This document shows, one piece after another, positions 1 to 64,000 of a stretch of DNA of 64,000 nucleotides. Source of the DNA: Paenibacillus graminis (GTDB lineage Bacteria; Bacillota; Bacilli; Paenibacillales; Paenibacillaceae); NCBI RefSeq assembly GCF_000758705.1, contig NZ_CP009287.1:5952001-6016000 (forward strand), in the 5' to 3' direction. The first letter of the stretch is position 1; each line of letters starts with the position of its first letter. The notes under the pieces were generated by a model. That model was not told the origin of the DNA. It searched no databases and saw only the letters and a list, made by a program, of their open reading frames with translations. A program made the position numbers and the translations under genes.

Positions 1-182
1 GGTGTTTCGGCTTCAATGATCTCACCGTCAAGCATGGCGAACGGCTGCAGATAGCATTGTCCGCAATTGTTCAGGCAGCCATATTCAATGACATCATATT
101 CGGGATTGAGTTCCAGCTTGCGCTTGAGCGGTTCAGTACCGTGTCCGATATTGCTGGCACAAAATTCAATAAGTGGTCTCAT
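1..182 (-). CDS. yuzB: YuzB-like UPF0349 protein (partial)
   Basis: The minus frame starts with ATG at 182 behind an AGGA-type site and runs out of the window at base 1, so only the first 60 codons are seen. The protein begins MRPLIEFCASNIGHG and carries cysteines in CLNNCGQCY, the pattern of the small YuzB/DUF1450 family found next to yutI in Bacillus. The function of the family is not established; the clustered cysteines hint at a metal or redox role. It is divergent from the Nfu gene at 264, and the shared upstream region is about 80 bp. Confidence 0.85.
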   Translation of the reverse strand, partial: MRPLIEFCASNIGHGTEPLKRKLELNPEYDVIEYGCLNNCGQCYLQPFAMLDGEIIEAET

Positions 183-231
183 GATGTCCTCCTTATTCAG
201 TGTAACCATTTTATTTTTTAACTTTTTGTAC

Positions 232-237
232 TATAAT
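232..237 (+). promoter_or_regulatory. Probable -10 box of the Nfu gene
   Basis: A perfect TATAAT lies 26 bases before the ATG at 264. The -35 region is AT-rich (TTTTAT) and only a weak match, so the promoter call rests on the -10 element and its position. Confidence 0.45.
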
Positions 238-263
238 AAGCATACGAAAGGAGTGATTGAGAA

Positions 264-512
264 ATGAGTGAGAATGCACAAAGCACCACCATGTATGATG
301 AAGTACTGGAAGTGCTCGATAAGCTTCGTCCGTTCCTGCAGCGCGATGGCGGCGACGTTGAACTGATCGATGTTGAAGACGGCATTGTTAAGCTGAAGCT
401 TATGGGTGCCTGCGGCAGCTGCCCAAGCTCCACGATCACGCTCAAAGCCGGGATCGAACGCGCCCTCCTTGAAGAAGTAGAAGGCGTGGAAGAAGTTATT
501 CAAGTATTCTAA
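264..512 (+). CDS. yutI: NifU C-terminal domain (Nfu/YutI) iron-sulfur protein
   Basis: This 82-residue protein is a stand-alone NifU C-terminal domain, the kind that binds and transfers Fe-S clusters to apoproteins in the cytoplasm. The [11 protein letters not shown] segment (about residues 28-38) and the cluster-ligating CGSC (about residues 50-53) followed by PSS are diagnostic. The length equals that of Nfu-only proteins of Bacillus. The start is supported by AAAGGAG nine bases upstream. It is a single-gene unit ended by a strong terminator. Lipoyl synthase, an Fe-S client, is encoded in the same window. Confidence 0.95.
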
Positions 513-526
513 TCCCGTTTCATAAC

Positions 527-563
527 AATCCCGGCCTCCGATGAGAAGGCCGGGATTTTTTTA
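527..563 (+). terminator. Rho-independent terminator after the Nfu gene
   Basis: AATCCCGGCCT pairs with AAGGCCGGGAT and is followed directly by a run of seven T. Confidence 0.92.
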
Positions 564-737
564 AATATAAGAATTTATATGCTTCACGCTATAAATTATC
601 CTTCTTTTTCCCGCTGGAAGCAAATCCCGTCCTTTTATGAACAGCGTAGCCTTTGCTACTTGATTATAGTGGATTTCGCATTTGGGATCAACCTAAAGTG
701 CCGGTGCTGGAGCAGCCGCCAGCGAAACCTGATTCCG

Positions 738-798
738 CAAAAAGACCAGGGGTACTCCGCAGCCTTCACGGCTATCGGATCACCTCTGGTCTTTTTTT
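738..798 (-). terminator. Terminator of the metNPQ operon
   Basis: Read on the minus strand, AAAGACCAG pairs with CTGGTCTTT around a long arm that contains a second small hairpin (AGCC/GGCT), followed by five T. It lies 27 bases past metQ. On the plus strand the same hairpin is also followed by T, so it can act in both directions. Confidence 0.85.
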
Positions 799-824
799 AT
801 AGATGTTCTGATCAAGAAATCAAC

Positions 825-1703
825 TTAAAATGCCGGAATGATCGAGCCTTGGTATTCCTTTTCAATAAAGGCTTTGGCTTCCGGGGAAGTCAGAGCTGCA
901 GCCAGCTTCTGAATGGCATCGGAGTCCTTATTGTCAGGACGCGCTACCAGCAGATTGGCGTAAGGAGAATCGGTTCCTTCGATGAACAGAGCGTCCTTGG
1001 TTGGAACCAGCTTCGCTTCCAGGGCATAGTTGGTATTGATCAGGGCAAGATCTACTTCATCCAGCTGGCGGGGCAGCATGGCGGCTTCAAGCTCTACAAT
1101 TTTGAGATTCTTAGGGTTCTCAGTAATATCGGCTGTAGTAGAGGTAATATTTGTATCGTCCTTAAGCTTAATCAGGCCATTTTTGGCCAGCAGGATCAGC
1201 GCACGGCCGCCGTTGGTGGCATCGTTCGGAATCGCTACTTTTGCACCGTCAGCCAGTTCGTCGATCGATTTGATTTTTTTGGAGTAAGCACCGAAAGGTT
1301 CTACGTGAACTGCCGTTACAGGTACCAGCTCCGTGCCATTCTGTTTATTCTGATCATCCAGATAAGGCTTGTGCTGGAAGAAGTTCGCATCCAGCTCTTT
1401 CTCAGCCAGCTGCGTGTTTGGCAGAATGTAGTCAGTAAATTCCTTGATTTCCAGCTTGATGCCCTGTTTCTCCAGAAGCGGAGCAATCGCCTTCAGAATT
1501 TCCGCATGCGGTTTTGGCGACGCGCCAACCACCAGAGTTACCGGTTCTGCAGCAGGTTCGGTTGTGGGCTCTGCGGAGGTATCCGCAGCCGGAGCGTTGG
1601 TAGCCGCAGAATTCGCAGCGTTATTTGTTTTATTGTTGTTGCCGCAAGCTGCCAGCACCAATACCAAGGTTAAACTGAAGAATGTGAGCAATACTTTTTT
1701 CAT
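825..1703 (-). CDS. metQ: Methionine ABC transporter substrate-binding lipoprotein
   Basis: A 292-residue NlpA/MetQ family lipoprotein that captures methionine outside the membrane for MetN-MetP. Residues 1-20 form a lipoprotein signal ending in LAAC, so Cys20 would be lipidated. The next 35 residues are an Asn/Thr/Ala/Glu-rich tether. The body shows family segments such as VGASPKPHAEIL and NFFQHKPYLD. The start ATG at 1703 follows a GAGGGGG site. It is the last gene of an operon metN-metP-metQ controlled by the SAM riboswitch at 3546-3691. Confidence 0.96.
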   Translation of the reverse strand: MKKVLLTFFSLTLVLVLAACGNNNKTNNAANSAATNAPAADTSAEPTTEPAAEPVTLVVGASPKPHAEILKAIAPLLEKQGIKLEIKEFTDYILPNTQLAEKELDANFFQHKPYLDDQNKQNGTELVPVTAVHVEPFGAYSKKIKSIDELADGAKVAIPNDATNGGRALILLAKNGLIKLKDDTNITSTTADITENPKNLKIVELEAAMLPRQLDEVDLALINTNYALEAKLVPTKDALFIEGTDSPYANLLVARPDNKDSDAIQKLAAALTSPEAKAFIEKEYQGSIIPAF

Positions 1704-1763
1704 TTGTAAATCCCCCTCTATCTCATTATTGGTTGTATGAATAAGGCTCTCTATGGAACTACC

Positions 1764-2432
1764 TTATTTCCGGGTAAAATGTTGTACCAGCCGGTCGCCG
1801 GCCATTTGCAGCAGCTGCACCAGAATAACCATCAGTGCCACTGCGATAATCATAACTTCCTTCTGATAACGGTAATAGCCGTACCGGATCGCCAGATCTC
1901 CCAAGCCTCCGCCGCCGATCATTCCTGACATCGCTGTATAAGAGACCAAGGTAACAATCGTAATCGTCACTCCGGCCAGTAAACCTGGACGGGCCTCGGG
2001 CAAAAGCACACGCCAGACGATTTGGCCAGTGGAGGCTCCCATTCCTTGTGCCGCTTCGATCACGCCCCGGTCAACCTCGCGCAGTGCCGTCTCCACTAAT
2101 CTGGCAAAAAACGGAGCCGCGCCGATAACCAGCGCCGGAATCGTCCCCAATACGCCAATTGAAGTCCCCATAATGGACTTGCTCAGAGGAATCAAGGCGA
2201 CCATCAGGATAATAAAAGGCACAGACCGCAGGATATTTACAACGAACGATAATACCGAGTAAATTGACCTGATTAAGAAATTATTTGATCTGCCCCATAA
2301 ATATAACACAATTCCGAGTGGTAAACCAAGAATAATTGTATAAATTCCGGAATAAGCCAACATTCGAAGCGTAGCTATGCCCGCATCCAGCATTTCTTCC
2401 CAGTTAATCTCGTTAAAGTTCAATCCGCCCAT
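1764..2432 (-). CDS. metP: Methionine ABC transporter permease
   Basis: A 222-residue inner-membrane permease of the MetI/MetP family with about five membrane segments. The cytoplasmic coupling loop with EAAQGMGAS (about residues 130-138) is the EAA motif that contacts the ATPase. The ATG at 2432 overlaps the TAA of metN by one base and uses an AGGTG site inside metN, so the two are translationally coupled. metQ follows after 60 bases. Confidence 0.96.
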   Translation of the reverse strand: MGGLNFNEINWEEMLDAGIATLRMLAYSGIYTIILGLPLGIVLYLWGRSNNFLIRSIYSVLSFVVNILRSVPFIILMVALIPLSKSIMGTSIGVLGTIPALVIGAAPFFARLVETALREVDRGVIEAAQGMGASTGQIVWRVLLPEARPGLLAGVTITIVTLVSYTAMSGMIGGGGLGDLAIRYGYYRYQKEVMIIAVALMVILVQLLQMAGDRLVQHFTRK

Positions 2433-3448
2433 TAGGCAAACACCTCCACATCAAGACCTTGTGCCGCCAGTTCGGCAAGGGTCGCTTCGACTGCTTGGGT
2501 ACTTCCTTCAAAGCGTACAAGCAGCTGGCCGTAAGGCACATCTTTGATCGTTGAAATCGTTCCCTGGAGGATGGCAAAGTCTACACCTGTTCCACGAACC
2601 ACATGGGATAGAGTAGATTCATATGTCTTTTGTCCAAGAAAGGTAATTTTGACGGATTTGCTGTACTTATCATGTACTGCCTCCAGTGCAGCACGGAGTG
2701 GCCCTTCATGCTGATTTTCACTGCGGATGAAATCCTTCGTCACTTCATGCTGAGGCTTCAGGAAAACATCTGCCACTTCCCCTTGCTCCACGATGCCCCC
2801 GCCATGTATCACCGCTACCCGGTCGCAAATGCTCTGAATCACATGCATTTCGTGGGTAATGAGCACAATGGTCAGATGAAACTCCCGGTTAATGTCCAGC
2901 AGCAGCCTGAGAATGGAATCGGTTGTCTGCGGGTCCAGCGCCGAGGTAGCTTCATCGCAGAGCAGCACATCGGGATCGCTGGCCAGCGCCCGGGCTACAC
3001 CCACACGCTGCTTCTGGCCGCCGGAAAGCTGTGCCGGATATTTGCGGCTGTGCTCTTCCAGCCCTACAAGCGCCAGCAGCTCCAGCACCTTGCGTTCAAT
3101 CTGCGCCTTTGGCATGCCAGCCAGCCTTAGCGGAAAAGCAATATTATCGTAGACCGTCGCAGAAGACAACAAATTAAAATGCTGAAAGATCATGCCGATC
3201 TTGCGGCGCTGCTCCTGCAGCTGCCCCTGGCTCAGTGAGGTTAATTCCACTCCATCGACCCAGACCTCGCCTTCCGTAGGGCGTTCCAGCAGATTAATAC
3301 AACGGATTAGTGTGCTTTTGCCGGCGCCGGAGTGGCCAATCACCCCAAAGATCTCGCCCTTTTTAATCGACAGGTTAAGACCGGAGAGCGCCATTGCAGC
3401 TTTGCTGCCTTTTCCGTATACTTTGGTCAAACCTTTCAGCTCTATCAA
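2432..3448 (-). CDS. metN: Methionine ABC transporter ATP-binding protein
   Basis: ATPase of the methionine importer, 338 residues from a TTG start. TTG at 3448 is chosen because GGGGGAGG lies nine bases upstream; an in-frame ATG 39 bases further up lacks a site and sits in the leader terminator. Walker A GHSGAGKST, signature LSGGQKQR and Walker B VLLCDEATSALDP are present. The last ~80 residues match the NIL domain, which in this family binds methionine and inhibits transport when the cell is replete. Confidence 0.96.
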   Translation of the reverse strand: MIELKGLTKVYGKGSKAAMALSGLNLSIKKGEIFGVIGHSGAGKSTLIRCINLLERPTEGEVWVDGVELTSLSQGQLQEQRRKIGMIFQHFNLLSSATVYDNIAFPLRLAGMPKAQIERKVLELLALVGLEEHSRKYPAQLSGGQKQRVGVARALASDPDVLLCDEATSALDPQTTDSILRLLLDINREFHLTIVLITHEMHVIQSICDRVAVIHGGGIVEQGEVADVFLKPQHEVTKDFIRSENQHEGPLRAALEAVHDKYSKSVKITFLGQKTYESTLSHVVRGTGVDFAILQGTISTIKDVPYGQLLVRFEGSTQAVEATLAELAAQGLDVEVFA

Positions 3449-3485
3449 ACTAGTAATCCTCCCCCATGTAACCCTTATGAAAACC

Positions 3486-3532
3486 AAAAAGACCCCTGAC
3501 GATCGATTGCAGATCGCAAGAGGCCCCGTGAT
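3486..3532 (-). terminator. Leader terminator of the SAM riboswitch
   Basis: On the minus strand GGCCTCTTGCGATC pairs with GATCGTCAGGGGTC (one mismatch, wobbles allowed) and is followed by TTTTT. It lies between the aptamer and metN and is the OFF structure when SAM is bound. Confidence 0.9.
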
Positions 3533-3545
3533 TGTATTAACCCTG

Positions 3546-3691
3546 CCTTCTCATCTGCCAACGACCGTAAACTGCACGGCATTGTAGGAATTAGCACCAT
3601 GACATTTGTGCAGAATACCATGTAACGCATTCTATACAAATCGGTTGCCGGGCTTCATCGGGCCTATCCCTCCGCCACTCTCGATAAGAGT
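3546..3691 (-). promoter_or_regulatory. SAM-I (S-box) riboswitch upstream of metN
   Basis: Read on the minus strand the leader starts CTCTTATCGAGAG, then GGCGGAGGGA, then GCCCGATGAAGCCCGGCAAC, which are the P1, J1/2 and P2-P3 signatures of the S-box. The 3' strand of P1 is GATGAGAAG at 3547-3555. Binding of S-adenosylmethionine is known to favour the downstream terminator, so methionine uptake is shut off when SAM is plentiful. Confidence 0.96.
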
Positions 3692-3733
3692 TTGTTATGA
3701 AATTAGCTGCATGTTAGATGCTAAGCAAGCTCA

Positions 3734-3762
3734 AGTATAGTAATTTTCAGGTTTTTTGTCAA
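3734..3762 (-). promoter_or_regulatory. Sigma-A promoter of the met operon
   Basis: TTGACA (3762-3757) and TATACT (3739-3734) are 17 bp apart on the minus strand, placing transcription start near 3727, about 35 bases before the S-box aptamer. It begins immediately after the stop of the HEPN gene is passed in the other direction. Confidence 0.9.
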
Positions 3763-3772
3763 AGGGAACTTT

Positions 3773-4519
3773 TTACTGAGGATGATGGCCGGATCTTATG
3801 TTTGCAGCAATTTTGCTCTTGTGCCACTGCTCATTGCTGTACCTGAATGAAGCTGCCAAGGATTTGCAGACCATTTCCAGACTCTGCTTCAGATCCTCCA
3901 GATGACTGTCCAGATCCTCAAGCCTAATTTTGTCATGGAGGCCCTGATGCCGCTGCCACAGATCATCCTGCATTTCGGCGTTCATGTAATGAATCTCGGC
4001 GTTGCGGCGCTTGCGCAGATTTTCGAGCGGTTCACGGTAGGAGTTCTTAATCATCTCCAGTTCGCCGGCGAGGGCTGTATGCTTCTCAAGAAGCTGAAAC
4101 TGGCGCAATACAGTGAAATAGGAGAAATGGACTTTGACTTTGCTGGTATTCAGGTCATACAGACTGTTAAGAACCGTACCCAGCTTGTCCAGCAGTGAGA
4201 ATACACGAATGAAGCCATTTTTATAAAAATAAACATAACGCGCGTATTCACCCTGCTCCTTAGGAGACATATCATCCATATAGCCCGCTACAACGGATTT
4301 GCGGAAGAAGGCAGCCGCAAACCAGCTTTGCTCCAGCTCGTCCAAGGAAGAGATCAGCCCGCGGGTCCAGATTTCCAGCTTGCGGTATTCATGATCAAGG
4401 TCTTCATGGGTATTCATCTCCCTGCGCAGCATGGATGCCACCTTCGCCATATTATCTATGGCTTCAGCCAGCACACCACTGTTCTCGCGGGGCGGTTCTC
4501 CGAGTAATATCCGCAGCAT
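3773..4519 (-). CDS. HEPN-domain protein (Cthe_2314-like)
   Basis: A 248-residue soluble, mostly helical protein. Near the C-terminal third it has RNAEIH (R172 to H177), the R-x4-H motif of HEPN domains, which in many families forms an RNase active site. The overall look matches the Cthe_2314 HEPN family common in Paenibacillus (recognition from memory). No nucleotidyltransferase (MNT) partner is adjacent. The ATG follows AAGGAGG and lies 12 bases after the UbiD gene, so the two are probably co-transcribed. Its substrate and role are unknown. Confidence 0.75.
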   Translation of the reverse strand: MLRILLGEPPRENSGVLAEAIDNMAKVASMLRREMNTHEDLDHEYRKLEIWTRGLISSLDELEQSWFAAAFFRKSVVAGYMDDMSPKEQGEYARYVYFYKNGFIRVFSLLDKLGTVLNSLYDLNTSKVKVHFSYFTVLRQFQLLEKHTALAGELEMIKNSYREPLENLRKRRNAEIHYMNAEMQDDLWQRHQGLHDKIRLEDLDSHLEDLKQSLEMVCKSLAASFRYSNEQWHKSKIAANIRSGHHPQ

Positions 4520-4531
4520 CCTGCATCCTCC

Positions 4532-6301
4532 TTAGTGTGGAAAATAGCTGTTCCAGTTGCGGTCGACCCGCTGGACAATATCCTCGCGCGGAACCAGTTC
4601 CTCGGGGTAATCCCGCTTCATCCGGGCATCGATCACAAGGGGCAGCTTATAGCCGATATGATGGCTTTTGATCTCGTATTCGGCGTAGATATCACTGGCC
4701 GGATCGAACCTCGTGAACACCGTCCACAGGAATGAAGTTTGCGTGCGCACTGTATCCAGGGCATTATCCACTACAAACACCAGCGGCCAGGCCGTTTCCT
4801 GTGCATGCAGAGCGGCGATTAGCCGGGAAGGAAGCTCAGGATCTTCTTCATAGGATGCACCGGAAACAGCTAAACATCCCCGGCAGTAAGGAATTGCCTC
4901 TGTAATACCTGGGAGAAGACCTTCCGTGTAATCAGAAGGCAGCTCACGCACCGGACTTCCCACACCAAGCATGATGGCTTTGCTGCCATGGTTCATCGCA
5001 TTGGGCGAATGGTCTTGCTCGTCCGGGGCGGCATTTCCGTACACCAGGAAATCCGAGGCGGGATTGAAGCGCTCCAGCACACTTTCCAGCAGCTTGGGGA
5101 ACTCTGCCAGCTCCACGGGTTCATTGGTCAGCAGCAGGAATTTGGTCAGTGACAGCTGGCCTTCCCCCAGAATGCGATAAGCTGACACCACCGCTTCTCT
5201 GGGATAACTCTCCCTTACTACAGCAGATACCAGTGAATGAGGACCGCATTCGGAGTACTCCCACAGCGCTTTAACGGAAGGCATCAAAAGCGGGTATGCG
5301 GGGGCCAGCAGCCGTTGTATGTATTCCCTTAGATAATAATCCTCCTGGCGCGGTTTGCCGATGATCGTCGCCGGATAGATAGCATCTTTGCGGTGCCAGA
5401 TACGCTGCACATGCATAACAGGGAATTGGCGTGGTGTGGAATAAAATCCATAGTGATCCCCGAACGGCCCTTCCGTTCGCCGCTCATGGGGCGCAATCAG
5501 TCCCCGGATGGCAAATTCCGCTTCTGCGGGAATCCGGTGCCCGCCCATCGGGTCCTTGACCATCTGCAGCTTGCCGCCCAGCACAAGAGATGCCAGCAGA
5601 AGCTCGGGCAGACGTTCCTGCACAGGAGCTGCAGCAGCGGCTATCAATGCCGGAGGCCCGCCGAGAAAAACGGACACCGGCAGCGGCTCCCCAAGCTGCT
5701 CCGCCTCCCGGTGATGAAAGCCGCCTCCCTTATGCTTCTGCCAATGGACTCCCGCCTTGCTGTCATCATAAATCGGAACACGGTATATCCCAAGATTATG
5801 GTTCTGCGGATGAGTAATGCTCTCGGTATAGACCAGCGGCAAGGTCAAAGAAGGTCCTCCTTCCCCCTGCCAGCTGGTGATGCGCGGCAGCTCCTTCAGC
5901 GGTTCAGTGCTGCGGCAGACGCCAAGCACAGGCGCTTCACCCTGCGGCACATTTCGGGTCCCAACCTTGAGCAGGTCCAGCACCAGCCGTTTCTCCTTCC
6001 AGATCCCGGACGCAGTTGGAGGCAGCAATGTTTCCATTGCACCCATCAGGGTCTTCACCAGCTGCTCGGGACGGGTTCCGAAGGCCTGGTTGGCCCGGCG
6101 GACCGTTCCGAACAGATTCGTCGCCACCGGAAACGGCGTGTCTTTTACATTCGTGAAGAGCAGGGCCGGCCCCTCCTCCCGCACCACACGCCGATGAATC
6201 TCCGCTAGCTCCAAATAAGGATCCACCGGAACATCAACCACGGCAAGATCCTTATCCTTGCGGAGCTGTTCAATCCATTGACGCAAATTACCGTATCCCA
6301 A
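4532..6301 (-). CDS. UbiD family (prenyl-FMN) decarboxylase
   Basis: A 589-residue member of the UbiD family, enzymes that use prenylated FMN to remove carboxylates from aromatic or unsaturated acids. Family segments are visible: THPQNHNLGIYR (substrate/cofactor side), the AEAEFAIRG and RRTEGPFGDHYGFYS stretch holding the conserved acidic and arginine residues, and YPATIIGKPRQED. The start is TTG at 6301 with GAGGAGG seven bases upstream. Quinone biosynthesis is a natural guess because ctaA is the next gene up, but no UbiX flavin prenyltransferase is in view and the substrate is not deducible. Confidence 0.88.
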   Translation of the reverse strand: MGYGNLRQWIEQLRKDKDLAVVDVPVDPYLELAEIHRRVVREEGPALLFTNVKDTPFPVATNLFGTVRRANQAFGTRPEQLVKTLMGAMETLLPPTASGIWKEKRLVLDLLKVGTRNVPQGEAPVLGVCRSTEPLKELPRITSWQGEGGPSLTLPLVYTESITHPQNHNLGIYRVPIYDDSKAGVHWQKHKGGGFHHREAEQLGEPLPVSVFLGGPPALIAAAAAPVQERLPELLLASLVLGGKLQMVKDPMGGHRIPAEAEFAIRGLIAPHERRTEGPFGDHYGFYSTPRQFPVMHVQRIWHRKDAIYPATIIGKPRQEDYYLREYIQRLLAPAYPLLMPSVKALWEYSECGPHSLVSAVVRESYPREAVVSAYRILGEGQLSLTKFLLLTNEPVELAEFPKLLESVLERFNPASDFLVYGNAAPDEQDHSPNAMNHGSKAIMLGVGSPVRELPSDYTEGLLPGITEAIPYCRGCLAVSGASYEEDPELPSRLIAALHAQETAWPLVFVVDNALDTVRTQTSFLWTVFTRFDPASDIYAEYEIKSHHIGYKLPLVIDARMKRDYPEELVPREDIVQRVDRNWNSYFPH

Positions 6302-6355
6302 TATCGTTCCTCCTCAAACAGGGCACTATCCCACAAAAGTTTGATGAGCGCTGAC

Positions 6356-7276
6356 CTATTTATTCGCTCTTTCCAGCTGCCATACACGCACACTCATATA
6401 ACACAGAACACCGAAAAGCCCGGCGATCAGGAGAATATGCGCCAGTGCGGCAAAGATGTACAGCCTTTCGTTATACAGGGTATGAACAACAGCCGCACCG
6501 CTAAGTACTTGAAGCAGACATAGCACAACTGCTGCAATGCCAAGTGCTCTCAGCTCAGGTTGCGCTTTATGCTTCCAGAAGGCCAAATGTCCAAGACACG
6601 CAATCAGGAGAAACAGCAGCGCCGCTGCAACCCTGTGCATAAAGACAATTGTCACGCCACCAGACAGTTCAGGGAACCATTCCCCGTTACAGAGCGGCCA
6701 CCCGGAGCAGCCTCCCTGGGAGTCTGTATGGCTGACATAGGCTCCAATATAAACCACTATATAAGAATATAACGCAGCGGCCCACGTTAAGTTGCGCAAG
6801 CCCCTCCCTACCCCATGGCCCGCCACAGGAAGATCTTCCCCCCATGCATGTCTGCGTTTCGTCCCTAGGGCAAGCATCAGCGAGCTGGCGAAAGCGATCA
6901 GAGAGAAGCCCATATGCAGCGCCATCACCGCAGCCGACTGCGGCCGGATCACAGCGAGCGCTCCCATTCCTCCCTGCACCACCACAAATAAAAGCGTCAG
7001 CAGTGCAAACACCAGCAGATCTCTCCGCTCATGCGCATAACGCCAAAAGGCAAACATTGAAGCAAGTGACAGCAGACCGGCAAGTCCGCTGAACAGTCGA
7101 TGGGTGTACTCAATGAGGGAACCTATCGTATAGGCAGGAATAAGTTTTCCGTGACACAACGGCCATTCATTGCCGCATTCCAGCCCGGAACCTGTCTTGG
7201 TGACCACGGCTCCACCGAACAGAGCCATAAACATGATTAGACAAGTGATGTAGCTGAGCCATTTCAATTGATTCAT
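6356..7276 (-). CDS. ctaA: Heme A synthase CtaA
   Basis: Membrane enzyme that oxidises the methyl group of heme O to give heme A for cytochrome aa3 oxidase. Starting from ATG at 7276 it is 306 residues, the usual Bacillus length; an in-frame ATG 21 bases upstream lacks a ribosome site. About eight membrane helices are seen, with the conserved loops GSGLECGNEWPLCHG and GGCSGWPLCNGEW, each carrying a Cys pair, and heme-ligand histidines (EYTHR, FMHRV). The heme O synthase ctaB is at 20319, so the pathway is split over two loci. Confidence 0.95.
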   Translation of the reverse strand: MNQLKWLSYITCLIMFMALFGGAVVTKTGSGLECGNEWPLCHGKLIPAYTIGSLIEYTHRLFSGLAGLLSLASMFAFWRYAHERRDLLVFALLTLLFVVVQGGMGALAVIRPQSAAVMALHMGFSLIAFASSLMLALGTKRRHAWGEDLPVAGHGVGRGLRNLTWAAALYSYIVVYIGAYVSHTDSQGGCSGWPLCNGEWFPELSGGVTIVFMHRVAAALLFLLIACLGHLAFWKHKAQPELRALGIAAVVLCLLQVLSGAAVVHTLYNERLYIFAALAHILLIAGLFGVLCYMSVRVWQLERANK

Positions 7277-7357
7277 CGTCAATGAGATCACCCGCATTTT
7301 TCATAGGAATGAATGGGAAATAGTGCTGATTGAAAGCCTTTGCAGCACCCGATTTAG

Positions 7358-7395
7358 AAAAACACCGCTTCTGCTCGGGTAGGGCGAAAGCGGTG
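7358..7395 (-). terminator. Terminator after the thioredoxin gene
   Basis: On the minus strand CACCGCTT pairs with AAGCGGTG and is followed by five T; it lies just past the stop at 7404. Confidence 0.9.
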
Positions 7396-7403
7396 CAGCG
7401 TGA

Positions 7404-7748
7404 TTACTTGTGTATGGTCAGATAAACTTCGAGCGCTCTATCCAGAAACCCCTCGATTTCTTCACGGGATTTACGCAGCTTGTTCACGAATCTCACGAGC
7501 TCGCGGCCGTCGCTATACGCAACAAAGCTGGGAATACCGAGAATGTTCTGTTCCTGGCTGACATCGCCTACAGCGTCAACATCCACTTCAACCAGTGTGA
7601 GTCGGTCATTATATTTCTGCTCCACATCCGGCATGAACGGGTCAATGAACTTGCAGTCGGAGCACCAGTCGGCTTTGAATACAGCCACGGTCAGACGGGG
7701 CGATTGAATCGCCACCTGAAAGTCCGCAGGTGAAGTGATTTTATCCAT
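7404..7748 (-). CDS. Thioredoxin family protein
   Basis: A 114-residue cytoplasmic thioredoxin-fold protein with the active-site sequence WCSDC (Cys29, Cys32) in place of WCGPC and the cis-proline loop GIPS. The changed CxxC pair suggests a redox potential or partner different from housekeeping thioredoxin; similar short proteins occur in Bacillus (YdbP/YusE type). It is a single-gene unit with its own terminator. Confidence 0.9.
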   Translation of the reverse strand: MDKITSPADFQVAIQSPRLTVAVFKADWCSDCKFIDPFMPDVEQKYNDRLTLVEVDVDAVGDVSQEQNILGIPSFVAYSDGRELVRFVNKLRKSREEIEGFLDRALEVYLTIHK

Positions 7749-7865
7749 AAATTGAACAGTCCCTTCTGAATTAAGAGTAAGCTGTCTGTTGGTTTTTCTT
7801 TAAGTGAATCAAATTGTCAGGAATAAGTCAAATAAAAAAGACAGGATAAGACAATGATCACAGAT

Positions 7866-9494
7866 TTATTGCTCGGAACGGATACGTTCAGGCTGCAGCT
7901 TCATGAGCGGACCCAGCAGCTTCTGCAGCGGACGTGGATAACCGGCGATTTCCTGGCGGCTCAGCACCCCCAGAACAATCAGCAGCACGAGATAGACGAT
8001 AACTACTGCTGCCCCTACAACGAGGCAAGTGATCAGGAATGCCAGGCGGTCAGGCATCATACGGGTAAGAAGCTGTCCGGCCTCGTTCAATCCGTAGCCG
8101 ATCCCTCCGGCGGCCAATACGGCAACAGCGAAGCCGCCCCAGCGTTTGCCGAGGATCTCGAAGGGAACGACAGTTTTGAGCATTCTCAAGTTAAGCAGTG
8201 TAATCACAATGAAGCACAGCGCCGTGGCCGCAATAATGCCGTAAATTCCGAACAAGCGGCTTAGCAGGAAGTTGGAGCCGAATTTGACCAGCAGACCCGC
8301 CAGCACATAATACATGGATATCCGCGCTTTGCCCATCCCGAGCAGAATGGAGTTGGTCGTCATCATCGTAATCTGGAAAATCGTCCCGAGGGTCAGCATG
8401 GCTACAATGCCGCTGCCATCCAGGCTGCTGAACAGCAGGCCGTTTACGGAATATGCCGCTACTACGAGCGATAGAACAATAGGTGTTCCCGTCAAAATCG
8501 AAATCCGCAGCGCCAGTGTAATCTGCCGCTTCAGGTGCGCCTCTTCGCGTCTTGCATAAGCAGCCGATATAATCGGAATCAGCGAGGTGCTGAGTGCGAT
8601 GGACAACACTGGCGGAATTCCGGCTACACTCTGCGCCCGGCTGCCAAAGATCCCCAAGGCCTGAGTAGCGGCTTCCCGCCCGATTTGCCCGCTGAGCAGC
8701 GGAACGATGAATGAGGTATCGATGAAATTCACGACTGGAACCGTAACGGATGAGAGCACAATCGGTATGGAGAGCTTAAAGATATCCTTGTAGATCTTCA
8801 GCAGCGGAATCCGCGCTTGACTGGATTCGTACAGAGCTTTCTGCTCCTCGCTGCGGCGGAGCTTCACCGCATAATACAGCATCACACCAAAAGCCCCAAT
8901 GCTGCCAAGCACGCTCCCGAAGGAGGCGCCGGCAGCCATCCAGGTATTGCTGTAGCCCTGGCGCAGCAGAATAAAGGCAAGCAGGATCGCCGTGGATACC
9001 CGGGCAATCTGCTCAATAATCTGTGAGATGCCGCCAGCCATCATATTATTGCGTCCCTGGAAATAACCGCGCATCATGGCGATCATCGGAAAGAGCAGCA
9101 GCGCCGGGGCAATCGCCCGGATCGCCAGCGTGCTCTCAGGCACCTTGCTGTACTCTGCATAGTAGGGAGCCGCTATGTACAAGATTGTACTCATCAGCAC
9201 ACCAACCACCGCAGCAAAAATAAGCGCCGCGCGGTATACCTGCTGCGCCTCATGCGGCCGGTTCAGTGCATAACGCTCAGACACCATCTTGCTGAGCGTA
9301 CTCGGAATACCTGCTGTAGCCAGCGGCAGCAGCATCAAATACACGTTGTTCGCCTGTGTAAATGATGCATTGCCGATGTCATTGAACAAATGCTCCAGCG
9401 GCACCCGCTGGGCAAGACCAAGCACGCGGGCCACGAGCGCCGCCGCGGCCAGAATAAGCGTGCCTTTGACAAAAGACTCTTTCTTGGTGGACAA
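7866..9494 (-). CDS. murJ: Lipid II flippase MurJ / YtgP-like polysaccharide exporter
   Basis: A 542-residue polytopic membrane protein of the MOP superfamily (MVF/SpoVB branch) with about 14 helices. The N-terminus KGTLILAAAALVARVLGL and the motif MMRGYFQGRNNM are typical of YtgP, now known as Bacillus MurJ, whose length (about 544) it matches. The expected role is flipping lipid II across the membrane for peptidoglycan synthesis. SpoVB and YkvU are close paralogs and cannot be fully excluded. TTG at 9494 is the likely start with a GAAGG site. Confidence 0.85.
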   Translation of the reverse strand: MSTKKESFVKGTLILAAAALVARVLGLAQRVPLEHLFNDIGNASFTQANNVYLMLLPLATAGIPSTLSKMVSERYALNRPHEAQQVYRAALIFAAVVGVLMSTILYIAAPYYAEYSKVPESTLAIRAIAPALLLFPMIAMMRGYFQGRNNMMAGGISQIIEQIARVSTAILLAFILLRQGYSNTWMAAGASFGSVLGSIGAFGVMLYYAVKLRRSEEQKALYESSQARIPLLKIYKDIFKLSIPIVLSSVTVPVVNFIDTSFIVPLLSGQIGREAATQALGIFGSRAQSVAGIPPVLSIALSTSLIPIISAAYARREEAHLKRQITLALRISILTGTPIVLSLVVAAYSVNGLLFSSLDGSGIVAMLTLGTIFQITMMTTNSILLGMGKARISMYYVLAGLLVKFGSNFLLSRLFGIYGIIAATALCFIVITLLNLRMLKTVVPFEILGKRWGGFAVAVLAAGGIGYGLNEAGQLLTRMMPDRLAFLITCLVVGAAVVIVYLVLLIVLGVLSRQEIAGYPRPLQKLLGPLMKLQPERIRSEQ

Positions 9495-9520
9495 ACTGTT
9501 TCGCCTTCTTCGCTGTTAAA

Positions 9521-10006
9521 TTAATACCGCCCAATCCAGATAAAGAAGAGGACGACCATGGCAATTTGCAGCACGACCTTGACGACCGTGCTGCTGAATA
9601 AGCCAAGCAATGAGCCAAAGCTTACCTTCAAGGCTTTGCCGGGCTTGGAGCCGGCGATCAGCTCACCGGCAAATGCGCCAACAAACGGGCCGATAAGCAG
9701 GCCAAACGCCGGGATAAGGAACGGGCCCAGAATCAGGCCAATCGTGCTGCCGATTACCGAAGCGCGGGAGCCGCCGAACTTCTTGACGCCCCAGGCCCCG
9801 ACCACATAATCCGCCACAAACAGCACAACCACGATCAGCGTCTGGGTGATCCAGAATCCCGCACCAAACGGATCAAAGGAAAAGAACCAGCCGTAAACGA
9901 AAAAAGCCAGATAAATCGCCAGTGCGCCCGGCAGTATGGGATACACTGCTCCGGCAAGCCCCACGGCGAACAAAGCAATAATCAGAACCCACCCCAGAAT
10001 CGCCAA
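9521..10006 (-). CDS. DUF456 family membrane protein
   Basis: A protein of about 161 residues with four to five hydrophobic segments, glycine-rich and including GPFVGAFAGELIAG, typical of DUF456 (YqgC-like) proteins of unknown function. TTG at 10006 is preferred because GGGAG is nine bases upstream; a TTG at 10015 abuts that site. It sits 26 bases upstream of the MurJ-like gene on the same strand, so co-transcription is likely. Confidence 0.85.
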   Translation of the reverse strand: MAILGWVLIIALFAVGLAGAVYPILPGALAIYLAFFVYGWFFSFDPFGAGFWITQTLIVVVLFVADYVVGAWGVKKFGGSRASVIGSTIGLILGPFLIPAFGLLIGPFVGAFAGELIAGSKPGKALKVSFGSLLGLFSSTVVKVVLQIAMVVLFFIWIGRY

Positions 10007-10090
10007 TTCCTTCAACTCCCAAAGTTTGATAGCATAGACTTCTAAGGACTACTCTGCAAAACTTGCTTCGAAAGTATACGCAAAACTCTA

Positions 10091-10867
10091 TTATTTCTCG
10101 GATGCTCTTCCGGCCCGGGCTTCGACTTCGGCCAGAATATACTTTTGGATGACTTCCGCAATGCCGTCGTTATTGTTCGTGGCAACAACGGCGTCCGCTT
10201 CCTGCTTCACAACCTCCTGGGCGTTGCCCATGGCTACACCGAAGCCGGATTGCTGAATCGCGGCCAGATCGTTCAGACTGTCCCCTACGGCGACAACCTG
10301 GGACATCTCTAAGCCGAGCAGCTTGCAGACCTCCCGGATACCTGAAGCCTTGTTAATACCCAGCGGATTAATCTCCAGATTAGATGGTGAGGAATTTGTA
10401 ATTTCGAGTCCGCCCAGATCCTGAAGCTGCATCAGCAGCTTATGGCGGATATCAGGGTCCTCCGTGGAATACCCGAATTTGAGCCACTCCCGGCCTTCAA
10501 TATCGCCATCCCAGTTTTCGCGGTTGTAGACTCCGTCCACTGAACATGCCCAGAACCAAGTCCCGTATTCTTCAGCGATTTCATGCATTTTCTTGACCAG
10601 CGCAACATCCATCAGGGAGCGGCGGTACAGTTCATCCGGTGTACGCCACACTTCACTGCCGTTGACCATAATCATCGGAGTATCAAGCCCCAGCTGCTCA
10701 ACATAGGGCATTGCACCACGGGAGGTGCGTCCGGTGGACAGGCAGACATGTACGCCTGCATCCATTGCTTTTTTAATCCATTCCACCGTTTTGGGGGTAA
10801 TCTGTTGTTCATCATTTAGCAGGGTTCCATCCATATCCAATGCTAGCAGGCGGTATTTGGCAATCAT
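10091..10867 (-). CDS. Cof-type HAD-IIB phosphatase
   Basis: A 258-residue haloacid-dehalogenase hydrolase. The nucleophile motif LDMDGTLLND (Asp first) is at residues 9-18, motif II Thr/Ser in CLSTGR, the type IIB cap in the middle, and motif IV VGDSLNDLAAI near the C-terminus. Such enzymes dephosphorylate sugar phosphates or cofactors; the substrate cannot be told. ATG at 10867 has GGAGGGG eight bases upstream and is preferred over an in-frame ATG five codons earlier. Confidence 0.92.
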   Translation of the reverse strand: MIAKYRLLALDMDGTLLNDEQQITPKTVEWIKKAMDAGVHVCLSTGRTSRGAMPYVEQLGLDTPMIMVNGSEVWRTPDELYRRSLMDVALVKKMHEIAEEYGTWFWACSVDGVYNRENWDGDIEGREWLKFGYSTEDPDIRHKLLMQLQDLGGLEITNSSPSNLEINPLGINKASGIREVCKLLGLEMSQVVAVGDSLNDLAAIQQSGFGVAMGNAQEVVKQEADAVVATNNNDGIAEVIQKYILAEVEARAGRASEK

Positions 10868-10966
10868 TTGCCACCCCTCCATTCTTGTTGGCTCTCTCTC
10901 AGCAAGAGTAGCTGTGTATTTGTGTTATCGATTTCTCCGGCTTTTTCCGTCTTCTCGGTTATGATA

Positions 10967-13069
10967 TCAGTTGTTTGTTGCGGCTGTATTTTGGGAACCC
11001 GCCCCATCGGCAGCACCCTCTTTGGTATCATCTTTCTTCAAGCTTTTTTTAGGCACGCCATCCAGGCCGTACTCCCAATCGTAAGCGTCAAAAATCTTCC
11101 GGGCAACCGGCGCGGCACTGCTGGAGCCAAATCCCCCTTCAGGGATAACCACGGCTACAGCCAGCTTCGGATTCTCACGCGGGGCAAAGGCAATGAAGAC
11201 CCCGTTATCGCGCAGGTCGCCTTTGGCCGATTGCTGTGATGTCCCTGTCTTGCGGGCAAAATCATACGGAAAATCCGAAAATGCAGTTACATCACTGCTC
11301 ATACCTTTTTTGATTTCCCTCCAGAAGGACGGGTCAAAGTTCGTGACTTCATCAATAACCTCACGTCCAAATGTCTTAACAACCTTACCGTCGGAATCTG
11401 TGATTTTGCTGACCAGCTGCGGTTTGATCCGTACACCTTCATTGGCAAGGGTGGAGGCATACTGCGCAAGCTGCAGCGTAGTATAGCTTCCCTGCTGTCC
11501 GAACGATGCATAGACCAGCGCCGCCTGGGCACTCCCGGCTGCTTTTGTATTCGTATAGTTGATTTGTCCCAGGAACTCTCTCGGAAGTCCGCTTTGCGTT
11601 GACACGCCGAGGCCAAATTCCTTCATATATTTATCCCAGACTCCAATACCTTTGTCTCCATATTTCTCGTACAGCCTCTTGCCGACCATATCCACCATGA
11701 AGACGTTGGATGATTTCTCAATCGCCCTGGAGGGGTCCATGGAACCGTACACGTGCCCGGAGGCATTGCGGACTGAGGATTTATCATTTTTCCCGAAATA
11801 GGCGATCCCCTTGTCCGTGTAAGTATAGGAAGTGGAGAAGAATCCTTCTTTCAGTCCGATAAGCACACTCAAAGGTTTGATGGTTGAACCCAATAACAGC
11901 ACCGATTGAAGTCCATGGCCCGACACCCCGGAGGATATCGGATTGATGGTTCCGTTCTGGTAGTTACTCATAATGCTCTTCCAGACATCGGTAGGCAGTG
12001 AGCCTTTCGTCCAGACATTTGTATCATAGTCAGGCATGCTGGCCATAGCGACGACATTCCCTGTGTCAACTTCCATCGCTACAGCGTAACCCGTTACGGC
12101 ATCAGGATGTGTTTTCCCCTGCACCGAATGCGAATGCAGCCAGCTGATCTGTTCTGTAATAGCCTGTTCTGTCTTAAGCTGGATGTTTTTATTGATGGTC
12201 ATCCAGATATCATTCCCCTTTACAGGAGGAACCACATCCTCGACTTTTTCGGCCATATTCTGCGGATTAACGGAGATCACCTGATAGCCGTTTTTGCCGC
12301 GGAGTTCACGCTGATACTGCAGCTCCAGACCGTCGAAGCCGACAAACTCATCATCCTTGTAGGTCAATCCAGGGTCATTATCGATATTTTTCATTGCATT
12401 TTGAATGTTTTTGTAAATATCCAGACTGCCTGAGGACTTGAAAGGCTTGATATAACCTACAGTCTGCACCGCGACCGTATCCTTATTATAATGGCGGTTG
12501 CTCTCCTCGACGACTTCAAGGCCCGGATACTCCTCTTTATGCTCCATGAAATAAGCCACTTCCTTGGGGGTGAGGCCAGCTTTGATCCGCCGGGCCATAA
12601 AGCCGGAATATTTCCTGAAATTGAGGTCGAGGGAAACGACTACATCATTGGATGTAAGCTTTTCACCATTCGGATCACCATATTTATTGAAATTTTCCAC
12701 CAGCTTGTTGGCAAGTGTGTAGGCGTTTGCCCTGGAAACTGATGAAAGTGACCCATCCTTTTCTTTTTTGGTATAGTCGCTTGTCAATGTGATATAGAGG
12801 GATTGCACAGAGCTGGAATAAGCGATTTCCTCGCCTCCGGCGGCGCGGATTGATCCCCGTATGGCTGCAAGCGGCACATTTTTGGTATCACGGCTGGTCT
12901 CTACCTCTTTTAAGTTAGGACCTTCCACAAACTGAACAACGGCAAGACGGATAATGATAACGCAGAAAATAATAAACGTGCTGAAGAAAAACACGTTGAG
13001 GCGCAGACCAAGCGAGCTCTTGCTGTCCTTCCCGTCCTGGGGAGAGGCCTGCTTACGGAAAACACTCAC
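10967..13069 (-). CDS. Class B penicillin-binding protein (PBP2-like), copy 1
   Basis: A 700-residue membrane-anchored peptidoglycan transpeptidase. One N-terminal helix (about residues 25-47) is followed by the dimerisation domain and a transpeptidase domain with STIK (Ser395 nucleophile), SSN (453-455) and KTG (607-609). It starts with GTG behind GAGGAGTG. It follows a close paralog 36 bases upstream and is colinear with it over the whole length, so this is a tandem duplication. The last 25 residues are a low-complexity Lys/Asp/Ala/Asn tail not shared with copy 2. Confidence 0.95.
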   Translation of the reverse strand: MSVFRKQASPQDGKDSKSSLGLRLNVFFFSTFIIFCVIIIRLAVVQFVEGPNLKEVETSRDTKNVPLAAIRGSIRAAGGEEIAYSSSVQSLYITLTSDYTKKEKDGSLSSVSRANAYTLANKLVENFNKYGDPNGEKLTSNDVVVSLDLNFRKYSGFMARRIKAGLTPKEVAYFMEHKEEYPGLEVVEESNRHYNKDTVAVQTVGYIKPFKSSGSLDIYKNIQNAMKNIDNDPGLTYKDDEFVGFDGLELQYQRELRGKNGYQVISVNPQNMAEKVEDVVPPVKGNDIWMTINKNIQLKTEQAITEQISWLHSHSVQGKTHPDAVTGYAVAMEVDTGNVVAMASMPDYDTNVWTKGSLPTDVWKSIMSNYQNGTINPISSGVSGHGLQSVLLLGSTIKPLSVLIGLKEGFFSTSYTYTDKGIAYFGKNDKSSVRNASGHVYGSMDPSRAIEKSSNVFMVDMVGKRLYEKYGDKGIGVWDKYMKEFGLGVSTQSGLPREFLGQINYTNTKAAGSAQAALVYASFGQQGSYTTLQLAQYASTLANEGVRIKPQLVSKITDSDGKVVKTFGREVIDEVTNFDPSFWREIKKGMSSDVTAFSDFPYDFARKTGTSQQSAKGDLRDNGVFIAFAPRENPKLAVAVVIPEGGFGSSSAAPVARKIFDAYDWEYGLDGVPKKSLKKDDTKEGAADGAGSQNTAATNN

Positions 13070-13104
13070 AGTTTTTCACTCCTCTACATCTTAAAATAAA
13101 CCTT

Positions 13105-15177
13105 TTATTCCAGTGTTGACTCCGCAGCAGGGGATACGTTCTTGCGGGGTACTCCGGTCAGCCCGTATTCCCAGTCATAGACGTCAAAAATTTTGCGGGC
13201 TACCGGGGCGGCACTGTTCGATCCAAAACCGCCCTCCGGAATCACTACAGCTACAGCCAGCTTGGGATGCTCACGCGGAGCGAAAGCGATAAACACACCG
13301 TTGTCACGCGTCACTCCGTACGCATCCATTTCCGAAGTGCCGGTCTTGCGGGCAAAATCATAAGGGAACCCGTCAAATGCCTTGACGGAAGTGTTCATCC
13401 CTTTTTTGATCTCCTTCCAATAGGAAGGATCGAACGAAATTGTGCTTAGCACCTCACGGTGAAACGCTTTGACGGTCTTGCCTTCCGCATCGGTAATTCT
13501 GCTGACCAGCTGCGGCTTGATCCGCTCCCCCTCATTGGCGAGAGTTGCTGTGTACTGGGCCAGCTGCAGCGCTGTATATTTGCCTTTTTGGCCGAAGGAG
13601 GCGTAGACCATGGCTGCCTGGGTGCTGCCGGCCGCCTGGGTATCCTTATAATCACCCAGTCCGGCACTTTCATTAGGCAGGCCGCTTTGAGTGGATACGC
13701 CCAGCCCAAAAGCCTTCAAATATTGATCCCAAACCTCCGGTGCCTTGCTCTTATATTTCTTGTACAGGGGATCACCGACCATATCGACCATGAACGCGTT
13801 GGATGATTCCTGAATTGCCTTAGCCGGACCCAGCGGTCCCAGCACATGGCCAGAGGAATTTTTTACTGAAGCCTTGTCGTCTTTGCCGAAATAAGCGATC
13901 CCTGTATCGTTATAAGTATCGCCGGTAGAGAACAAGCCTTCATTTAATCCAATCAACACACTTAACGGTTTGACCGTGGACCCCAAATAAATCACTGACT
14001 TCAAGCCATTCCCGGAAACTCCGGAGGTAGTATCTTTGATTGTTCCATTTAAGTAGTTGTTTTCGATTGTAGCAAACAGCTCTGGCTCTACCCTATCCGC
14101 TGTCCAGATATTGGTGTCATAATCAGGCATACTGGCCATAGCCACCACGTTTCCAGTATCCACTTCCATGGCAACAGCGTAGCCGGTCAGGGCATCGGGG
14201 TGAAGCTTTCCCAACACCGGATGGGTGTGCAGCCAGCGGATCTGATCCATAATCGCCTGCTCGGTCTTCATCTGTATGTTCTTGTTGATCGTCATCCAGA
14301 TGTCGTTCCCCTTGACCGGAGGTACTGATTCAATGATTTCTTCGGCCATATTCTGCGGATTTATGGAAAGGGTCTGGTAGCCGTTTTTCCCGCGCAGCTC
14401 CCGCTGGTATTGCTGTTCGAGGCCATAAGCACCTACATATTCATCCTCTTTATACGCTAAGCCGGGATCGGCATTATTTTTTTTCATTGCCCTGCGGATA
14501 TTCTTATAAAGGTCTAAACTGTCTAAGGATTTAAAAGGCCGGATATAACCCACCGTCTGCACAGCCACCGTGTCCTTGTCATAATGGCGTGCAGCCTCTT
14601 CCACAATCGAAAGGCCGGGATACTGCTCTTTATGCTCCAGAAAATAAGCCACTTCCTTAGGCGTAAGTCCTGCCTTGATTTTGCGTGGATAGTAGCCCAG
14701 CGTTTTTTTGAAATGGAGATCAAGCAGTGCTGTTATTTCCTCTGCTGTCAGCTTTTTGCCGGACGGATCGCCATATTGCTTGAAGACAGACTCCAGCCTT
14801 GCTGCCAGGGAAGCGGTGTTCGCTTTGGCCTTGCCGGTAAATTCGTACTCATTGGTTGCCTTATTTCTATAGGTCTCGGTATAGTCCTTAGTTAACGTGA
14901 TGTACAGGGATTGGACAGAAGTGTTGTACGCGATGTTCTCCCCGCCGGCAGCATAAATCATCCCCCGGACCGCGGAGAGCGGGACCGTCTTCGTCTCCTG
15001 ATTCTCTTCAATTTCTGTCAAAGCCTCAGCTTCGACGAACTGCAGTGACGCAAGACGGACAATAATGACACAAAAAATAAAAAAAGTGCCGAAGAAAAAC
15101 AAATTGATGCGCAGACTGGATGTGCTTCGGCCATGACCTGAATCCGGGCTTCCGCCCGGGAAACCAAACCACTTCAC
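13105..15177 (-). CDS. Class B penicillin-binding protein (PBP2-like), copy 2
   Basis: A 690-residue paralog of the next gene. The order is the same: N-terminal anchor, dimerisation domain, and transpeptidase motifs STVK, SSN and KTG. Long blocks such as the one around MEVDTGNVVAMASMPDYDTN are identical or nearly so in the two proteins, whereas the region at about 100-170 and the C-termini differ. It starts with GTG behind AAGGAG. In Bacillus PbpA and PbpH are redundant elongation PBPs encoded apart; here two copies lie in tandem. A vegetative/sporulation division of labour is possible but not shown. Confidence 0.95.
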   Translation of the reverse strand: MKWFGFPGGSPDSGHGRSTSSLRINLFFFGTFFIFCVIIVRLASLQFVEAEALTEIEENQETKTVPLSAVRGMIYAAGGENIAYNTSVQSLYITLTKDYTETYRNKATNEYEFTGKAKANTASLAARLESVFKQYGDPSGKKLTAEEITALLDLHFKKTLGYYPRKIKAGLTPKEVAYFLEHKEQYPGLSIVEEAARHYDKDTVAVQTVGYIRPFKSLDSLDLYKNIRRAMKKNNADPGLAYKEDEYVGAYGLEQQYQRELRGKNGYQTLSINPQNMAEEIIESVPPVKGNDIWMTINKNIQMKTEQAIMDQIRWLHTHPVLGKLHPDALTGYAVAMEVDTGNVVAMASMPDYDTNIWTADRVEPELFATIENNYLNGTIKDTTSGVSGNGLKSVIYLGSTVKPLSVLIGLNEGLFSTGDTYNDTGIAYFGKDDKASVKNSSGHVLGPLGPAKAIQESSNAFMVDMVGDPLYKKYKSKAPEVWDQYLKAFGLGVSTQSGLPNESAGLGDYKDTQAAGSTQAAMVYASFGQKGKYTALQLAQYTATLANEGERIKPQLVSRITDAEGKTVKAFHREVLSTISFDPSYWKEIKKGMNTSVKAFDGFPYDFARKTGTSEMDAYGVTRDNGVFIAFAPREHPKLAVAVVIPEGGFGSNSAAPVARKIFDVYDWEYGLTGVPRKNVSPAAESTLE

Positions 15178-15289
15178 GGCGAATTCTCTCCTTAGCTAAA
15201 GCAAATATTGCCTGGTCGGAACGTATTCTTCAAGGCTGCTGAGCGTGCCCTGTTATTGTACCATATATCCGGAGGCCGGCGCTTCCTTC

Positions 15290-16435
15290 TCAGAGCACAT
15301 CTTCTTTTATATGGGTTTTCTCAAAATCTTTGCTGTCAAACCAATCCCCGCTGCTGGCCCATGTCGAATCCAGCGGTATCCAGGCCTGTCTGTCCGGGAG
15401 GTACACCTCATTCCAGGCATGAGGCCCATGCCCGCCTTGGCCATCGTAGCCCTGGCCCGTCACTACGCGCACCTGAAGTCCCTGCGAACGGGCCATCACG
15501 GCATAGAGGCGGGCATAATCTATACATACGCCAAGCCGGGTATCGAAGGTATCCTGGGGCGTCTGCTCATGCCAGATCCGGTTCTGCTCATAGTTCTCTG
15601 CTTTGCCGTAATCATAGGCAATCCGCGAGCCTATCCAGTCGTACAGCCGTTTGGCTTTGTCCTCTTCCCCTTTGGCTTGTCCCGCGATATCGGCAGCGGC
15701 CCCCACAATATCGGGCGAAATCTCATGATCAATCACTTCATATTTCCGCCGCAAAATATCGTTCATCTCATCAGCCACCGCTTGGGTTAGTACCGGCAGC
15801 TTGCTGCGCACATCCTCACCGGCAAGCGGCTCGAACACTGCAGCCGCGCTCTGGCTGTAGATGGGAGAGGACTCCACATACCGGCTGAAGCCGCTGTCCG
15901 GGTTCAGTCCGACGCCAATGTACAGGGCAAGAACCAGAACAAGCCCGCGCACAAGTCCAATCACACCGCCGATGAGCGCACCGCTGAGACGGCTGGCCGG
16001 CGTCAGCTTCCGGTCCGTTGCCCTGGCCCGAAAGCGTGGCAGCCGGAACGGCAGGAGCATGAACAACAGTCCGAGCAGAAGCCGGATCAGGCTGTAAGAG
16101 ATCAACAGCAGCAGCAGAAAACGCACAAAGGGCGATCCCGCTAAAAAGGAGACGGCAGTGTAATACAATTGCTGCCAGCCGCTGAGCGTAGTGTCCGGCA
16201 TTACAATTTCTGTAGCCCAGGCTCCTGCAATGGGCGACAGATACATCGCCGCTGGAATGGCCATGGCGAGCGCCAGAATGGTAAGCACCCCGTTCCCGAG
16301 CATCCCGAATAATCCCCCTGCCGCTCTTGTGAAGCCTCTGCTCCAGCCCTGAAGCAGCGAGAAAAGGACAACCACCACCAGCAGGATGGAGATGATATTG
16401 GCATTACTGAGGCTGTCTAACCATCCATTAAGCAT
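15290..16435 (-). CDS. CvpA-like membrane domain fused to transglutaminase-like domain
   Basis: A 381-residue protein starting at ATG 16435, which has AAAGGGGG upstream. The first ~185 residues hold about five membrane helices arranged like CvpA. A ~100-residue extracytoplasmic linker leads to a transglutaminase core with the Cys-His-Asp triad visible: GVCIDYA (Cys304), GPHAWNEV (His339) and PLDSTW (Asp356). This predicts a membrane-tethered cysteine protease or transamidase acting at the cell surface. The substrate is unknown; position after two PBPs suggests an envelope role (inference). Confidence 0.85.
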   Translation of the reverse strand: MLNGWLDSLSNANIISILLVVVVLFSLLQGWSRGFTRAAGGLFGMLGNGVLTILALAMAIPAAMYLSPIAGAWATEIVMPDTTLSGWQQLYYTAVSFLAGSPFVRFLLLLLISYSLIRLLLGLLFMLLPFRLPRFRARATDRKLTPASRLSGALIGGVIGLVRGLVLVLALYIGVGLNPDSGFSRYVESSPIYSQSAAAVFEPLAGEDVRSKLPVLTQAVADEMNDILRRKYEVIDHEISPDIVGAAADIAGQAKGEEDKAKRLYDWIGSRIAYDYGKAENYEQNRIWHEQTPQDTFDTRLGVCIDYARLYAVMARSQGLQVRVVTGQGYDGQGGHGPHAWNEVYLPDRQAWIPLDSTWASSGDWFDSKDFEKTHIKEDVL

Positions 16436-16495
16436 GTTTGTCCCCCTTTCCTGTGTTTGAAGATTCAAATGGGCTGCATATATCCGCACCGGGAG

Positions 16496-16933
16496 CTACT
16501 GATTTTTCCGGGCTTCGTCTATAAAAGTTTTGGTCGTGTCCGTAATGCTCCATTTCCCGAGGCTCACCCCGCGGAAAGTCACTTCAACCTTGTCCTCTCC
16601 AGCCGCACCCTTCACCTCAAGATTAGGTGTTGTAATCGTAAAGGAGCCGTCTCCCCCGGAGGTGTATGTGGCTTCCTTAGCTTCCTTCAGCATGACTTCC
16701 TGCGCTTCCTTCTTCAGCGTACTTACCGTTCCGTCCGCTACCTTATTCACAGCGTTGCCAATTTGATCAATCGTAACCCCGCTGTAGATGAACAAGCCCA
16801 CAACAATAACAATGACAATCGCCCATTTCAGCACCGTCTTAACCAGGTTAATTACCGCAAACAGCAGGACAAGCGCAATAACGATAACCAGCCAATTCTC
16901 TCTAATAAATTGTGACCACACTGCCGGATCCAT
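16496..16933 (-). CDS. Small membrane protein of unknown function
   Basis: About 145 residues from ATG 16933, with AGGGGTG about 11 bases upstream. Two adjacent hydrophobic helices (about residues 12-53) form a hairpin, followed by a lysine/glutamate-rich segment and a soluble C-terminal domain that looks beta-rich. I do not recognise the family. It is 60 bases upstream of the CvpA-transglutaminase gene on the same strand and is probably its operon partner. Confidence 0.72.
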   Translation of the reverse strand: MDPAVWSQFIRENWLVIVIALVLLFAVINLVKTVLKWAIVIVIVVGLFIYSGVTIDQIGNAVNKVADGTVSTLKKEAQEVMLKEAKEATYTSGGDGSFTITTPNLEVKGAAGEDKVEVTFRGVSLGKWSITDTTKTFIDEARKNQ

Positions 16934-17298
16934 CAATTTCACAACACCCCTATCGCCAATTTTCGTCACTACAGGGCGCATGTCCCCGGGACATTTTATG
17001 ATTAATAATTATTATACATGAATGGCCTTTATAATTCATGGCCCGAGTGTCCTCCTGCAAGCCCCACCCAATAAAATGGTATAAGCCTGCCTGACCCCAC
17101 GTAAAGTACAAGTAGGTCATTATCGGGAGCAACGGATAAAAAGAGCCGGGTTAACCTTCATTTTCATATGCGGCAGCCGGTTCAGCGAGATCCGAAGAAT
17201 TGTTTATGACATGAACCTTTAATTGCTTTACTTGTGTAAAAAAAGTGCCTGTGTGCGCCTTACCGGTGCAATCCCAGGCCCCTGTGGAGGTGTTTTCC
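16934..17298. other. Gene-poor spacer between divergent genes
   Basis: Between the small membrane protein (minus) and the MFS gene (plus) there are 365 bases without a convincing gene. The only clear structure is the palindrome ATGTCCCCGGGACAT at 16980-16994, 47 bases before the minus-strand start, a possible operator. Confidence 0.4.
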
Positions 17299-18465
17299 TT
17301 GAAAACCGCGCTGTGGCTGTATCTGTTCCTCTTTCTGGCCTTCTTCGACCTGCATGCCCAGTACCCTATCCTAACGCCTTTTGCCATCTCTCTGGGCGCG
17401 GGGCCGGCCTTCATCGGGTGGATGATGGGCATGTACTCGCTGACACATCTTCCCGGAAATCTGCTGGCCGGGGTGCTGGTCGACCGCAATGGCAGCCGCC
17501 GCTATATTGTCTTTGCGCTCACGGCGGCCGGAGCCATTCTGCTGCTGCAGGCTCATGCACAGCTTCCCTGGCATCTGCTGCTGCTGCGCGCAGCCAGCGG
17601 ATTTGCGCTGGCCTTTCTCTCCCCGGCCTGCATGACACTGCTGGCCTCGCTCTCCTCCGATCCAGCGACCCAGGGCAAATATATGTCCGGGCACGGGATC
17701 ATCCATACGCTGGCCTCTGTCGTTTCTCCGGCGGCCGGTGCCTTTATCGTGGCGAAAGCCGGCTACTCCGGCACCTTCACCACACTTGGCTGGCTGCTGA
17801 TCTTCACAGGGGTGATGGCATTATTCAGTGTGCCGAAGCAGGTGCAGAGCATGTCAGCTGCCAAGCCGGCACTGCCGCTGCACTCGCCTGCACAAGCGGA
17901 CCGGGAGGAACTCCGGGTTTCCCGCCGCTATTACCTTCTGCCCTTCTTCGTGTCCTGCTCTCAGGGCGTGCTGTTCTTTGAACTGCCTCTGTCACAGGGC
18001 AGCGATGGAATGATCTCAACCGGTATCCTGCTGTCACTGCTCAGCTTGGGGGCGCTAGTGACGCTCAGCCTCTTTTTTCTGAACGGGCTGGCTCCGGGAA
18101 TAAGAATCGCTGCCGCGCTCCTCGCCATGGCACTTTGCTTTTTCACCCTGGCCGCTTTCCGCCATATTCCTGCCGGAGTGGTCCTCTTCCTGCTTGGCGC
18201 TGCCAAAGGGGTGCTGTTTCCAGCAATGGCTTCTCTCTTCATCAGTCTTGGAGGCCCCGGGCGCATGGGCCGCACTTTCTCGCTGCAATCGATTGCCATG
18301 TCTCTGGGCGCCTTTGCCGGTCCCGTAGCAGCAGGACAGCTGCGGGATTTCGTCTCTCCGTATTTCATCGCATTTGTGCTGCTCATGACCGCCATTCTGC
18401 TGCTCCCGCCCAGAGGCGCGGGCAAGCCTGCTTACCGCCCGGAATGGAACAGCCCGGCAGCCTGA
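17299..18465 (+). CDS. Major facilitator superfamily transporter
   Basis: A 388-residue MFS protein with about 12 membrane helices. TTG at 17299 is preferred because GGAGGTG is six bases upstream and the first helix then begins at residue 4. Loop 2-3 carries the MFS motif-A variant GVLVDRNGSRR. The short cytoplasmic middle loop (LPLHSPAQADREELR) separates two six-helix halves. It looks like a drug/metabolite exporter, but no substrate can be assigned. Confidence 0.85.
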   Translation: MKTALWLYLFLFLAFFDLHAQYPILTPFAISLGAGPAFIGWMMGMYSLTHLPGNLLAGVLVDRNGSRRYIVFALTAAGAILLLQAHAQLPWHLLLLRAASGFALAFLSPACMTLLASLSSDPATQGKYMSGHGIIHTLASVVSPAAGAFIVAKAGYSGTFTTLGWLLIFTGVMALFSVPKQVQSMSAAKPALPLHSPAQADREELRVSRRYYLLPFFVSCSQGVLFFELPLSQGSDGMISTGILLSLLSLGALVTLSLFFLNGLAPGIRIAAALLAMALCFFTLAAFRHIPAGVVLFLLGAAKGVLFPAMASLFISLGGPGRMGRTFSLQSIAMSLGAFAGPVAAGQLRDFVSPYFIAFVLLMTAILLLPPRGAGKPAYRPEWNSPAA

Positions 18466-18510
18466 GCGTTCACTGTACGCTGTGGAGGAGGAGAATAGGC
18501 AGGCATACAA

Positions 18511-18537
18511 ACTATTTAATGCAAATGACATAATATA
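18511..18537 (+). promoter_or_regulatory. Possible sporulation (sigma-K/E-type) promoter
   Basis: CATAATATA at 18529-18537 fits the CATAnnnTA -10 consensus of the mother-cell sigma factors, and AC at 18511-18512 lies 16 bases upstream. It is 42 bases before the YjcZ-like peptide gene. The match is short and unsupported by data. Confidence 0.35.
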
Positions 18538-18578
18538 CATTGTAACCACCCCAATGTCGAAAGCGTGGTGAATCCTTG

Positions 18579-18704
18579 ATGGGCGAATATTGCGGTCCGG
18601 GCCCGAACCCCGCTCCCGTTGCTACTCCACTTTGGACTTCTACAGGTACTATTCTGGTGCTCTTCATTCTGCTGGTCATCATCCTCAGTGCCGGAATATT
18701 CTAA
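18579..18704 (+). CDS. YjcZ-like tiny sporulation membrane peptide
   Basis: A 41-residue peptide, MGEYCGPGPNPAPVATP followed by one hydrophobic helix ending LVIILSAGIF. A short Gly/Pro-rich head with a TILVLFILLVII-type helix is the signature of the YjcZ family of sporulation-specific peptides. The ribosome site (GTGGTG, eight bases upstream) is weak. A terminator follows 36 bases later, so it forms its own transcription unit. Confidence 0.75.
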   Translation: MGEYCGPGPNPAPVATPLWTSTGTILVLFILLVIILSAGIF

Positions 18705-18740
18705 GTTTTGTCCGCATTTGCCGAATTGGCAAATCCCCAG

Positions 18741-18779
18741 CAATCACCCGGTTCAGCAGCCGGGTGATTGTTTCTTTTT
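18741..18779 (+). terminator. Terminator after the YjcZ-like gene
   Basis: CAATCACCCGG pairs with CCGGGTGATTG and is followed by TTTCTTTTT. Confidence 0.9.
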
Positions 18780-18889
18780 ACGACATTTCCCGGGGAATGA
18801 AAATTCATTATGTCCTTTCGCTATTAAATATGACGACTCTTAGGTAAAATATCGACATAGACACCTTACACCGGGGAGGCTCACAGATA

Positions 18890-19246
18890 ATGTCCATAAC
18901 CATCATTGTGGAAGGAAAAAACGACCGCAGCAGATTACGGCGAATTCTTGCTCCAGAGGTCGACATCCAGTGTACGTTCGGCACATTGAATACGCTGAAG
19001 CTGGAGACACTGCGGCGCAAAATAGGAGATGGGGAAGTCTACCTCTACATGGATAATGACAGCTCGGGCAAAAAAATCCGCGGCATTCTGCGCGATGCTT
19101 TTCCGGATGCCGTCCATATTTATACCCGGAAAGGTTATGCCGGAGTAGAAGGCACCCCGGATGAATACAGCATCACCCAGCTGGAGAAAGCCGGGCTGGA
19201 GGAGTTCATTATTTATCCTGAGCCTTTACCTTACTTGGAGCCGTAG
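18890..19246 (+). CDS. Small Toprim-domain protein (YusF-like), possibly truncated
   Basis: A 118-residue Toprim domain with the conserved glutamate in IIVEGKND (Glu8) and the DxD in MDNDSSGKK (Asp55, Asp57), as in RNase M5 and the uncharacterised YusF. It starts with ATG behind GGGGAGG. The frame is ended by TAG at 19244-19246, yet the same frame stays open for 53 more codons and the first ~25 look like protein (RKLDDEQKDEIRLQLGQYL), so the gene may have lost its C-terminus by a nonsense mutation. The function is unknown. Confidence 0.8.
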   Translation: MSITIIVEGKNDRSRLRRILAPEVDIQCTFGTLNTLKLETLRRKIGDGEVYLYMDNDSSGKKIRGILRDAFPDAVHIYTRKGYAGVEGTPDEYSITQLEKAGLEEFIIYPEPLPYLEP

Positions 19247-19307
19247 CGAAAGCTGGACGACGAGCAGAAAGATGAAATCCGGCTTCAACTGGGCCAGTAT
19301 CTAATCC

Positions 19308-19490
19308 ATGTGAAAAAAAGTGAACTTAAATCACTCCATTCCGCTTCCCTGCATGCGTCAACTGGAAAAAGGACAACTAATCTGCCCCATTCGTACACTT
19401 ACCCGTGAATTTGTTCATTTTAAGTTTACTTTTTCCACTATTGCCTCAGCAAGAGGCTTCTTTGTTTCATTTAAGTATACTAATTCCACT
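19308..19490. repeat. Four-box inverted element, copy 1
   Basis: Four related boxes: 19308-19331 and 19361-19381 in reverse orientation, 19417-19439 and 19469-19490 in forward orientation. Same-orientation boxes are 51-52 bp apart, the inner pair spans 79 bp and the whole element 182 bp. The forward consensus is close to TTAAGTATACTTTTTCCACT. The first box is the most diverged and lies inside the open frame that continues past the Toprim stop codon. Confidence 0.75.
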
Positions 19491-19510
19491 TCACCTTCCC
19501 TTTACAACAA

Positions 19511-19557
19511 GCAGAAACAACGGCTGCACCGTCTTAAAAGGACGGGAGCCGTTTCTG
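19511..19557. terminator. Large hairpin between convergent genes
   Basis: GCAGAAAC...CGGCT...CCGTC pairs with GGACGG...AGCCG...TTTCTGC around a TTAAAA loop. There is no good T-run on either side, so termination is a guess. It shares AACGGCTGCACCGTC with the terminator at 35526-35568. Confidence 0.5.
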
Positions 19558-19613
19558 CGAGAAATATAAAGATAAAGTGTAGTGTAAAACTTATACATTC
19601 ATATATTTCAACA

Positions 19614-19670
19614 AAAAAACGCCTATTCCGTCCCCCGCGTTTCAGACGCAAGAGTTCGAACAAGGCGTTA
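19614..19670 (-). terminator. Terminator of the ctaB-SCO unit
   Basis: On the minus strand AACGCCTT pairs with AGGCGTT around an arm holding the small hairpin GCGT/ACGC, followed by seven T; 16 bases past the SCO stop. Confidence 0.85.
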
Positions 19671-19685
19671 TTTCCTTCTATTTTA

Positions 19686-20303
19686 TTACTCGCGGGCCAA
19701 TTTTTTCAGCGCACCGGCCAAAAATTCAGGCGTCACGTTTTCTGTATCTCCGGCATCATATAATCCCCGCAGCCGGTTGTCCCGGTCCACCAGACCGATC
19801 AGGTTGGCATGGGCAAAGTTATCCTTGTTGTCCCCATAAATCAATACCTTGAAGGATTCAGCTGCCAGCGTGCGGACCTGCTCCTGATCCCCCCGCAAAA
19901 AATACCAGCCGCTGTAATCGGCGTGAAAGCGGTCTGCAAACGCTTTAATCGCTTCACGCGTATCATTCAAGGGGTCAAAAGAAATGGAGACGAACTCCAC
20001 ATCCTTGCCGAAGCTTCCGTCCTTCGTTAGCAGATCCTGTGTCTGCGACAGCATATAGGTAGTGATGGGACACACATCCGGACATTCCGTGAAGAAGAAA
20101 TAGACGAGTCTGGGCTTCCCTTCCGTATCCGCCAGTGTGATTTGCTTGCCATCCACATTTTCCAATGAGAAGTCCTGTACTTCACCGATTACCGGCAATT
20201 TGTCATTTCCTTTGTTCCAAAAACCAACTGCCAGATAAACCGCCAAGCCTACGGCGACCAGCAGCATCAGCCAGGTCCATTTGTAGCGTTTCAAGGTCTG
20301 CAC
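19686..20303 (-). CDS. SCO family copper chaperone
   Basis: A 205-residue SCO1/SenC protein that delivers copper to the CuA site of cytochrome c oxidase outside the membrane. One N-terminal helix anchors it (about residues 10-27). The thioredoxin-fold domain has the copper ligands CPDVCP (Cys74, Cys78) and His165 in FAHANLIG. It starts with GTG behind a GGGGAG site. It follows ctaB by 15 bases on the same strand, fitting an oxidase-assembly operon. Confidence 0.95.
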   Translation of the reverse strand: MQTLKRYKWTWLMLLVAVGLAVYLAVGFWNKGNDKLPVIGEVQDFSLENVDGKQITLADTEGKPRLVYFFFTECPDVCPITTYMLSQTQDLLTKDGSFGKDVEFVSISFDPLNDTREAIKAFADRFHADYSGWYFLRGDQEQVRTLAAESFKVLIYGDNKDNFAHANLIGLVDRDNRLRGLYDAGDTENVTPEFLAGALKKLARE

Positions 20304-20318
20304 AGGACAATCTCCCCT

Positions 20319-21251
20319 TTAACCGTGAATCGTATTCAGTACAAGCACAATCAGACTGACTGTCAGGTAATTAATGGAGAAAAAGAAATTCTGTTTCGCC
20401 CAAGCATCGTCATCCTTCGCTTTGAATCCCTTTAAGGTCAGGTACAGCCAGGCCAGCGACAATCCCGTAGAAATGACCAGGTAAAAGATTCCTGCGTAAT
20501 CGTAAACATACATTAATACCGGAATGGGCAGCAGCAACGCTACATAAGGAATCATTTGAAACTTCGTGCGCCTCGTGCCTTTGACTACCGGCAGCAGAGG
20601 GAAACCCGCTGCGCGGTACTCTTCCTTGCGGCGGATGCCAAGCGCCCAGAAATGCGGCGGCTGCCACAGAAACAACATCGCAAACAGCAGCCAGGCCCCT
20701 AAGTCCACTGACCCGCTAACAGCCACATAACCGATAACCGGAGGCATCGCACCTGAAATTGCTCCTACCGATGTACTCCATGTAGATGTTCTTTTGAGCC
20801 AAAGGGTGTACACTACTACATATACAAACATGCCGACGATGCCGAAGATTCCGGCAAGCATGCCGCAAAATGTAAAAAGCACGGCAAGGCCGGCTATGCC
20901 AAGGCCTATGGCGTAGATCAGTACCGTTTTCGGCTTCAGTCTACCCGTTGGCAGACCGCGTTCACGTGTTCTTTCCATTTTCATATCCAGATCACGGTCG
21001 AAATAGTTATTGAATACACAGGCAGAAGCCATCACCAGCATGGTGCCGAGCAGGGTCAGAATAAGCCGCCCGTACTGCACATCCCAGCCTGAAGCCACCC
21101 AGTATCCCGCAAAAGCAGCGATCAGATTCGAGCGGATAATGCCGGGCTTCGTCACGGTAATGAAATCCCGCCAGCCGGCGCCTTCCTTGGGCGATTTGGC
21201 AGACAGCGCTGCGGAATCTGAAGAAGCTTGATATCTCAATTGATTGTCCAC
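20319..21251 (-). CDS. ctaB: Protoheme IX farnesyltransferase (heme O synthase)
   Basis: A 310-residue UbiA-superfamily prenyltransferase that adds a farnesyl group to heme B to make heme O. About eight helices are seen, with the metal-binding Asp-rich motif NNYFDRDLDMKMERT (about residues 80-95). It starts with GTG behind GGAGGAAC. It lies upstream of the SCO gene; CtaA, the next enzyme of the pathway, is encoded at 6356-7276. Confidence 0.96.
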   Translation of the reverse strand: MDNQLRYQASSDSAALSAKSPKEGAGWRDFITVTKPGIIRSNLIAAFAGYWVASGWDVQYGRLILTLLGTMLVMASACVFNNYFDRDLDMKMERTRERGLPTGRLKPKTVLIYAIGLGIAGLAVLFTFCGMLAGIFGIVGMFVYVVVYTLWLKRTSTWSTSVGAISGAMPPVIGYVAVSGSVDLGAWLLFAMLFLWQPPHFWALGIRRKEEYRAAGFPLLPVVKGTRRTKFQMIPYVALLLPIPVLMYVYDYAGIFYLVISTGLSLAWLYLTLKGFKAKDDDAWAKQNFFFSINYLTVSLIVLVLNTIHG

Positions 21252-21510
21252 GATTGGTGTTCCTCCTTCTAAGGGACTTCTACGTTCCGCCGGAGCATAA
21301 AATCGGAATTAACGTTCTCAGTTGAGAATATTATTCACTCTGCTGTTAACTTTATCATATCAAACCGGAAAAGAGTTTGACAATCATGGACCAAGATGTT
21401 CATCAATTTGACAATTGCGTGACAATATTTATTTTGCCCCCCCTAAATAACTGGACGTCAAATTGGGTAGTTATTAATAGAGAACTTCCGTACAAAGGAG
21501 ATCTGACCAA

Positions 21511-22515
21511 ATGGATACCGCTACACATTTCGTTATGGGCCTGGGACTTGCTGGACTGTCCTTCGTCGATCCCGTCGTTGCCTCCCAGCCAACCTTAGCC
21601 GGGGCTGTCATGGTCGCTACCGTACTGGCCTCTCAAGCACCCGACGCTGATACCGCGCTGCGTCTGAAGGGAAACGCGCTGTACATCCGCAACCATCGGG
21701 GAATCACACATTCACTGCCGTTTTTACTGCTGTGGCCTGCCCTGATCACTTTGGTTATAGGACCGATCTTCGGGTTCACAGATCTTCATTATCTAAGCCA
21801 TATCGCCCTGTGGAGCTTCATCGGCGTAGCTGTTCATGTATTCACCGATCTGTTCAATACTTACGGTACGCAGGCTGCACGTCCCTTTACGGAGAAGTGG
21901 ATCGCCTGGAACATTATCCACATCTTTGATCCGTTTATATTTGGCAGCCATGCAGCGGCCATTATTCTCTGGGTCAGCGGGATCATTCCGCCAGCTCCGT
22001 TATTCATTACCTTGTATGCCTGCATCGCGCTTTATTATATTTGGCGGACAATGGTGCACGCGCGGCTGACAAGGAAACTTAAGACCAAGGATATCCACCA
22101 CAGCGCCGGTGAACGCTATTTTGTAATTCCGACCATATCGCCCACGCGCTGGAATGTGGTTAAGGCCAAAACAGACGGCAGCTATACTATCGGTCTGCTG
22201 AACAGCGGACGGCTTGAATGGTTTAAGCATGCGGTGTGCTCCACTCACCCCGCAGTTGAACATTCCAAAAGCCATCCGGATATCAAGGCCTTTCTGTACT
22301 TTACCTCCTACGCGGTAGCCGAGGTCGAGGAACTTCCCTCTGGTTATATTGTACGCTGGGGGGATGTGCGTTATTTACACCGCAAGCAATTCCCGTTTGT
22401 TGCAGTACTGGTTATGGATAACCAATATCATCCGCTTAACACCTATGTTGGCTGGTTAAGCAGCGAGAAGCTGGATGAACGGTTCGCCATGGACCCGGGT
22501 TCCATGAAGCTTTAG
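21511..22515 (+). CDS. yfhP: YfhP-like membrane-bound metal-dependent hydrolase
   Basis: A 334-residue protein of the YdjM/YfhP family: about four to five N-terminal helices carrying histidines and aspartates in the pattern MDTATHFVMG, ASQAPDADTALR and NHRGITHSLPF, which are the proposed metal ligands, then a soluble C-terminal half of about 150 residues. AAAGGAG lies ahead of the ATG. In Bacillus yfhP is a regulator/hydrolase of unclear function, so the role here is open. Confidence 0.85.
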   Translation: MDTATHFVMGLGLAGLSFVDPVVASQPTLAGAVMVATVLASQAPDADTALRLKGNALYIRNHRGITHSLPFLLLWPALITLVIGPIFGFTDLHYLSHIALWSFIGVAVHVFTDLFNTYGTQAARPFTEKWIAWNIIHIFDPFIFGSHAAAIILWVSGIIPPAPLFITLYACIALYYIWRTMVHARLTRKLKTKDIHHSAGERYFVIPTISPTRWNVVKAKTDGSYTIGLLNSGRLEWFKHAVCSTHPAVEHSKSHPDIKAFLYFTSYAVAEVEELPSGYIVRWGDVRYLHRKQFPFVAVLVMDNQYHPLNTYVGWLSSEKLDERFAMDPGSMKL

Positions 22516-22606
22516 GTTTTGAAGGTGTGGTTGAATACTCGTCCCTTGACGCCTGCCAGCGCTTAGGGCACAATCACCATAAAACGTTTTCACTATCCTT
22601 AAATTT

Positions 22607-22641
22607 AAAAATCCCGCTGTGCGGAAAATGCACAGCGGGAA
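22607..22641 (-). terminator. Minus-strand terminator beyond trpS
   Basis: CCCGCTGTGC pairs with GCACAGCGGG around GGAAAAT; on the minus strand it is followed by ATTTTTAAATTT. It is 245 bases past the trpS stop, so trpS mRNA would run antisense through the small gene at 22695. Confidence 0.75.
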
Positions 22642-22694
22642 ATTCAAGATCGTTCAGTACATCAATTACCGCAAAGGAAAGAAGGCTGACATTT

Positions 22695-22889
22695 ATGGGT
22701 AAAGGCTTATCCCTCTGGTTCGCGGTTTCTTCCATTCTCCTCCTGACTGCAGCCTCCATCTCCATCAGTTCTAATATTTGGCTGGCGCTGCTGTTGGGAG
22801 TCTTATGCATTTTGAATATTGGCTGGGGCTTTATCCTCAAAGCCAGACTGAGACGCAAGGCAGAGACCGAGGCACACCAGTCTTCCTAG
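22695..22889 (+). CDS. Small two-helix membrane protein
   Basis: A 64-residue protein: MGKG, two hydrophobic helices (about 6-26 and 28-49), and a basic tail KARLRRKAE, suggesting both termini are cytoplasmic. AAAGAAGG is nine bases before the ATG. No family recognised. Its last four bases overlap the 3' end of the convergent trpS. Confidence 0.6.
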   Translation: MGKGLSLWFAVSSILLLTAASISISSNIWLALLLGVLCILNIGWGFILKARLRRKAETEAHQSS

Positions 22890-23875
22890 CGCAGCGGCAG
22901 GAATCCCATCTTCTCTTTGACACCAGCAAGCGTCTTGGCAGCGACTCCACGGGCACGTTCTGCTCCTTCAGCGAGAATATCGCTCAGGGCGCCGGAGCTG
23001 CGGATCTCCCGGTATTTCTGCTGGAGAGGCTCTAGAGTAGCCACCAGAACCTCGCCCAGATCCTTTTTGAAGCCCCCGTACATTTGGCCCTCATACCGGT
23101 CGGCAATCTGCTGCAGGGTCATTCCCGAGCATTCAGCATAGATGCTCATCAGGTTGCTGATCTCAGGCTTGTTCGCCGGATCAAAGATAACCTCACGGCC
23201 CGAGTCGGTTGTGGCACGGGCTATTTTTTTGCGGATCACATCGGGCGGGTCCAGCAGTGCGATATAGCTGCCAGGATTCGGGTTGCTTTTACTCATCTTT
23301 TTGGTTCCGTCATCCAAGGACATAATACGCGCACCGACTTCAGGAATGTAAGGCTCGGGAACGGTGAAGAATTCGCCAAAGCGGTGGTTGAAACGCCCAG
23401 CCAAATCACGTGTCAGCTCCAGATGCTGCTTCTGGTCTTCCCCAACCGGAACCAGGTCTGCATTGTAGATCAGAATATCAGCGGCCATCAGCGAAGGATA
23501 TACGAACAAACCTGCACCGACAGAATCTTTGCCTGAAGATTTGTCCTTGAACTGGGTCATCCGCTCCAGCTCGCCCATCGCTGTAAGGGTGGTCATAATC
23601 CAGCCCAGTTCAGCATGCTGTTGTACGTGCGACTGCATATAGACATTGGAGATTTGGGGATTGATTCCGGCTGCAAGATACAGCGCCGCTACAGATTCGG
23701 AATTTTCACGCAGCGCGGCAGGGTCCTGTGAGACTGTGATGGCATGCAGATCGACGACCATAAAGTAACATTCATGCTCCTCCTGCAGTTTGACAAAATT
23801 TTTGATCGCACCGATATAGTTCCCCAAGGTCAGTGAACCGCTCGGCTGAATGCCGGACAATACTTTTTTAGCCAT
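22886..23875 (-). CDS. trpS: Tryptophanyl-tRNA synthetase
   Basis: A 329-residue class I synthetase that charges tRNA-Trp. The HIGH-equivalent is PSGSLTLGNYIG (about residues 11-22), the KMSKS loop is KKMSKSNPN (about 193-201), and the tryptophan pocket region SDIA-type segment GEDQKQHLELTRD is present. The ATG has GGAGGG six bases upstream. Transcription is controlled by the T-box at 23919-24190. Confidence 0.97.
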   Translation of the reverse strand: MAKKVLSGIQPSGSLTLGNYIGAIKNFVKLQEEHECYFMVVDLHAITVSQDPAALRENSESVAALYLAAGINPQISNVYMQSHVQQHAELGWIMTTLTAMGELERMTQFKDKSSGKDSVGAGLFVYPSLMAADILIYNADLVPVGEDQKQHLELTRDLAGRFNHRFGEFFTVPEPYIPEVGARIMSLDDGTKKMSKSNPNPGSYIALLDPPDVIRKKIARATTDSGREVIFDPANKPEISNLMSIYAECSGMTLQQIADRYEGQMYGGFKKDLGEVLVATLEPLQQKYREIRSSGALSDILAEGAERARGVAAKTLAGVKEKMGFLPLR

Positions 23876-23918
23876 AATATTCCCTCCGATTTATGTTTTC
23901 ATTTGAGCCGCAGCACGC

Positions 23919-23952
23919 AAAAAGGCCCCACATCCGCAAGGGACGTGAGACC
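23919..23952 (-). terminator. T-box leader terminator of trpS
   Basis: On the minus strand GGTCTCACGTCC pairs with GGATGTGGGGCC, followed by five T. It competes with the antiterminator that contains the T-box sequence. Confidence 0.92.
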
Positions 23953-24190
23953 GTGGTGCCACCCTTATTCGCTGTATGAAGCCCTTCTCAGAGAACAGTT
24001 ACATACAGCCTTGACTTCCGTTAACGGGGAAGAGCCGGCCGGTCTACAAAAGCTCTGCAGCCTGTTCGAACACGGCGCTCATGGGTCCATTCAGCCTGGA
24101 GTGATCCACCGGTTCGCATCAACCACCGGCTTTCTGAAGGTGCTGCTCCCGCCTACTTGTCCCTGTCATCGCATTGTCATTTTCATGAAT
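23919..24190 (-). promoter_or_regulatory. T-box riboswitch, Trp specifier
   Basis: The minus strand carries the T-box AAGGGTGGCACCACGG (23966-23951), which pairs with the acceptor end of uncharged tRNA. Upstream is a Stem I region with ACAAGTAG. The specifier codon is best read as TGG at 24089-24087 in CTGAATGGACCC, matching tryptophan and the downstream gene. Uncharged tRNA-Trp would stabilise the antiterminator and turn on trpS. Confidence 0.93.
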
Positions 24191-24196
24191 GCATCC

Positions 24197-24225
24197 ATCA
24201 TAGTGCGAACCGGGGAAGTTGTCAA
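24197..24225 (-). promoter_or_regulatory. Sigma-A promoter of trpS
   Basis: TTGACA (24225-24220) and TATGAT (24202-24197) separated by 17 bp on the minus strand, just before the T-box leader. Confidence 0.88.
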
Positions 24226-24250
24226 ATGACTAACCACAAGTACATAAATC

Positions 24251-24259
24251 TGGTATGAT
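24251..24259 (+). promoter_or_regulatory. Possible extended -10 promoter of the epimerase gene
   Basis: TGGTATGAT is an extended -10 (TGn TATGAT) 52 bases before the ATG at 24311. No good -35 is seen. Confidence 0.4.
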
Positions 24260-24310
24260 AAGGGTATCCGTGTCTATCCGATTACAGCTAATCAAAGGAG
24301 CATACTTCTC

Positions 24311-25285
24311 ATGAAACAGGTGACCAAAGGGCAGTGGGGCGGTTATGATACATATATTTTGCATAGCCGTGAGCTGGAAGTCACGCTTTTGCCGCGACTG
24401 GGTAACAACGTCATTTCTTTGTGGGACCATAAGCAAAACCGTGAAATTCTTCGCAAGCCGGAAGAGAACGACCTCTCCTATTACCTTCAGAAGCCTTATC
24501 ATTTCGGCATGCCGCTCCTGATTCCGCCCGGACGCATCCGCCAGGGGCAATTCCAGTTCGAAGGCAAAGCCTATCAGTTCGAGCAGAATGCTGCGGGAGG
24601 CCACCATATTCACGGCCTGCACCGGACACAATCCTGGTGCGTCAGTGATATTGAAGAAGACGAAGAAGGCTGCGCGGTGACAACTGAATTCAATACCGCG
24701 GATGATCCCCGCTGGATGGAGCAATTCCCCGTCCCTCTGAAGCTTGAGATGACGTTCCGATTGCAGGATAACCGTTTCAGGCAAACCCTAAAAGTAAGCC
24801 ATCAGGGAACCGCCCGTGTCCCTTTTGGAATCGGCTATCATACCTGGTTTATGATTGATGGCGAGCCAGGCCGCTGGAAGCTTAAGCTTCCAGCCGAAAA
24901 TGTCTATGAATTGAATGATGAACTGCTGACAAGCGGCAATCTGCTGCCTCTCGGTGAGCTTGAAGCCCTGAATCAAGGCTTAGGACTTCAGGGGATCAAG
25001 CTGGACACTGTGCTGCGCATAGGAGACCAGCAGCCCGCTGAGGCAGTGCTGACAAGGGATGACGGCTACGTCCTGCGCTATACTGCAGACCAGGAATTCT
25101 TCCGCCATTGGGTAGTGTACACCAATGGGACGGCAGACCAATTTCTGTGCATTGAGCCCTATACCTGGCTTCCTGATGGGCCAAACCTCGGGAAGAATGC
25201 TGCTTTTACAGGCATCATTACCTTGGAGCCCCGGCAGACTATTGCGGTTTCAAGCAGTCTAGAAGTAGTCAGTCCCGAACTATAA
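24311..25285 (+). CDS. Aldose 1-epimerase family protein
   Basis: A 324-residue galactose-mutarotase-like beta-sandwich protein. Candidate catalytic residues are His in HHIHGLHR (about residues 97-104), His in GYHTWF (about 176-181) and a C-terminal glutamate in CIEPYT. Family members interconvert alpha and beta sugars or bind sugar phosphates; the substrate cannot be told. The ATG has AAAGGAG upstream. It is divergent from trpS and stands alone. Confidence 0.88.
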   Translation: MKQVTKGQWGGYDTYILHSRELEVTLLPRLGNNVISLWDHKQNREILRKPEENDLSYYLQKPYHFGMPLLIPPGRIRQGQFQFEGKAYQFEQNAAGGHHIHGLHRTQSWCVSDIEEDEEGCAVTTEFNTADDPRWMEQFPVPLKLEMTFRLQDNRFRQTLKVSHQGTARVPFGIGYHTWFMIDGEPGRWKLKLPAENVYELNDELLTSGNLLPLGELEALNQGLGLQGIKLDTVLRIGDQQPAEAVLTRDDGYVLRYTADQEFFRHWVVYTNGTADQFLCIEPYTWLPDGPNLGKNAAFTGIITLEPRQTIAVSSSLEVVSPEL

Positions 25286-25386
25286 ATTTCATATAATTAC
25301 CACCCTTAAAAACTTCTGAACCCGTGCATGAATTCCTCTCCCAGCGCTCATACTATCTTCACAACGGGCGAAGGAGGTGAACAAAC

Positions 25387-25623
25387 ATGGGTCAAGCAGG
25401 TCAACAAGGTCGTGGTAGCCGTTCCAATAACCTGGTCGTTCCTCAAGCGAATGCAGCGCTGCAGCAGTTGAAATATGAAGCAGCACAGGAGCTTGGAGTA
25501 ACTATCCCAGCTGACGGTTATTATGGGAACTATACTTCCCGCGAAACCGGTTCTTTGGGAGGATACATCACCAAACGTCTGGTGCAACTGGCAGAGCAGC
25601 AACTGTCTGGTCGTTCGCAGTAA
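25387..25623 (+). CDS. Alpha/beta-type small acid-soluble spore protein
   Basis: A 78-residue SASP that coats and protects spore DNA and is degraded on germination. The family blocks are visible: [20 protein letters not shown] and [17 protein letters not shown]. The GPR protease site region reads [16 protein letters not shown] precedes the ATG. Expression under sigma-G in the forespore is expected from the family; I see no clear promoter. Confidence 0.95.
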
Positions 25624-25679
25624 CAGCCTTATCATAAGTATTCCGCCAGGCTGAATGCCTGATGCGGACCCGTTTAACA

Positions 25680-25718
25680 GCCCTCCTGCACTTCTCTCCG
25701 AAGTGCAGGAGGGCTTTT
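25680..25718 (+). terminator. Terminator of the SASP gene
   Basis: GCCCTCCTGCACTT pairs perfectly with AAGTGCAGGAGGGC (loop CTCTCCG), followed by TTTT. Confidence 0.93.
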
Positions 25719-25743
25719 GCTTGCGCACATCTATATGTATAAC

Positions 25744-26154
25744 TCAACCGTAAAATTGATCGGGCTTGTCGGATTGGACATTGCGCGGATATCGGATCAT
25801 CAAATTAGCCATATTGTAATTAGATTCCAGTGTGGCGTCCACGACCACCATTCCCTGGCGGACTGCAAATTCATAGCTGATTTCACCGTGCGTCCAGCGC
25901 CGCTTATATTTCAGGCTCTCCAGTGCCATAAGCCGGAAAGAAGATTGCTGTACGGTATTCAGCCCCTCCTGATCTGCAGCGAACGTTCCGCTCCGGCCGG
26001 CCAGGGGATTATGGCGTATTCCGAACTTTCCTATGACGTTATTCCTGATTTGTACAAAGAGCGTGCCAGAAGACAATCCTGACAGTTCCTCCTGCAGTTC
26101 CTTAAATACTAAGTCAATCTGTCTTGCCAGTGAAAGTTGTTCCGTTCTTAGCAT
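25744..26154 (-). CDS. Uncharacterised small cytoplasmic protein
   Basis: A 136-residue protein with a helical N-terminus (MLRTEQLSLARQIDLVFKEL) and a beta-rich remainder; it has no signal or membrane segment. The ATG has TAGGAGG upstream. I do not recognise the family. It is convergent with the SASP gene and stands alone, about 380 bases downstream of the pepF 3' end. Confidence 0.75.
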   Translation of the reverse strand: MLRTEQLSLARQIDLVFKELQEELSGLSSGTLFVQIRNNVIGKFGIRHNPLAGRSGTFAADQEGLNTVQQSSFRLMALESLKYKRRWTHGEISYEFAVRQGMVVVDATLESNYNMANLMIRYPRNVQSDKPDQFYG

Positions 26155-26430
26155 GTGTATCCTCCTAAAATTTAGAAAAATAGGTTAAGAAAAATTTGTT
26201 TCATACGCATCACATTAGTAGGTGAGTCAAAACTCCTTGGTTCTTTTTCCTACAAAATCTGCTTCCTTACAGCCTTTATATAAGGCTTTAGGCTCATTAT
26301 AGGCCACTAAGTACAAGCCTTCAACATTATTCACCATAAATGGGTGTTTATCCCTATATGTGCGTGATTTTCGTTATTTTATTGTATATAACCTTCTAAC
26401 AATCGTCTTATTTCGACAGCATTCCAGCAT
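26155..26430. other. AT-rich spacer with no recognised feature
   Basis: Apart from the ribosome site of the preceding minus-strand gene at its left edge I see no gene, clear promoter or structured RNA. A short inverted repeat GCCTTTATATAAGGC lies at 26271-26285. Confidence 0.4.
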
Positions 26431-26457
26431 AAAAAAAGACCCCTAAACAGGGGTCTT
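26431..26457 (-). terminator. Terminator of pepF
   Basis: AAGACCCCT pairs with AGGGGTCTT; the minus strand then has seven T. It lies 75 bases past the pepF stop. Confidence 0.92.
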
Positions 26458-26531
26458 GCGCGTTAATACAAGGTTTCCAAGCCTTTGCAGTTGCCTGGGG
26501 AAACATGAACTGTCTTTGTTCTGACAAACTT

Positions 26532-28331
26532 TTAGGCCGAATGCTCCGTCAATTTCAAAAATTCGTTGATATCGGCGATAATCAAATCTGCTGCGCCCTG
26601 CCAGAAATCCGGCTGAGTCAGATCCACGCCAAGGTGCCTCTGGACCAGCTCCTCCAGCGTCATGATGCCGGTGTCACGCAGCAGGCTGTCATACTTATCG
26701 GCAAAGGATGTTCCTTCCTGCAGCGCAATCCGGTATAGCCCTGTACTGAACATGTAACCAACGGTATACGGGAAGTTATAGAACGGGACATCTGTAATAT
26801 AAAAATGCAGCTTGGACGCCCAGAAATGCGGATGGTATTCGGATAGAACCCCGCAGAAAGCTTCCTTCTGCGCTTCAACCATCAGCGCTGACAGTTCTTC
26901 GGCATTTACAAGGCCCTGCTTCCGCTTCTCATAAAAACGGGTTTCAAACAAAAAGCGGGCATGGATATTCATGAAGAAGGCTACACTATTCTGGATTTTC
27001 GCCTCAAGCAGGGCAATCTTCTCCTCGTTACTTGCGGCAGCCTTCACCTGGGCATCGGCCACAATGACCTCTGCGAAGGTTGAAGCGGTCTCCGCGACAT
27101 TCATAGCATAGTTCTGATTGAATACCGGAAGATCCTCCAGCAGGTAGGAGTGATAAGCATGTCCAAGCTCATGTGCCAGTGTCGACACATTGGATGGAGT
27201 GCCGCTGTAAGTCATAAAAATACGTGATTCCTTGCTCTCCGGAAAGGATACGCAGAATCCGCCGGGGCGTTTGCCTGGACGGTCTTCGACTTCGATCCAA
27301 TTGCTGTCGAAAGCACGCTCGGCAAAATCCGCCAGCTTCGGACTAAAATTACGGAATTGTGCCACAATATCTTTTGCTGCCGTATCATAGGGGATTTTGC
27401 CGGTGGACTTGCCTACCGGAGCTTCCACATCCACCCAGGCCAGGGATTCCAGTCCGAGCAGCTTGGCTTTACGGCTCAAGTAGGAGACCAGTGCAGGCTT
27501 GGCTTTGGTAATGACATCCCACATTGTGTCCAGCGAAGCGCGGGACATGCGGTTAATGGCCAGCGGCTCCTTCACTACATCCTCCCAGCCACGGCCTTTG
27601 TACAGATTCAGACGGAATCCCGCCAAATGATTGAGGGTATCCGCACAATAATCCGCAGCGCTGCCCCAGGCCTCTTCCCATTTGTGGAACATCGCCTCCC
27701 GGACCTTCGGATCAGGGTCGTCCAGCTTGTTGAAGGCTTGTCCGGCAGACAGCATTCTGGTTCCCTCTTCATCCTCACAGGGGATCTGTATGGACCCAAC
27801 AATGGTTTCATAATGCTCGCTCCAGCCATGGTAGCCGTCAACAGCCAGCGTAAGCGCAAATGACTCCAGCTCAGGACTCATCTTTTCACGGGCCAGATCA
27901 CGGCTCTCGCTAAGCACGAACTTCAGAGGGGCAATTTCTGGACGGGCCATCCACTCCTGCCATACCTCATCAGAAGTTTGGCGCAGCACATCATCGAACT
28001 TGGAGCTGACTCCTTCGAAACCTGCGCGCAGGCCTGCAACCTTGGAGGATAACCGTACGGCACCCTTGTCCTGCTGGTTCTGGGCACCCAGACATCCGGC
28101 GAACTCGGATGCCTGTACCAGCCGCCCGGAACAGCTCTGCAGCAGCGCTATTACATCATCCAGTTGCTTGGTGGACTCGATATTTGCCGGTGAAGCCGTT
28201 GCAGCAACCTGCTGATCCAATACCCCAATGTCAGTCTCCAGCTGTTTCAAAAAATGCTCGAATTCCGCCGAGGCTGATCCTCCCGGAAATATAGAATCCA
28301 GATCCCAGGTCAATGATAAAGGCTGTTTCAT
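26532..28331 (-). CDS. pepF: M3 family oligoendopeptidase
   Basis: A 599-residue cytoplasmic zinc metallopeptidase of the PepF type that cleaves short peptides. The zinc site LAHELGHAYHS gives HExxH with the third ligand expected in the following EtASTFAE helix. The length matches the PepF family (about 600). The ATG has AAAGGTGAG upstream. Monocistronic, with its own terminator. Confidence 0.95.
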   Translation of the reverse strand: MKQPLSLTWDLDSIFPGGSASAEFEHFLKQLETDIGVLDQQVAATASPANIESTKQLDDVIALLQSCSGRLVQASEFAGCLGAQNQQDKGAVRLSSKVAGLRAGFEGVSSKFDDVLRQTSDEVWQEWMARPEIAPLKFVLSESRDLAREKMSPELESFALTLAVDGYHGWSEHYETIVGSIQIPCEDEEGTRMLSAGQAFNKLDDPDPKVREAMFHKWEEAWGSAADYCADTLNHLAGFRLNLYKGRGWEDVVKEPLAINRMSRASLDTMWDVITKAKPALVSYLSRKAKLLGLESLAWVDVEAPVGKSTGKIPYDTAAKDIVAQFRNFSPKLADFAERAFDSNWIEVEDRPGKRPGGFCVSFPESKESRIFMTYSGTPSNVSTLAHELGHAYHSYLLEDLPVFNQNYAMNVAETASTFAEVIVADAQVKAAASNEEKIALLEAKIQNSVAFFMNIHARFLFETRFYEKRKQGLVNAEELSALMVEAQKEAFCGVLSEYHPHFWASKLHFYITDVPFYNFPYTVGYMFSTGLYRIALQEGTSFADKYDSLLRDTGIMTLEELVQRHLGVDLTQPDFWQGAADLIIADINEFLKLTEHSA

Positions 28332-28434
28332 CGTATCTCACCTTTCTTTTGTTTACATTTGGTTTTTGTGTTTGGTCTGCGGCCATGGTAAAGTGAATTA
28401 CAAAAGAGCTGCACATTTATAAGGAGGGCATCCC

Positions 28435-28626
28435 ATGAAGCCACTGCAAATCTCGCCGGAGACGGCGGTTACCCTAGCCAAGCAACTCGGCGTTCCGCTG
28501 GAACACTTGATGCATATGCCTCAACATATCTTGCTGCAAAAGATTGCAGAATTATCCAAAAAACAGAGTGAAGGCACCACCGGCAGCGAACCAGAGTCTC
28601 AAGCGCCCGAGAAGGGCGAGCAATGA
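28435..28626 (+). CDS. yycC: YycC-like small protein
   Basis: A 63-residue protein whose first ~45 residues (PLQISPETAVTLAKQLGVP and MHMPQHILLQKIAEL) match YycC-like proteins of Bacillus; function unknown. The tail is Glu/Gly/Ser-rich. AAGGAGG precedes the ATG. Its TGA overlaps the ATG of the next gene by four bases, so the two are translationally coupled. Confidence 0.85.
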   Translation: MKPLQISPETAVTLAKQLGVPLEHLMHMPQHILLQKIAELSKKQSEGTTGSEPESQAPEKGEQ

Positions 28627-28853
28627 TTCCATTCAGCCACACCTGGCCTTATGACATTTTATTGGAAGACCTGTATGTGCAGTATTGTCCGTTCTGCGAC
28701 AAGGAGAACGTTATTCTGCCTATGAAACCGAAAGAACTGCAGACCGTCCGCGAAGGTAAAAAAAAGCTGCTGGTCTTCCCCTGCTGCAAAACGAGTCTGA
28801 CGGTAATCGACACGGATACAGACTACCTGCTGTTTGACCGGGCTGTACGCTGA
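28623..28853 (+). CDS. Small Cys-rich (zinc-ribbon-like) protein
   Basis: A 76-residue protein with YCPFCDKENVILPM (about residues 20-33) and a second pair VFPCC (about 54-58), suggesting a zinc site formed by CxxC plus CC. Overlaps yycC by four bases. I recognise no family name. It is probably the second gene of a two-gene unit closed by the terminator at 28901. Confidence 0.75.
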   Translation: MIPFSHTWPYDILLEDLYVQYCPFCDKENVILPMKPKELQTVREGKKKLLVFPCCKTSLTVIDTDTDYLLFDRAVR

Positions 28854-28900
28854 AATTGTGGCACAGGCTCTGCATTTTGTTCCGCTATGGCACGTCTTAT

Positions 28901-28935
28901 AAGCACACCAGGATAAAGATCCTGGTGTGCTTTTT
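28901..28935. terminator. Terminator shared by convergent genes
   Basis: AAGCACACCAGGAT pairs with ATCCTGGTGTGCTT followed by TTTTT on the plus strand. It overlaps almost to the 3' end of the DUF2225 gene. Confidence 0.93.
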
Positions 28936-29649
28936 CTATGTACCTGAAGGAAGCCCGTCTTCCTCCGGCTCGCCTCCGTTCATCTGTTCCCGCAAAAGCG
29001 CCCACTGTTCCCGGGCTGCCCGGATCATTGCGGCATCCATGATCTTCTGATCATTGATGAGGCGCGAGAACCACTTTACTGCGTTGGAAAATTCACCAAT
29101 CCGGCGGTATAACTCACCGATCAGATACATTAGACGGGCGTCGTTTCCGCCAATGCCATCGTTTTCGAAGACCTTGATGTACATGCCAAGCGAATAGCGC
29201 AGGAAACGCTGCTCCTGTTCCACATCCCCTTGATACCGGTACATCCAGGCAATATGATGCAGAAGACTGGCGATGATCCGGTCCTTGTCCTTGATACTCT
29301 GGGCACAGAGCAGTGCTAGCTTGTAGGTCTCAAGTGCAATCTCCCAGCTGCGCTTATCTCCGAAATCCCGGCGGACCCAGCGGCTTCCCACCTGCTCGCG
29401 GAATGCCTTACGCTGCCAGTCCGCCAGCTTGTCCGCAGAATTCTCGGTGGAGGCGAAGCCACAGTCCGGGCAGACGCGCACGACATAATAATCGGGATTC
29501 TCATCCTTGTAATAGGAGCAGAAGTCCGCATCGCGCCGAACAGCCTTTTTGAGGCTGGGACGGACTCTTGAGGTTGTAAATTCATGTTCACAATTACAGC
29601 AGATCACCTTAATAGTGTATAGCGGTATTAATTCCGGCAATGCCCTCAT
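28936..29649 (-). CDS. DUF2225 zinc-ribbon/TPR-like protein
   Basis: A 237-residue cytoplasmic protein. The first ~75 residues hold zinc ligands CCNCEHEF and CPDCGF, as in DUF2225; the remaining helices have a TPR-like layout (YKLALLCAQSI, LYRRIGEFSNAVKWFSRL). The function of the family is unknown. The start is uncertain: the ATG at 29649 lies right against its GAAAGG, so initiation a few codons later is possible. It follows the globin gene by 21 bases. Confidence 0.85.
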   Translation of the reverse strand: MRALPELIPLYTIKVICCNCEHEFTTSRVRPSLKKAVRRDADFCSYYKDENPDYYVVRVCPDCGFASTENSADKLADWQRKAFREQVGSRWVRRDFGDKRSWEIALETYKLALLCAQSIKDKDRIIASLLHHIAWMYRYQGDVEQEQRFLRYSLGMYIKVFENDGIGGNDARLMYLIGELYRRIGEFSNAVKWFSRLINDQKIMDAAMIRAAREQWALLREQMNGGEPEEDGLPSGT

Positions 29650-29670
29650 CCTTTCACGATCAACTACGCG

Positions 29671-30054
29671 TTACTCCTGGGGCATGTTGACAAAATGATG
29701 CGCAGGACCCGCAAGGCGGCTTAACACAAATGTACGCAGCGGCTCCTCCACACCCGTTTCCTCCAGCGCCTCTTTCATGCACTCCAGCCATTCCTCCGCA
29801 CGTTCAGGCGTAATGGGGATATGCATATGTCTTGCTCTCATCATCGGATGTCCATGCAGCTCTGAGTAGAGTGCCGGTCCGCCAAAAAATTGACTCAGGA
29901 ATTGATACTGTTTCTCCAATACAGGAGTAATATCTGCTGGAAACAGGGGGCCGAGCCGCGGATGAAGCTGCACCTTGGCGTAAAAGGACTCAACCAGCCG
30001 GTGAACCCCTTCCGCGCCTCCCAGATTGTCGAAAATGCTGTCGTTTGGATTCAT
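29671..30054 (-). CDS. Truncated hemoglobin (group II)
   Basis: A 127-residue trHb of the YjbI type that binds O2 or NO at heme. FDNLGGAEGVHRLVESFY opens the fold, YQFLSQFFGGP is the CD/E region and the proximal histidine is in RARHMHIPI. Located directly upstream of the DUF2225 gene on the same strand. GGAGG is rather far (17 bases) from the ATG. Confidence 0.93.
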   Translation of the reverse strand: MNPNDSIFDNLGGAEGVHRLVESFYAKVQLHPRLGPLFPADITPVLEKQYQFLSQFFGGPALYSELHGHPMMRARHMHIPITPERAEEWLECMKEALEETGVEEPLRTFVLSRLAGPAHHFVNMPQE

Positions 30055-30165
30055 CGGTGATTACCAGCTTTCCTCCGTATTAATGTAACGTCCTTTTTAT
30101 TATACCAAAATATAAGCTTCACGGTTATCCTGCTTCAGGCACCTTAATGCAACGGATATGTGCAG

Positions 30166-30194
30166 AAAAAAGACGCTAAACCATTGTTCAGCGC
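30166..30194 (-). terminator. Terminator after the 33-residue peptide gene
   Basis: On the minus strand GGCGCTGA pairs with TTAGCGTC followed by TTTTTT. It lies 10 bases past the stop of the tiny gene at 30204, supporting that gene. Confidence 0.75.
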
Positions 30195-30203
30195 CTTGAG
30201 TAT

Positions 30204-30305
30204 TTAATAGGTCCGAAATTCCTCATCACCAGGGGGGACGAGGGAGACCCGGATCACATAGACAAAAGCACAAACCAGAACTCCGGCAACTACACTCATC
30301 ACCAT
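30204..30305 (-). CDS. Tiny single-helix membrane peptide
   Basis: A 33-residue frame, MVMSVVAGVLVCAFVYVIR followed by a polar tail SLVPPGDEEFRTY. AGGGATGGAG precedes the ATG and a terminator follows the stop. One membrane helix with a short charged tail is typical of small membrane proteins. No family recognised; it could also start at the second ATG two codons later. Confidence 0.55.
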   Translation of the reverse strand: MVMSVVAGVLVCAFVYVIRVSLVPPGDEEFRTY

Positions 30306-30458
30306 CACTCCATCCCTTATTAGGTGTGCATTAATTAATTTTATAATACCATAATTTCAGTCAAAAAGCACAGTTAAATGTAACCGCTTTCTCACTTTTT
30401 TTGTGCTGTTTGTCCCTGTTTTTGCATACATCTATCCATATACCGGGAGGCGTTGACC

Positions 30459-31724
30459 ATGATTCTGAAAAAAAATTACAGCCCGCTGCTGGGTGTTCTT
30501 CTTGCCGGATGTATGCTGCTGATGATGATGAACCCGGCTAGTTCTCTGGATGCAGCCCTCCGCGGGTTATCCGTCTGGTGGGACGTGCTGTTCCCTTCAC
30601 TGTTTCCGTTCTTTGTGATTTCGGAGATGATGCTGGGTTTCGGGGTAGTCCATCTGTTCGGCGCCCTGCTTGATCCGCTGATGCGTCCGCTTTTTAACAT
30701 TCCCGGCAGCGGAGGTTTTGTGGCGGCTATGGGTTATGTCTCAGGATACCCCGTCGGCGCCAGATTAACCGCAAAGCTGCGGGAGCAAGGGCTGCTGAGC
30801 CGGGTAGAAGGCGAACGTCTCGTGGCCTTCACCACATCATCTGATCCGATCTTCCTGCTCGGCGCGGTCTCAGTAGGTTTTTTTCACGATGCTTCTCTGG
30901 GGCTGATTCTTGCGCTCGCCCATTACGGTGGAGGGCTCATTGTAGGACTGCTGATGTCGTTTCACGGCAGACCAAAGAATTCGCCATCCGGACCGCCCCA
31001 GTCTGTCCCGCATATAGTTCCACAGCTGCCTAAAGGTGCTGAAGGCGCAGGCAGGCTCCGCTTGGCCCTGCGTTCCATGGCGGAAGCCAGACAGCGGGAC
31101 GGACGAGGTGTAGGCGAACTCCTGAAGGGAGCGATCCAGTCTTCGCTGCAGCTCATTATTGTTGTGGGCGGGCTCGTTGTCTTCTTCAATGTGCTGATGG
31201 AGCTGATGGACCGGGCCGGAATTATGTCCGCACTATTCAGCTTTACAGGAGGGCTGCTCTCGCTGGCGGGATTCCCTGCAGAGCTGTCCACAGCGCTCGT
31301 CAGCGGACTTTTTGAGGTAACGCTGGGCACCCGCTCAGCCGGTGCTGCTGCCGCCCCGGTGCCCCTGCAGTTCAAAGTAGCCGCAGCCGCTTGGGTCCTC
31401 TCCTGGGGCGGTTTATCCGTGCACGCACAGGTAGCCAGCATTCTGAACGGAACAGGACTCCGCTATCTGCCCTTTTTGGCTGCCAGGCTGGTCCATGCAT
31501 TCCTGTCGGCAGGACTTGTGCTCCTGCTGTGGAAGCCCATTGCAGGCTCCGGGTCCGGTCTGGACCACAGCTCGGCAACCGCCGCTGCCGGCTTTTCCGC
31601 CGCCCCGCTGTCCGGGTTTGCCGCCAGCCTAAGCTGGCTTGGTCTGCTGCTCGGTACAGCTCTGCTGCTCTCGCTGCTGGTGATGCTGCTTCACCGCATC
31701 CCGCGTCCAGGACGGCGGCAATGA
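30459..31724 (+). CDS. ylbJ: Sporulation integral membrane protein YlbJ
   Basis: A 421-residue nucleoside-recognition (Gate) domain protein with about nine helices, matching YlbJ, which is needed for a proper spore cortex. Family segments include LFPSLFPFFVISEMML, GYVSGYPVGARL and TTSSDPIFLLGAV. ATG at 30459 has GGGAGG eight bases upstream and is preferred to an in-frame TTG two codons earlier. Sporulation-time expression is expected from the family; no promoter is assigned. Confidence 0.92.
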   Translation: MILKKNYSPLLGVLLAGCMLLMMMNPASSLDAALRGLSVWWDVLFPSLFPFFVISEMMLGFGVVHLFGALLDPLMRPLFNIPGSGGFVAAMGYVSGYPVGARLTAKLREQGLLSRVEGERLVAFTTSSDPIFLLGAVSVGFFHDASLGLILALAHYGGGLIVGLLMSFHGRPKNSPSGPPQSVPHIVPQLPKGAEGAGRLRLALRSMAEARQRDGRGVGELLKGAIQSSLQLIIVVGGLVVFFNVLMELMDRAGIMSALFSFTGGLLSLAGFPAELSTALVSGLFEVTLGTRSAGAAAAPVPLQFKVAAAAWVLSWGGLSVHAQVASILNGTGLRYLPFLAARLVHAFLSAGLVLLLWKPIAGSGSGLDHSSATAAAGFSAAPLSGFAASLSWLGLLLGTALLLSLLVMLLHRIPRPGRRQ

Positions 31725-31810
31725 CTTTTTACCACTTCAAATATTGTGTTCCTGGTCCAGATTGATTATGATCGGTGTATGACTGAAACATACAAAGGAG
31801 CCTATACATC

Positions 31811-32614
31811 TTGAGATATTATGTTCTGGACCGCGGTGACGAACTGTCCATCAAACTTGCGGAGCAATTTCACAAGCTGGCAGCGGAGCGGAATCTGGAG
31901 CTGGATGCCAAATCTCCGGAAATCGTCATCTCCATTGGCGGAGACGGTACCATGCTGCACGCTTTTCACACGTTTATCGACCAGATTCCCAATCTGGCTT
32001 TTGTGGGTGTCCATACCGGGCATCTGGGATTCTATGCGGACTGGAAGGCAGACGAGCTGCCTGCCCTGGCTGATTACATGTGTGGAGCCGGCAGCGCCGA
32101 ACCGCATAAGCCGCGTATCGTCAAATACCCGCTGCTCGAATTGGAAATCCACAAGAAATCCGGCTCCAGCTCTCATATTGCCCTAAATGAGTTCACACTC
32201 AAGGGTGTGGACGGAACAGTGGTGATTCAGGTAGACATCAATGATGTGACCTTCGAGATGTTCCGGGGCGACGGCCTCTGTGTGTCCACACCGTCAGGCA
32301 GCACCGCCTACAACAAAAGCCTTGGCGGGGCCATGGTGCACCCCACTATTGAAGCCCTGCAGATTGCCGAGATTGCTTCTATTAACAACCGTGTTTTCCG
32401 CACGATGGGCTCGCCGCTGCTGCTGCCCAAGCACCATCATTGCGATATATTTTCACGCAAGGACCAGCGCCTGCTGTTAACGATAGACCATAACAACATA
32501 CCCGTTGATGATCTGATCTCCGTGCGCTGCCAGGTATCCGACAAAAAAATTAGCTTTGCCAGATACCGCCCGTTTCCCTTCTGGAACCGGGTCCGTGAAG
32601 CATTCCTGATCTAG
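31811..32614 (+). CDS. nadK: NAD kinase
   Basis: A 267-residue enzyme that phosphorylates NAD to NADP. GGDGT (residues 43-47) and the NE/D-type segment LNEFTLKG are conserved, as is STPSGSTAYNKSLGGA near the active site. It starts with TTG behind AAAGGAG (10 bases). It matches the shorter of the two NAD kinases of Bacillus in size. It follows ylbJ by 86 bases. Confidence 0.95.
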   Translation: MRYYVLDRGDELSIKLAEQFHKLAAERNLELDAKSPEIVISIGGDGTMLHAFHTFIDQIPNLAFVGVHTGHLGFYADWKADELPALADYMCGAGSAEPHKPRIVKYPLLELEIHKKSGSSSHIALNEFTLKGVDGTVVIQVDINDVTFEMFRGDGLCVSTPSGSTAYNKSLGGAMVHPTIEALQIAEIASINNRVFRTMGSPLLLPKHHHCDIFSRKDQRLLLTIDHNNIPVDDLISVRCQVSDKKISFARYRPFPFWNRVREAFLI

Positions 32615-32677
32615 CAGGTTCCATCCAAAATCATATAAGGTGAGGCGGCTCTTAGAGAACCGCCCACCACAGGGAGT

Positions 32678-32710
32678 AAAGCCGGGGATGCGGACCATCT
32701 CCGGCTTTCT
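32678..32710 (+). terminator. Terminator of nadK
   Basis: GCCGGGGATG pairs with CATCTCCGGC followed by TTTCTC; a smaller GGCGG/CCGCC hairpin precedes it at 32644-32664. Confidence 0.75.
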
Positions 32711-32833
32711 CATGCATTTTCAGATATTTTCATTTTATCTGCGCAAGCTTACATGAATGGATAGACAGCAAGAAAATTTCGATGGTATAATGAACCTATT
32801 TTACAAAGAGTTGTTATTTAAAGGAGAGAACCA

Positions 32834-34015
32834 TTGTTGAAGAAATTATTGTCGCTCATGGGCATAAGTCTGCTGGCTTTCATGCTGGCGGTTCCCGCTT
32901 TTGCCGCAGACAAACCGATCAAAGTCTACATTAATGGAAGCAATGTTGCTTTCACCGCCGGTTCTCCGTATCTGAAGAACAATACTGTTCTTGTTCCTTT
33001 TCGTGTCATCTTCGAAAAAATGGGATTGAACGTGCTCTGGGATGCCAAGACAGGAACCGTCACCGGAACAAGCGCCAGCCTTACAATCAGCCTAAAAATC
33101 GGCAGCAGCCGGGCAACGGTTAACAATCTGGTCAAGAAGCTGGCCACCGCTCCAAGCTCCATCAGCGGCACCACATACATACCCTTGCGTTTCGTGGCCG
33201 AGGCTACCGGAGGTACAGCTGTCTGGGATGCGGCCAGCAGAAGCGTAAAGATTGATACCCCCAAAGCCCAAGATAACAGTGAACAGCAAATTACAGACCT
33301 TATGCATTTATCCAATGAATATTTCAATTCCGAGAATGCATCAGGCTACTATTCGCTCGTCGCCTTCAATTCAGTCCCTGCCGGTTCGGTTGACAATTTG
33401 AAGGAATACTTCAAAAGGTATGATATGGTCAACACCATCGAAAGCCTCGATATCCTGACCCTTCAAGGCAATGAAGCCGTTGTGCATACCGTGGAGAAAT
33501 CTGTGCGCAAGGGAGGAGATTACCTGCCTGATGAGCGGTATGAGTACCTGCATACCCTCGTCCGCAAGAATGGAGTATGGAAAATCGAAAGCTCCGAGCT
33601 ACAGGACAGCTCTGTTTTGCTTACACCTGAACAAGGGAAAACGGCCGCCGTGGTTCCACAAAGCGACGATTCCGCTATTAAAGACAGCCTCAGCAAGTAT
33701 TACGCAGCCAGAAACGCCAAAAATATGGACGGCACCCTTGCCCAGCTTACCTACTACGGGGAAGAATATGAAGCTTCCATGAAAGATGCCCTAACCGAGT
33801 ATTTTGATGGCTATAATCTTACTGACACGCCCAATAGCTCCAATATCTTCTATTATACTCCGGATGAGGCTGCCCTATATGTGGAGTCTTCTGTCAAGGA
33901 TGCTGATTCAGGTAAGGACTATACGCAATCTTCTATTTTTATTTTCTCCAAATCCAGCAGTGGTCAATGGACCATCGATGATTCTTACATAGTTTCCTAT
34001 TCCGATAAAAAGTAA
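32834..34015 (+). CDS. Secreted copper-amine-oxidase-N-domain protein
   Basis: A 393-residue exported protein. Residues 1-24 form a signal peptide ending AFAAD. Next comes a copper amine oxidase N-terminal domain (about 27-140: KVYINGSNVAF, VPFRVIFEKMG, YIPLRFVAEATGG), a wall-associated module abundant in Paenibacillus that does not itself have oxidase activity. Two NTF2-like repeats appear to follow (about 150-260 and 270-390). It starts with TTG behind AAGGAG. The S41 protease gene 37 bases downstream probably shares its transcript. Confidence 0.85.
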   Translation: MLKKLLSLMGISLLAFMLAVPAFAADKPIKVYINGSNVAFTAGSPYLKNNTVLVPFRVIFEKMGLNVLWDAKTGTVTGTSASLTISLKIGSSRATVNNLVKKLATAPSSISGTTYIPLRFVAEATGGTAVWDAASRSVKIDTPKAQDNSEQQITDLMHLSNEYFNSENASGYYSLVAFNSVPAGSVDNLKEYFKRYDMVNTIESLDILTLQGNEAVVHTVEKSVRKGGDYLPDERYEYLHTLVRKNGVWKIESSELQDSSVLLTPEQGKTAAVVPQSDDSAIKDSLSKYYAARNAKNMDGTLAQLTYYGEEYEASMKDALTEYFDGYNLTDTPNSSNIFYYTPDEAALYVESSVKDADSGKDYTQSSIFIFSKSSSGQWTIDDSYIVSYSDKK

Positions 34016-34052
34016 TTCCTAATAAATCATATAAAAAAGGGTGTATGCAATC

Positions 34053-35516
34053 ATGAAATCAGGCAAGGTAATCACTGCGGCCCTCAGCGGCTGTCTGGCT
34101 GTATCGCTTATTCTGGCTCCCGCTGCTCTGGCAGCGGACAGTTCTCAGGCGGCGTCCGGCACAGACCAGGCACAAGCGGCTGCCTCCACGGATCAGATTA
34201 ACGAAATTATGCAGTATCTGGAGCAATATAATGTGGAGGGAATCGATCAGGACACACTGATCCGCGGAGCGATTGACGGCATGGTGAACACCCTCAACGA
34301 TCCCTACAGCCAGTACTTCGACAAGGATGAGGCTGCTGAGTTCAGCCATGCGGTCGATCTTGAATATGTCGGCATCGGCATCCGGATGGTCTACACCGCC
34401 AAAGAACTGTATATTGAAGAAGTTGTGGCCGGTTCTCCGGCAGAACAAGCCGGCCTTAAGCGCGGCGATACCATTCTCAAAATTAACGGTGTAAAAATCG
34501 AAAACACCAAAGGCGATGAGCTGAGCGGTACAGCGGGCACCAAGGTATCCCTGCTCGTCAGCAGAAAAGGGATGTTGAAAACTTTCAGCGTCAAACGCAG
34601 CGAGATGGCCTCCACCTCAGTAACCAGCAAAATGCTTGGACAGAATATAGCTTATATCTCAATTGGGGGCTTCACGCAAAATGCGGATGAGGAGTTCACA
34701 ACAGCACTAGATAAAATGCGTGCCGGCGGCATGAAATCCCTGGTGCTCGACCTGCGGGACAATACGGGCGGCTACATGGATTCCGCCTATAACATTGCTG
34801 CCAAATTTATGGACAAGGGCATTATGATGTACACCTCCGACCAGAGCGGAGTCTTAACCCCGGTAACCATTACCGATGGCAGCAAAATTGGAGTGCCGGT
34901 TGTAGTGCTGACTAATGAATACACCGCCAGTGCTTCCGAGGCGCTTACCGGTGCCCTTCACGACAATAAGCTGGCAACGGTAGTGGGCACACGTTCCTTC
35001 GGCAAAGCACGGATTCAGAGTCTGATTCCGGTATCGGATGGGGCCGAACTAAAGCTGACGACACAGAAATATCTGACGCCAAGCAAAGAGGACTTCAACC
35101 ATATCGGGTTGGCCCCGGACATTGAAGTCCAAGGCAAAACGGCACAATTGATCACCGCCCTGCAAATTGCCGGAATGAACAGAATGACAGCTTCGGGCGA
35201 CAATCATATTCTTGATGTGAACGGCAGTCCTTTTGCCGGAAATGTCGGACTGATCAAACAAGGAAATACGATCTACGCTTCCTCGCGCGTGCTGGCTGCC
35301 CTGTTGGAGAGCGAAGTCTCCTGGGATGCCAAGAACAAAAAAGTGCTCGTCACAAACGGCACAGGCAAGGTATCCGGGTTCGCCCTGGCTTCCAAAGAGG
35401 CCCTGTCACAGAACAATGAGACGTTCATTGATGTAAAAGCCTTTCAGCAAAAGTTCCCATCTCTGGTATGGAGCTACAACGCATCGCAGAATCAACTAAA
35501 GCTAAGTGTAAAGTAA
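34053..35516 (+). CDS. S41 family C-terminal processing protease with CAO-N-like tail
   Basis: A 487-residue exported serine protease. A signal peptide ends near ALAAD, then comes a PDZ domain (about 100-180, EEVVAGSPAEQAGLKRGD) and the S41 core. The catalytic Ser293 lies in YTASASEAL and Lys318-Gln322 in GKARIQ, the same 25- and 4-residue spacing as CtpB. The last ~130 residues resemble the copper amine oxidase N-terminal module of the preceding protein. ATG at 34053 has AAGGGTG upstream. CtpB activates sigma-K in Bacillus; whether this paralog does is unknown. Confidence 0.9.
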   Translation: MKSGKVITAALSGCLAVSLILAPAALAADSSQAASGTDQAQAAASTDQINEIMQYLEQYNVEGIDQDTLIRGAIDGMVNTLNDPYSQYFDKDEAAEFSHAVDLEYVGIGIRMVYTAKELYIEEVVAGSPAEQAGLKRGDTILKINGVKIENTKGDELSGTAGTKVSLLVSRKGMLKTFSVKRSEMASTSVTSKMLGQNIAYISIGGFTQNADEEFTTALDKMRAGGMKSLVLDLRDNTGGYMDSAYNIAAKFMDKGIMMYTSDQSGVLTPVTITDGSKIGVPVVVLTNEYTASASEALTGALHDNKLATVVGTRSFGKARIQSLIPVSDGAELKLTTQKYLTPSKEDFNHIGLAPDIEVQGKTAQLITALQIAGMNRMTASGDNHILDVNGSPFAGNVGLIKQGNTIYASSRVLAALLESEVSWDAKNKKVLVTNGTGKVSGFALASKEALSQNNETFIDVKAFQQKFPSLVWSYNASQNQLKLSVK

Positions 35517-35525
35517 CAGAGTGCT

Positions 35526-35568
35526 AAACGGCTGCACCGTCCATTTAAGGAGGGTGCAGCCGTTTTTT
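35526..35568 (+). terminator. Terminator after the S41 protease
   Basis: AAACGGCTGCACC pairs with GGTGCAGCCGTTT around a 14-base loop and is followed by further T (TTTTTT in all). Confidence 0.93.
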
Positions 35569-35586
35569 GGCGGGACACCGGCAACA

Positions 35587-35659
35587 CCCGGCGGTGCTCC
35601 AACAACGGTAGTTCTGCCGTTGTTTTCTTGCCTGCCGCCCGGCGGTGCTCCAACAACGG
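35587..35659. repeat. Direct repeat with hairpin (GGTGCTCC family), copy A
   Basis: The 22-bp unit beginning CCCGGCGGTGCTCC occurs at 35587-35608 and again at 35638-35659 without change, 51 bp apart. Between them AACAACGG pairs with CCGTTGTT. A related, diverged hairpin is found at 61544-61600. Confidence 0.75.
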
Positions 35660-35662
35660 CAC

Positions 35663-35688
35663 TTAAGGAATTTCATAATTTCCTTAAT
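35663..35688. repeat. Inverted repeat TTAAGGAA/TTCCTTAA
   Basis: TTAAGGAA and TTCCTTAA face each other around about 9 bases directly after the repeat pair. Role unknown. Confidence 0.5.
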
Positions 35689-35691
35689 CAT

Positions 35692-35742
35692 AAAAAAGGT
35701 GTCCCGGAAGCCAGCAAACTGGCTGCCCAGACACCTTTTTTT
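35692..35742. terminator. Bidirectional terminator between S41 protease and yutD
   Basis: AAAAAAGGTGTC pairs with GACACCTTTTTTT, with an internal GCCAG/CTGGC stem. Runs of T flank it on both strands, serving the convergent genes. Confidence 0.93.
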
Positions 35743-35765
35743 AGATTACCAGCCTTTTTAAGGCC

Positions 35766-36362
35766 TTAATTCAAAGGATTCTGCGGCTGGTTTTGCGGTG
35801 GTCTGCCTTGGGAATCCTTGTTGTTTCTTCTGCCCTGATTCTCTTTATTGCGGTGATTCCGGCTTTGATGTTCGCGGACAGGTCTATCCTTTGCCCCATT
35901 CTCTTTGGCTGTGGCCCCCGCATTTTTGTCACGGGCTGCCGGATTTGAATTAGAGGGCCTGGAAGATGGGTCCCGCTGCACCTTGGCTGTTACCACCGGT
36001 TCTGCGGAGGCCTGCTCCATTTCATCGTCTGTTCCGGGCTCAGGGACTTCTTTGGTTAAAATATCCTTGAAGCTGCCTTCTTTCGGCGTTTCCTTCAATT
36101 TATGAAGTACAAAATAAGCACAGCCAAAATTGCAGTATTCATTAATGTAATCCACCATGCCAGAAATTGCTGTGTCCCGGTTCACCTTCGGGTGATTATC
36201 CCGGTAAAAGCCTTTCAGGCGCAATTGGCTGTAGCCCCAGTCACCGATAATGTAATCGTACCGGTCCAGCACTTCACTGTATCTTCCGCGAAACGCCTCC
36301 GGGTTCCAGCCGTCTTTGTGATCCAATACGAGCTCGTAGCCCTTTCCACCTATAACGATCAA
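35766..36362 (-). CDS. yutD: YutD family protein
   Basis: A 198-residue protein. Residues 1-105 match YutD (EAFRGRYSEVLDRYDYI, GDWGYSQLRLKGFY, EYCNFGCAYFVLHKL), a conserved family of unknown function that is a neighbour of lipA in Bacillus. The last ~85 residues are a low-complexity Asn/Arg/Gln/Lys tail, which is highly basic and probably disordered. It starts with TTG at 36362, in agreement with the family N-terminus MI-x-x-GG. Confidence 0.92.
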   Translation of the reverse strand: MIVIGGKGYELVLDHKDGWNPEAFRGRYSEVLDRYDYIIGDWGYSQLRLKGFYRDNHPKVNRDTAISGMVDYINEYCNFGCAYFVLHKLKETPKEGSFKDILTKEVPEPGTDDEMEQASAEPVVTAKVQRDPSSRPSNSNPAARDKNAGATAKENGAKDRPVREHQSRNHRNKENQGRRNNKDSQGRPPQNQPQNPLN

Positions 36363-36428
36363 GCGTTTGTCGCCTGCCTTTCAATATGATGAGAGAGGGT
36401 GGCGTAAGATAACCCGTCATTCTGCGGG

Positions 36429-36533
36429 TTTTGGATCTCCGGCCGCTGTTGTTGTCTGATTTCTTCAATTGATACGCTAGACGGTTGAAATCAGATAACA
36501 AAGGCGGACGCTGACGCTCCTCCAATTCCAAAA
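36429..36533. repeat. Palindromic ~105-bp element, copy A
   Basis: The ends TTTTGGA (36429) and TCCAAAA (36533) are complementary. Inside, TTGTTGTCTGATTTC pairs over 15 positions with GAAATCAGATAACAA. The flanks CCGGCCGCTGT and ACAAAGGCGG are shared with copy B at 62287-62394. Confidence 0.8.
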
Positions 36534-36632
36534 TCCCTCTCCATGACCCCCTCAACGCGGGAGGACTAAACCTAAAGACTAAACCCTACTGTGACTCCGT
36601 CACGGGACAAATTTATACCTTGAATTTGCAGC

Positions 36633-37538
36633 TTACAAAGAAACGCTGCGTTCCTCGCGGGCAGCCGTAGCCGACTTCACCTGCTCATGCGCATGATAGG
36701 AGCTGCGCACCAGAGGACCGGACTCCACATGGCTGAACCCGCGCTTCAGTCCCTCTTCCTTGAGCAGGGCAAATTCCTCAGGGGTATAGAATTTCTCAAC
36801 ATTCAGGTGCTTGGGTGAGGGCTGCAAGTACTGGCCTAATGTCAATATATCACAATCCACCGCACGCAAGTCATCCATCGCCTGCAGAATCTCATCCCAT
36901 TCCTCACCTACGCCAAGCATAATACTGGATTTGGTCGGAATCTCCGGCTTGATCTCCTTTGCTCTGCCTAGCAACTCCAGGGAACGGCGGTATTTGGCCC
37001 GGGCCCGCACGCGGTCGGACATCCGCTCCACCGTCTCAATGTTGTGGTTCAGGATATCCGGTTTGCTATTCATTACAATTTCCAGACTGTCCCGTTCCCC
37101 AAGGAAGTCTGGAATCAGCACCTCTACGCTGCACAGCGGAAGCCGCTTACGGATTGCAGCCACGGTCTCGGCAAAAATCCTTGCGCCGCCATCCTTCAGA
37201 TCATCCCGGGCCACACTGGTTACAACACAATGCTTAAGCTTCATATTTTCGGCAGCCTCGGCCACACGCTCCGGCTCCTGAAGATCAAGCTCGGTAGGCA
37301 GGCCGGTGTTCACGGCACAGAACCGGCAGGCCCGGGTGCAAATGTCACCCAGAATCATAAAAGTAGCTGTGCGGTTGGCCCAGCATTCATAGATATTCGG
37401 GCAGCGCGCTTCCTCACATACGGTATGCAGGGTTTTGGAACGCATCATGCCTTTAATTTCCTGATAATTATCACCAGTCGTTAATTTGATTTTGATCCAG
37501 TCTGGCTTGGGTTGTTTGGCTGTTCGATTATTAGTCAA
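36633..37538 (-). CDS. lipA: Lipoyl synthase
   Basis: A radical-SAM enzyme that inserts two sulfurs into octanoyl chains to make lipoate. The auxiliary cluster cysteines are in [12 protein letters not shown] and the radical-SAM CxxxCxxC in CTRACRFC; the C-terminal RSSYHA is also diagnostic. TTG at 37538 gives 301 residues, close to Bacillus LipA (298), and has GGGG upstream. An in-frame ATG at 37598 lies directly after a TATAAT and has no ribosome site. Flanked by yutD and a lytH-like gene, as in Bacillus. Confidence 0.93.
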
Positions 37539-37685
37539 AGTGGAGAACCCCGCTTTCGCCTGAATAGTAGTCGCACCCTTAAAAGTTTGCTGCCTCATAT
37601 TATAGCATGTGCAAGGGCCATTTGCCCGCTTTTGTGAACCTTTAAGCAAGAACGGATAAAAAGAGGCCTTTTGCTTCAATCTAAA

Positions 37686-37712
37686 AGAAAAGCACCCGTC
37701 CGGGGTGCCCTT
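37686..37712 (-). terminator. Hairpin upstream of lipA
   Basis: GGGCACCCC pairs with GGGTGC around CGGAC and is followed on the minus strand by TTTTCTTTTA. It lies upstream of lipA and between divergent genes, so it would terminate a minus transcript coming from the lytH side or act as an attenuator. Confidence 0.55.
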
Positions 37713-37770
37713 CGATAAAGAACTTCATCATTTATAAAAAATCAGCACACGGACCAAGGAGGTTGTTAAC

Positions 37771-38835
37771 ATGCTGGCCCTATTCAGAATTGCTGCAATA
37801 CGCAAAACAGTGCTCTGCTTGTCGGCCGCCGCCATGCTCTGGGGCGATAGCGATGCTGTGGCCGCCGCCGCAGGGAATAACCTGCCTGCAGTCAGCGGTG
37901 AAGCTTCAGGCAAGGGGAATCTCACTGCCAGCCGTAAGGAGCTTTATGATCAAATGAGCGCGGCTACCGGCATTGCCTGGTTCCGTTTCGCCGCTATCGA
38001 CCAGTATGAGCGGACGATTGCCAAGAAGAAAAGCGGGACTGAAGACCAAGCCAAATCACGCCTTACCGGAATCAGCTTTCCCCCGCCAGTGTGGTGCGGG
38101 CCGCTGAATCCGGATCAGGCAGACCAGTCGCCGGAATCCATCAGCTTTTTTGGCGGATTTGGAAAAGACGGCTCCGGCGACGGCTTAGCCGATCCCGAGA
38201 ATGATGCCGATGTGCTCTACAGTATGGCAAGTCATCTGATGAAATACGGCGACTCCTCCAGCGATTTCAATATTGGTGTATGGGAATATTACCATAACGG
38301 CCGGGCCACGCTGCGGATAGAGCAGTTCGCCAAGCTGTATGAGCATTTCGGACGTCTTGATTTATCGGGCAGTGCTTTTCCGCTGCCGGTCGGGAAGACT
38401 TATTCCTACAGAAGCACCTGGGGGACAGGCAGAAGCTGGGGCGGAGCACGTATCCATGAAGGGACGGATCTGTTCACACCTCATGGCATGACTGTGCGCA
38501 GCACCTGCTTCGGCATCGTTGAAACCAAGGGCTGGAACCGCTATGGCGGTTGGCGGATCGGTATCCGCGATATCGAAAACCGCTACCATTATTACGCCCA
38601 CCTGGCCGGATTCGAAAAATCCCTCTCCCGGGGTGATATAGTGGCTCCAGGCCAGACGATCGGCTGGGTCGGCAGTTCCGGCTACGGCAAACCCGGCACT
38701 CAAGGCAAATTCCCGCCTCACCTGCATTATGGCATCTACCGTGACCGCGGGATTACCGAATGGGCCTTCGATCCCTATCCATTGCTTAAGCAGTGGGAAA
38801 CCCAGGAATACCGGGCCTTGAGGAAAAAGAAATAG
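37771..38835 (+). CDS. lytH: M23 metallopeptidase, LytH-like
   Basis: A 354-residue exported peptidase. A signal or anchor helix (about residues 10-35) leads to a ~170-residue middle region and a C-terminal M23 (LytM) domain with the zinc ligands HEGTD and HLHYG. Gene order yutD-lipA-lytH matches Bacillus, where LytH (YunA) trims spore-cortex peptides to single L-alanine. The LytH assignment therefore rests on synteny plus domain; other M23 roles remain possible. AAGGAGG precedes the ATG. Confidence 0.85.
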   Translation: MLALFRIAAIRKTVLCLSAAAMLWGDSDAVAAAAGNNLPAVSGEASGKGNLTASRKELYDQMSAATGIAWFRFAAIDQYERTIAKKKSGTEDQAKSRLTGISFPPPVWCGPLNPDQADQSPESISFFGGFGKDGSGDGLADPENDADVLYSMASHLMKYGDSSSDFNIGVWEYYHNGRATLRIEQFAKLYEHFGRLDLSGSAFPLPVGKTYSYRSTWGTGRSWGGARIHEGTDLFTPHGMTVRSTCFGIVETKGWNRYGGWRIGIRDIENRYHYYAHLAGFEKSLSRGDIVAPGQTIGWVGSSGYGKPGTQGKFPPHLHYGIYRDRGITEWAFDPYPLLKQWETQEYRALRKKK

Positions 38836-38913
38836 CAGCAGTTTGCCTTCACCGCAAAAGAATCTCCCCGCCCCTAACGGGTGCTTTATCCGCCCGAAGG
38901 GGTTGAAGTTATT

Positions 38914-40611
38914 CTAATTAAGCATCAGGCAGCCAAAGGGTTCAATCTCCACCAGAAGACGTCCGGTGCCGGGAAAGGTTGCTCCGGTCAGCAGGTCAGT
39001 CAGAACGCTGGCGTCAGAACGGAAACGGCTAAGCTCCAGCTGGTAGCGGTTAGGGGAATTATTGATCAACAGCCCCATTTGGTCCTGACCGCTGCACCGG
39101 ATATAGCCGAGAACATTACGGGCTTCATCCGTGAACCAGGGACGGAAAGCGCCTTTTCGCAGCACCTCATACTGTTTCCGGAATGAAATCAGCCGGGTAT
39201 ACCAGGCATGAAGCGCCGTGTTCTGCTCCTGCTCCTCCCACACCATCGGCATTCTGCAGTGCGGATCTGTTGCTCCCTCCATGCCCACTTCATCTCCGTA
39301 ATAAATCATCGGCATCCCGATATAGGTCATTTGGAAAAACACCGCCAGCCGCATCCGCTGAATGGCTGTGTTCTCATGATCCCAGCCCCGTCCCCCCTGC
39401 TTGCAGGCCGTCAGAAAACGCAGCGTATCATGGCTGCCAAGCAGCTGGAACATGGCTGAATTTGCCTGATCATTACATAACGCCTCCTGATGTAACACCT
39501 GTTCCATAAAGCGCACTGGTCCTGCATATTGCTCTGCAAAAAACTCCAGCACTGCGTCGCGCAGCACATAATTCATGCCCCCGTCGAACTGGTCGCCCCT
39601 CAGCCAAGGGCCGGAATCATGCATGATCTCACCGATCAGCAGCAGTTCGGGAAATTCGGCCTTCAGCTCCCGGCGGAACCGCGTCCAGAACCTTGGGGAT
39701 ACCTCATTGGCCACATCCAGACGCCAGCCGTCGATCCCCGCTTCCCGCACCCAATGCTTGGAGACCTCCATCATATAATCAGCCACTTCGGGGTTATCCA
39801 TATTCAGCTTGGGCATATGCGCTTCCGCTTTGGCGAAGGTCTCATAGTTCGGGGAAGGCGTCTGCACTACCGGAAAGGAATGAATTACAAACCAGTCTTT
39901 GTACCGGGAATTCTCTCCGTGCTCAAGCACATCCTTGAAGGCAAAAAAATTATCTCCGGAATGGTTGAACACAGCATCCAGCAGCACTCTGATCCCGTGG
40001 CGGTGGGCTTCATCCACCAATGCCTTTAAATCCTCCGTGCTGCCAAATGCAGGATCAACCTTGTAATAATCCGAGGTATTGTATTTGTGCGCGGAGGGGG
40101 AATCAAAAATCGGCGTCATGTACATGGCCGTAATCCCCAACTGGTGCAGATAGGGGATTTTTTCTGTTATTCCTTTCAGGGTTCCTCCGTTATAGCTGCT
40201 GGGAAAAATCTGATAGACAACCGCATCGGAGCTCCAGGAGGGCAGCTTAACCGCTTCCGGCCGGTGCATGTAAGCATACTGAAAAGAGCCTGCGTGCTCC
40301 CTGTTCTCAGACAGCCCCCGCTCCCCGTACCATACATATTCACCGGCAGGGTTCTCGACATGGAATAAATATCTGCATTTGCCGGTTTCCGACTGAATAA
40401 CAGCCTCGTGGATTTCATAAGCTCCGGCAGAGCCGATCCGTTCCATCGGAAGCGGAATTTCGTTCCCCGGCGAGTCATAGCGGTCGGAGTGAATCACAGT
40501 GCAGGACAGCTGCTGGCCATTTTGCACAAAGAGGCGCAGCTTCAAAGTGCCGGAACCAACCGGAAAGGCAAAGGGATCTTCAGCAGTATGGTATAGAAAC
40601 CAACGAATCAT
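38914..40611 (-). CDS. Glycoside hydrolase family 13 alpha-glucosidase/amylase
   Basis: A 565-residue cytoplasmic enzyme without signal peptide. An N-terminal beta domain (about 1-120) is of the kind seen in neopullulanase-like GH13 enzymes. The (beta/alpha)8 barrel has LLDAVFNHSG, the nucleophile GWRLDVANEV (Asp299), the acid/base LLIGEIMHD (Glu328) and the stabiliser LLGSHDTLRF (Asp395). ATG at 40611 has AAAGGAG upstream. It probably hydrolyses imported malto-oligosaccharides (inference) and is divergent from a LacI regulator. Confidence 0.93.
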   Translation of the reverse strand: MIRWFLYHTAEDPFAFPVGSGTLKLRLFVQNGQQLSCTVIHSDRYDSPGNEIPLPMERIGSAGAYEIHEAVIQSETGKCRYLFHVENPAGEYVWYGERGLSENREHAGSFQYAYMHRPEAVKLPSWSSDAVVYQIFPSSYNGGTLKGITEKIPYLHQLGITAMYMTPIFDSPSAHKYNTSDYYKVDPAFGSTEDLKALVDEAHRHGIRVLLDAVFNHSGDNFFAFKDVLEHGENSRYKDWFVIHSFPVVQTPSPNYETFAKAEAHMPKLNMDNPEVADYMMEVSKHWVREAGIDGWRLDVANEVSPRFWTRFRRELKAEFPELLLIGEIMHDSGPWLRGDQFDGGMNYVLRDAVLEFFAEQYAGPVRFMEQVLHQEALCNDQANSAMFQLLGSHDTLRFLTACKQGGRGWDHENTAIQRMRLAVFFQMTYIGMPMIYYGDEVGMEGATDPHCRMPMVWEEQEQNTALHAWYTRLISFRKQYEVLRKGAFRPWFTDEARNVLGYIRCSGQDQMGLLINNSPNRYQLELSRFRSDASVLTDLLTGATFPGTGRLLVEIEPFGCLMLN

Positions 40612-40642
40612 ATTATACAAGCTCCTTTTATTGTATGATGGG

Positions 40643-40671
40643 ATTATATCTTGATTAACGAATATTAATCA
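40643..40671 (-). promoter_or_regulatory. Promoter with embedded LacI-type operator
   Basis: On the minus strand TATAAT (40648-40643) is the -10 of the GH13 gene. Immediately upstream the inverted repeat TGATTAA-N6-TTAATCA (40652-40671) fills the -35/-10 spacer. This is the expected site for the divergent LacI-family regulator to repress. Confidence 0.7.
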
Positions 40672-40707
40672 TTCAAAAAAAACCGTCAGGACCGTGAGGG
40701 AAAACAT

Positions 40708-41727
40708 ATGAAGGTAACGATTAAGGATATCGCCATTGCGGCGGGGGTAGCCAAATCCACTGTATCTAAGGTGCTGAATGATTCACCAAAAATTTCGCAG
40801 GAAACCAAACAAAAGGTCAGAGAAATTATGAAACAGATGAATTACACACCCAGCAGCATCGCCACAGGCTTGGCCCGGCAGAGCAGCAGCAATATTGGAC
40901 TGTTAATCGATATGTCCAAGTCCAGCGAATTCCTGAACCAGTTCTTCTACAACATTATCGGCGGAATTGAGAGTGTAATCGGCTCCTTGAAATATGAGCT
41001 GACCATTGCCAATGTCGAGCACAATCACCCTCATGGCCATTTCCTGCACAGGCTTGTCAGAAGCAAAAAGGTGGATGGCCTTATCGCCAACACCTCGGTC
41101 CTGACAGAGGAGCTGTGCACCCAGCTTAACCATCTTGAGTTTCCTTATATCTCGCTGGGAGAGATTTCAGCATCCGGATGCTGGGTCGACTTCGACAACG
41201 AAGCCGGCGGCAGAATGCTCACCAGCCATCTGCTAGAGGAGGGCTATTCTGCGGTGGCTTTTATTGGCGGATGCGAGGGAGACCCGCTCTTCATCCGGCG
41301 GCTGAACGGCTACCGGCAGGTGCTTGGGCAGGCTGGCAAGCCGCTCCGCGAAGAATGGATTATTAATGGCGAAGCAGAAGAGGCGTTTGGCTATCAAGCG
41401 GCAAAGCAGCTGCTGTTAAGCGAGACAACGCCGGACTCGGTAATCTGTATGAGCAATTTTGCAGCTTATGGGGTGCTGCTGGCTGCCAGAGAGCTTGGGG
41501 TGCAGGTTCCAGCAGAGCTTGGGATTGCAACCTTTGATGATTATCCCTTGTCCCGCTATACCACACCTCCGTTAACCTCGCTTAATCTGGATACCTTCCA
41601 TCTCGGCGTATCTGCCGGAGAACTGTTAATGGAACGGATTGGCGGCAAAAATGAATCTGTTCAGAAGCTGCTGCTGGCGCCGGAACTCCTTCCGCGGGAA
41701 TCCACATGCAGAATTTCAAGAGCATAG
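40708..41727 (+). CDS. LacI family transcriptional regulator (GH13 locus)
   Basis: A 339-residue repressor: N-terminal LacI helix-turn-helix VTIKDIAIAAGVAKSTVSKVL, hinge helix, then a periplasmic-binding-protein-like effector domain. The C-terminal DDYPLSRYTTPPLTSL motif is typical. Divergent from the GH13 gene, it most likely senses maltose-type sugars and acts at the palindrome at 40652-40671 (inference from context). Confidence 0.95.
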   Translation: MKVTIKDIAIAAGVAKSTVSKVLNDSPKISQETKQKVREIMKQMNYTPSSIATGLARQSSSNIGLLIDMSKSSEFLNQFFYNIIGGIESVIGSLKYELTIANVEHNHPHGHFLHRLVRSKKVDGLIANTSVLTEELCTQLNHLEFPYISLGEISASGCWVDFDNEAGGRMLTSHLLEEGYSAVAFIGGCEGDPLFIRRLNGYRQVLGQAGKPLREEWIINGEAEEAFGYQAAKQLLLSETTPDSVICMSNFAAYGVLLAARELGVQVPAELGIATFDDYPLSRYTTPPLTSLNLDTFHLGVSAGELLMERIGGKNESVQKLLLAPELLPRESTCRISRA

Positions 41728-41734
41728 ACACCGA

Positions 41735-41754
41735 TAGGGAAACCGGTTTCCCTA
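41735..41754. promoter_or_regulatory. Perfect 20-bp palindrome after the LacI gene
   Basis: TAGGGAAACCGGTTTCCCTA is perfectly self-complementary with a central CCGG, the form of a LacI/GalR-family operator. It lies 8 bases past the LacI stop, is not followed by T, and no plus-strand gene follows closely. Confidence 0.6.
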
Positions 41755-41805
41755 AATAGAAACTATCACACCGATTAAGGGATGTCAACGGAATATGACA
41801 CGCTA

Positions 41806-41843
41806 AAAAACCTCCTCCACGCTTGTTGTGAAGGAGGTTTTGC
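41806..41843. terminator. Terminator between LacI and esterase genes
   Basis: AACCTCCT pairs with AGGAGGTT; on the minus strand it is followed by TTTT, on the plus strand by TT. It serves the convergent esterase gene. Confidence 0.85.
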
Positions 41844-41868
41844 CGTGTACAGGCATTTCTGACGGAGT

Positions 41869-42546
41869 TCAATTCAGTCCAGCACGGCCGGAGGTCTGTA
41901 TGAACTGCAGCACTTCATTCATCATCTGCCCGCTGTGTTCAGCGTGGCACAGCATATGTCCGCTTCGCTCTACCATTAATACCCGCTTGCTTCCTGAGGG
42001 GATTGTCCGCTGCAGATAAGCCGCGCTTTTGGCTCTCACGAGATGATCTCTCCGGCCCTGGACAATCAGAGTCGGGATCTCAATCTGCGGATAAATATTG
42101 AAGCTCTCCCGCACCAGACGCAAGAATTCCTTGGTGGCCTTCGCCGGGGTCGCTCCGAATTTGCTAAGGTAGTTTCTAACCATAACCGGGCTGCCCAGGG
42201 TTCTTGCAATCTCCAGCAGATTCAAAGGAAAGACAGGTGTGGACAGCAGGGTAAGCGACTTGATGCGGCCTTGATATTGTACCGACAAATGGGAAGCGAT
42301 CAGGGCTCCGGTCGAAAAACCGATCAGATGCACTCCCCCACCGCCAAGGAGCAGATCCTGCAGCTGATCTTCGGCGCTTTGCCGCCATTCATGCCTGTCG
42401 GATTGCAGCAGATCGTTCCGGCTGCCCCCATGCCCCTTGAGTGTAAACGTTCTGGCATGGCAATCATGCCGCTCCAGAAATTGCGCGAGCGGCGAGATTT
42501 CATACTCACCCCCCGTAAAGCCATGGATGAACAGACACCTCTCCAT
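41869..42546 (-). CDS. Alpha/beta hydrolase (carboxylesterase)
   Basis: A 225-residue serine hydrolase of the Est30/monoacylglycerol-lipase type. The catalytic triad is seen as GFSTG (nucleophile Ser), GRRDHLV (Asp) and SGHMLCH (His). The N-terminus CLFIHGFTGG forms the oxyanion loop. There is no signal peptide, so it is cytoplasmic. Substrate unknown; probably short-chain esters. Confidence 0.92.
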   Translation of the reverse strand: MERCLFIHGFTGGEYEISPLAQFLERHDCHARTFTLKGHGGSRNDLLQSDRHEWRQSAEDQLQDLLLGGGGVHLIGFSTGALIASHLSVQYQGRIKSLTLLSTPVFPLNLLEIARTLGSPVMVRNYLSKFGATPAKATKEFLRLVRESFNIYPQIEIPTLIVQGRRDHLVRAKSAAYLQRTIPSGSKRVLMVERSGHMLCHAEHSGQMMNEVLQFIQTSGRAGLN

Positions 42547-42627
42547 ATTTGACCTCTTTTCACTGAATGATTGAGCCTGAAGGTATTATGTAGCATGCCC
42601 TTATTTATCCTATTTTAAGAAAAATAA

Positions 42628-43229
42628 ACCTCAACAGTCAATTCTGCAACTAAGGATGCGGATACCAAACGCCGTCTGTGTATGATTGCAGCCATTTGCC
42701 GTTGGCAGGATAACAGGCCGCAGGCAGAGCGCTTGCAATTTGCAGACGCACCGGAATCCTTGCGCTCTGCGCTGCTGTTTGTCCATGAACAGTTGACACA
42801 GCATAATACGGCTCTAGCCATGCCGGGCGAGGCCGGGAACCTGCCCCAGATTATCGCGGAGCTGGTCCGGCAGGCGGTGAAGCTGCGCTGCTTCGGGCTG
42901 GCTGCCGAGCTGGCCGGTCTTTTTCCGGAACACCGGACGGATTGGGCAGAAGCCTTATATGAATCGGGACCGTTGAAAGAAGCAGGGGAACTTTTAATTA
43001 CCCTGGCTGCCGATCAGCAAGCGGGGGAAAGGTTTCCTTTTATCTGGCGGAGATGCTGTTTGATAAAGGCCACTATGGCGAAGCTGCTGAATGGTTCAAG
43101 CATATGCTTGCCGGTACGCCAGGGCATGAACCCTCCCGCATCGGGCTGCCGCTAAGCTATCTCCACCTTGCCAGGCTGGAGCTGGATAGGGCCGCAGCCT
43201 CCGAGACGGCTTTTAAAATACGGAAATGA
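42628..43229 (+). pseudogene. Remnant of a TPR-type glycosyltransferase, frameshifted
   Basis: The frame opens after a stop at 42627 without a good start or ribosome site and reads TPR-like helices (LRSALLFVHEQLTQHN, AAELAGLFPEHRTDWAEALY). Near 43023 the continuation is found two bases on, in another frame (YLAEMLFDKGHYGEAAEWF), ending at TGA 43229. The switch lies at a run of five G, so loss of one G from six explains it. The N-terminal glycosyltransferase part is missing. It resembles C-terminal repeats of Paenibacillus glycosyltransferases and lies next to a glycosyltransferase cassette. Confidence 0.65.
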
Positions 43230-43456
43230 GAGGTATGCGAGAGTACGAAAAGTGTGAGAAGCAGTAGGGGTTAAGGGGCAGGAAATGCGGTAACAGCTTA
43301 AGGAGTACAACCGATTCCCAGTTCAGGCACCCTTAGATTGCAGAATGTGAAATAGACACCCATGCGCTGTGCGCCACCTTAGAGGATGCAAATATAAAAG
43401 TGAAATGAATATGTAGGATAGACTGCCAGCAAAACAGCTCCGTGGTAGCAAGCCAT
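43230..43456. other. Spacer with no recognised feature
   Basis: Purine-rich plus strand, no open frame of note and no clear hairpin. It leads into the four-box element at 43457. Confidence 0.4.
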
Positions 43457-43637
43457 AGTGGAAAAAGGGAGCTTAAATTCCTCAGAAACTAACAATCTCG
43501 AGGTTAAAATGGAAAAAGGAAACTTAATTCAGCAATTTTCCCTTATCTGGAGTAAAACAGCTCAATTAGTGTACCTTTTTCCACTTCACCTGCCAGGTTG
43601 CTTGATGCTCAAGCAAATTAGCGATACTTTCTCCACC
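43457..43637. repeat. Four-box inverted element, copy 2
   Basis: Boxes at 43457-43478 and 43508-43528 (reverse) and at 43564-43585 and 43615-43637 (forward). Same-orientation spacing is 51 and 52 bp, the inner pair spans 78 bp, and the element 181 bp. Between the forward boxes TTGCTTGA/TCAAGCAA forms a perfect 8-bp hairpin. It lies between the glycosyltransferase remnant and the convergent GT2 gene. Confidence 0.78.
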
Positions 43638-43810
43638 TAACCAGCTGGAGCAATAGAGCCCGATGGTTTGGTTCGTGCATTGAGTTGAGGCTGAAGCAGA
43701 TGGAGTGATCAAGTACCTATAACCCAATAGCGTCCGCTCAAGTTATTGAACAAGATTACTTCATCCGGGAATAAAATATTATCTCGTCCCCTGCCACTGA
43801 AATCCAACCG

Positions 43811-44566
43811 CTATTCCGGTCTGCCGAGCCCCCGCCGCTCCTGCCATTCCACGAGACGGGGATTCTCATCCAAAATGGAGGCGTACTGTTCCAGGCTGCC
43901 CCATTTCCCTTCGGGGTCCAGCTCCATGTAGCGGTCATATTTCTCACGGAGGGCTTCGGGCGGGAGTGCCCAGCCGTAGTGCTTCACGCGCAGCTCGGTC
44001 AGGAACCCCGGCAGAACGGCGTAGGATAGCGGCAGACGGGGAACATGATGATCCATTTGAGGTGTAAAATAATAATACTGCGGCAGATAACGGACCAGCG
44101 TCCGGGTATGTTTGGTATGGATATTCCAGTGTTCGTCTTCCCGATAATGCGTAGTGCCGCCCCAGAAGTCATACAGCCGGAAGGCCACCCAGTCGTACAC
44201 ATCCTGATCTATCAGGCGGCGCATTTCCTGTTTGGCCTCTTCTTCGTAGAATTCGTCGGCATCCACGGACAGCAGCCAGTCCGGTTCCGTCGACACCGCC
44301 AGTTCCCACAAGGTCCGCCGCAGCTCCCACTCCCGGTTGAACCGTGACTCTCCCAGCGTCACCAGCTTTGTAACTTTGGCAAAAGACTCGCACAGACGCG
44401 CCGTGCCATCCGTGCTGGCGTCATCCACGATGACGATATCGTCCACAAAACCGCTTAGCTCCTCCAGCACCTGTTCCAAATAGCGGCCGTTTTCATTGCG
44501 CACCTGCATCATGGCGGTCAGGCGGTTCCCGGAGGTTTTGCGCAGCGGTCTCCCCTTGTTCATCAT
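43811..44566 (-). CDS. Family 2 glycosyltransferase
   Basis: A 251-residue GT-A glycosyltransferase. The N-terminus holds MMQVRNENGRYLEQVL and VIVDDASTDGT, and the DxD-type metal site is in LLSVDADEFYE (about residues 99-109). No membrane helices, so a soluble cytoplasmic enzyme acting on a protein or lipid acceptor. Its ATG overlaps the stop of the next gene upstream by four bases, making it the last gene of a coupled three-gene cassette. The acceptor is unknown. Confidence 0.9.
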   Translation of the reverse strand: MMNKGRPLRKTSGNRLTAMMQVRNENGRYLEQVLEELSGFVDDIVIVDDASTDGTARLCESFAKVTKLVTLGESRFNREWELRRTLWELAVSTEPDWLLSVDADEFYEEEAKQEMRRLIDQDVYDWVAFRLYDFWGGTTHYREDEHWNIHTKHTRTLVRYLPQYYYFTPQMDHHVPRLPLSYAVLPGFLTELRVKHYGWALPPEALREKYDRYMELDPEGKWGSLEQYASILDENPRLVEWQERRGLGRPE

Positions 44567-45879
44567 CGGTCCTCCCCCTTTAACCGGCCTACCGCTTCCT
44601 CCAGGTCAGCCATCTCTGCGAATAATGTGCGGGCTTCCCCGCCTGCTCCTGCCACCCGCAGGAAGCTGCGGATTGCCGCATGTCTTCTGCCATGCAGCAG
44701 ATGCAGCGTACCTTCAATGACTGGCAGCTGAATGCCGCCGTATACAGGAATTTCCGTCCCGGCCAGCAGCACCGCGCTTGCGGGATGCACCGCACTGCCT
44801 GGAAGCACTGCGCCATCCGGCAGTGGAATATTTCCCGCCTCGCCGCCGTTGAGCCCCGATTCACGCTGGATCTGCAGCGCTTTGTCCCACTGAAAGGAGG
44901 TGATGTAATTTTGCAGCAGCAGCGGCTGCGCTTCGGGGCAGGACAAGTTCTCCAGAATCCGGACAGCCTCAGCGATGTCCTCGTTCACACGGTAAATTTC
45001 AGCCTGAAGCAGTTCGAATTGCCCGTTGTCCAGCCACTGCCGCATCTGCACGGCTGTCTTTCTCTCTTCCTCGGTAAACGCTGTGATCTCATACTGGGCG
45101 ACAGCAAGGTCCAGATTGCCCTTCTTCGCTTCAATTGCCGAAAAAAAACGGTAATGGGAGTGCAGGCAATCGGTATAATCATGAAGCAGCATGAGTTCAA
45201 AAGATCTTGCCAGATAACGCCCGGCGGCTTCATCTCCCAGCAAATACAAATACGTGGCAGCCAGATAATGCACCGTCGGCTGGGCAGGCAGCTTTCCGCA
45301 CGTGGATACGTAGAAATCCGCTCTCAGGCGGTGCTGTGTGAATAGCCATCCCCCTGCCCCGGGAGAAGCAGGCTGCCACAATTCTGTAAGCGCCCGGGTC
45401 CAGATGGCTTCATAGTCAGTCAAAAAAAACAGCCGGTCCCCCCGCCGGATCAGACCGCAGGACAACGGATGATCCCCGCCGAGATAAACCACCTTTGGTC
45501 TGTACAGATTCTGCTCCAGATATAACCGTTCCGAAGCTGTACCCACCAGATCTGCCCTGGCGGCGAGCAGGGCGCTGTATTTATCCCACATCGCGTTATC
45601 CTCGCCTTCGGGACACGGCTCCAGCAGTGCCACTATATATCCCGGCTTCAGAGCCAGCACATCCTGCAGCCAATAGGGCGAAGAGACAAGTATGGTATAC
45701 CCCTTGCCATCCAGAGTTTTTAATTCCGCCAGGGACACCGGGCGGACCCCGCTGCCAGCCTGCTGATCGGAGGTCATCCCGCCGGCAAAACAGACCTCTG
45801 CCCGTTCCGGCAGAAGATCCAGCAGTCTTTTATAGGGATAATCCTCCCAAGGGACATGGCTGAGAATCAAGTAATTCAT
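44563..45879 (-). CDS. Large TPR-like protein of a glycosylation cassette
   Basis: A 438-residue protein. The first ~160 residues look like a Rossmann/GT-B-like half (YLILSHVPWEDYPYKRLLDLLP, YTILVSSPYWLQDVL), the rest is helical with TPR character (NLDLAVAQYEITAFTEEE, EDIAEAVRILENL). I recognise no named family; such proteins accompany glycosyltransferases in Paenibacillus glycan clusters. It overlaps the genes on both sides by four bases, so all three are translated as a coupled set. Confidence 0.75.
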   Translation of the reverse strand: MNYLILSHVPWEDYPYKRLLDLLPERAEVCFAGGMTSDQQAGSGVRPVSLAELKTLDGKGYTILVSSPYWLQDVLALKPGYIVALLEPCPEGEDNAMWDKYSALLAARADLVGTASERLYLEQNLYRPKVVYLGGDHPLSCGLIRRGDRLFFLTDYEAIWTRALTELWQPASPGAGGWLFTQHRLRADFYVSTCGKLPAQPTVHYLAATYLYLLGDEAAGRYLARSFELMLLHDYTDCLHSHYRFFSAIEAKKGNLDLAVAQYEITAFTEEERKTAVQMRQWLDNGQFELLQAEIYRVNEDIAEAVRILENLSCPEAQPLLLQNYITSFQWDKALQIQRESGLNGGEAGNIPLPDGAVLPGSAVHPASAVLLAGTEIPVYGGIQLPVIEGTLHLLHGRRHAAIRSFLRVAGAGGEARTLFAEMADLEEAVGRLKGEDR

Positions 45880-47372
45880 AACCGGACCTCCCCGCCAGAA
45901 CGCCGGGGGAGGATGTTCGCTTCAGGCGGACCGCCTATATATCCAATCGCCAGGGAGGGCTGCGGCTCCAGTTGTAGGCCGTGACCGGATACCTTCTGTC
46001 TGGTGATACGGCCCGGGACGATTCCACTCCTGTGGGCAATCCGCTCCAGGGGCAGCTTCAGCGGGAGCAGGGGAGACAACCCCTGATGTGGTGCAGGCTC
46101 CTCCATTGCAGAAGCCGCCCGGCTGACCACGAGGTCGGCTGAACCATGCAGGACAGCTTCGGCAATCCGCTTCACATAATGACTGTCGTAATCTGCAGAA
46201 GCAGAGAGATATACTACGATCTCGCTGCCATATAAGGCGGCGACATTCTCCAGAGCATGCAGCCAGGAGTCCTCGCCTTGAACTGCAATGACCGCATCCT
46301 GCTCCCGTACCGGAAATTCCGGGAGGGCATCCCTGCGGCTGTCCCTGATCCATACCCAGCGGATGTTGCCGTAGCTCTGCTGCCCTTGCAGCCTCTTCTG
46401 GGATTCACAGGACTCTTCCGGCGTAAGCATAAGCCGCCTCTCAGAATAGACAACCGCCGTGACAAGCGGAACCGGTGCTGCTGCTGTTTTTTCCAGCGCT
46501 ATCCCTGGCCTCGGCGGCAGAACTGAAACATCTGAAGGGATCGGAAGAATCCCTTCCTCCACGTTCACAGCACTGTGGTCCAGACCCCATTTGGCCAGAT
46601 ACGCTTGAACTCCATCCTGTATAGCGTCATGTTCAGCTTTTGCATGGGCTTCCGGAAGCGGCTGCAGGGAGTGAACGTACATAGCATCGCTCAGCACCAG
46701 ACGGGCACCCCGCTGACGGGCCCGCAGGCACCAGTCGGCCACCATCAGCTGCCGCTTGACAAGCGTGGAATCGAACCCGCCGATACGCTGCAGCAGTTCC
46801 CGCGTGAAGACCAGACAGGAGCCGCACAGTACGGCGGCCTCATGCCATTCGCCCTGCCGCCGTCCCAGCGAATGGGTGACATAAGCAGACAATTCCTGTT
46901 CAGTGCCGAAATGCAGCTGCTCCCTGGCTTCACCCAGTTCAGTTGAAGAGCGGGGAGCAACCGCCTGGACGGAAGGGTCATCGACAAACGGCCACAGCAG
47001 ATTGCCAACCCAGCCCGGAGTCACCATCACACTGTCCTCAATCAGCGCGACAAAAGAGGTCCCGGCATAAGCCAACGCCTCGTTCACCCCATATTTTCCG
47101 GGTTCATAAGGAATAAAGGTTGCCCCGGGAAAAGCCTCCGCCAACGGCTTCAGCGGAAAATCCGTATCCATGGCAACCCCAATCAACGAAATCGAAGCAC
47201 CGGAGTGCTGCTGCAGAAGGTTCAGACATTCCCCGGCCCACGCGGCATAACGCAGCTCCACCACCACGGTTATGCCATCCTGCACCGGCAGCGGAAGCAA
47301 TCCTTCCCGCTCCAGGTAGCTGTATCTGCCTGCCAGACGCTCGTTCCTGACAGAATGCTTAGAATCTGACAT
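45876..47372 (-). CDS. Family 2 glycosyltransferase with degenerate second domain
   Basis: A 498-residue protein. Residues ~30-270 form a GT2 domain (ITVVVELRYAAWAGECLNLL, FVALIEDSVMVTPGW as the acidic site, and LLQRIGGFD, where family members bind the acceptor). Residues ~290-430 look like a second, degenerate GT-A fold lacking a clear DxD (VVYLSASADYD). It is the first gene of the cassette and starts with ATG behind GGAGAG. A glycan for flagellin, S-layer or spore surface is possible but unsupported. Confidence 0.85.
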   Translation of the reverse strand: MSDSKHSVRNERLAGRYSYLEREGLLPLPVQDGITVVVELRYAAWAGECLNLLQQHSGASISLIGVAMDTDFPLKPLAEAFPGATFIPYEPGKYGVNEALAYAGTSFVALIEDSVMVTPGWVGNLLWPFVDDPSVQAVAPRSSTELGEAREQLHFGTEQELSAYVTHSLGRRQGEWHEAAVLCGSCLVFTRELLQRIGGFDSTLVKRQLMVADWCLRARQRGARLVLSDAMYVHSLQPLPEAHAKAEHDAIQDGVQAYLAKWGLDHSAVNVEEGILPIPSDVSVLPPRPGIALEKTAAAPVPLVTAVVYSERRLMLTPEESCESQKRLQGQQSYGNIRWVWIRDSRRDALPEFPVREQDAVIAVQGEDSWLHALENVAALYGSEIVVYLSASADYDSHYVKRIAEAVLHGSADLVVSRAASAMEEPAPHQGLSPLLPLKLPLERIAHRSGIVPGRITRQKVSGHGLQLEPQPSLAIGYIGGPPEANILPRRSGGEVRL

Positions 47373-47555
47373 TAGGGCTCACTCTCCATTAGGTAAAAAT
47401 AATGCTACCTAAAGTGTATGAGCGGTTTGCCGCAGGTATCCCTGCCCTGTGAGATAATCTCGGCACCACTCTTTATCAGGGGATTTCCAGTCAGGAATGG
47501 TTGCAGCAGCGCCCGCTGTTCATATCCAATAAGCGGAACGAACTTGTATAAGCTT

Positions 47556-48770
47556 TCACTCGCCCCCCGCTTCAGGGGAAGAGCTGCCTGTTTCCTCCTC
47601 CGTATGGCCAGTATCCGCTGCACCTGAATCCGGAGAAGGGGTAGCCTCTCCCGGAGAATTGCCAGTTTCGGCGTTGCTGCTGTCAGGCACCGTTGTCCCC
47701 GCCTTATTCCCGTCTACGGAAGGTGCAGGAATGGCAATTCCCGGCGCGCTGCTGCCGTTGTCTCCGACAGGCTGGCCCTGGTTATCATAGTAGTACATAG
47801 GAACATCACCGACCACCATCAGATAGGAAACGGGAATTTCGGTATCCACTACCTGCGGTTCCATATCGAACGGGATAATGACGGCTACCTCGGTGACAAT
47901 ATGAATGTATACCTCCACCAGAATCATATTAATTCCGGCATCCTTCTGGCGGGTATTCAGCTCCACCTTGACCGCACCCTGTGGTTCAATCTTAATCGGC
48001 ACATCCGGACCAAAGGAAGCAATCAGCGAACTTCCCAGCGCTTGACCAAGCGGAATACGCTCCGTCTGGTTATGCAGCTCCTGCAGTGTGGACTGGATCA
48101 CTTCTGCCGCCTGTGACGTAATGCGCATATGCTCCTTATAATTGAGCATGAAGCCCGATATTTTGCCTTCCTTGTCCGTTTTCCAGTCAATCAGCGCTTC
48201 AGCGTTCCCTGTATCGGCCACCTGGGTGGTGATCGCCTTGTTGATCGATTCGGTAGCAATCTGCTTGACACGGATTTGTGCCAAATGAAGAATAGGCGGC
48301 TTCAAATGCTTCTCCACATAACGAAGGCTCTGCAGCACTGCCAGAACGAGCACCAGGCTGAGAATGAGCCAGAACCTGCCCCGTCTGCGCGGCTTCTGGC
48401 TCCGTACTGAAGAACCAGCTCCAGCCTTCTCCCCTTCACCACTGCCCGGCAGGCGCAAAAATCTCCTGCCCTTCGGCTTTCCATACCGTAAGCCCTGACC
48501 GGACAAGCGGCTGCCCGCTTTGGAAGGCTTGGCCTTGAACACCGGACTGCGTCCAGCAGGTCCCAGAATTCCTTCCTTGGATGGTTTGGCCCTGAATGCC
48601 GGGCTGCGTCCAGCAAGTACAGGGATTCCTTCCTTAGATGGTTTGGCCTTGAATGCCGGGCTGCGTCCTGCTGCTCCCGGAATGCCCCCCCAACCCAGCC
48701 TGGGCAGCCGCAGCCGTCCCAGATTGGGGACCTTTGCGCTCCGGCTCCCCCATTTTTTGATTCTGCCCAT
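47556..48770 (-). CDS. yunB: Sporulation protein YunB with long repeat-bearing N-terminus
   Basis: A 404-residue protein. Residues ~125-330 match YunB, a membrane-anchored mother-cell sporulation protein: a helix WLILSLVLVLAVLQSL, then SINKAITTQV and VIPFDMEPQVVDTEIPVSYL. The first ~120 residues are an extra basic region holding three 19-residue tandem repeats beginning AGRSPAFKAKPSKEG, encoded by 57-bp DNA repeats. The C-terminal ~70 residues are an acidic Gly/Ser/Glu-rich tail. Both ends are unlike ordinary YunB (about 250 residues). GGGAGGG precedes the ATG. Confidence 0.9.
   Translation of the reverse strand: MGRIKKWGSRSAKVPNLGRLRLPRLGWGGIPGAAGRSPAFKAKPSKEGIPVLAGRSPAFRAKPSKEGILGPAGRSPVFKAKPSKAGSRLSGQGLRYGKPKGRRFLRLPGSGEGEKAGAGSSVRSQKPRRRGRFWLILSLVLVLAVLQSLRYVEKHLKPPILHLAQIRVKQIATESINKAITTQVADTGNAEALIDWKTDKEGKISGFMLNYKEHMRITSQAAEVIQSTLQELHNQTERIPLGQALGSSLIASFGPDVPIKIEPQGAVKVELNTRQKDAGINMILVEVYIHIVTEVAVIIPFDMEPQVVDTEIPVSYLMVVGDVPMYYYDNQGQPVGDNGSSAPGIAIPAPSVDGNKAGTTVPDSSNAETGNSPGEATPSPDSGAADTGHTEEETGSSSPEAGGE
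48510..48690. repeat. 57-bp tandem repeats inside yunB
   Basis: Three consecutive imperfect copies, each encoding 19 residues that begin AGRSP-x-F-K/R-AKPSK. The DNA copies share long identical stretches such as CTTGGATGGTTTGG.., so they are recent duplications. Confidence 0.8.
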
Positions 48771-48884
48771 GCCCTCTGTCCCTCCCGACCTTCACGGAGG
48801 TCTAGCCGCCTCCGGTTACTATAGGCTATTCGGGACACGCACAAAATAACCCCCTAAAGTGGGGACCAGACTGCAGCAAAAGCA

Positions 48885-48931
48885 AAAAGAACGCAACCTC
48901 CAGCGAATGGCAGGAGGCAACGTCCTTTTTG
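48885..48931. terminator. Terminator between VTT gene and yunB
   Basis: AAAAAGAACGCAACCTCC pairs with GGAGGCAACGTCCTTTTT (few mismatches) and has T runs on both strands. It lies just past the VTT-domain gene. Confidence 0.9.
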
Positions 48932-48952
48932 TAGATAAGGACACAACATCCG

Positions 48953-49564
48953 CTATTCCATCCGGCTGCGCTTATCCTCCTGCAGATGTCCCCAGTGGAG
49001 ACGGATGAAGATTCCGATAAGAATTACAACAAACACTCCGTACCAGAGAAGGAAGCCGTTCCATTCCTCTCTGGAGACAATCAGTGTCGAGCCGATCGTT
49101 CCGAACAGCCAGATGTATGAAAGATTGCCAAGAACCGTCCCCCAAATAAATGCCGGGACCTTCATCGGCGAAACCGCCGACATGAAATTGATGATGTTGC
49201 TGGGCATGATCGGGACCGTGCGCAGCAGCACCAGTGTCCAGATGCCGTAGCGGTCCAGGTAACGCTGCCATTTGTCATAACGCTTCAGCTTGGAACGCCA
49301 TTTCCGGTCGAACCAGTCAAAAAGAAAGCGGCGGAACAGAAAATAGCTGAGCATCGCCCCAATATTACAGGCCAGCCAGCTGACAAGCATCCCTCCAATT
49401 ACATTAAATACAGATACATGCAGAACAATTAATACCGCCAAAGGGAAAAATCCGAACAGACTCTGCAGCACCGTAAGCGGGATGGTGACCAGCAGAATAT
49501 ACGGTCCGCTGAGTCCAAATAACTGCAGCAGCCAGTCGATCCAGGCATTGATGGTCTCTGTCAT
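48953..49564 (-). CDS. TVP38/TMEM64 (VTT-domain) membrane protein
   Basis: A 203-residue membrane protein of the DedA/VTT superfamily with about five helices. The conserved segments are FGFFPLAVLIV, YFLFRRFLF and the re-entrant-loop sequence LLRTVPIMPSNIINF-x-GAVSP-like. ATG at 49564 has AAAGGAGG seven bases upstream and is preferred over an earlier in-frame ATG. VTT proteins are linked to lipid scrambling or flipping; the exact role here is unknown. Confidence 0.88.
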   Translation of the reverse strand: MTETINAWIDWLLQLFGLSGPYILLVTIPLTVLQSLFGFFPLAVLIVLHVSVFNVIGGMLVSWLACNIGAMLSYFLFRRFLFDWFDRKWRSKLKRYDKWQRYLDRYGIWTLVLLRTVPIMPSNIINFMSAVSPMKVPAFIWGTVLGNLSYIWLFGTIGSTLIVSREEWNGFLLWYGVFVVILIGIFIRLHWGHLQEDKRSRME

Positions 49565-49676
49565 GGAGCAGCCTCCTTTCTTCTTCCGAAAACCACCGTC
49601 AATGCCTATTACATCCTTTTGCACATAAGAAGTGACAGCCCAGGCGAAAAAATTACAAATTCTTTATATTTCCAAG

Positions 49677-49702
49677 AAAAACACCCCTCACGGGGTGTTT
49701 AT
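49677..49702 (-). terminator. Terminator of the opuA operon
   Basis: AAACACCCC pairs with GGGGTGTTT around TCAC; the minus strand then reads TTTTTC. It lies 140 bases past opuAC. Confidence 0.88.
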
Positions 49703-49843
49703 AGAATAGATCTGCTTATAAGATGTGTGTATGAAAGGAACATGATAATCAGCGTACAGGTTACAGAATTGTAGCCTTATGTTCCTTCATCATAGCACAC
49801 ATTTTCAGCTGCTGCAAAACTCTGCAGCTCACGCAGAGTGATT

Positions 49844-50716
49844 TTATTTTATTCCGGCGAGCCAGGTGTTCACTTGATCCTCGTGTTCCGAAACCCAGTC
49901 TTTCGCTGCATCTTCAGGGGATTTGCCGCCTTGGATTTCGACCATTACCTGTTCCATATCCTCCGGCGTCCACTGGAATTGATCCAGGAAACGGTATACA
50001 TCCGGCATATCCTCCTTCAGGCCTTTGCGTACCATGGTGTGGATCTGCTCCGCCCCGCCATAGACGCCTTTGGGATCATCCAGGTACTTCAGATCCATAT
50101 TGGCAAACATCCAATGTGGCGTCCACCCGGTAACGACAATCGGCTTATTGTCTGTATAAGCTTTTTGCAGCTCCTGTGCCATCGCCGCCGAAGAGCTCTC
50201 CAGCAGTGTGTAATCGCTTAGTCCATAAGCATCGATGGCCTTCTGGCTGGCAGTCATGATGCCGGCACCCGGCTCAATTCCGATAATTTGATTGTTCAGG
50301 GACTTCGCCACACCGGCATTCTTGAGATCCTCAATGGAGCTTACATTCATATAGGAAGGGACGGCAAGCCCGGTCTTGGTCCCTTCAAGGTTGGCCCCCA
50401 GGTCCTCTATATCCTGTCCGTACTTCTCCAGATAAGAAGCATGTGTGCTCGGCAGCCAGGCGGCTGCCATGCCATCGGCACTGCCGTCGGCAATCCCGGC
50501 CCACATCGGGCCGGCATCCACCTGCAGCATTTCTACAGTAGCACCCAGCTTCGATTCAAGCACCTCTTTGACTACATTAGTGCTGGCAATTTCCGAATCC
50601 CAGGCCACATAGGCCAGCTTCACCGTTTGGTTGGCCTTGGACGAGCTGGATGAACATCCGGCGGCTACCGCTGTGAGCAATATCAGCATTAGTATTCCCC
50701 ATGATTTTTTCTTCAT
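49844..50716 (-). CDS. opuAC: Glycine betaine ABC transporter substrate-binding lipoprotein
   Basis: A 290-residue lipoprotein that binds glycine betaine (and possibly proline betaine) for osmoprotection. The lipobox is VAAGC (Cys at about residue 21), followed by a serine-rich tether. The tryptophans that cage the quaternary ammonium are expected in VAWDSEIAST, GPMWAGIADG and GWTPHWMF. The length matches Bacillus OpuAC. Third gene of opuAA-AB-AC. Confidence 0.94.
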   Translation of the reverse strand: MKKKSWGILMLILLTAVAAGCSSSSSKANQTVKLAYVAWDSEIASTNVVKEVLESKLGATVEMLQVDAGPMWAGIADGSADGMAAAWLPSTHASYLEKYGQDIEDLGANLEGTKTGLAVPSYMNVSSIEDLKNAGVAKSLNNQIIGIEPGAGIMTASQKAIDAYGLSDYTLLESSSAAMAQELQKAYTDNKPIVVTGWTPHWMFANMDLKYLDDPKGVYGGAEQIHTMVRKGLKEDMPDVYRFLDQFQWTPEDMEQVMVEIQGGKSPEDAAKDWVSEHEDQVNTWLAGIK

Positions 50717-50729
50717 ATCAATAACACTC

Positions 50730-51563
50730 CTATCCTTTTTTTGGTTTCACCAGTTTCTGAGTCAGGCGGTCAAGCAGTATCGCGATAATGACAATTGCGA
50801 TCCCCGCTTCAAAGCCCGCGCCGGTCTTGGCTTGCGACACTGCCCGGTATACATAGGCGCCAACGCCCTGCGCCCCGATCATCGACGAGATGACGACCAT
50901 GGACAGGGAGAGCATAATCGTCTGGTTAACGCCGGCCATGATTGTCGGCAGGGCAATCGGCAGCTGCAGCTTGAACAGCTTCTGGCCCGAAGTGGAGCCG
51001 AACGCATCAGCCGCTTCCACCAGCTCCGGGGATACCTGGCGGATACCCAGATTGGTCAGGCGGATGGTAGGTGGAATAGCAAAAATAATTGAAGCAATGA
51101 CACCCGGAACGACCCCGAGTGAAAAGAATGACACTGCGGGCAGCAGATAGACAAATGCCGGCATGGTCTGCATAAAGTCCAGAATCGGTGTCACTGTATT
51201 CTGGACCCCGGTGCTCTGCGCGCAGAGCACCCCAAGCGGAACGCCAATCAGCACAGCCAGCACCGAGGCCGTCAATACTAGCGCAAGTGACTGCATCGAT
51301 GGACCCCATAGACCCAGATTGTCAATCAGCAGCAGCCCGGCGAGCGCGAAGAGTGCCATACGCCATTTGCCGATCCAGTATGCCAAAGCGGTTATAATTA
51401 TAATCAACACAAGGGCTGGAAGAATAGTGAGCGCTGTTTCGATGCCGTTCACCATTCCGCCGATGACCGCATGAATGAAGTCGAATAACGGACCCAGGTA
51501 GGTGGTTAACCAGTTCTCCAGCCATTCGACTGCCTTGCCAAGCGGCAGCTTAGGAATATTCAT
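50730..51563 (-). CDS. opuAB: Glycine betaine ABC transporter permease
   Basis: A 277-residue permease of the OpuAB/ProW type with about six to seven helices. The EAA loop is VEAADAFGSTSGQ (about residues 180-192). Its ATG overlaps the TGA of opuAA by four bases; opuAC follows after 13 bases. Confidence 0.95.
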   Translation of the reverse strand: MNIPKLPLGKAVEWLENWLTTYLGPLFDFIHAVIGGMVNGIETALTILPALVLIIIITALAYWIGKWRMALFALAGLLLIDNLGLWGPSMQSLALVLTASVLAVLIGVPLGVLCAQSTGVQNTVTPILDFMQTMPAFVYLLPAVSFFSLGVVPGVIASIIFAIPPTIRLTNLGIRQVSPELVEAADAFGSTSGQKLFKLQLPIALPTIMAGVNQTIMLSLSMVVISSMIGAQGVGAYVYRAVSQAKTGAGFEAGIAIVIIAILLDRLTQKLVKPKKG

Positions 51564-52759
51564 CGTATGCCCTCTCCTTCCGGAACCGCATTGCCTGCCA
51601 GGGCAGACAGCACGGCCCCTTTGATAACAATGCCCTTCAGTTTGTCCGCCTCATCCACAACTGCAACAGGCAGATGCGTCCCTGACATGAGTTCAAAGAG
51701 ATCATTCAGCAGTGTATCCGGAGATACACGGGGAATCTCTCTGCGCATGACCTCAAGAATCGTCCGGTTCTCCTTGAGCGCCTGCGCCGCATCCTCCGCA
51801 GTAACCACTCCCTGCAGCTTCATTTCTTTATCAGCAACATACAGACTGGAGACGCCGCTGTCCCGCATCAATTGCAGCGCAACGCGCGGTCCGCGCTCCG
51901 GCCGGATCATTTCCGGCTGGCGCATCACATGTGCTGCGGTCAGTACCTTGGACAGATCAACATCTTCGACAAACCGTTCCACATATTTATTGGCAGGCTG
52001 GATCAGAATCTCTTCCGGCGTGCCGATCTGTACAATTACGCCATCCTTCATCAAGGCGATCCGGTCGCCGATGCGCAGGGCCTCATCCAGATCATGCGTG
52101 ATGAATACAATCGTCTTCTTCATTTTGGACTGCAGTTCCAGCAGCTCCTGCTGCATATCCTTGCGGATCAGCGGGTCCAGCGCACTGAAAGCCTCATCCA
52201 TCAGCAGAATATCCGGGTTATTGGCAAGGCCGCGTGCCAGGCCCACCCGCTGCTGCATGCCTCCGCTGAGCTGATCGGGACGGTGATGCTCCCAGCCTTT
52301 AAGGCCTACGAGTTCCAGAGCCTCCATGGCAAGCCGGGTTCTTTCCTTTTTCTCTACCCCCTGCACTTCAAGACCATATTCGGCATTGGCCAGCACCGAT
52401 CGGTGCGGGAACAACGCAAACTTCTGGAAGACCATTCCGATATTTTTGCGGCGGAACTGGCGGAGCTGTTCGGGATTCATTTTGACGACATCCTTGTCTT
52501 TAAAAAGCACCTGTCCCCCCGTAGGCTCTATCAAACGGTTCAATAACCGGACCAGAGTGGACTTGCCGCTTCCCGACAGCCCCATAATGACAAAGATTTC
52601 TCCTTCTTCGATGCGGAAGTCCGCCCTGTTGACTCCAACCGTCAGCTTGGCTTCCCGGGCAATTTTCTCTTTGGACCATCCTTGCGCAAGTAATGGAAGA
52701 GCCCGTACCGCATCATGACCAAATACCTTGGTAAGCTGCTTCACCTCAATAATTGCCAT
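51560..52759 (-). CDS. opuAA: Glycine betaine ABC transporter ATPase with CBS domains
   Basis: A 399-residue ATPase. Walker A GLSGSGKST, signature LSGGMQQR and Walker B DILLMDEAFSALDP are present. Residues ~275-395 hold a tandem CBS pair, which in OpuA senses ionic strength or cyclic-di-AMP. ATG at 52759 has AGGAGG upstream; longer in-frame starts lack a site. First gene of the operon, divergent from gbsR. Confidence 0.95.
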   Translation of the reverse strand: MAIIEVKQLTKVFGHDAVRALPLLAQGWSKEKIAREAKLTVGVNRADFRIEEGEIFVIMGLSGSGKSTLVRLLNRLIEPTGGQVLFKDKDVVKMNPEQLRQFRRKNIGMVFQKFALFPHRSVLANAEYGLEVQGVEKKERTRLAMEALELVGLKGWEHHRPDQLSGGMQQRVGLARGLANNPDILLMDEAFSALDPLIRKDMQQELLELQSKMKKTIVFITHDLDEALRIGDRIALMKDGVIVQIGTPEEILIQPANKYVERFVEDVDLSKVLTAAHVMRQPEMIRPERGPRVALQLMRDSGVSSLYVADKEMKLQGVVTAEDAAQALKENRTILEVMRREIPRVSPDTLLNDLFELMSGTHLPVAVVDEADKLKGIVIKGAVLSALAGNAVPEGEGIR

Positions 52760-53017
52760 GGTGACCTCCTTCTTCCGTATAACAGATTTTCGTCTTGCTT
52801 CACTCAAACTAGTGTAACGGACATGTGAAATACGACGCAAAGTTCATATACGCTTAAAAATTAGTGTACAGTTTTAACTTTACGTACTTTATGTATAGAA
52901 TACTCCGTTTAACGGCAAATCCCGTTCCAGATGAATTCTTTACTTCTGCACAGGGATTTGATTACAATACACAATAGAGGTTTGCAGTCATTAGCCTACA
53001 CCTCAGGAGGGACCTTT
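52760..53017. promoter_or_regulatory. opuA-gbsR divergent control region
   Basis: 258 bases between the divergent starts. TTAACT-N16-TAGAAT at about 52880-52907 is a tolerable plus-strand promoter. It overlaps the short palindromic stretch AAAGTACGTAAAG on the minus strand. No certain minus promoter could be set. GbsR-type regulators usually act in such regions. Confidence 0.4.
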
Positions 53018-53575
53018 ATGAATGATTTAGAAGGGCTTGCGCCCGAACAAGTGGAGAGAATCAGCAAAGCCCGGGAGCGCGTCATCGATTCCATCGGCAA
53101 AAATATGGATTTGTACGGAATAACACTGTCCATTGGGCATTTATACGGTTATATGTACTTTAATCAGGGGCCTGTAACGCTGGACGAGCTGAGCCGGACT
53201 ATGGGAATGAGCAAGACTTCCATGAGTACAGGGGTGCGCACCCTGCTGGATCTGAAGATGATTGACAAGGTATGGGGAAAAGGCACCCGGAAGGATTTGT
53301 TCGAGGTGGTTCCCGATTGGCATCAGAACTTCAGTGATTACTTCTCCATTAAATGGAGAAAAGCCGTTGAAGGAAATATGGCCGCGCTCAGCAAATCACT
53401 GAACGAAATCAAACAAATGAAAAGTGAGTATGCGGATGAACCGGGAATGGAACAGCTGCTAAGTACCGATGAAGTCAAAATTGAGGAAGCGATTAAATAC
53501 TACCGCTGGCTCCTGAAGCTGATCGAAGCACTGGAAACCGGTAAAATCTTCGAACTGATTCCTAAAGAATCCTAG
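53018..53575 (+). CDS. gbsR: GbsR family choline/betaine-responsive regulator
   Basis: A 185-residue MarR-like winged-helix regulator of the GbsR/OpcR family. ISKARERVIDSIGKNMDLYG opens the domain, the helix-turn-helix is in TLDELSRTMGMSKTSMSTGVR (about residues 48-68), and a long C-terminal helix pair mediates dimerisation. ATG at 53018 has AGGAGG upstream and gives the family length (about 180). Known relatives repress osmoprotectant uptake or choline oxidation genes; the divergent opuA operon is the obvious target. Confidence 0.93.
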   Translation: MNDLEGLAPEQVERISKARERVIDSIGKNMDLYGITLSIGHLYGYMYFNQGPVTLDELSRTMGMSKTSMSTGVRTLLDLKMIDKVWGKGTRKDLFEVVPDWHQNFSDYFSIKWRKAVEGNMAALSKSLNEIKQMKSEYADEPGMEQLLSTDEVKIEEAIKYYRWLLKLIEALETGKIFELIPKES

Positions 53576-53607
53576 GGTTACTGCATCGAGTTTTCATATC
53601 CCCGTAT

Positions 53608-53650
53608 AAAAAACAGCCGAGATCCTGGAGTTAGGATTTCGGCTGTTTGG
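53608..53650. terminator. Bidirectional terminator between gbsR and the laminarinase
   Basis: AAACAGCCGA-ATCCT pairs with AGGAT-TCGGCTGTTT, with T on both outer sides. Confidence 0.92.
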
Positions 53651-53672
53651 TGTCTATGGGGTGCTTCGGCCC

Positions 53673-56600
53673 TTACGAAACCTCTGTCAAACTCACATTA
53701 TCGATGAAAATATGATTGCCTGCCTGAATCGCGCTGTTCGTACCTTCGCTGTTGCCCGCAATCAGACCCATGGTGTAATCCCCGCTTTTATGCTCCACAG
53801 CCACTTCAATCAAACGGTCTACATCAGACCGGGCTTCAAAAGTCAGCGTGTACGTCTTGCCCTGCACAAGCTTCAAATTGGCATAATCCACCTGTGCGCT
53901 GTAGCTGGCGGTTCCCGTACCTGTCAGTGATACGGCAAGTTCCCCATCCTGCGGGGCGGCAGAGCCGGTTCCATCAAAATATTGCGACCAGCCTGTTAAT
54001 CCCTTTGCCGGATCGAAGGTTCCATTATCCAGCTTACCGCTGGCCGGTTCTACTGGTGTGCCGCCCCCGCCTTGCACCTCCGTCACCCTAATGTCGTCAA
54101 AAGAGAGCGTATGCGGTGTTCCATTCGCCGTCTTATCAGCGCCCATCGCTGCACCGATCAGATAGTTCAGCTTCAGCGGGTTACTGTTATCCACGGTAAA
54201 CTGGGCACTGTAGGTTGCCCAAGTTGCGGTAACCTCGAACTTCGCCTGTGCTGCTGCGGCCGAGGTGCCGCTGTATTCTACGATAATCTGCCTTGGAACG
54301 GTCGATTTGGCTTTGAAGCTCAGCTCATACGTCTTTCCAGCCTCCAGCGGGATGCCCTCCTGGAAAAACTGCGTATGCCAGGCTGCCGTACCGGCAACGT
54401 CAATTCTAATCTCCGCCACACCTTCATTCACGTTAAAAGAAGACACACCGCCTTCCCCGGACCACGTGGACCAGCCCGTTGTACCGCTGGCGAACGAACC
54501 GTTGACAACCAGATTGTTGTCATTTGCCAGAATGGTCTGGGTTACCGCAGCGCTGACATATCCTTCGGCTTCCACAGTTATCATGTAGCTGCCTTCAGCA
54601 GGGAAAGCGGCTGCTTCTATTGTAATTTTGCCCGCTTGGACGGTATATTGCCCTCCGGCAAGTGCTGTACCGTTGACCTTAACGGCTGTAATGCTGCTGC
54701 GCCACGCCGCATTCTCGGTGAACGTCAGTTCTACCGGCTGCGATACCCGGTTGTTCGTACTGTCGGCAAGCAGCTCCTGCGGTTTGGCGGGGGCATTTTT
54801 GATCTCAAACCTCACATTGTCAATTACAAGCTCATGCGCCTGCGGAATACTCGCACCATCGACCTTGCCCAGCAGGAACTTCAGCGCCAGGGTATCATTC
54901 ACACCTTGCCGGAATTCGAATCTGTAATGGGTGGTTTCCGGTGTAATCTTTATGATTTGCCCAAAAGAAGGCTGATACGAAGCATTCTCCGCATTGACGC
55001 TGATGCTGCGGGCAACACTTGCGCTAGCGTCGAATTCGATAATATAGTCCATCCCCCCGGCAACCTTCAGCCCATTCTGGAACAGCATGACCGAATAGGG
55101 CTGATTGCCGGTATTGGCAATGTTGAATGTGGCTGCTCCCCCCGCAACCGCAGCGGTGGCCGCACCGCCTTGCTCCGTCAGCAGCCGCTCCCAGCTATTG
55201 AAGCCAAAGCTGAAATCCCCGTTCAACAACGGATAATAGACCAGCGAAGGATCATAATAGAAGCTGGTCCGCAGCAGCAGGAAGTTATCCAACTGGACGC
55301 TCCCCGCTGCCTTGCCGAGATGGAGCACAAATCGTCCCAGCGTGTCAGTTGCTCCGGCAAGATCGGGGAATACCGCCTCCACCTTCTGGGCTCCTGCCTT
55401 CAGCAGGACCGTTTCTGAAGCGTAGACGGTACCGTCCCTGCCCTGAAGCTCGATTACCGCCGTGCGCGGAGAAGGGACATCAACGTCAAAGACAAGCTTG
55501 TAATCCTGGCCCTGGACCAGGAAGATGCCTGTCTGCAGCAGACGGACATCCGCGCCATCGCCGCCAGTCCCGCTGATCTGCAGATTTAACTTGCCTGTAT
55601 CGCCAACACTTGGGCTGACCTCTGCACCTCCGGCGGCTTCGGCATGCCAGTAGCTGAGCCGGTCCGGCTCACCCAGATCAAAGGTGCCGTTATAGAGGTG
55701 GTTGCCGCTGCCCAGCGGCGTTTTGGCGCTGTCATGGTCAAACGGAATGCTGCCGATCTCTTCGAGACGTGCATTCCCGATCCATACCGGTGAAGCGTTC
55801 GTGCCCAAGTTGAATTCTACCCGGGCCGCAATATCCGAGTTCTCCTTCATCTGGAACATCGTTTCGTAATGCTTCAGTGATGAGGTCAAATCCGCCTTGA
55901 GCGACGGGGAATAGGCCTGATACCTGCGGGATTCTCCGCCCGTGAGCCGGACGCTGATGTTCCGCGAGATGTCTGTCTTTGCATCGAAGCTCAGCTTGTA
56001 GAATCTTCCCTTAGCCAGCGGCACAATGGCCTGCGGCTGGATGGAGTACGAGTTCCCCCCAGGGCTGCTGATATTCACCTTGAGGTAGTTCCGTCCGCCG
56101 ATTTCGTCCAGCGATACCGCCGCATCCGCCCCCGCTTCCTTATACAGCACCCAATGGGCTGTATTCGGGATGCCCATTCCGGCATCGCCTTCCTTTTGCT
56201 CGGTGAAACCGTTGTTGTAGATCAGGTTGCCGTCTGCAAGCGGCGGCAGTGAGCCTTCAAGGTAAGGCTCCTTCGTAAGTGTTACCGGCACCGGCTGGCG
56301 GTAAGGCCGCCCTGTCAGCTCATAGACTCTGACGTAATCGATTTCCATCGATTGCGGGAACACAGTCTCCGCCGTTGGATTACCGTCGAAATTACCGCCG
56401 ACCGCCAGATTCATCAGCAGATGAAATTCCTGGTTGAACGGTGCCGGATAAGCGTTGTTCGCCGGCTGTCCATTGCTCCGGCTGTACCAGTCATTTTTAG
56501 TCGAATATTGCACGCCGTCCACATACCAGCGGATTTCCCCCGGTTCCCATTCAATCGAATAGGTGTGGAACTGTTCAATCGTGGAATTGCCCGGCAGCAC

Positions 56601-58601
56601 ATATTCCTTGCCGGAATACACATTATCCGGCCACTGGGAACCGTAATGGATTGTGCCTGCAACCGTGCCTGGACGGCTGCCCCAGCCTTCCATAATGTCA
56701 ATCTCCCCTGATGCGGCCCATGAACCGTAGACATAGTCCTCAGGCAGCATCCAGATGGCCGGCCAATAGCCTTTGCCTACAGGCGCTTTGGCCCGGATTT
56801 CGAATTTACCGTACTTCTTGCTGAACAAATCTTTGGTTTTGATCCGCGAGGAGGTGTATTCCTTGCCGCCCTGCGCCTCTTTGCGCGCAGTAATGATCAG
56901 CTTCCCGTCCGCTTCCTTCACATTTTTCTCCTCATTCGTGTACCATTCCAGCTCATTGTTGCCCCAGCCCGGATTCCCGACTGCCGTGCCGTCTCCCAGG
57001 TCATAGGTCCACTTTGCCGGGTCAATGGCACCGTCATTGAACTCATCCCTCCACACCAGCGTCCAAGGATCAGCCGGAGGCGTTGGCGTGGCCGTTGGCG
57101 TCGCCGTGGCCGTTGGCGTCGCTGTGGTCGCCGGCGTCGCTGTGGTCGCCGGCGTCGCTGTGGCCGTTGGCGTCGCCGCCGGGGAAGTGCCGGAGCCGCC
57201 GGCCGGAGCCTGGGTGGCGGCCGGCGGTACGGCAACCGGCCCGCTGCGGCCCGGCTTCAGCGGAACGCCGCTGACGGTGACGCCTTCGGCGTTATTCTGG
57301 GCGGTGCCAAAACTGCCGCTGCCCTGAATGGCCGTGCCTTTGGCAGCCGCGGCAAGCAGCAGCTCTGCGACTTGCGCATGATCTGCAAGCACAACCTGGC
57401 TGGGACTGCCCAGGGTAAGCTTGCCGAACTTGCCGGCGAGCGTCAGCTTAACGCTGCCTGTGGCGGATGAAGCTGTGGAGACAGCGGTGATGTTCCCTTT
57501 TAGCACTGCTGCTTTTACGGCAGTTGAGACTTCGACATCCGTGAAGCCCTCTCCAGTCAGCCCGTTCTCTTCCAGAGTGGCGCCGGAATTCAGCAGCACC
57601 GTTCCAACCGAGGTTGTGCCGCTGGCATACATACGGATATTTCCATCCCGTTTGGCGGCCTGTACTCTGCCAATCACACTGTTCTGGAGGCCCGTGCCTT
57701 GCTCTCCGCCGCCGAGAATGAACGTAGTACCCGTAACTTTTACTCCTTCAAGTATTATTTTGCCTTCACCAATACCCTCCGAGAGATAGAGATTGCCCTC
57801 AACTACAGTATCCTTAAGGGTGATATCGGCATGGCTCAGCACCACGTTTCCTTGCACCTCTCCGAGGGTAATCTCCCCTTTCGAGCGCACCAGACCCGGC
57901 ACCATCCGGTCCACCATTTGGGCGAGCTCTGCGCGGGTAATCCGCCCCTGCGGCTTGAATGAACCGTCTGGGTAGCCTTTTAAATACCCCGCATCCGAAA
58001 GCGCTGCCGCAGCATCCTTAACCTCATTGTCTGTCCCGGCCAGATCGCTATAAGCCGCCTGTCCCCCGAGGTCCAGCCGAAAAATCTTCTGCAAAGCCAC
58101 AGCCGCCTCCGCACGCGTCAACGGAGCAGACGCTTCAATGCGGCCGTCTTTGCCTGCAATTAAATAACCTGCGGCGATGCCCTTGGCAATATCACTGCTG
58201 AACCAAGCAGCCGCGGGCACATCGCCAGGGAGGGCGGCCGCTTCCGCGCTGTAATTAAAAATACGGTTAATAATTACGGCAAACTCCGCCTTTGACACGG
58301 GAGCGCCCGGCCGGAACGTGCCGTCCCCGTAGCCTCCGACAATTCCATTTTCAATCCAGCGCTGCACAGCACGGGCTGCCCAACTATTCGCAGGCACATC
58401 AGAAAACGCTTTCAACCCATTGTAACCGGAAGACCTGCCCTCTGCTGCCGCTACGCTGCTTGTCTGGACAGCTGAATCCGCAACTTCAACAGGCTGACCC
58501 GAAGCAGCCCCGGCAATATGCCCGCCGCCGCCGCCCAGCGGGGATAGTAACCCTGAGAGCAGAGCCATGGCGGTAAGCAGACCGGATACCTTTTTTTTCA
58601 T
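53673..58601 (-). CDS. Giant surface laminarinase: SLH x3, GH16, multiple CBMs
   Basis: A 1642-residue exported enzyme predicted to cut beta-1,3-glucans. ATG at 58601 has GAGGAGG ten bases upstream and gives a signal peptide (MKKKVSGLLTAMALLSG). In order: three SLH repeats (about residues 60-230) for wall anchoring; a repetitive beta-rich region; a Pro/Thr/Ala linker; a GH16 catalytic domain with GEIDIMEGWG (nucleophile and acid/base Glu); then a string of about five CBM4/9-like beta-sandwich modules, interrupted by a DUF1533-like domain (about residues 1290-1370). The divergent LacI gene and an operator at 58650 suggest sugar-induced expression. Confidence 0.92.
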   Translation of the reverse strand: MKKKVSGLLTAMALLSGLLSPLGGGGGHIAGAASGQPVEVADSAVQTSSVAAAEGRSSGYNGLKAFSDVPANSWAARAVQRWIENGIVGGYGDGTFRPGAPVSKAEFAVIINRIFNYSAEAAALPGDVPAAAWFSSDIAKGIAAGYLIAGKDGRIEASAPLTRAEAAVALQKIFRLDLGGQAAYSDLAGTDNEVKDAAAALSDAGYLKGYPDGSFKPQGRITRAELAQMVDRMVPGLVRSKGEITLGEVQGNVVLSHADITLKDTVVEGNLYLSEGIGEGKIILEGVKVTGTTFILGGGEQGTGLQNSVIGRVQAAKRDGNIRMYASGTTSVGTVLLNSGATLEENGLTGEGFTDVEVSTAVKAAVLKGNITAVSTASSATGSVKLTLAGKFGKLTLGSPSQVVLADHAQVAELLLAAAAKGTAIQGSGSFGTAQNNAEGVTVSGVPLKPGRSGPVAVPPAATQAPAGGSGTSPAATPTATATPATTATPATTATPTATATPTATPTPPADPWTLVWRDEFNDGAIDPAKWTYDLGDGTAVGNPGWGNNELEWYTNEEKNVKEADGKLIITARKEAQGGKEYTSSRIKTKDLFSKKYGKFEIRAKAPVGKGYWPAIWMLPEDYVYGSWAASGEIDIMEGWGSRPGTVAGTIHYGSQWPDNVYSGKEYVLPGNSTIEQFHTYSIEWEPGEIRWYVDGVQYSTKNDWYSRSNGQPANNAYPAPFNQEFHLLMNLAVGGNFDGNPTAETVFPQSMEIDYVRVYELTGRPYRQPVPVTLTKEPYLEGSLPPLADGNLIYNNGFTEQKEGDAGMGIPNTAHWVLYKEAGADAAVSLDEIGGRNYLKVNISSPGGNSYSIQPQAIVPLAKGRFYKLSFDAKTDISRNISVRLTGGESRRYQAYSPSLKADLTSSLKHYETMFQMKENSDIAARVEFNLGTNASPVWIGNARLEEIGSIPFDHDSAKTPLGSGNHLYNGTFDLGEPDRLSYWHAEAAGGAEVSPSVGDTGKLNLQISGTGGDGADVRLLQTGIFLVQGQDYKLVFDVDVPSPRTAVIELQGRDGTVYASETVLLKAGAQKVEAVFPDLAGATDTLGRFVLHLGKAAGSVQLDNFLLLRTSFYYDPSLVYYPLLNGDFSFGFNSWERLLTEQGGAATAAVAGGAATFNIANTGNQPYSVMLFQNGLKVAGGMDYIIEFDASASVARSISVNAENASYQPSFGQIIKITPETTHYRFEFRQGVNDTLALKFLLGKVDGASIPQAHELVIDNVRFEIKNAPAKPQELLADSTNNRVSQPVELTFTENAAWRSSITAVKVNGTALAGGQYTVQAGKITIEAAAFPAEGSYMITVEAEGYVSAAVTQTILANDNNLVVNGSFASGTTGWSTWSGEGGVSSFNVNEGVAEIRIDVAGTAAWHTQFFQEGIPLEAGKTYELSFKAKSTVPRQIIVEYSGTSAAAAQAKFEVTATWATYSAQFTVDNSNPLKLNYLIGAAMGADKTANGTPHTLSFDDIRVTEVQGGGGTPVEPASGKLDNGTFDPAKGLTGWSQYFDGTGSAAPQDGELAVSLTGTGTASYSAQVDYANLKLVQGKTYTLTFEARSDVDRLIEVAVEHKSGDYTMGLIAGNSEGTNSAIQAGNHIFIDNVSLTEVS
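57080..57180. repeat. Tandem repeat encoding the Pro/Thr/Ala linker
   Basis: The 18-bp-type unit GCCGTTGGCGTCGCTGTG recurs with small changes (GTCGCCGGCGTCGCTGTG) about six times. It encodes the ATPTATATP-type linker before the GH16 domain and is a likely site of length variation. Confidence 0.8.
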
Positions 58602-58649
58602 TCTGTTCATTCCTCCTCGAAATCCTACGGTTCTTTCCAGTTCCACAAA

Positions 58650-58665
58650 ACGAAATCGGTTTCGT
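58650..58665. promoter_or_regulatory. LacI-type operator upstream of the laminarinase
   Basis: ACGAAATCGGTTTCGT has complementary arms ACGAAA/TTTCGT around a central CG pair, the classic LacI/GalR layout. It lies 49 bases before the laminarinase start, where bound repressor would block transcription. Confidence 0.75.
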
Positions 58666-58736
58666 AAATATTTGCGCCAACACCGCTTTTCCCATTTCAA
58701 CACACCACAATTAACACAGCTAGCCTGCAAAACCGT

Positions 58737-58765
58737 TTGACTTGCTCCGGCAAGTTGAATAGACT
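58737..58765 (+). promoter_or_regulatory. Promoter of the divergent LacI gene
   Basis: TTGACT (58737-58742) and TAGACT (58760-58765) are 17 bp apart. The spacer contains part of the inverted repeat ACTTGC-TCCG-GCAAGT (58740-58755), and AAACCGTTT (58730-58738) overlaps the -35; either could be an autoregulatory site. Confidence 0.65.
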
Positions 58766-58837
58766 TAAATCCATGAATAAACGCGGTGCGGCAGTCTTTT
58801 TGGACTAAGTGCACTGATTAGCGGAGGGTGGATTTCT

Positions 58838-59860
58838 ATGCAAATGAATATTAAAAAAATCGCGGAAATGGCGGGAGTCTCCGTCTCCACAGTTTCGAAA
58901 ATCATGAACAATTACAGCGATGTTTCCGAAAAAACAAAAAAACGGGTCATGGAAATTATCGAACAGACCGGATATTCCCCCTCCAATTCTGCCAAGACAC
59001 TAGCCACCAAAAAGTCCAACCTGATCGGGGTGATTTTTGCCGGCGAGCTGAATGTGGAGTTTACACACCCTTTTTTTGTTGAGGTGCTGAATTCCTTCAA
59101 GAAGCAGATGGGTGTGCTGGGCTACGATCTGATCTTCTTTTCCAACGAGAAATTCATCAGCAGCGGGGATTATTACTCCCGTTGTCTGCATTTTAATGTC
59201 GACGGCTGTGTCATTATCTCCGGACAAAAAATGGAGCCGGCGATCCGCGACCTGGATATGAGCAGCATTCCCTGCATCGGGGTAGACCTGGAGCTGACGG
59301 GTAAAAAGTCCGGATATGTGATGTCGGATAATTTCCAGATCGCCTCTAAGGTGGTGGAGCATTTCTACCTGCTGGGCCACAGGGAGCTTGGTTTTATCGG
59401 CAGCACAGCCGACTCGGATATTTCCAACCTGCGGGAGGCCGGGTTCGTCAAAGCGATTGAAAGCTTTGGCCTCACGCTGAACCGCAAATGGTTCGTACAT
59501 GGGGACGATTTTTTCGAATCCAGCGGCTACGCGGCCATGCGCCAGTTGCTAGAGAACGGGAGTAGGCCAAAAGCAGTCTTCGCCGCCTCCGATCTGCTTG
59601 CCCTTGGCGCAATCCGCGCTTTGAAGGAGCAGGGCCTGCGTATCCCGGAGGATGTTGCCATCATCGGCTGCGATGACATCGAGGCCTGCAAATACACCAG
59701 CCCCACACTAACCACGATCCGCCAGAACAAAGAGCGCCTGGGCGTCCTCGCGGCACATATGCTCTTCGACCTCATTAACAATCAATCGGACGGCGGTTCC
59801 TTTGTCGTCGAACCGGCGCTGATCGTCCGCGAATCCTGCGGCAGCAGGTTGACCGGCTAG
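58838..59860 (+). CDS. LacI family transcriptional regulator (laminarinase locus)
   Basis: A 340-residue repressor with LacI helix-turn-helix IKKIAEMAGVSVSTVSKIMN and effector domain; the C-terminal CDDIEACKYTSPTLTTI and RESC are typical of the family. GGAGGG precedes the ATG. Divergent from the laminarinase gene, it probably answers to a beta-glucan breakdown product (inference). Confidence 0.95.
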   Translation: MQMNIKKIAEMAGVSVSTVSKIMNNYSDVSEKTKKRVMEIIEQTGYSPSNSAKTLATKKSNLIGVIFAGELNVEFTHPFFVEVLNSFKKQMGVLGYDLIFFSNEKFISSGDYYSRCLHFNVDGCVIISGQKMEPAIRDLDMSSIPCIGVDLELTGKKSGYVMSDNFQIASKVVEHFYLLGHRELGFIGSTADSDISNLREAGFVKAIESFGLTLNRKWFVHGDDFFESSGYAAMRQLLENGSRPKAVFAASDLLALGAIRALKEQGLRIPEDVAIIGCDDIEACKYTSPTLTTIRQNKERLGVLAAHMLFDLINNQSDGGSFVVEPALIVRESCGSRLTG

Positions 59861-60292
59861 CCCGGGGTGCGGCTTAAGGTAAAATTCAACCATGAGATTC
59901 AAGTGTGAAATTTTTATTGTAATGTTCAATTGTCAGATTCAACCCGGCCGCTCCAAAAAGTGCCCATTGCCGCAAAAAGGGGGAATTCTAGAATTTCTAT
60001 TGCACAAAGTGCAGTTAAAACGAATTCCACCCCGATTTTGAGCAGTTTTACTGTACAAATAGTTACTTCTTCAAGCGCTGCTCCGGTTGCTCCTTCAGAT
60101 ACTGCTTTCTTATAAGCAACCTTCACTTACCTGGGCGTACTCCAATTCACCTTTATTAAACATCCCCCTCTCCAGCGAAAATTCACTTTCCGTAACAGCC
60201 AATACTAATCGAAATACTTTCGATAATATAATCCCCCATTTGATGGAAGGGTTCAAGGCGCTGTTTTTCTGGTTTTGGGTGTCATTTTTCGG
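59861..60292. other. Intergenic region with a diverged inverted box pair
   Basis: 430 bases without a convincing gene. CTATTGCACA (59997-60006) and TGTACAAATAG (60052-60062) face each other, TGCAC/GTGCA forms a hairpin at 60001-60013, and GGAATTC/GAATTCC (59982, 60028) bracket the left arm. A small degenerate repeat element is possible. Confidence 0.4.
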
Positions 60293-61303
60293 TTATAGCG
60301 GAGTAGGCGGCGAAACCTCGGGAGCCAGCTCCAGCTTCACCAATTGACCGGCATGCGTCAGCCCGGCACCGAAGCCATACAGCAGGATCTGCTGTCCGTT
60401 CAGGACTTTGCCTCCGCGGATACCAAGATCCAGAGCAAGCGGAATGCTGGCGGCAGAGGTGTTGCCGAAATACTCCAGGCTGTATAAAGCCTGTTCCAAC
60501 GGATAGTTCAGCCGCTCACAGATGGGCTCAATCATCCGCAAGTTAGCGCTGTGCGGAATGAACCAGTCCACCTGATCCAAGCTGATTCCAGCGTTGTTCA
60601 GCACCTGCTGCACACCCTGCGGTACAGTCCGCACCGCCCAGCGGAACACTTCGCGGCCATTTTGCACCAGCTTCCCCGTATCTACCAGCTCAACCTCATT
60701 CACACTGCGCGACAGGCCTGTGCGGTATACATGATGCGCCCCGCTGCCGTCGCTGCCCAGATGGAATCCGGCAAAGCCGTCCAGTTGTTCATCACTCTCC
60801 ACCAGCACGGCCCCCGCCCCGTCACCAAAAAGAATGCAGGTGCTGCGATCGGTATAGTCGGTGATTTTGGACAAGGCATCCGCGCCTAGAACCAGTACCT
60901 TGCGGTGCAGACCGGAAGCGACGTAGGCATGTGCCGTATGGAGCGCATAGACAAACCCGGCGCAGGCAGCACTCATGTCTATGGCTCCGGCGGTAGAGGG
61001 AATACCGAGACGGTTCTGCAGGATGGACGCAACCGAAGGAAATGGGAAGTCCGGTGTGCTGGTGGCGACGAGAATCATATCGACATCCTGAATGCTTTTG
61101 CCATAACGCTTCATCAGATCCAGCACGGCGGCTGTACACAAATCACTGGTATATTCATCCTCGCGGCTGATTCGGCGCTCACGGATTCCGGTCCGCTGGA
61201 CAATCCACTCATCATTGGTATCCACCATCTGCTCCAGGTCGCTGTTCGTAAGTCTCCGGGCCGGAACATAGGACCCGATTGCGGTAATTTTGGCACCTTT
61301 CAA
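60293..61303 (-). CDS. fabH: Beta-ketoacyl-ACP synthase III
   Basis: A 336-residue condensing enzyme that starts fatty-acid chains from acyl-CoA and malonyl-ACP. The Cys-His-Asn triad is visible: SAACAGF (Cys114), FIPHSANLRM (His251) and FGNTSAAS (Asn281). TTG at 61303 is preferred because GAGGTGA lies six bases upstream; a GTG three codons earlier falls inside that site. It is not followed by fabF, so it stands alone as in Bacillus fabHB. FapR boxes lie just upstream. Confidence 0.95.
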   Translation of the reverse strand: MKGAKITAIGSYVPARRLTNSDLEQMVDTNDEWIVQRTGIRERRISREDEYTSDLCTAAVLDLMKRYGKSIQDVDMILVATSTPDFPFPSVASILQNRLGIPSTAGAIDMSAACAGFVYALHTAHAYVASGLHRKVLVLGADALSKITDYTDRSTCILFGDGAGAVLVESDEQLDGFAGFHLGSDGSGAHHVYRTGLSRSVNEVELVDTGKLVQNGREVFRWAVRTVPQGVQQVLNNAGISLDQVDWFIPHSANLRMIEPICERLNYPLEQALYSLEYFGNTSAASIPLALDLGIRGGKVLNGQQILLYGFGAGLTHAGQLVKLELAPEVSPPTPL

Positions 61304-61327
61304 GAATATCACCTCATATTTTATGAT

Positions 61328-61357
61328 TTAGTATCTAGTATTAGCACTTGGTACTAA
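61328..61357 (-). promoter_or_regulatory. Overlapping FapR-like operators upstream of fabH
   Basis: TTAGTATCTAGTATTAG (61328-61344) and TTAGCACTTGGTACTAA (61341-61357) share TTAG and both resemble the FapR box ATTAGTACCTAGTCTTAAT. FapR is the malonyl-CoA-sensing repressor of lipid genes in Firmicutes. The boxes lie 25-55 bases upstream of the fabH start, in the promoter/leader zone. Confidence 0.8.
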
Positions 61358-61468
61358 TTATAACTTCATGTTGCACGTTTTGCAAAATAAAATCATGGAA
61401 ACAGGCGATGCATCAGCAGTCCTCTTTAACTTAATAAGGAGTATTCTAAGCAAACTTCATGACCCAAT

Positions 61469-61505
61469 AAAAAGAGCCATGGTCTCCTAAACGGACTACG
61501 GCTCC
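61469..61505 (-). terminator. Orphan minus-strand terminator
   Basis: On the minus strand GAGCCGTAGTC pairs with GACCATGGCTC (10 of 11) followed by TTTTTATT. The nearest upstream minus gene ends 985 bases away at 62491, so it would end a long 3' region or an unannotated RNA. Confidence 0.65.
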
Positions 61506-61543
61506 ATCTGCTTCTTACACTAATTTCATGACGCTGCCGAGGG

Positions 61544-61600
61544 CGCTCCTACAGTGGCACTTTTGCCATTGTTCCGCCCACTTCCCGCCGGTGGCACTCT
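61544..61600. repeat. GGTGCTCC-family hairpin, copy B
   Basis: CTCC-x-ACAGTGGCA pairs with TGCCATTGT; the segment aligns with 35597-35625 at about 21 of 28 positions, and changed stem bases stay paired in both. CCGCCGGTGG follows, as CCGCCCGGCGGTG does in copy A. Confidence 0.5.
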
Positions 61601-61742
61601 CGCCTAGCCTAACGGCTCTAGCTGCTTCCGGCAGAGAGCTGCGCCAACCGGCATCCCCACGGATGCCGATTCTCCCCGCGGCAACCCTTTAGTCCTCAGC
61701 CTCAGCCTCGCTATACAAAGACTGCATCTAGGCAATCGGCAA

Positions 61743-61825
61743 CGGTGTAGTAGATGGCTGACGGTGGACGGCTGGTGGTTGGCTGGTGGACAGCAGGCGG
61801 ACGGCAGGTGGGACGGCTGAGAGAC
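61743..61825 (+). repeat. G-rich degenerate repeat
   Basis: About 80 bases built from GGCTG, GGTGG and GACGG words, with more than a dozen GG pairs on the plus strand and almost no longer G-runs. No open frame of note. Two-tier G-quadruplex formation is conceivable. Confidence 0.55.
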
Positions 61826-61868
61826 GCTACCAGCAACGACAGACGGCAGTCCTGCTGTAAAACAGATA

Positions 61869-61908
61869 CAAGCCGTACTTTCTGGATCTATCCAGAGGAT
61901 ACGGCTTG
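61869..61908. repeat. Long near-perfect hairpin
   Basis: CAAGCCGTA...TCTGGAT pairs with ATCCAGA...TACGGCTTG; 18 of 19 positions pair with two wobbles around a CT loop. No T-run follows on the plus strand; the minus strand continues TATCTGTTTT. Confidence 0.65.
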
Positions 61909-61973
61909 TTCGGGGTCACAATAAGTTGCAATTTGCTTGCTAAATCCCGCGACTTAGCCCATTTAGTACATTT

Positions 61974-62154
61974 AGTGGGAATTAGTATAGTTAATTCATG
62001 GAAACTGCGCTGCATCAACATTTAGTGGGAATTAGTATACTTAAATTAGCGATAAACAAGGTCTGGCGTTACTTAGGACTAAATTAAGTATACTTTTTCC
62101 CACTCGCGGTGCTAGAGGAGAGAAATTGCTCAATTTAAGTTTCCTTTTTCCACT
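61974..62154. repeat. Four-box inverted element, copy 3
   Basis: Boxes at 61974-61995 and 62024-62045 (reverse) and at 62084-62104 and 62134-62154 (forward). Spacing is 50 bp within each pair, the inner pair spans 81 bp and the element 181 bp. The two reverse boxes both contain AGTGGGAATTAGTATA. The second and third boxes are reverse complements apart from about three bases. Best-preserved copy in the window. Confidence 0.82.
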
Positions 62155-62162
62155 TAAGTGGC

Positions 62163-62230
62163 GCACAAGTAGTACTCATTCGCAGACTCCAGCTGCTGCA
62201 CAAGTAGTAAGCTTTCGCAGATTCACAGCT
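62163..62230 (+). repeat. Two-copy 35-bp direct repeat
   Basis: GCACAAGTAGTA, then TTCGCAGA-TC, then CAGCT recur at 62163 and 62198. It lies directly after the four-box element. Confidence 0.65.
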
Positions 62231-62286
62231 ATATAGATTGAACTTGTGATTTTCTATTTTGGGATTTGGACGTGACTCCGGGGAAT

Positions 62287-62394
62287 GTTTGGACTTCCGG
62301 CCGCTGTGGACTGCAGATTTCTTAGATTTGTACCGCTGTTCGCGGTGGAAATCCGCAGACAAAGGCGGGTGCTAACGCTCCTACAGTTCCAAAC
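62287..62394. repeat. Palindromic ~105-bp element, copy B
   Basis: Ends GTTTGGA (62287) and TCCAAAC (62394) are complementary; inside, CTGC-x-GATTTC pairs with GAAATC-x-GCAG, and ACCGC/GCGGT forms the tip hairpin. The flanks CCGGCCGCTGT and ACAAAGGCGG match copy A at 36429-36533. Confidence 0.8.
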
Positions 62395-62490
62395 TTACTT
62401 CCCCCCACCATTTTATCCCTTTTTCTAATTTTCAAGTTCAATCTATATAACAAGCTTCACAATCGCCAGCCCAAGTGACCCTCGCCGCAA

Positions 62491-63315
62491 TCACTTCTCG
62501 AAACCCTTAGGTTTGAGCGATTTTCTTTTTCTAATGAATAGAGTGACCGCAAGGGCCAAGAGCAGAATAACAGCGCCGCCGGCGATGGCGATATTCCAGA
62601 TATTCGGTACATACACCACAAGGCGCAGCGGTTCGGAATCAGCCATCGTAATATGCCAGGTCAGCGTATTCCCGTCCTGTTCAGCAGCATTGTTTGGCCC
62701 GTACAGATCATAGGGCAGTGTTAATTTAAAATCCAGCGCCAGATTCTGCATCAGCAGCCGGACCAGCGGCTTCGGTACACTCAGCGTTCCAAGACCGTCT
62801 ATAATCTCATCCGAATAGGCATTCAGCTTGGGCTGAACCGCTGCATCATACCGGGTATACAGCCATTTGCCCTCTGTCTTGACTTCAGTGTCGACGAACT
62901 CCAGGCTTCCTGCATTCTGCATATCCTGTATGGAGTCATAGGATTTAAGGAATTGGTACACCGTGGATTTGCCGTTTTTTGTTTTGTGCAGTTCGATTCC
63001 GGCGGCCTGCAGCCTGCTGGTAAGCAGTTCCTCTACTTTGCCGCCGGCCAGCGATTCCGCGCGCGAGTCCAACTGGAGGCTGAAGGCAATATCTATGCCT
63101 CCATCCTTCTTCACCGTGACATGCGCTGTCCCATTGGCGCGTTGAGGTTGTAAGTCATGCATTTTCTTTAATGGATTGGGCTCTATGCCCCCTGCAATAT
63201 CGGTTTGCTCATTTTGATAGGGAATCACTTTGAAATTGAAAGCGACCAAACAAATAAGAAAATATACAGAACACTGCTTTATAAAACTCAAAGGAAAATT
63301 AACTGACTTCTCCAT
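62491..63315 (-). CDS. DUF3153/LppM-like membrane protein
   Basis: A 274-residue protein with an N-terminal signal or anchor helix (about residues 12-30), an extracytoplasmic domain of about 200 residues (HVTVKKDGGIDIAFSLQ, EELLTSRLQAAGIEL) and a C-terminal helix IAIAGGAVILLLALAVTLFI followed by a basic tail. This layout resembles DUF3153/LppM-like proteins; the assignment is tentative and no function is known. TAGGTG precedes the ATG. Confidence 0.75.
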   Translation of the reverse strand: MEKSVNFPLSFIKQCSVYFLICLVAFNFKVIPYQNEQTDIAGGIEPNPLKKMHDLQPQRANGTAHVTVKKDGGIDIAFSLQLDSRAESLAGGKVEELLTSRLQAAGIELHKTKNGKSTVYQFLKSYDSIQDMQNAGSLEFVDTEVKTEGKWLYTRYDAAVQPKLNAYSDEIIDGLGTLSVPKPLVRLLMQNLALDFKLTLPYDLYGPNNAAEQDGNTLTWHITMADSEPLRLVVYVPNIWNIAIAGGAVILLLALAVTLFIRKRKSLKPKGFEK

Positions 63316-64000
63316 TATGCACCTACTTTTTATATGTATTTACGTTATATCATTCAGTATACTATGTAAATCACCCTCTATCACTTGAGGATAACCTTCT
63401 TAAGCTGCTGCTTATTTTAATTTAATATGAGATATGTTATGCCTTGGAAATACTCGTTTTTATCGAGGATTGGAAAATGGATAATCATAACACATTTACA
63501 GGTAAGCCTACAATGACCTCACTGTGATTAAGCTGATCATTAAATTAAATCATTGAAAATCGTGAGTTTGCTTAATATCAAGCCACCCTATCGTTTAGAA
63601 GAAACCCTTTCACAGCAAGCTGAGGTACTATTGCCGGAAGCCTCGGTTATCTTTACCTAATCGGTGATGTCGTTTCTGCTTTCTCCACAGAGAACTAGGA
63701 TAGTCTGCTTCGATCACGTTTGATTTCGGTACTAATGGCCCTCTTCACTTGATTCTAGCTTACTGCCTTTTTGAGAACCTTCGCCGTACATGTTACCATC
63801 TACCATGCAAGATTCGGTACAGGCCCGCTAACTAAGCTATGCCCCTTCAACCTTTCAGGTTTATAGAGCGTATCTTTACGGCATTCTAAAATAATTCCTC
63901 CATGCAGAGGATGTTCTCCCCAATCCACTACATTTTCTTTCAATCCATGCCGTTCCCGATACGCTAGAGAGCTCTTGACTAATGCTCCAAGGTATTATTC
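63316..64000. other. Window end with no recognised gene
   Basis: The first ~250 bases are AT-rich and featureless. On the minus strand from about 63994 to 63800 a frame of ~64 codons without a start reads like protein (GLKENVVDWGEHPLHGGIIL) and ends at TAG; it could be the end of a degraded gene entering from beyond the window. I cannot name it, and the DNA between 63560 and 63800 has no open frame. Confidence 0.35.

Follow-up and report, generated by a model that had tools for sequence, protein, structure and literature searches.

Four-box arrays in the window

The window, that is, the whole stretch of 64,000 nucleotides analysed here, contains three arrays of four short boxes each, all of them found where a preliminary description of this DNA had placed them. 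Array 1 (19309-19491) lies between convergent ORFs and consists of two boxes on the minus strand, R1 (19309-19331) and R2 (19360-19382), and two on the plus strand, F1 (19418-19440) and F2 (19469-19491), with weight matrix (PWM) scores of 11.9, 25.1, 32.3, and 29.3, respectively. The site is also filled in P. jilunlii (L101), which is the nearest named relative by the UbiA protein of the window (98%), so the window is regarded as Paenibacillus chromosomal DNA. Array 2 (43456-43638), likewise located between convergent ORFs, is made up of R1 (43456-43478, minus), R2 (43507-43529, minus), F1 (43564-43586, plus), and F2 (43616-43638, plus), which score 29.4, 36.7, 30.0, and 22.7. Array 3 (61974-62155), previously regarded as the best copy, comprises R1 (61974-61996, minus; score 17.4), R2 (62024-62046, minus; 20.7), F1 (62082-62104, plus; 31.0), and F2 (62133-62155, plus; 38.8). 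From 62008 onward this array, together with its right flank, aligns to the closest relative, G015. No strand is assigned to the arrays as a whole.

Other features were recorded in the same region. A second dispersed repeat of ~220 bp adjoins array 3 (62229-62449) and has many copies, at about 79-92% identity, in all eight relatives searched, including genomes with few arrays. Short tandem repeats stand on both sides of array 3 (61763-61819 and 62163-62230), and tandem repeats of other units also adjoin two arrays near 404200 and 2080400 of the genome. A G+C-rich hairpin-like module of the type ACGGCTGC..GTCC...GGAC..GCAGCCGT, recognised by eye, is present at 19520-19555 of the window and near 355010 of the genome; it recurs beside several arrays and also near the right edge of some of the insertion units described below. 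Finally, a SAM riboswitch at 3548-3690 (minus strand) exceeds the Rfam gathering score.

Box and array geometry in the genome

The TTAAGTATACTTTTTCCACT box, with up to 3 mismatches, has 5 matches in the window and none in 100 shuffles. The genome of the window (G000) is a single contig of 7.17 Mb, in which a slightly degenerate form of the box occurs 342 times (165 forward, 177 reverse), versus 2 matches for a reversed control pattern, and the matches listed are scattered along the whole contig. The geometry was studied in three 400-kb blocks plus the window, which amount to 1.264 Mb or 18% of G000. Among box matches with up to 4 mismatches in this sample, 44 of the 47 same-strand pairs are 49-53 bp apart, 29 of them at exactly 51 bp. 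Reverse-forward distances are mainly 58-59, 107-112 (~110), and 158-162 (~161) bp, and no forward-reverse pair was found within 260 bp. The fixed geometry claimed for the three copies therefore holds genome-wide, and the random spacing and orientation that had been set beforehand as refuting were not seen.

A weight matrix combined with a four-box model gave 70 candidates in the same 1.264 Mb, 62 of them at the threshold used hereafter, which by extrapolation corresponds to about 350 copies per chromosome (62 in 1.26 Mb). All four boxes are strong in 41 of the 62 elements; the total length is 180-185 bp, and the central spacer measures 35 bp in 38 of these 41. Half-elements with only two good boxes were also noticed at 579823, 2392601, 4897412, and 4935610.

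Each box is dyad-like and 23-25 bp in size, within an array of ~183 bp. Neighbouring box centres are separated by ~51, 61-62, and ~51 bp, or roughly 5, 6, and 5 helical turns of 10.2 bp each, which supports the earlier suggestion that like boxes lie on one face of the DNA in an anatomy fitting protein binding. Every box is an imperfect palindrome, as is clearest in other species, so what the terms reverse and forward capture is the way in which the local box type is asymmetric. The reverse-reverse-forward-forward order itself is confirmed.

One repeat family without covarying stems

DNA alignments of at least 120 bp link 60 of the 62 elements into one family, and most of these alignments stop near the outer box edges. 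This similarity indicates that spacers are related within subfamilies and that the whole unit was copied. The spacers had been described as not alike among copies, which is wrong within subfamilies and true only between them. In a sample of 59 elements the best paralogue is 64-89% alike, hence no very recent copy was seen there.

Since the reverse and forward boxes are complementary by layout, and the central spacer has a weak palindrome, the element could act as an RNA with two nested stems, R1-F2 and R2-F1, an option that had been raised beforehand. Nevertheless, in the 41 strong elements, boxes of the same element are not more complementary than boxes taken from different elements (p = 0.31 for R2-F1 and p = 0.95 for R1-F2), and it is instead the boxes of the same side that are alike (p < 0.002). 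Moreover, the sole Rfam match in the window is the SAM riboswitch, which lies elsewhere, with none at the arrays. With no covarying stems found, a function as RNA is very improbable.

Genomic position and replication orientation

The 62 elements occupy 39 tandem, 19 convergent, and 4 divergent intervals, and none lies within a predicted gene. Compared with all intervals of at least 250 bp (166 tandem, 52 convergent, 46 divergent), the arrays differ (p = 0.005), bearing in mind that the gene calls come from a simple finder and that the elements lengthen their own intervals. A position bias relative to convergent gene ends had been proposed as a check, and the arrays indeed favour convergent over divergent intervals (19 vs 4; p = 0.0016).

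This distribution bears on the possibility that the arrays are regulatory operators of an ordinary multi-site repressor or activator family controlling nearby genes. Dyad boxes of operator size at helical spacing would suit such a role. However, operators would hardly be expected with so few elements in divergent intervals, so many in convergent ones, and none inside a predicted gene; in addition, the neighbouring genes looked at are unrelated, and ~350 copies are many for an ordinary regulon. This explanation is therefore considered improbable.

Orientation with respect to replication, the other positional check proposed earlier, was also informative. Copies that can be oriented by sequence, i.e. 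asymmetric ones, align with the replication arm (28 vs 7 on one arm and 6 vs 19 on the other, p = 2e-5), where the origin was assumed at position 1 and the terminus halfway, in agreement with the GC skew of the blocks. The same is observed in convergent intervals alone, where transcription gives no direction (9 vs 1 and 0 vs 8, p = 4e-4). Copies found only in the relative G028 follow the same trend (3 vs 1 and 0 vs 5), the second half of an IS-split element being unassignable.

Insertion, turnover and mobility

The complete genome of the relative G028 is syntenic in both of the stretches compared, with an identity that is mostly 90-95%. For 29 G000 elements whose flanks are syntenic there, a counterpart is present in 15 cases and absent in 13, and one element (397432) gives a weak alignment; the absent class also takes in sites where long unrelated DNA separates the flanks. 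At some syntenic sites G028 is empty, its flanks being separated by little or no DNA. At site 4852333, G000 carries a unit of ~392 bp, which is also present in the nearest relative, G015, where an additional ~430 bp follow on its right. In G028 and G033 the two flanks join to within 1-2 bp, whereas G027 and G035 have 243 and 79 bp, respectively, between them and no alignable array. Given these tight empty junctions and the lack of an alignable array in the other two genomes, a gain of ~392 bp is the simplest account. Dozens of other copies start within ~15 bp of the left junction of this unit, and a right-hand module is found elsewhere up to ~650 bp from the array. The common left junction and the distant right-hand module indicate that arrays travel on composite units. 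Similarly, site 354714 is empty in G028 and G033, with overlaps of 7 and 10 bp.

Protein binding had been preferred over a decayed transposon, a contrast that does not stand because several copies were brought in by larger composite units that inserted. The two views, mobility and protein binding, therefore do not exclude each other.

Ten insertion junctions revealed neither a common terminal sequence nor a constant target duplication. Overlaps of 7, 14, and 21 bp were present in three of them and none in the other seven, and six of the ten, judged by eye, lie just behind the T-run of a terminator-like sequence. A left-end motif, T[AT]TA[AG]GAAATTA, picked out by eye, proved not to be general, with 5 matches in 1.264 Mb and 2 of them within 400 bp of an element. 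A known IS or MITE with recognisable ends and target duplications, the other finding that would have spoken against the preliminary description, was thus not seen at these ten junctions. Two G000 arrays (in 1.26 Mb) and one G028 array are interrupted by inserts of ~1.2-1.4 kb. These inserts were considered as a possible autonomous transposon, but they look like insertion sequences of the IS3, IS4, and IS110 types (types assigned by eye on the basis of the transposase sequence), and each of them interrupts a box or the centre of its array. No autonomous element with the same ends was recognised in 1.26 of the 7.17 Mb, where only guest IS were found.

The data on spread are in line with a selfish non-autonomous element, similar to a MITE or REPIN, in which the boxes would bind a trans-acting transposase, insertion would take place at replication forks, and box conservation would reflect descent from mobile lineages. 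One dispersed family with subfamilies, the gain at 4852333 with many copies starting near the left junction of that unit, the empty site 354714, and an orientation that tracks replication would all be accounted for. Nevertheless, the ten junctions share neither ends nor a constant target duplication, and the transposase genes between array halves belong to the interrupting IS. Furthermore, the Y1 transposase (RAYT/IS200 type; PF01797, a count that lumps both types) occurs in eight of ten array-bearing or pattern-positive genomes, with one match in G000, and is missing from the other two, G016 and G063. In addition, boxes are conserved in copies that stay put, as described below, and transposition alone does not explain this. 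A purely selfish element is therefore rather unlikely.

Constraint on boxes at sites shared with a relative

Sixteen G000/G028 pairs were compared, chosen by alignment of the syntenic stretch, with two placed by hand (501781 and 4977185) and two dropped for poor alignment (397432 and 4955308). Per aligned site, there are 106/1451 differences in boxes, compared with 301/1449 in spacers and 198/1141 in flanks. In all 16 pairs the box rate is below the spacer rate, and boxes differ about a third as often, with a box/spacer rate ratio of 0.35 (0.29-0.41) and a box/flank ratio of 0.42 (0.33-0.56) by bootstrap over elements. Base composition is not the reason, since A/T and G/C sites are both slower in boxes. 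Moreover, the rate per box position correlates negatively with the information content of the family (Spearman -0.75, p = 3e-5), so that the box positions which vary little within the family are also those that vary little between the species.

The distances are also kept. The central one is identical in 14 of the 15 pairs measured and 1 bp off in the remaining pair; of all three distances together, 30/45 are identical and the others differ by 1-2 bp. Gap events number 14 per 1269 aligned sites in spacers versus 24 per 964 in flanks (p = 0.013), in 14 pairs for which both species had yielded arrays. The boxes at fixed sites are thus specifically constrained, as would be expected of a chromosomal protein-binding array.

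Helical phase of the A+T patches

The A+T profile of the G000 spacers has a period of 10.2 bp (power 113 versus at most 5.4 in 1000 shuffles), and its patches share the phase of the boxes and are arranged symmetrically around the central dyad. It should be noted that such shuffles do not remove shared ancestry, which inflates the phasing test in G000; for this reason the test was repeated on 12 arrays of other species with other boxes. These gave an amplitude of 0.118 at 10.2 bp and a best period of 10.0 (shuffle maximum 0.049 in 2000), with a spacer phase of 0.04 versus 0.03 for the boxes, although two of the 12, L249 and L258, are near-identical orthologues. In the congener G016, eight arrays, one of which (3217450) has only three good boxes, exhibited weak phasing at 10.2 bp (0.061, where shuffles reached at most 0.052), and their peak at 8.5 bp was stronger.

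Differences between species point in the same direction. A/T to G/C differences in the spacers are rarer in the A+T phase (46/388 vs 45/228 in the G+C phase, p = 0.0095), and G/C to A/T differences are commoner there (36/170 vs 54/402, p = 0.024); the test is moderately significant and unpolarised, and a slightly different cut gives 39/366 and 33/148 for the A+T phase. This constitutes moderate evidence that the helical A+T pattern may be kept between species. Helical spacing and phased A+T patches, which would be expected of a protein-binding array, are therefore both present, less strongly in G016.

The same geometry with other boxes in other species

The TTAAGTATACTTTTTCCACT-type box was counted in 36 congeners: 28 have 0-6 matches, which is the control level, four have 30-72, and another four have 282-389. 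This count refers to one box type, and other types would be missed by it. The congener G016 has arrays of the same distances with near-palindromic boxes such as TATTAACTGTACTTTATGCAACTA. All eight arrays of the 400 kb fetched from this genome fall within 130 kb, at 3.088-3.218 Mb.

A box-blind scan, in which four 23-mers must resemble each other and no box sequence is given, was run over 78 loci of other species, most of ~20 kb. At a like-box spacing of 51 it returned 8 candidates, and ten alternative like-box spacings gave none; it does not separately prove the inner distance, as sliding over palindromic boxes gives 4-10 candidates at other inner distances. These self-similarity scans drop candidates that look like tandem repeats, and at a low cut (72) shuffled G016 gives 3 matches versus 14 in the real sequence. 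A palindrome scan of 80 loci identified 8 arrays (score of at least 57) at spacing 51, one match of 57 at spacing 46, and none at 56. It confirmed six of the eight box-blind candidates, its other two arrays being the P. jilunlii and S150 copies; L106 (81) and L109 (87) failed in it and are not counted as arrays. The box sequence changes from species to species, as in P. timonensis (AATACCTGCATTATTGCAGGTATT), P. faecis (AATTCCTGCAGATTTGCAGGAATT), and P. vini (ATTAACTGGAAAAACTACAGTTAAT), and Fontibacillus has one array too. The centre distances in these other species are 50-52, 61-62, and 50-52 bp.

With a pattern for one box class, matches were obtained in 37 of 98 Paenibacillus genomes, at least two in 26 of them and 114 in one, versus 13 of 98 with one or two matches each for the reversed control. 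A full four-box array was present in 9 of the 11 pattern loci examined, with L251 (at a contig end) and L254 (G000) under the cut. Among 198 genomes of the order, the pattern matched 27 and the reversed control 29, so that lone matches outside the genus are meaningless without a check for four boxes. Nine loci outside the genus were examined in this way: full arrays are present in three, which all belong to genus g33 of another family, and absent from the remaining six. G028 and G033 carry, in addition to the common class, a second box class of the AATTGCACAAAGTGCAATT type, which occurs as four-box arrays in L182 (7755) and L183 (7633). A phage origin was considered as well, and it is ruled against by viral stretches matching the two-box pattern, of which 0/40 have a four-box array (p = 2e-8 versus 9/11).

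Concerning array positions, 80 kb of G000 syntenic to G016 hold three G000 elements, two of them in intervals that also contain G016 arrays, and four other G016 arrays there have no G000 counterpart. Around ctaB, the arrays of several species sit in few intervals. These observations are only suggestive that positions may be conserved between distant species. In the blocks examined, almost no orthologues of the G016 genes were found.

A proposed wrapped protein-DNA complex as the best explanation

The explanation that best fits these data, to which a probability of about 60% is given, is that each element would be a docking site of ~183 bp for a putative sequence-specific chromosomal protein. 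This protein and its function are proposed from sequence patterns. Each box would bind a dimer, the four dimers would sit on one face of the DNA, and the phased, bendable DNA would wrap around them to form one nucleosome-like complex. The box-binding protein would evolve and the boxes would follow. Conserved dyads on one face, phased A+T patches, kept distances, and a changing recognition sequence are the expected traces of a wrapped complex with evolving specificity. As to the role of the complex, for which the data speak more weakly, it might mark or constrain the chromosome outside genes, in topological insulation, organisation, or segregation; such a role would agree with the location of the arrays behind gene ends and with the way asymmetric copies align with replication. 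Composite intergenic insertion units would disperse the copies, and selection would keep those already in place. The view of a mobile element explains spread and orientation and not conservation in place, and both can be true.

The interpretation given in the preliminary description is therefore retained in part: the anatomy fits protein binding, the geometry is fixed, and there are no RNA stems, whereas the unlike spacers and the non-mobility had to be given up.

Some observations speak against a docking site of this kind. Turnover is high, with 13 of 29 G000 elements lacking a G028 counterpart, which is not what a core chromosome function would predict, and copy number is very uneven among the 36 congeners. 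The orientation bias could also stem from the mode of insertion rather than from function. In the search for the binder, genes beside the arrays were considered and set aside, as ten proteins next to G016 arrays are unrelated by Pfam; these neighbours include a DEAD helicase, an aminotransferase, a carbamoyltransferase, VanW, a response regulator, a peptidase U32, and CtsR.

In its broadest and more tentative form, the proposal is that Paenibacillales might possess a bacterial counterpart of the positioned nucleosome, that is, a four-dimer protein wrapping ~183 bp at hundreds of replication-aligned intergenic sites, whose specificity would shift between species with the geometry kept and with boxes and protein co-evolving. 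A high-copy element that keeps its geometry and bending phase while its recognition sequence turns over is unusual. It gives a way into three questions: do bacteria assemble discrete, wrapped complexes at hundreds of defined positions; by what route can a DNA-binding protein shift its specificity if hundreds of sites have to change with it; and how do intergenic units that are mobile turn into parts of the host chromosome?

Comparison with known systems

No published description of a four-box element was found in a literature search, most subscription papers being outside its reach, and the available portions of papers on P. riograndensis and on palindromic repeats do not mention one. The earlier statement that no named element has such a layout agrees with this search, in which none matched.

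REP/BIME sequences are palindromic modules, intergenic and of high copy, which the accessible part of PMC2817692 describes as binding sites for several proteins. As far as that part goes, the arrays resemble them in being intergenic, high-copy, palindromic, and entered by insertion sequences. They differ in having four dyads at about 5/6/5 helical turns, a species-variable box sequence, and no reverse-forward covariation of boxes. REPINs, associated with the RAYT transposase, have conserved inverted ends and a variable spacer according to the portion of PMC3116915 available, two features that the arrays share; nevertheless, REPINs have two boxes there and the arrays have four. A REPIN/REP nature borne by RAYT was rejected, given that Y1 is found in 8/10 genomes only and that paired ends show no compensating hairpin changes. 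MITEs such as Bcr1 and RUP are named in the part of PMC3733652 consulted, and the arrays are likewise short non-coding dispersed units that are present or absent between species. Unlike MITEs, they lack uniform terminal repeats and target duplication at the ten junctions, and their boxes are conserved in place, so that a MITE defined by constant ends and target-site duplication was also discarded. Since the REPIN, MITE-end, and RNA tests failed and no published description was found, the layout is considered to be new, and the binder may still prove to be a known protein.

Regarding wrapping proteins, RemA and LrpC have been proposed, in the excerpted text of PMC8481266, to form an octameric ring, or a set of four dimers, that wraps DNA, and the target of RemA is given as AT-rich 7-bp repeats at 3-bp intervals. 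They are thus precedents in Bacilli for proposed wrapping octamers, although that text describes no such box array for them (PMC8481266). In the 12 genomes tested, RemA-like genes are always present and do not discriminate, and the main one scores 129.2-129.3 bits in all of them. A gene that hardly varies while the boxes do is a weak candidate for the binder.

Finally, nucleosome-positioning DNA carries A+T patches with a period near 10.2 bp that are symmetric about a dyad. The arrays depart from it in their sequence-specific boxes, and we infer the wrapping here, with no histone seen. With that DNA they share the ~10.2-bp A+T patches and the symmetry of these patches about the dyad.
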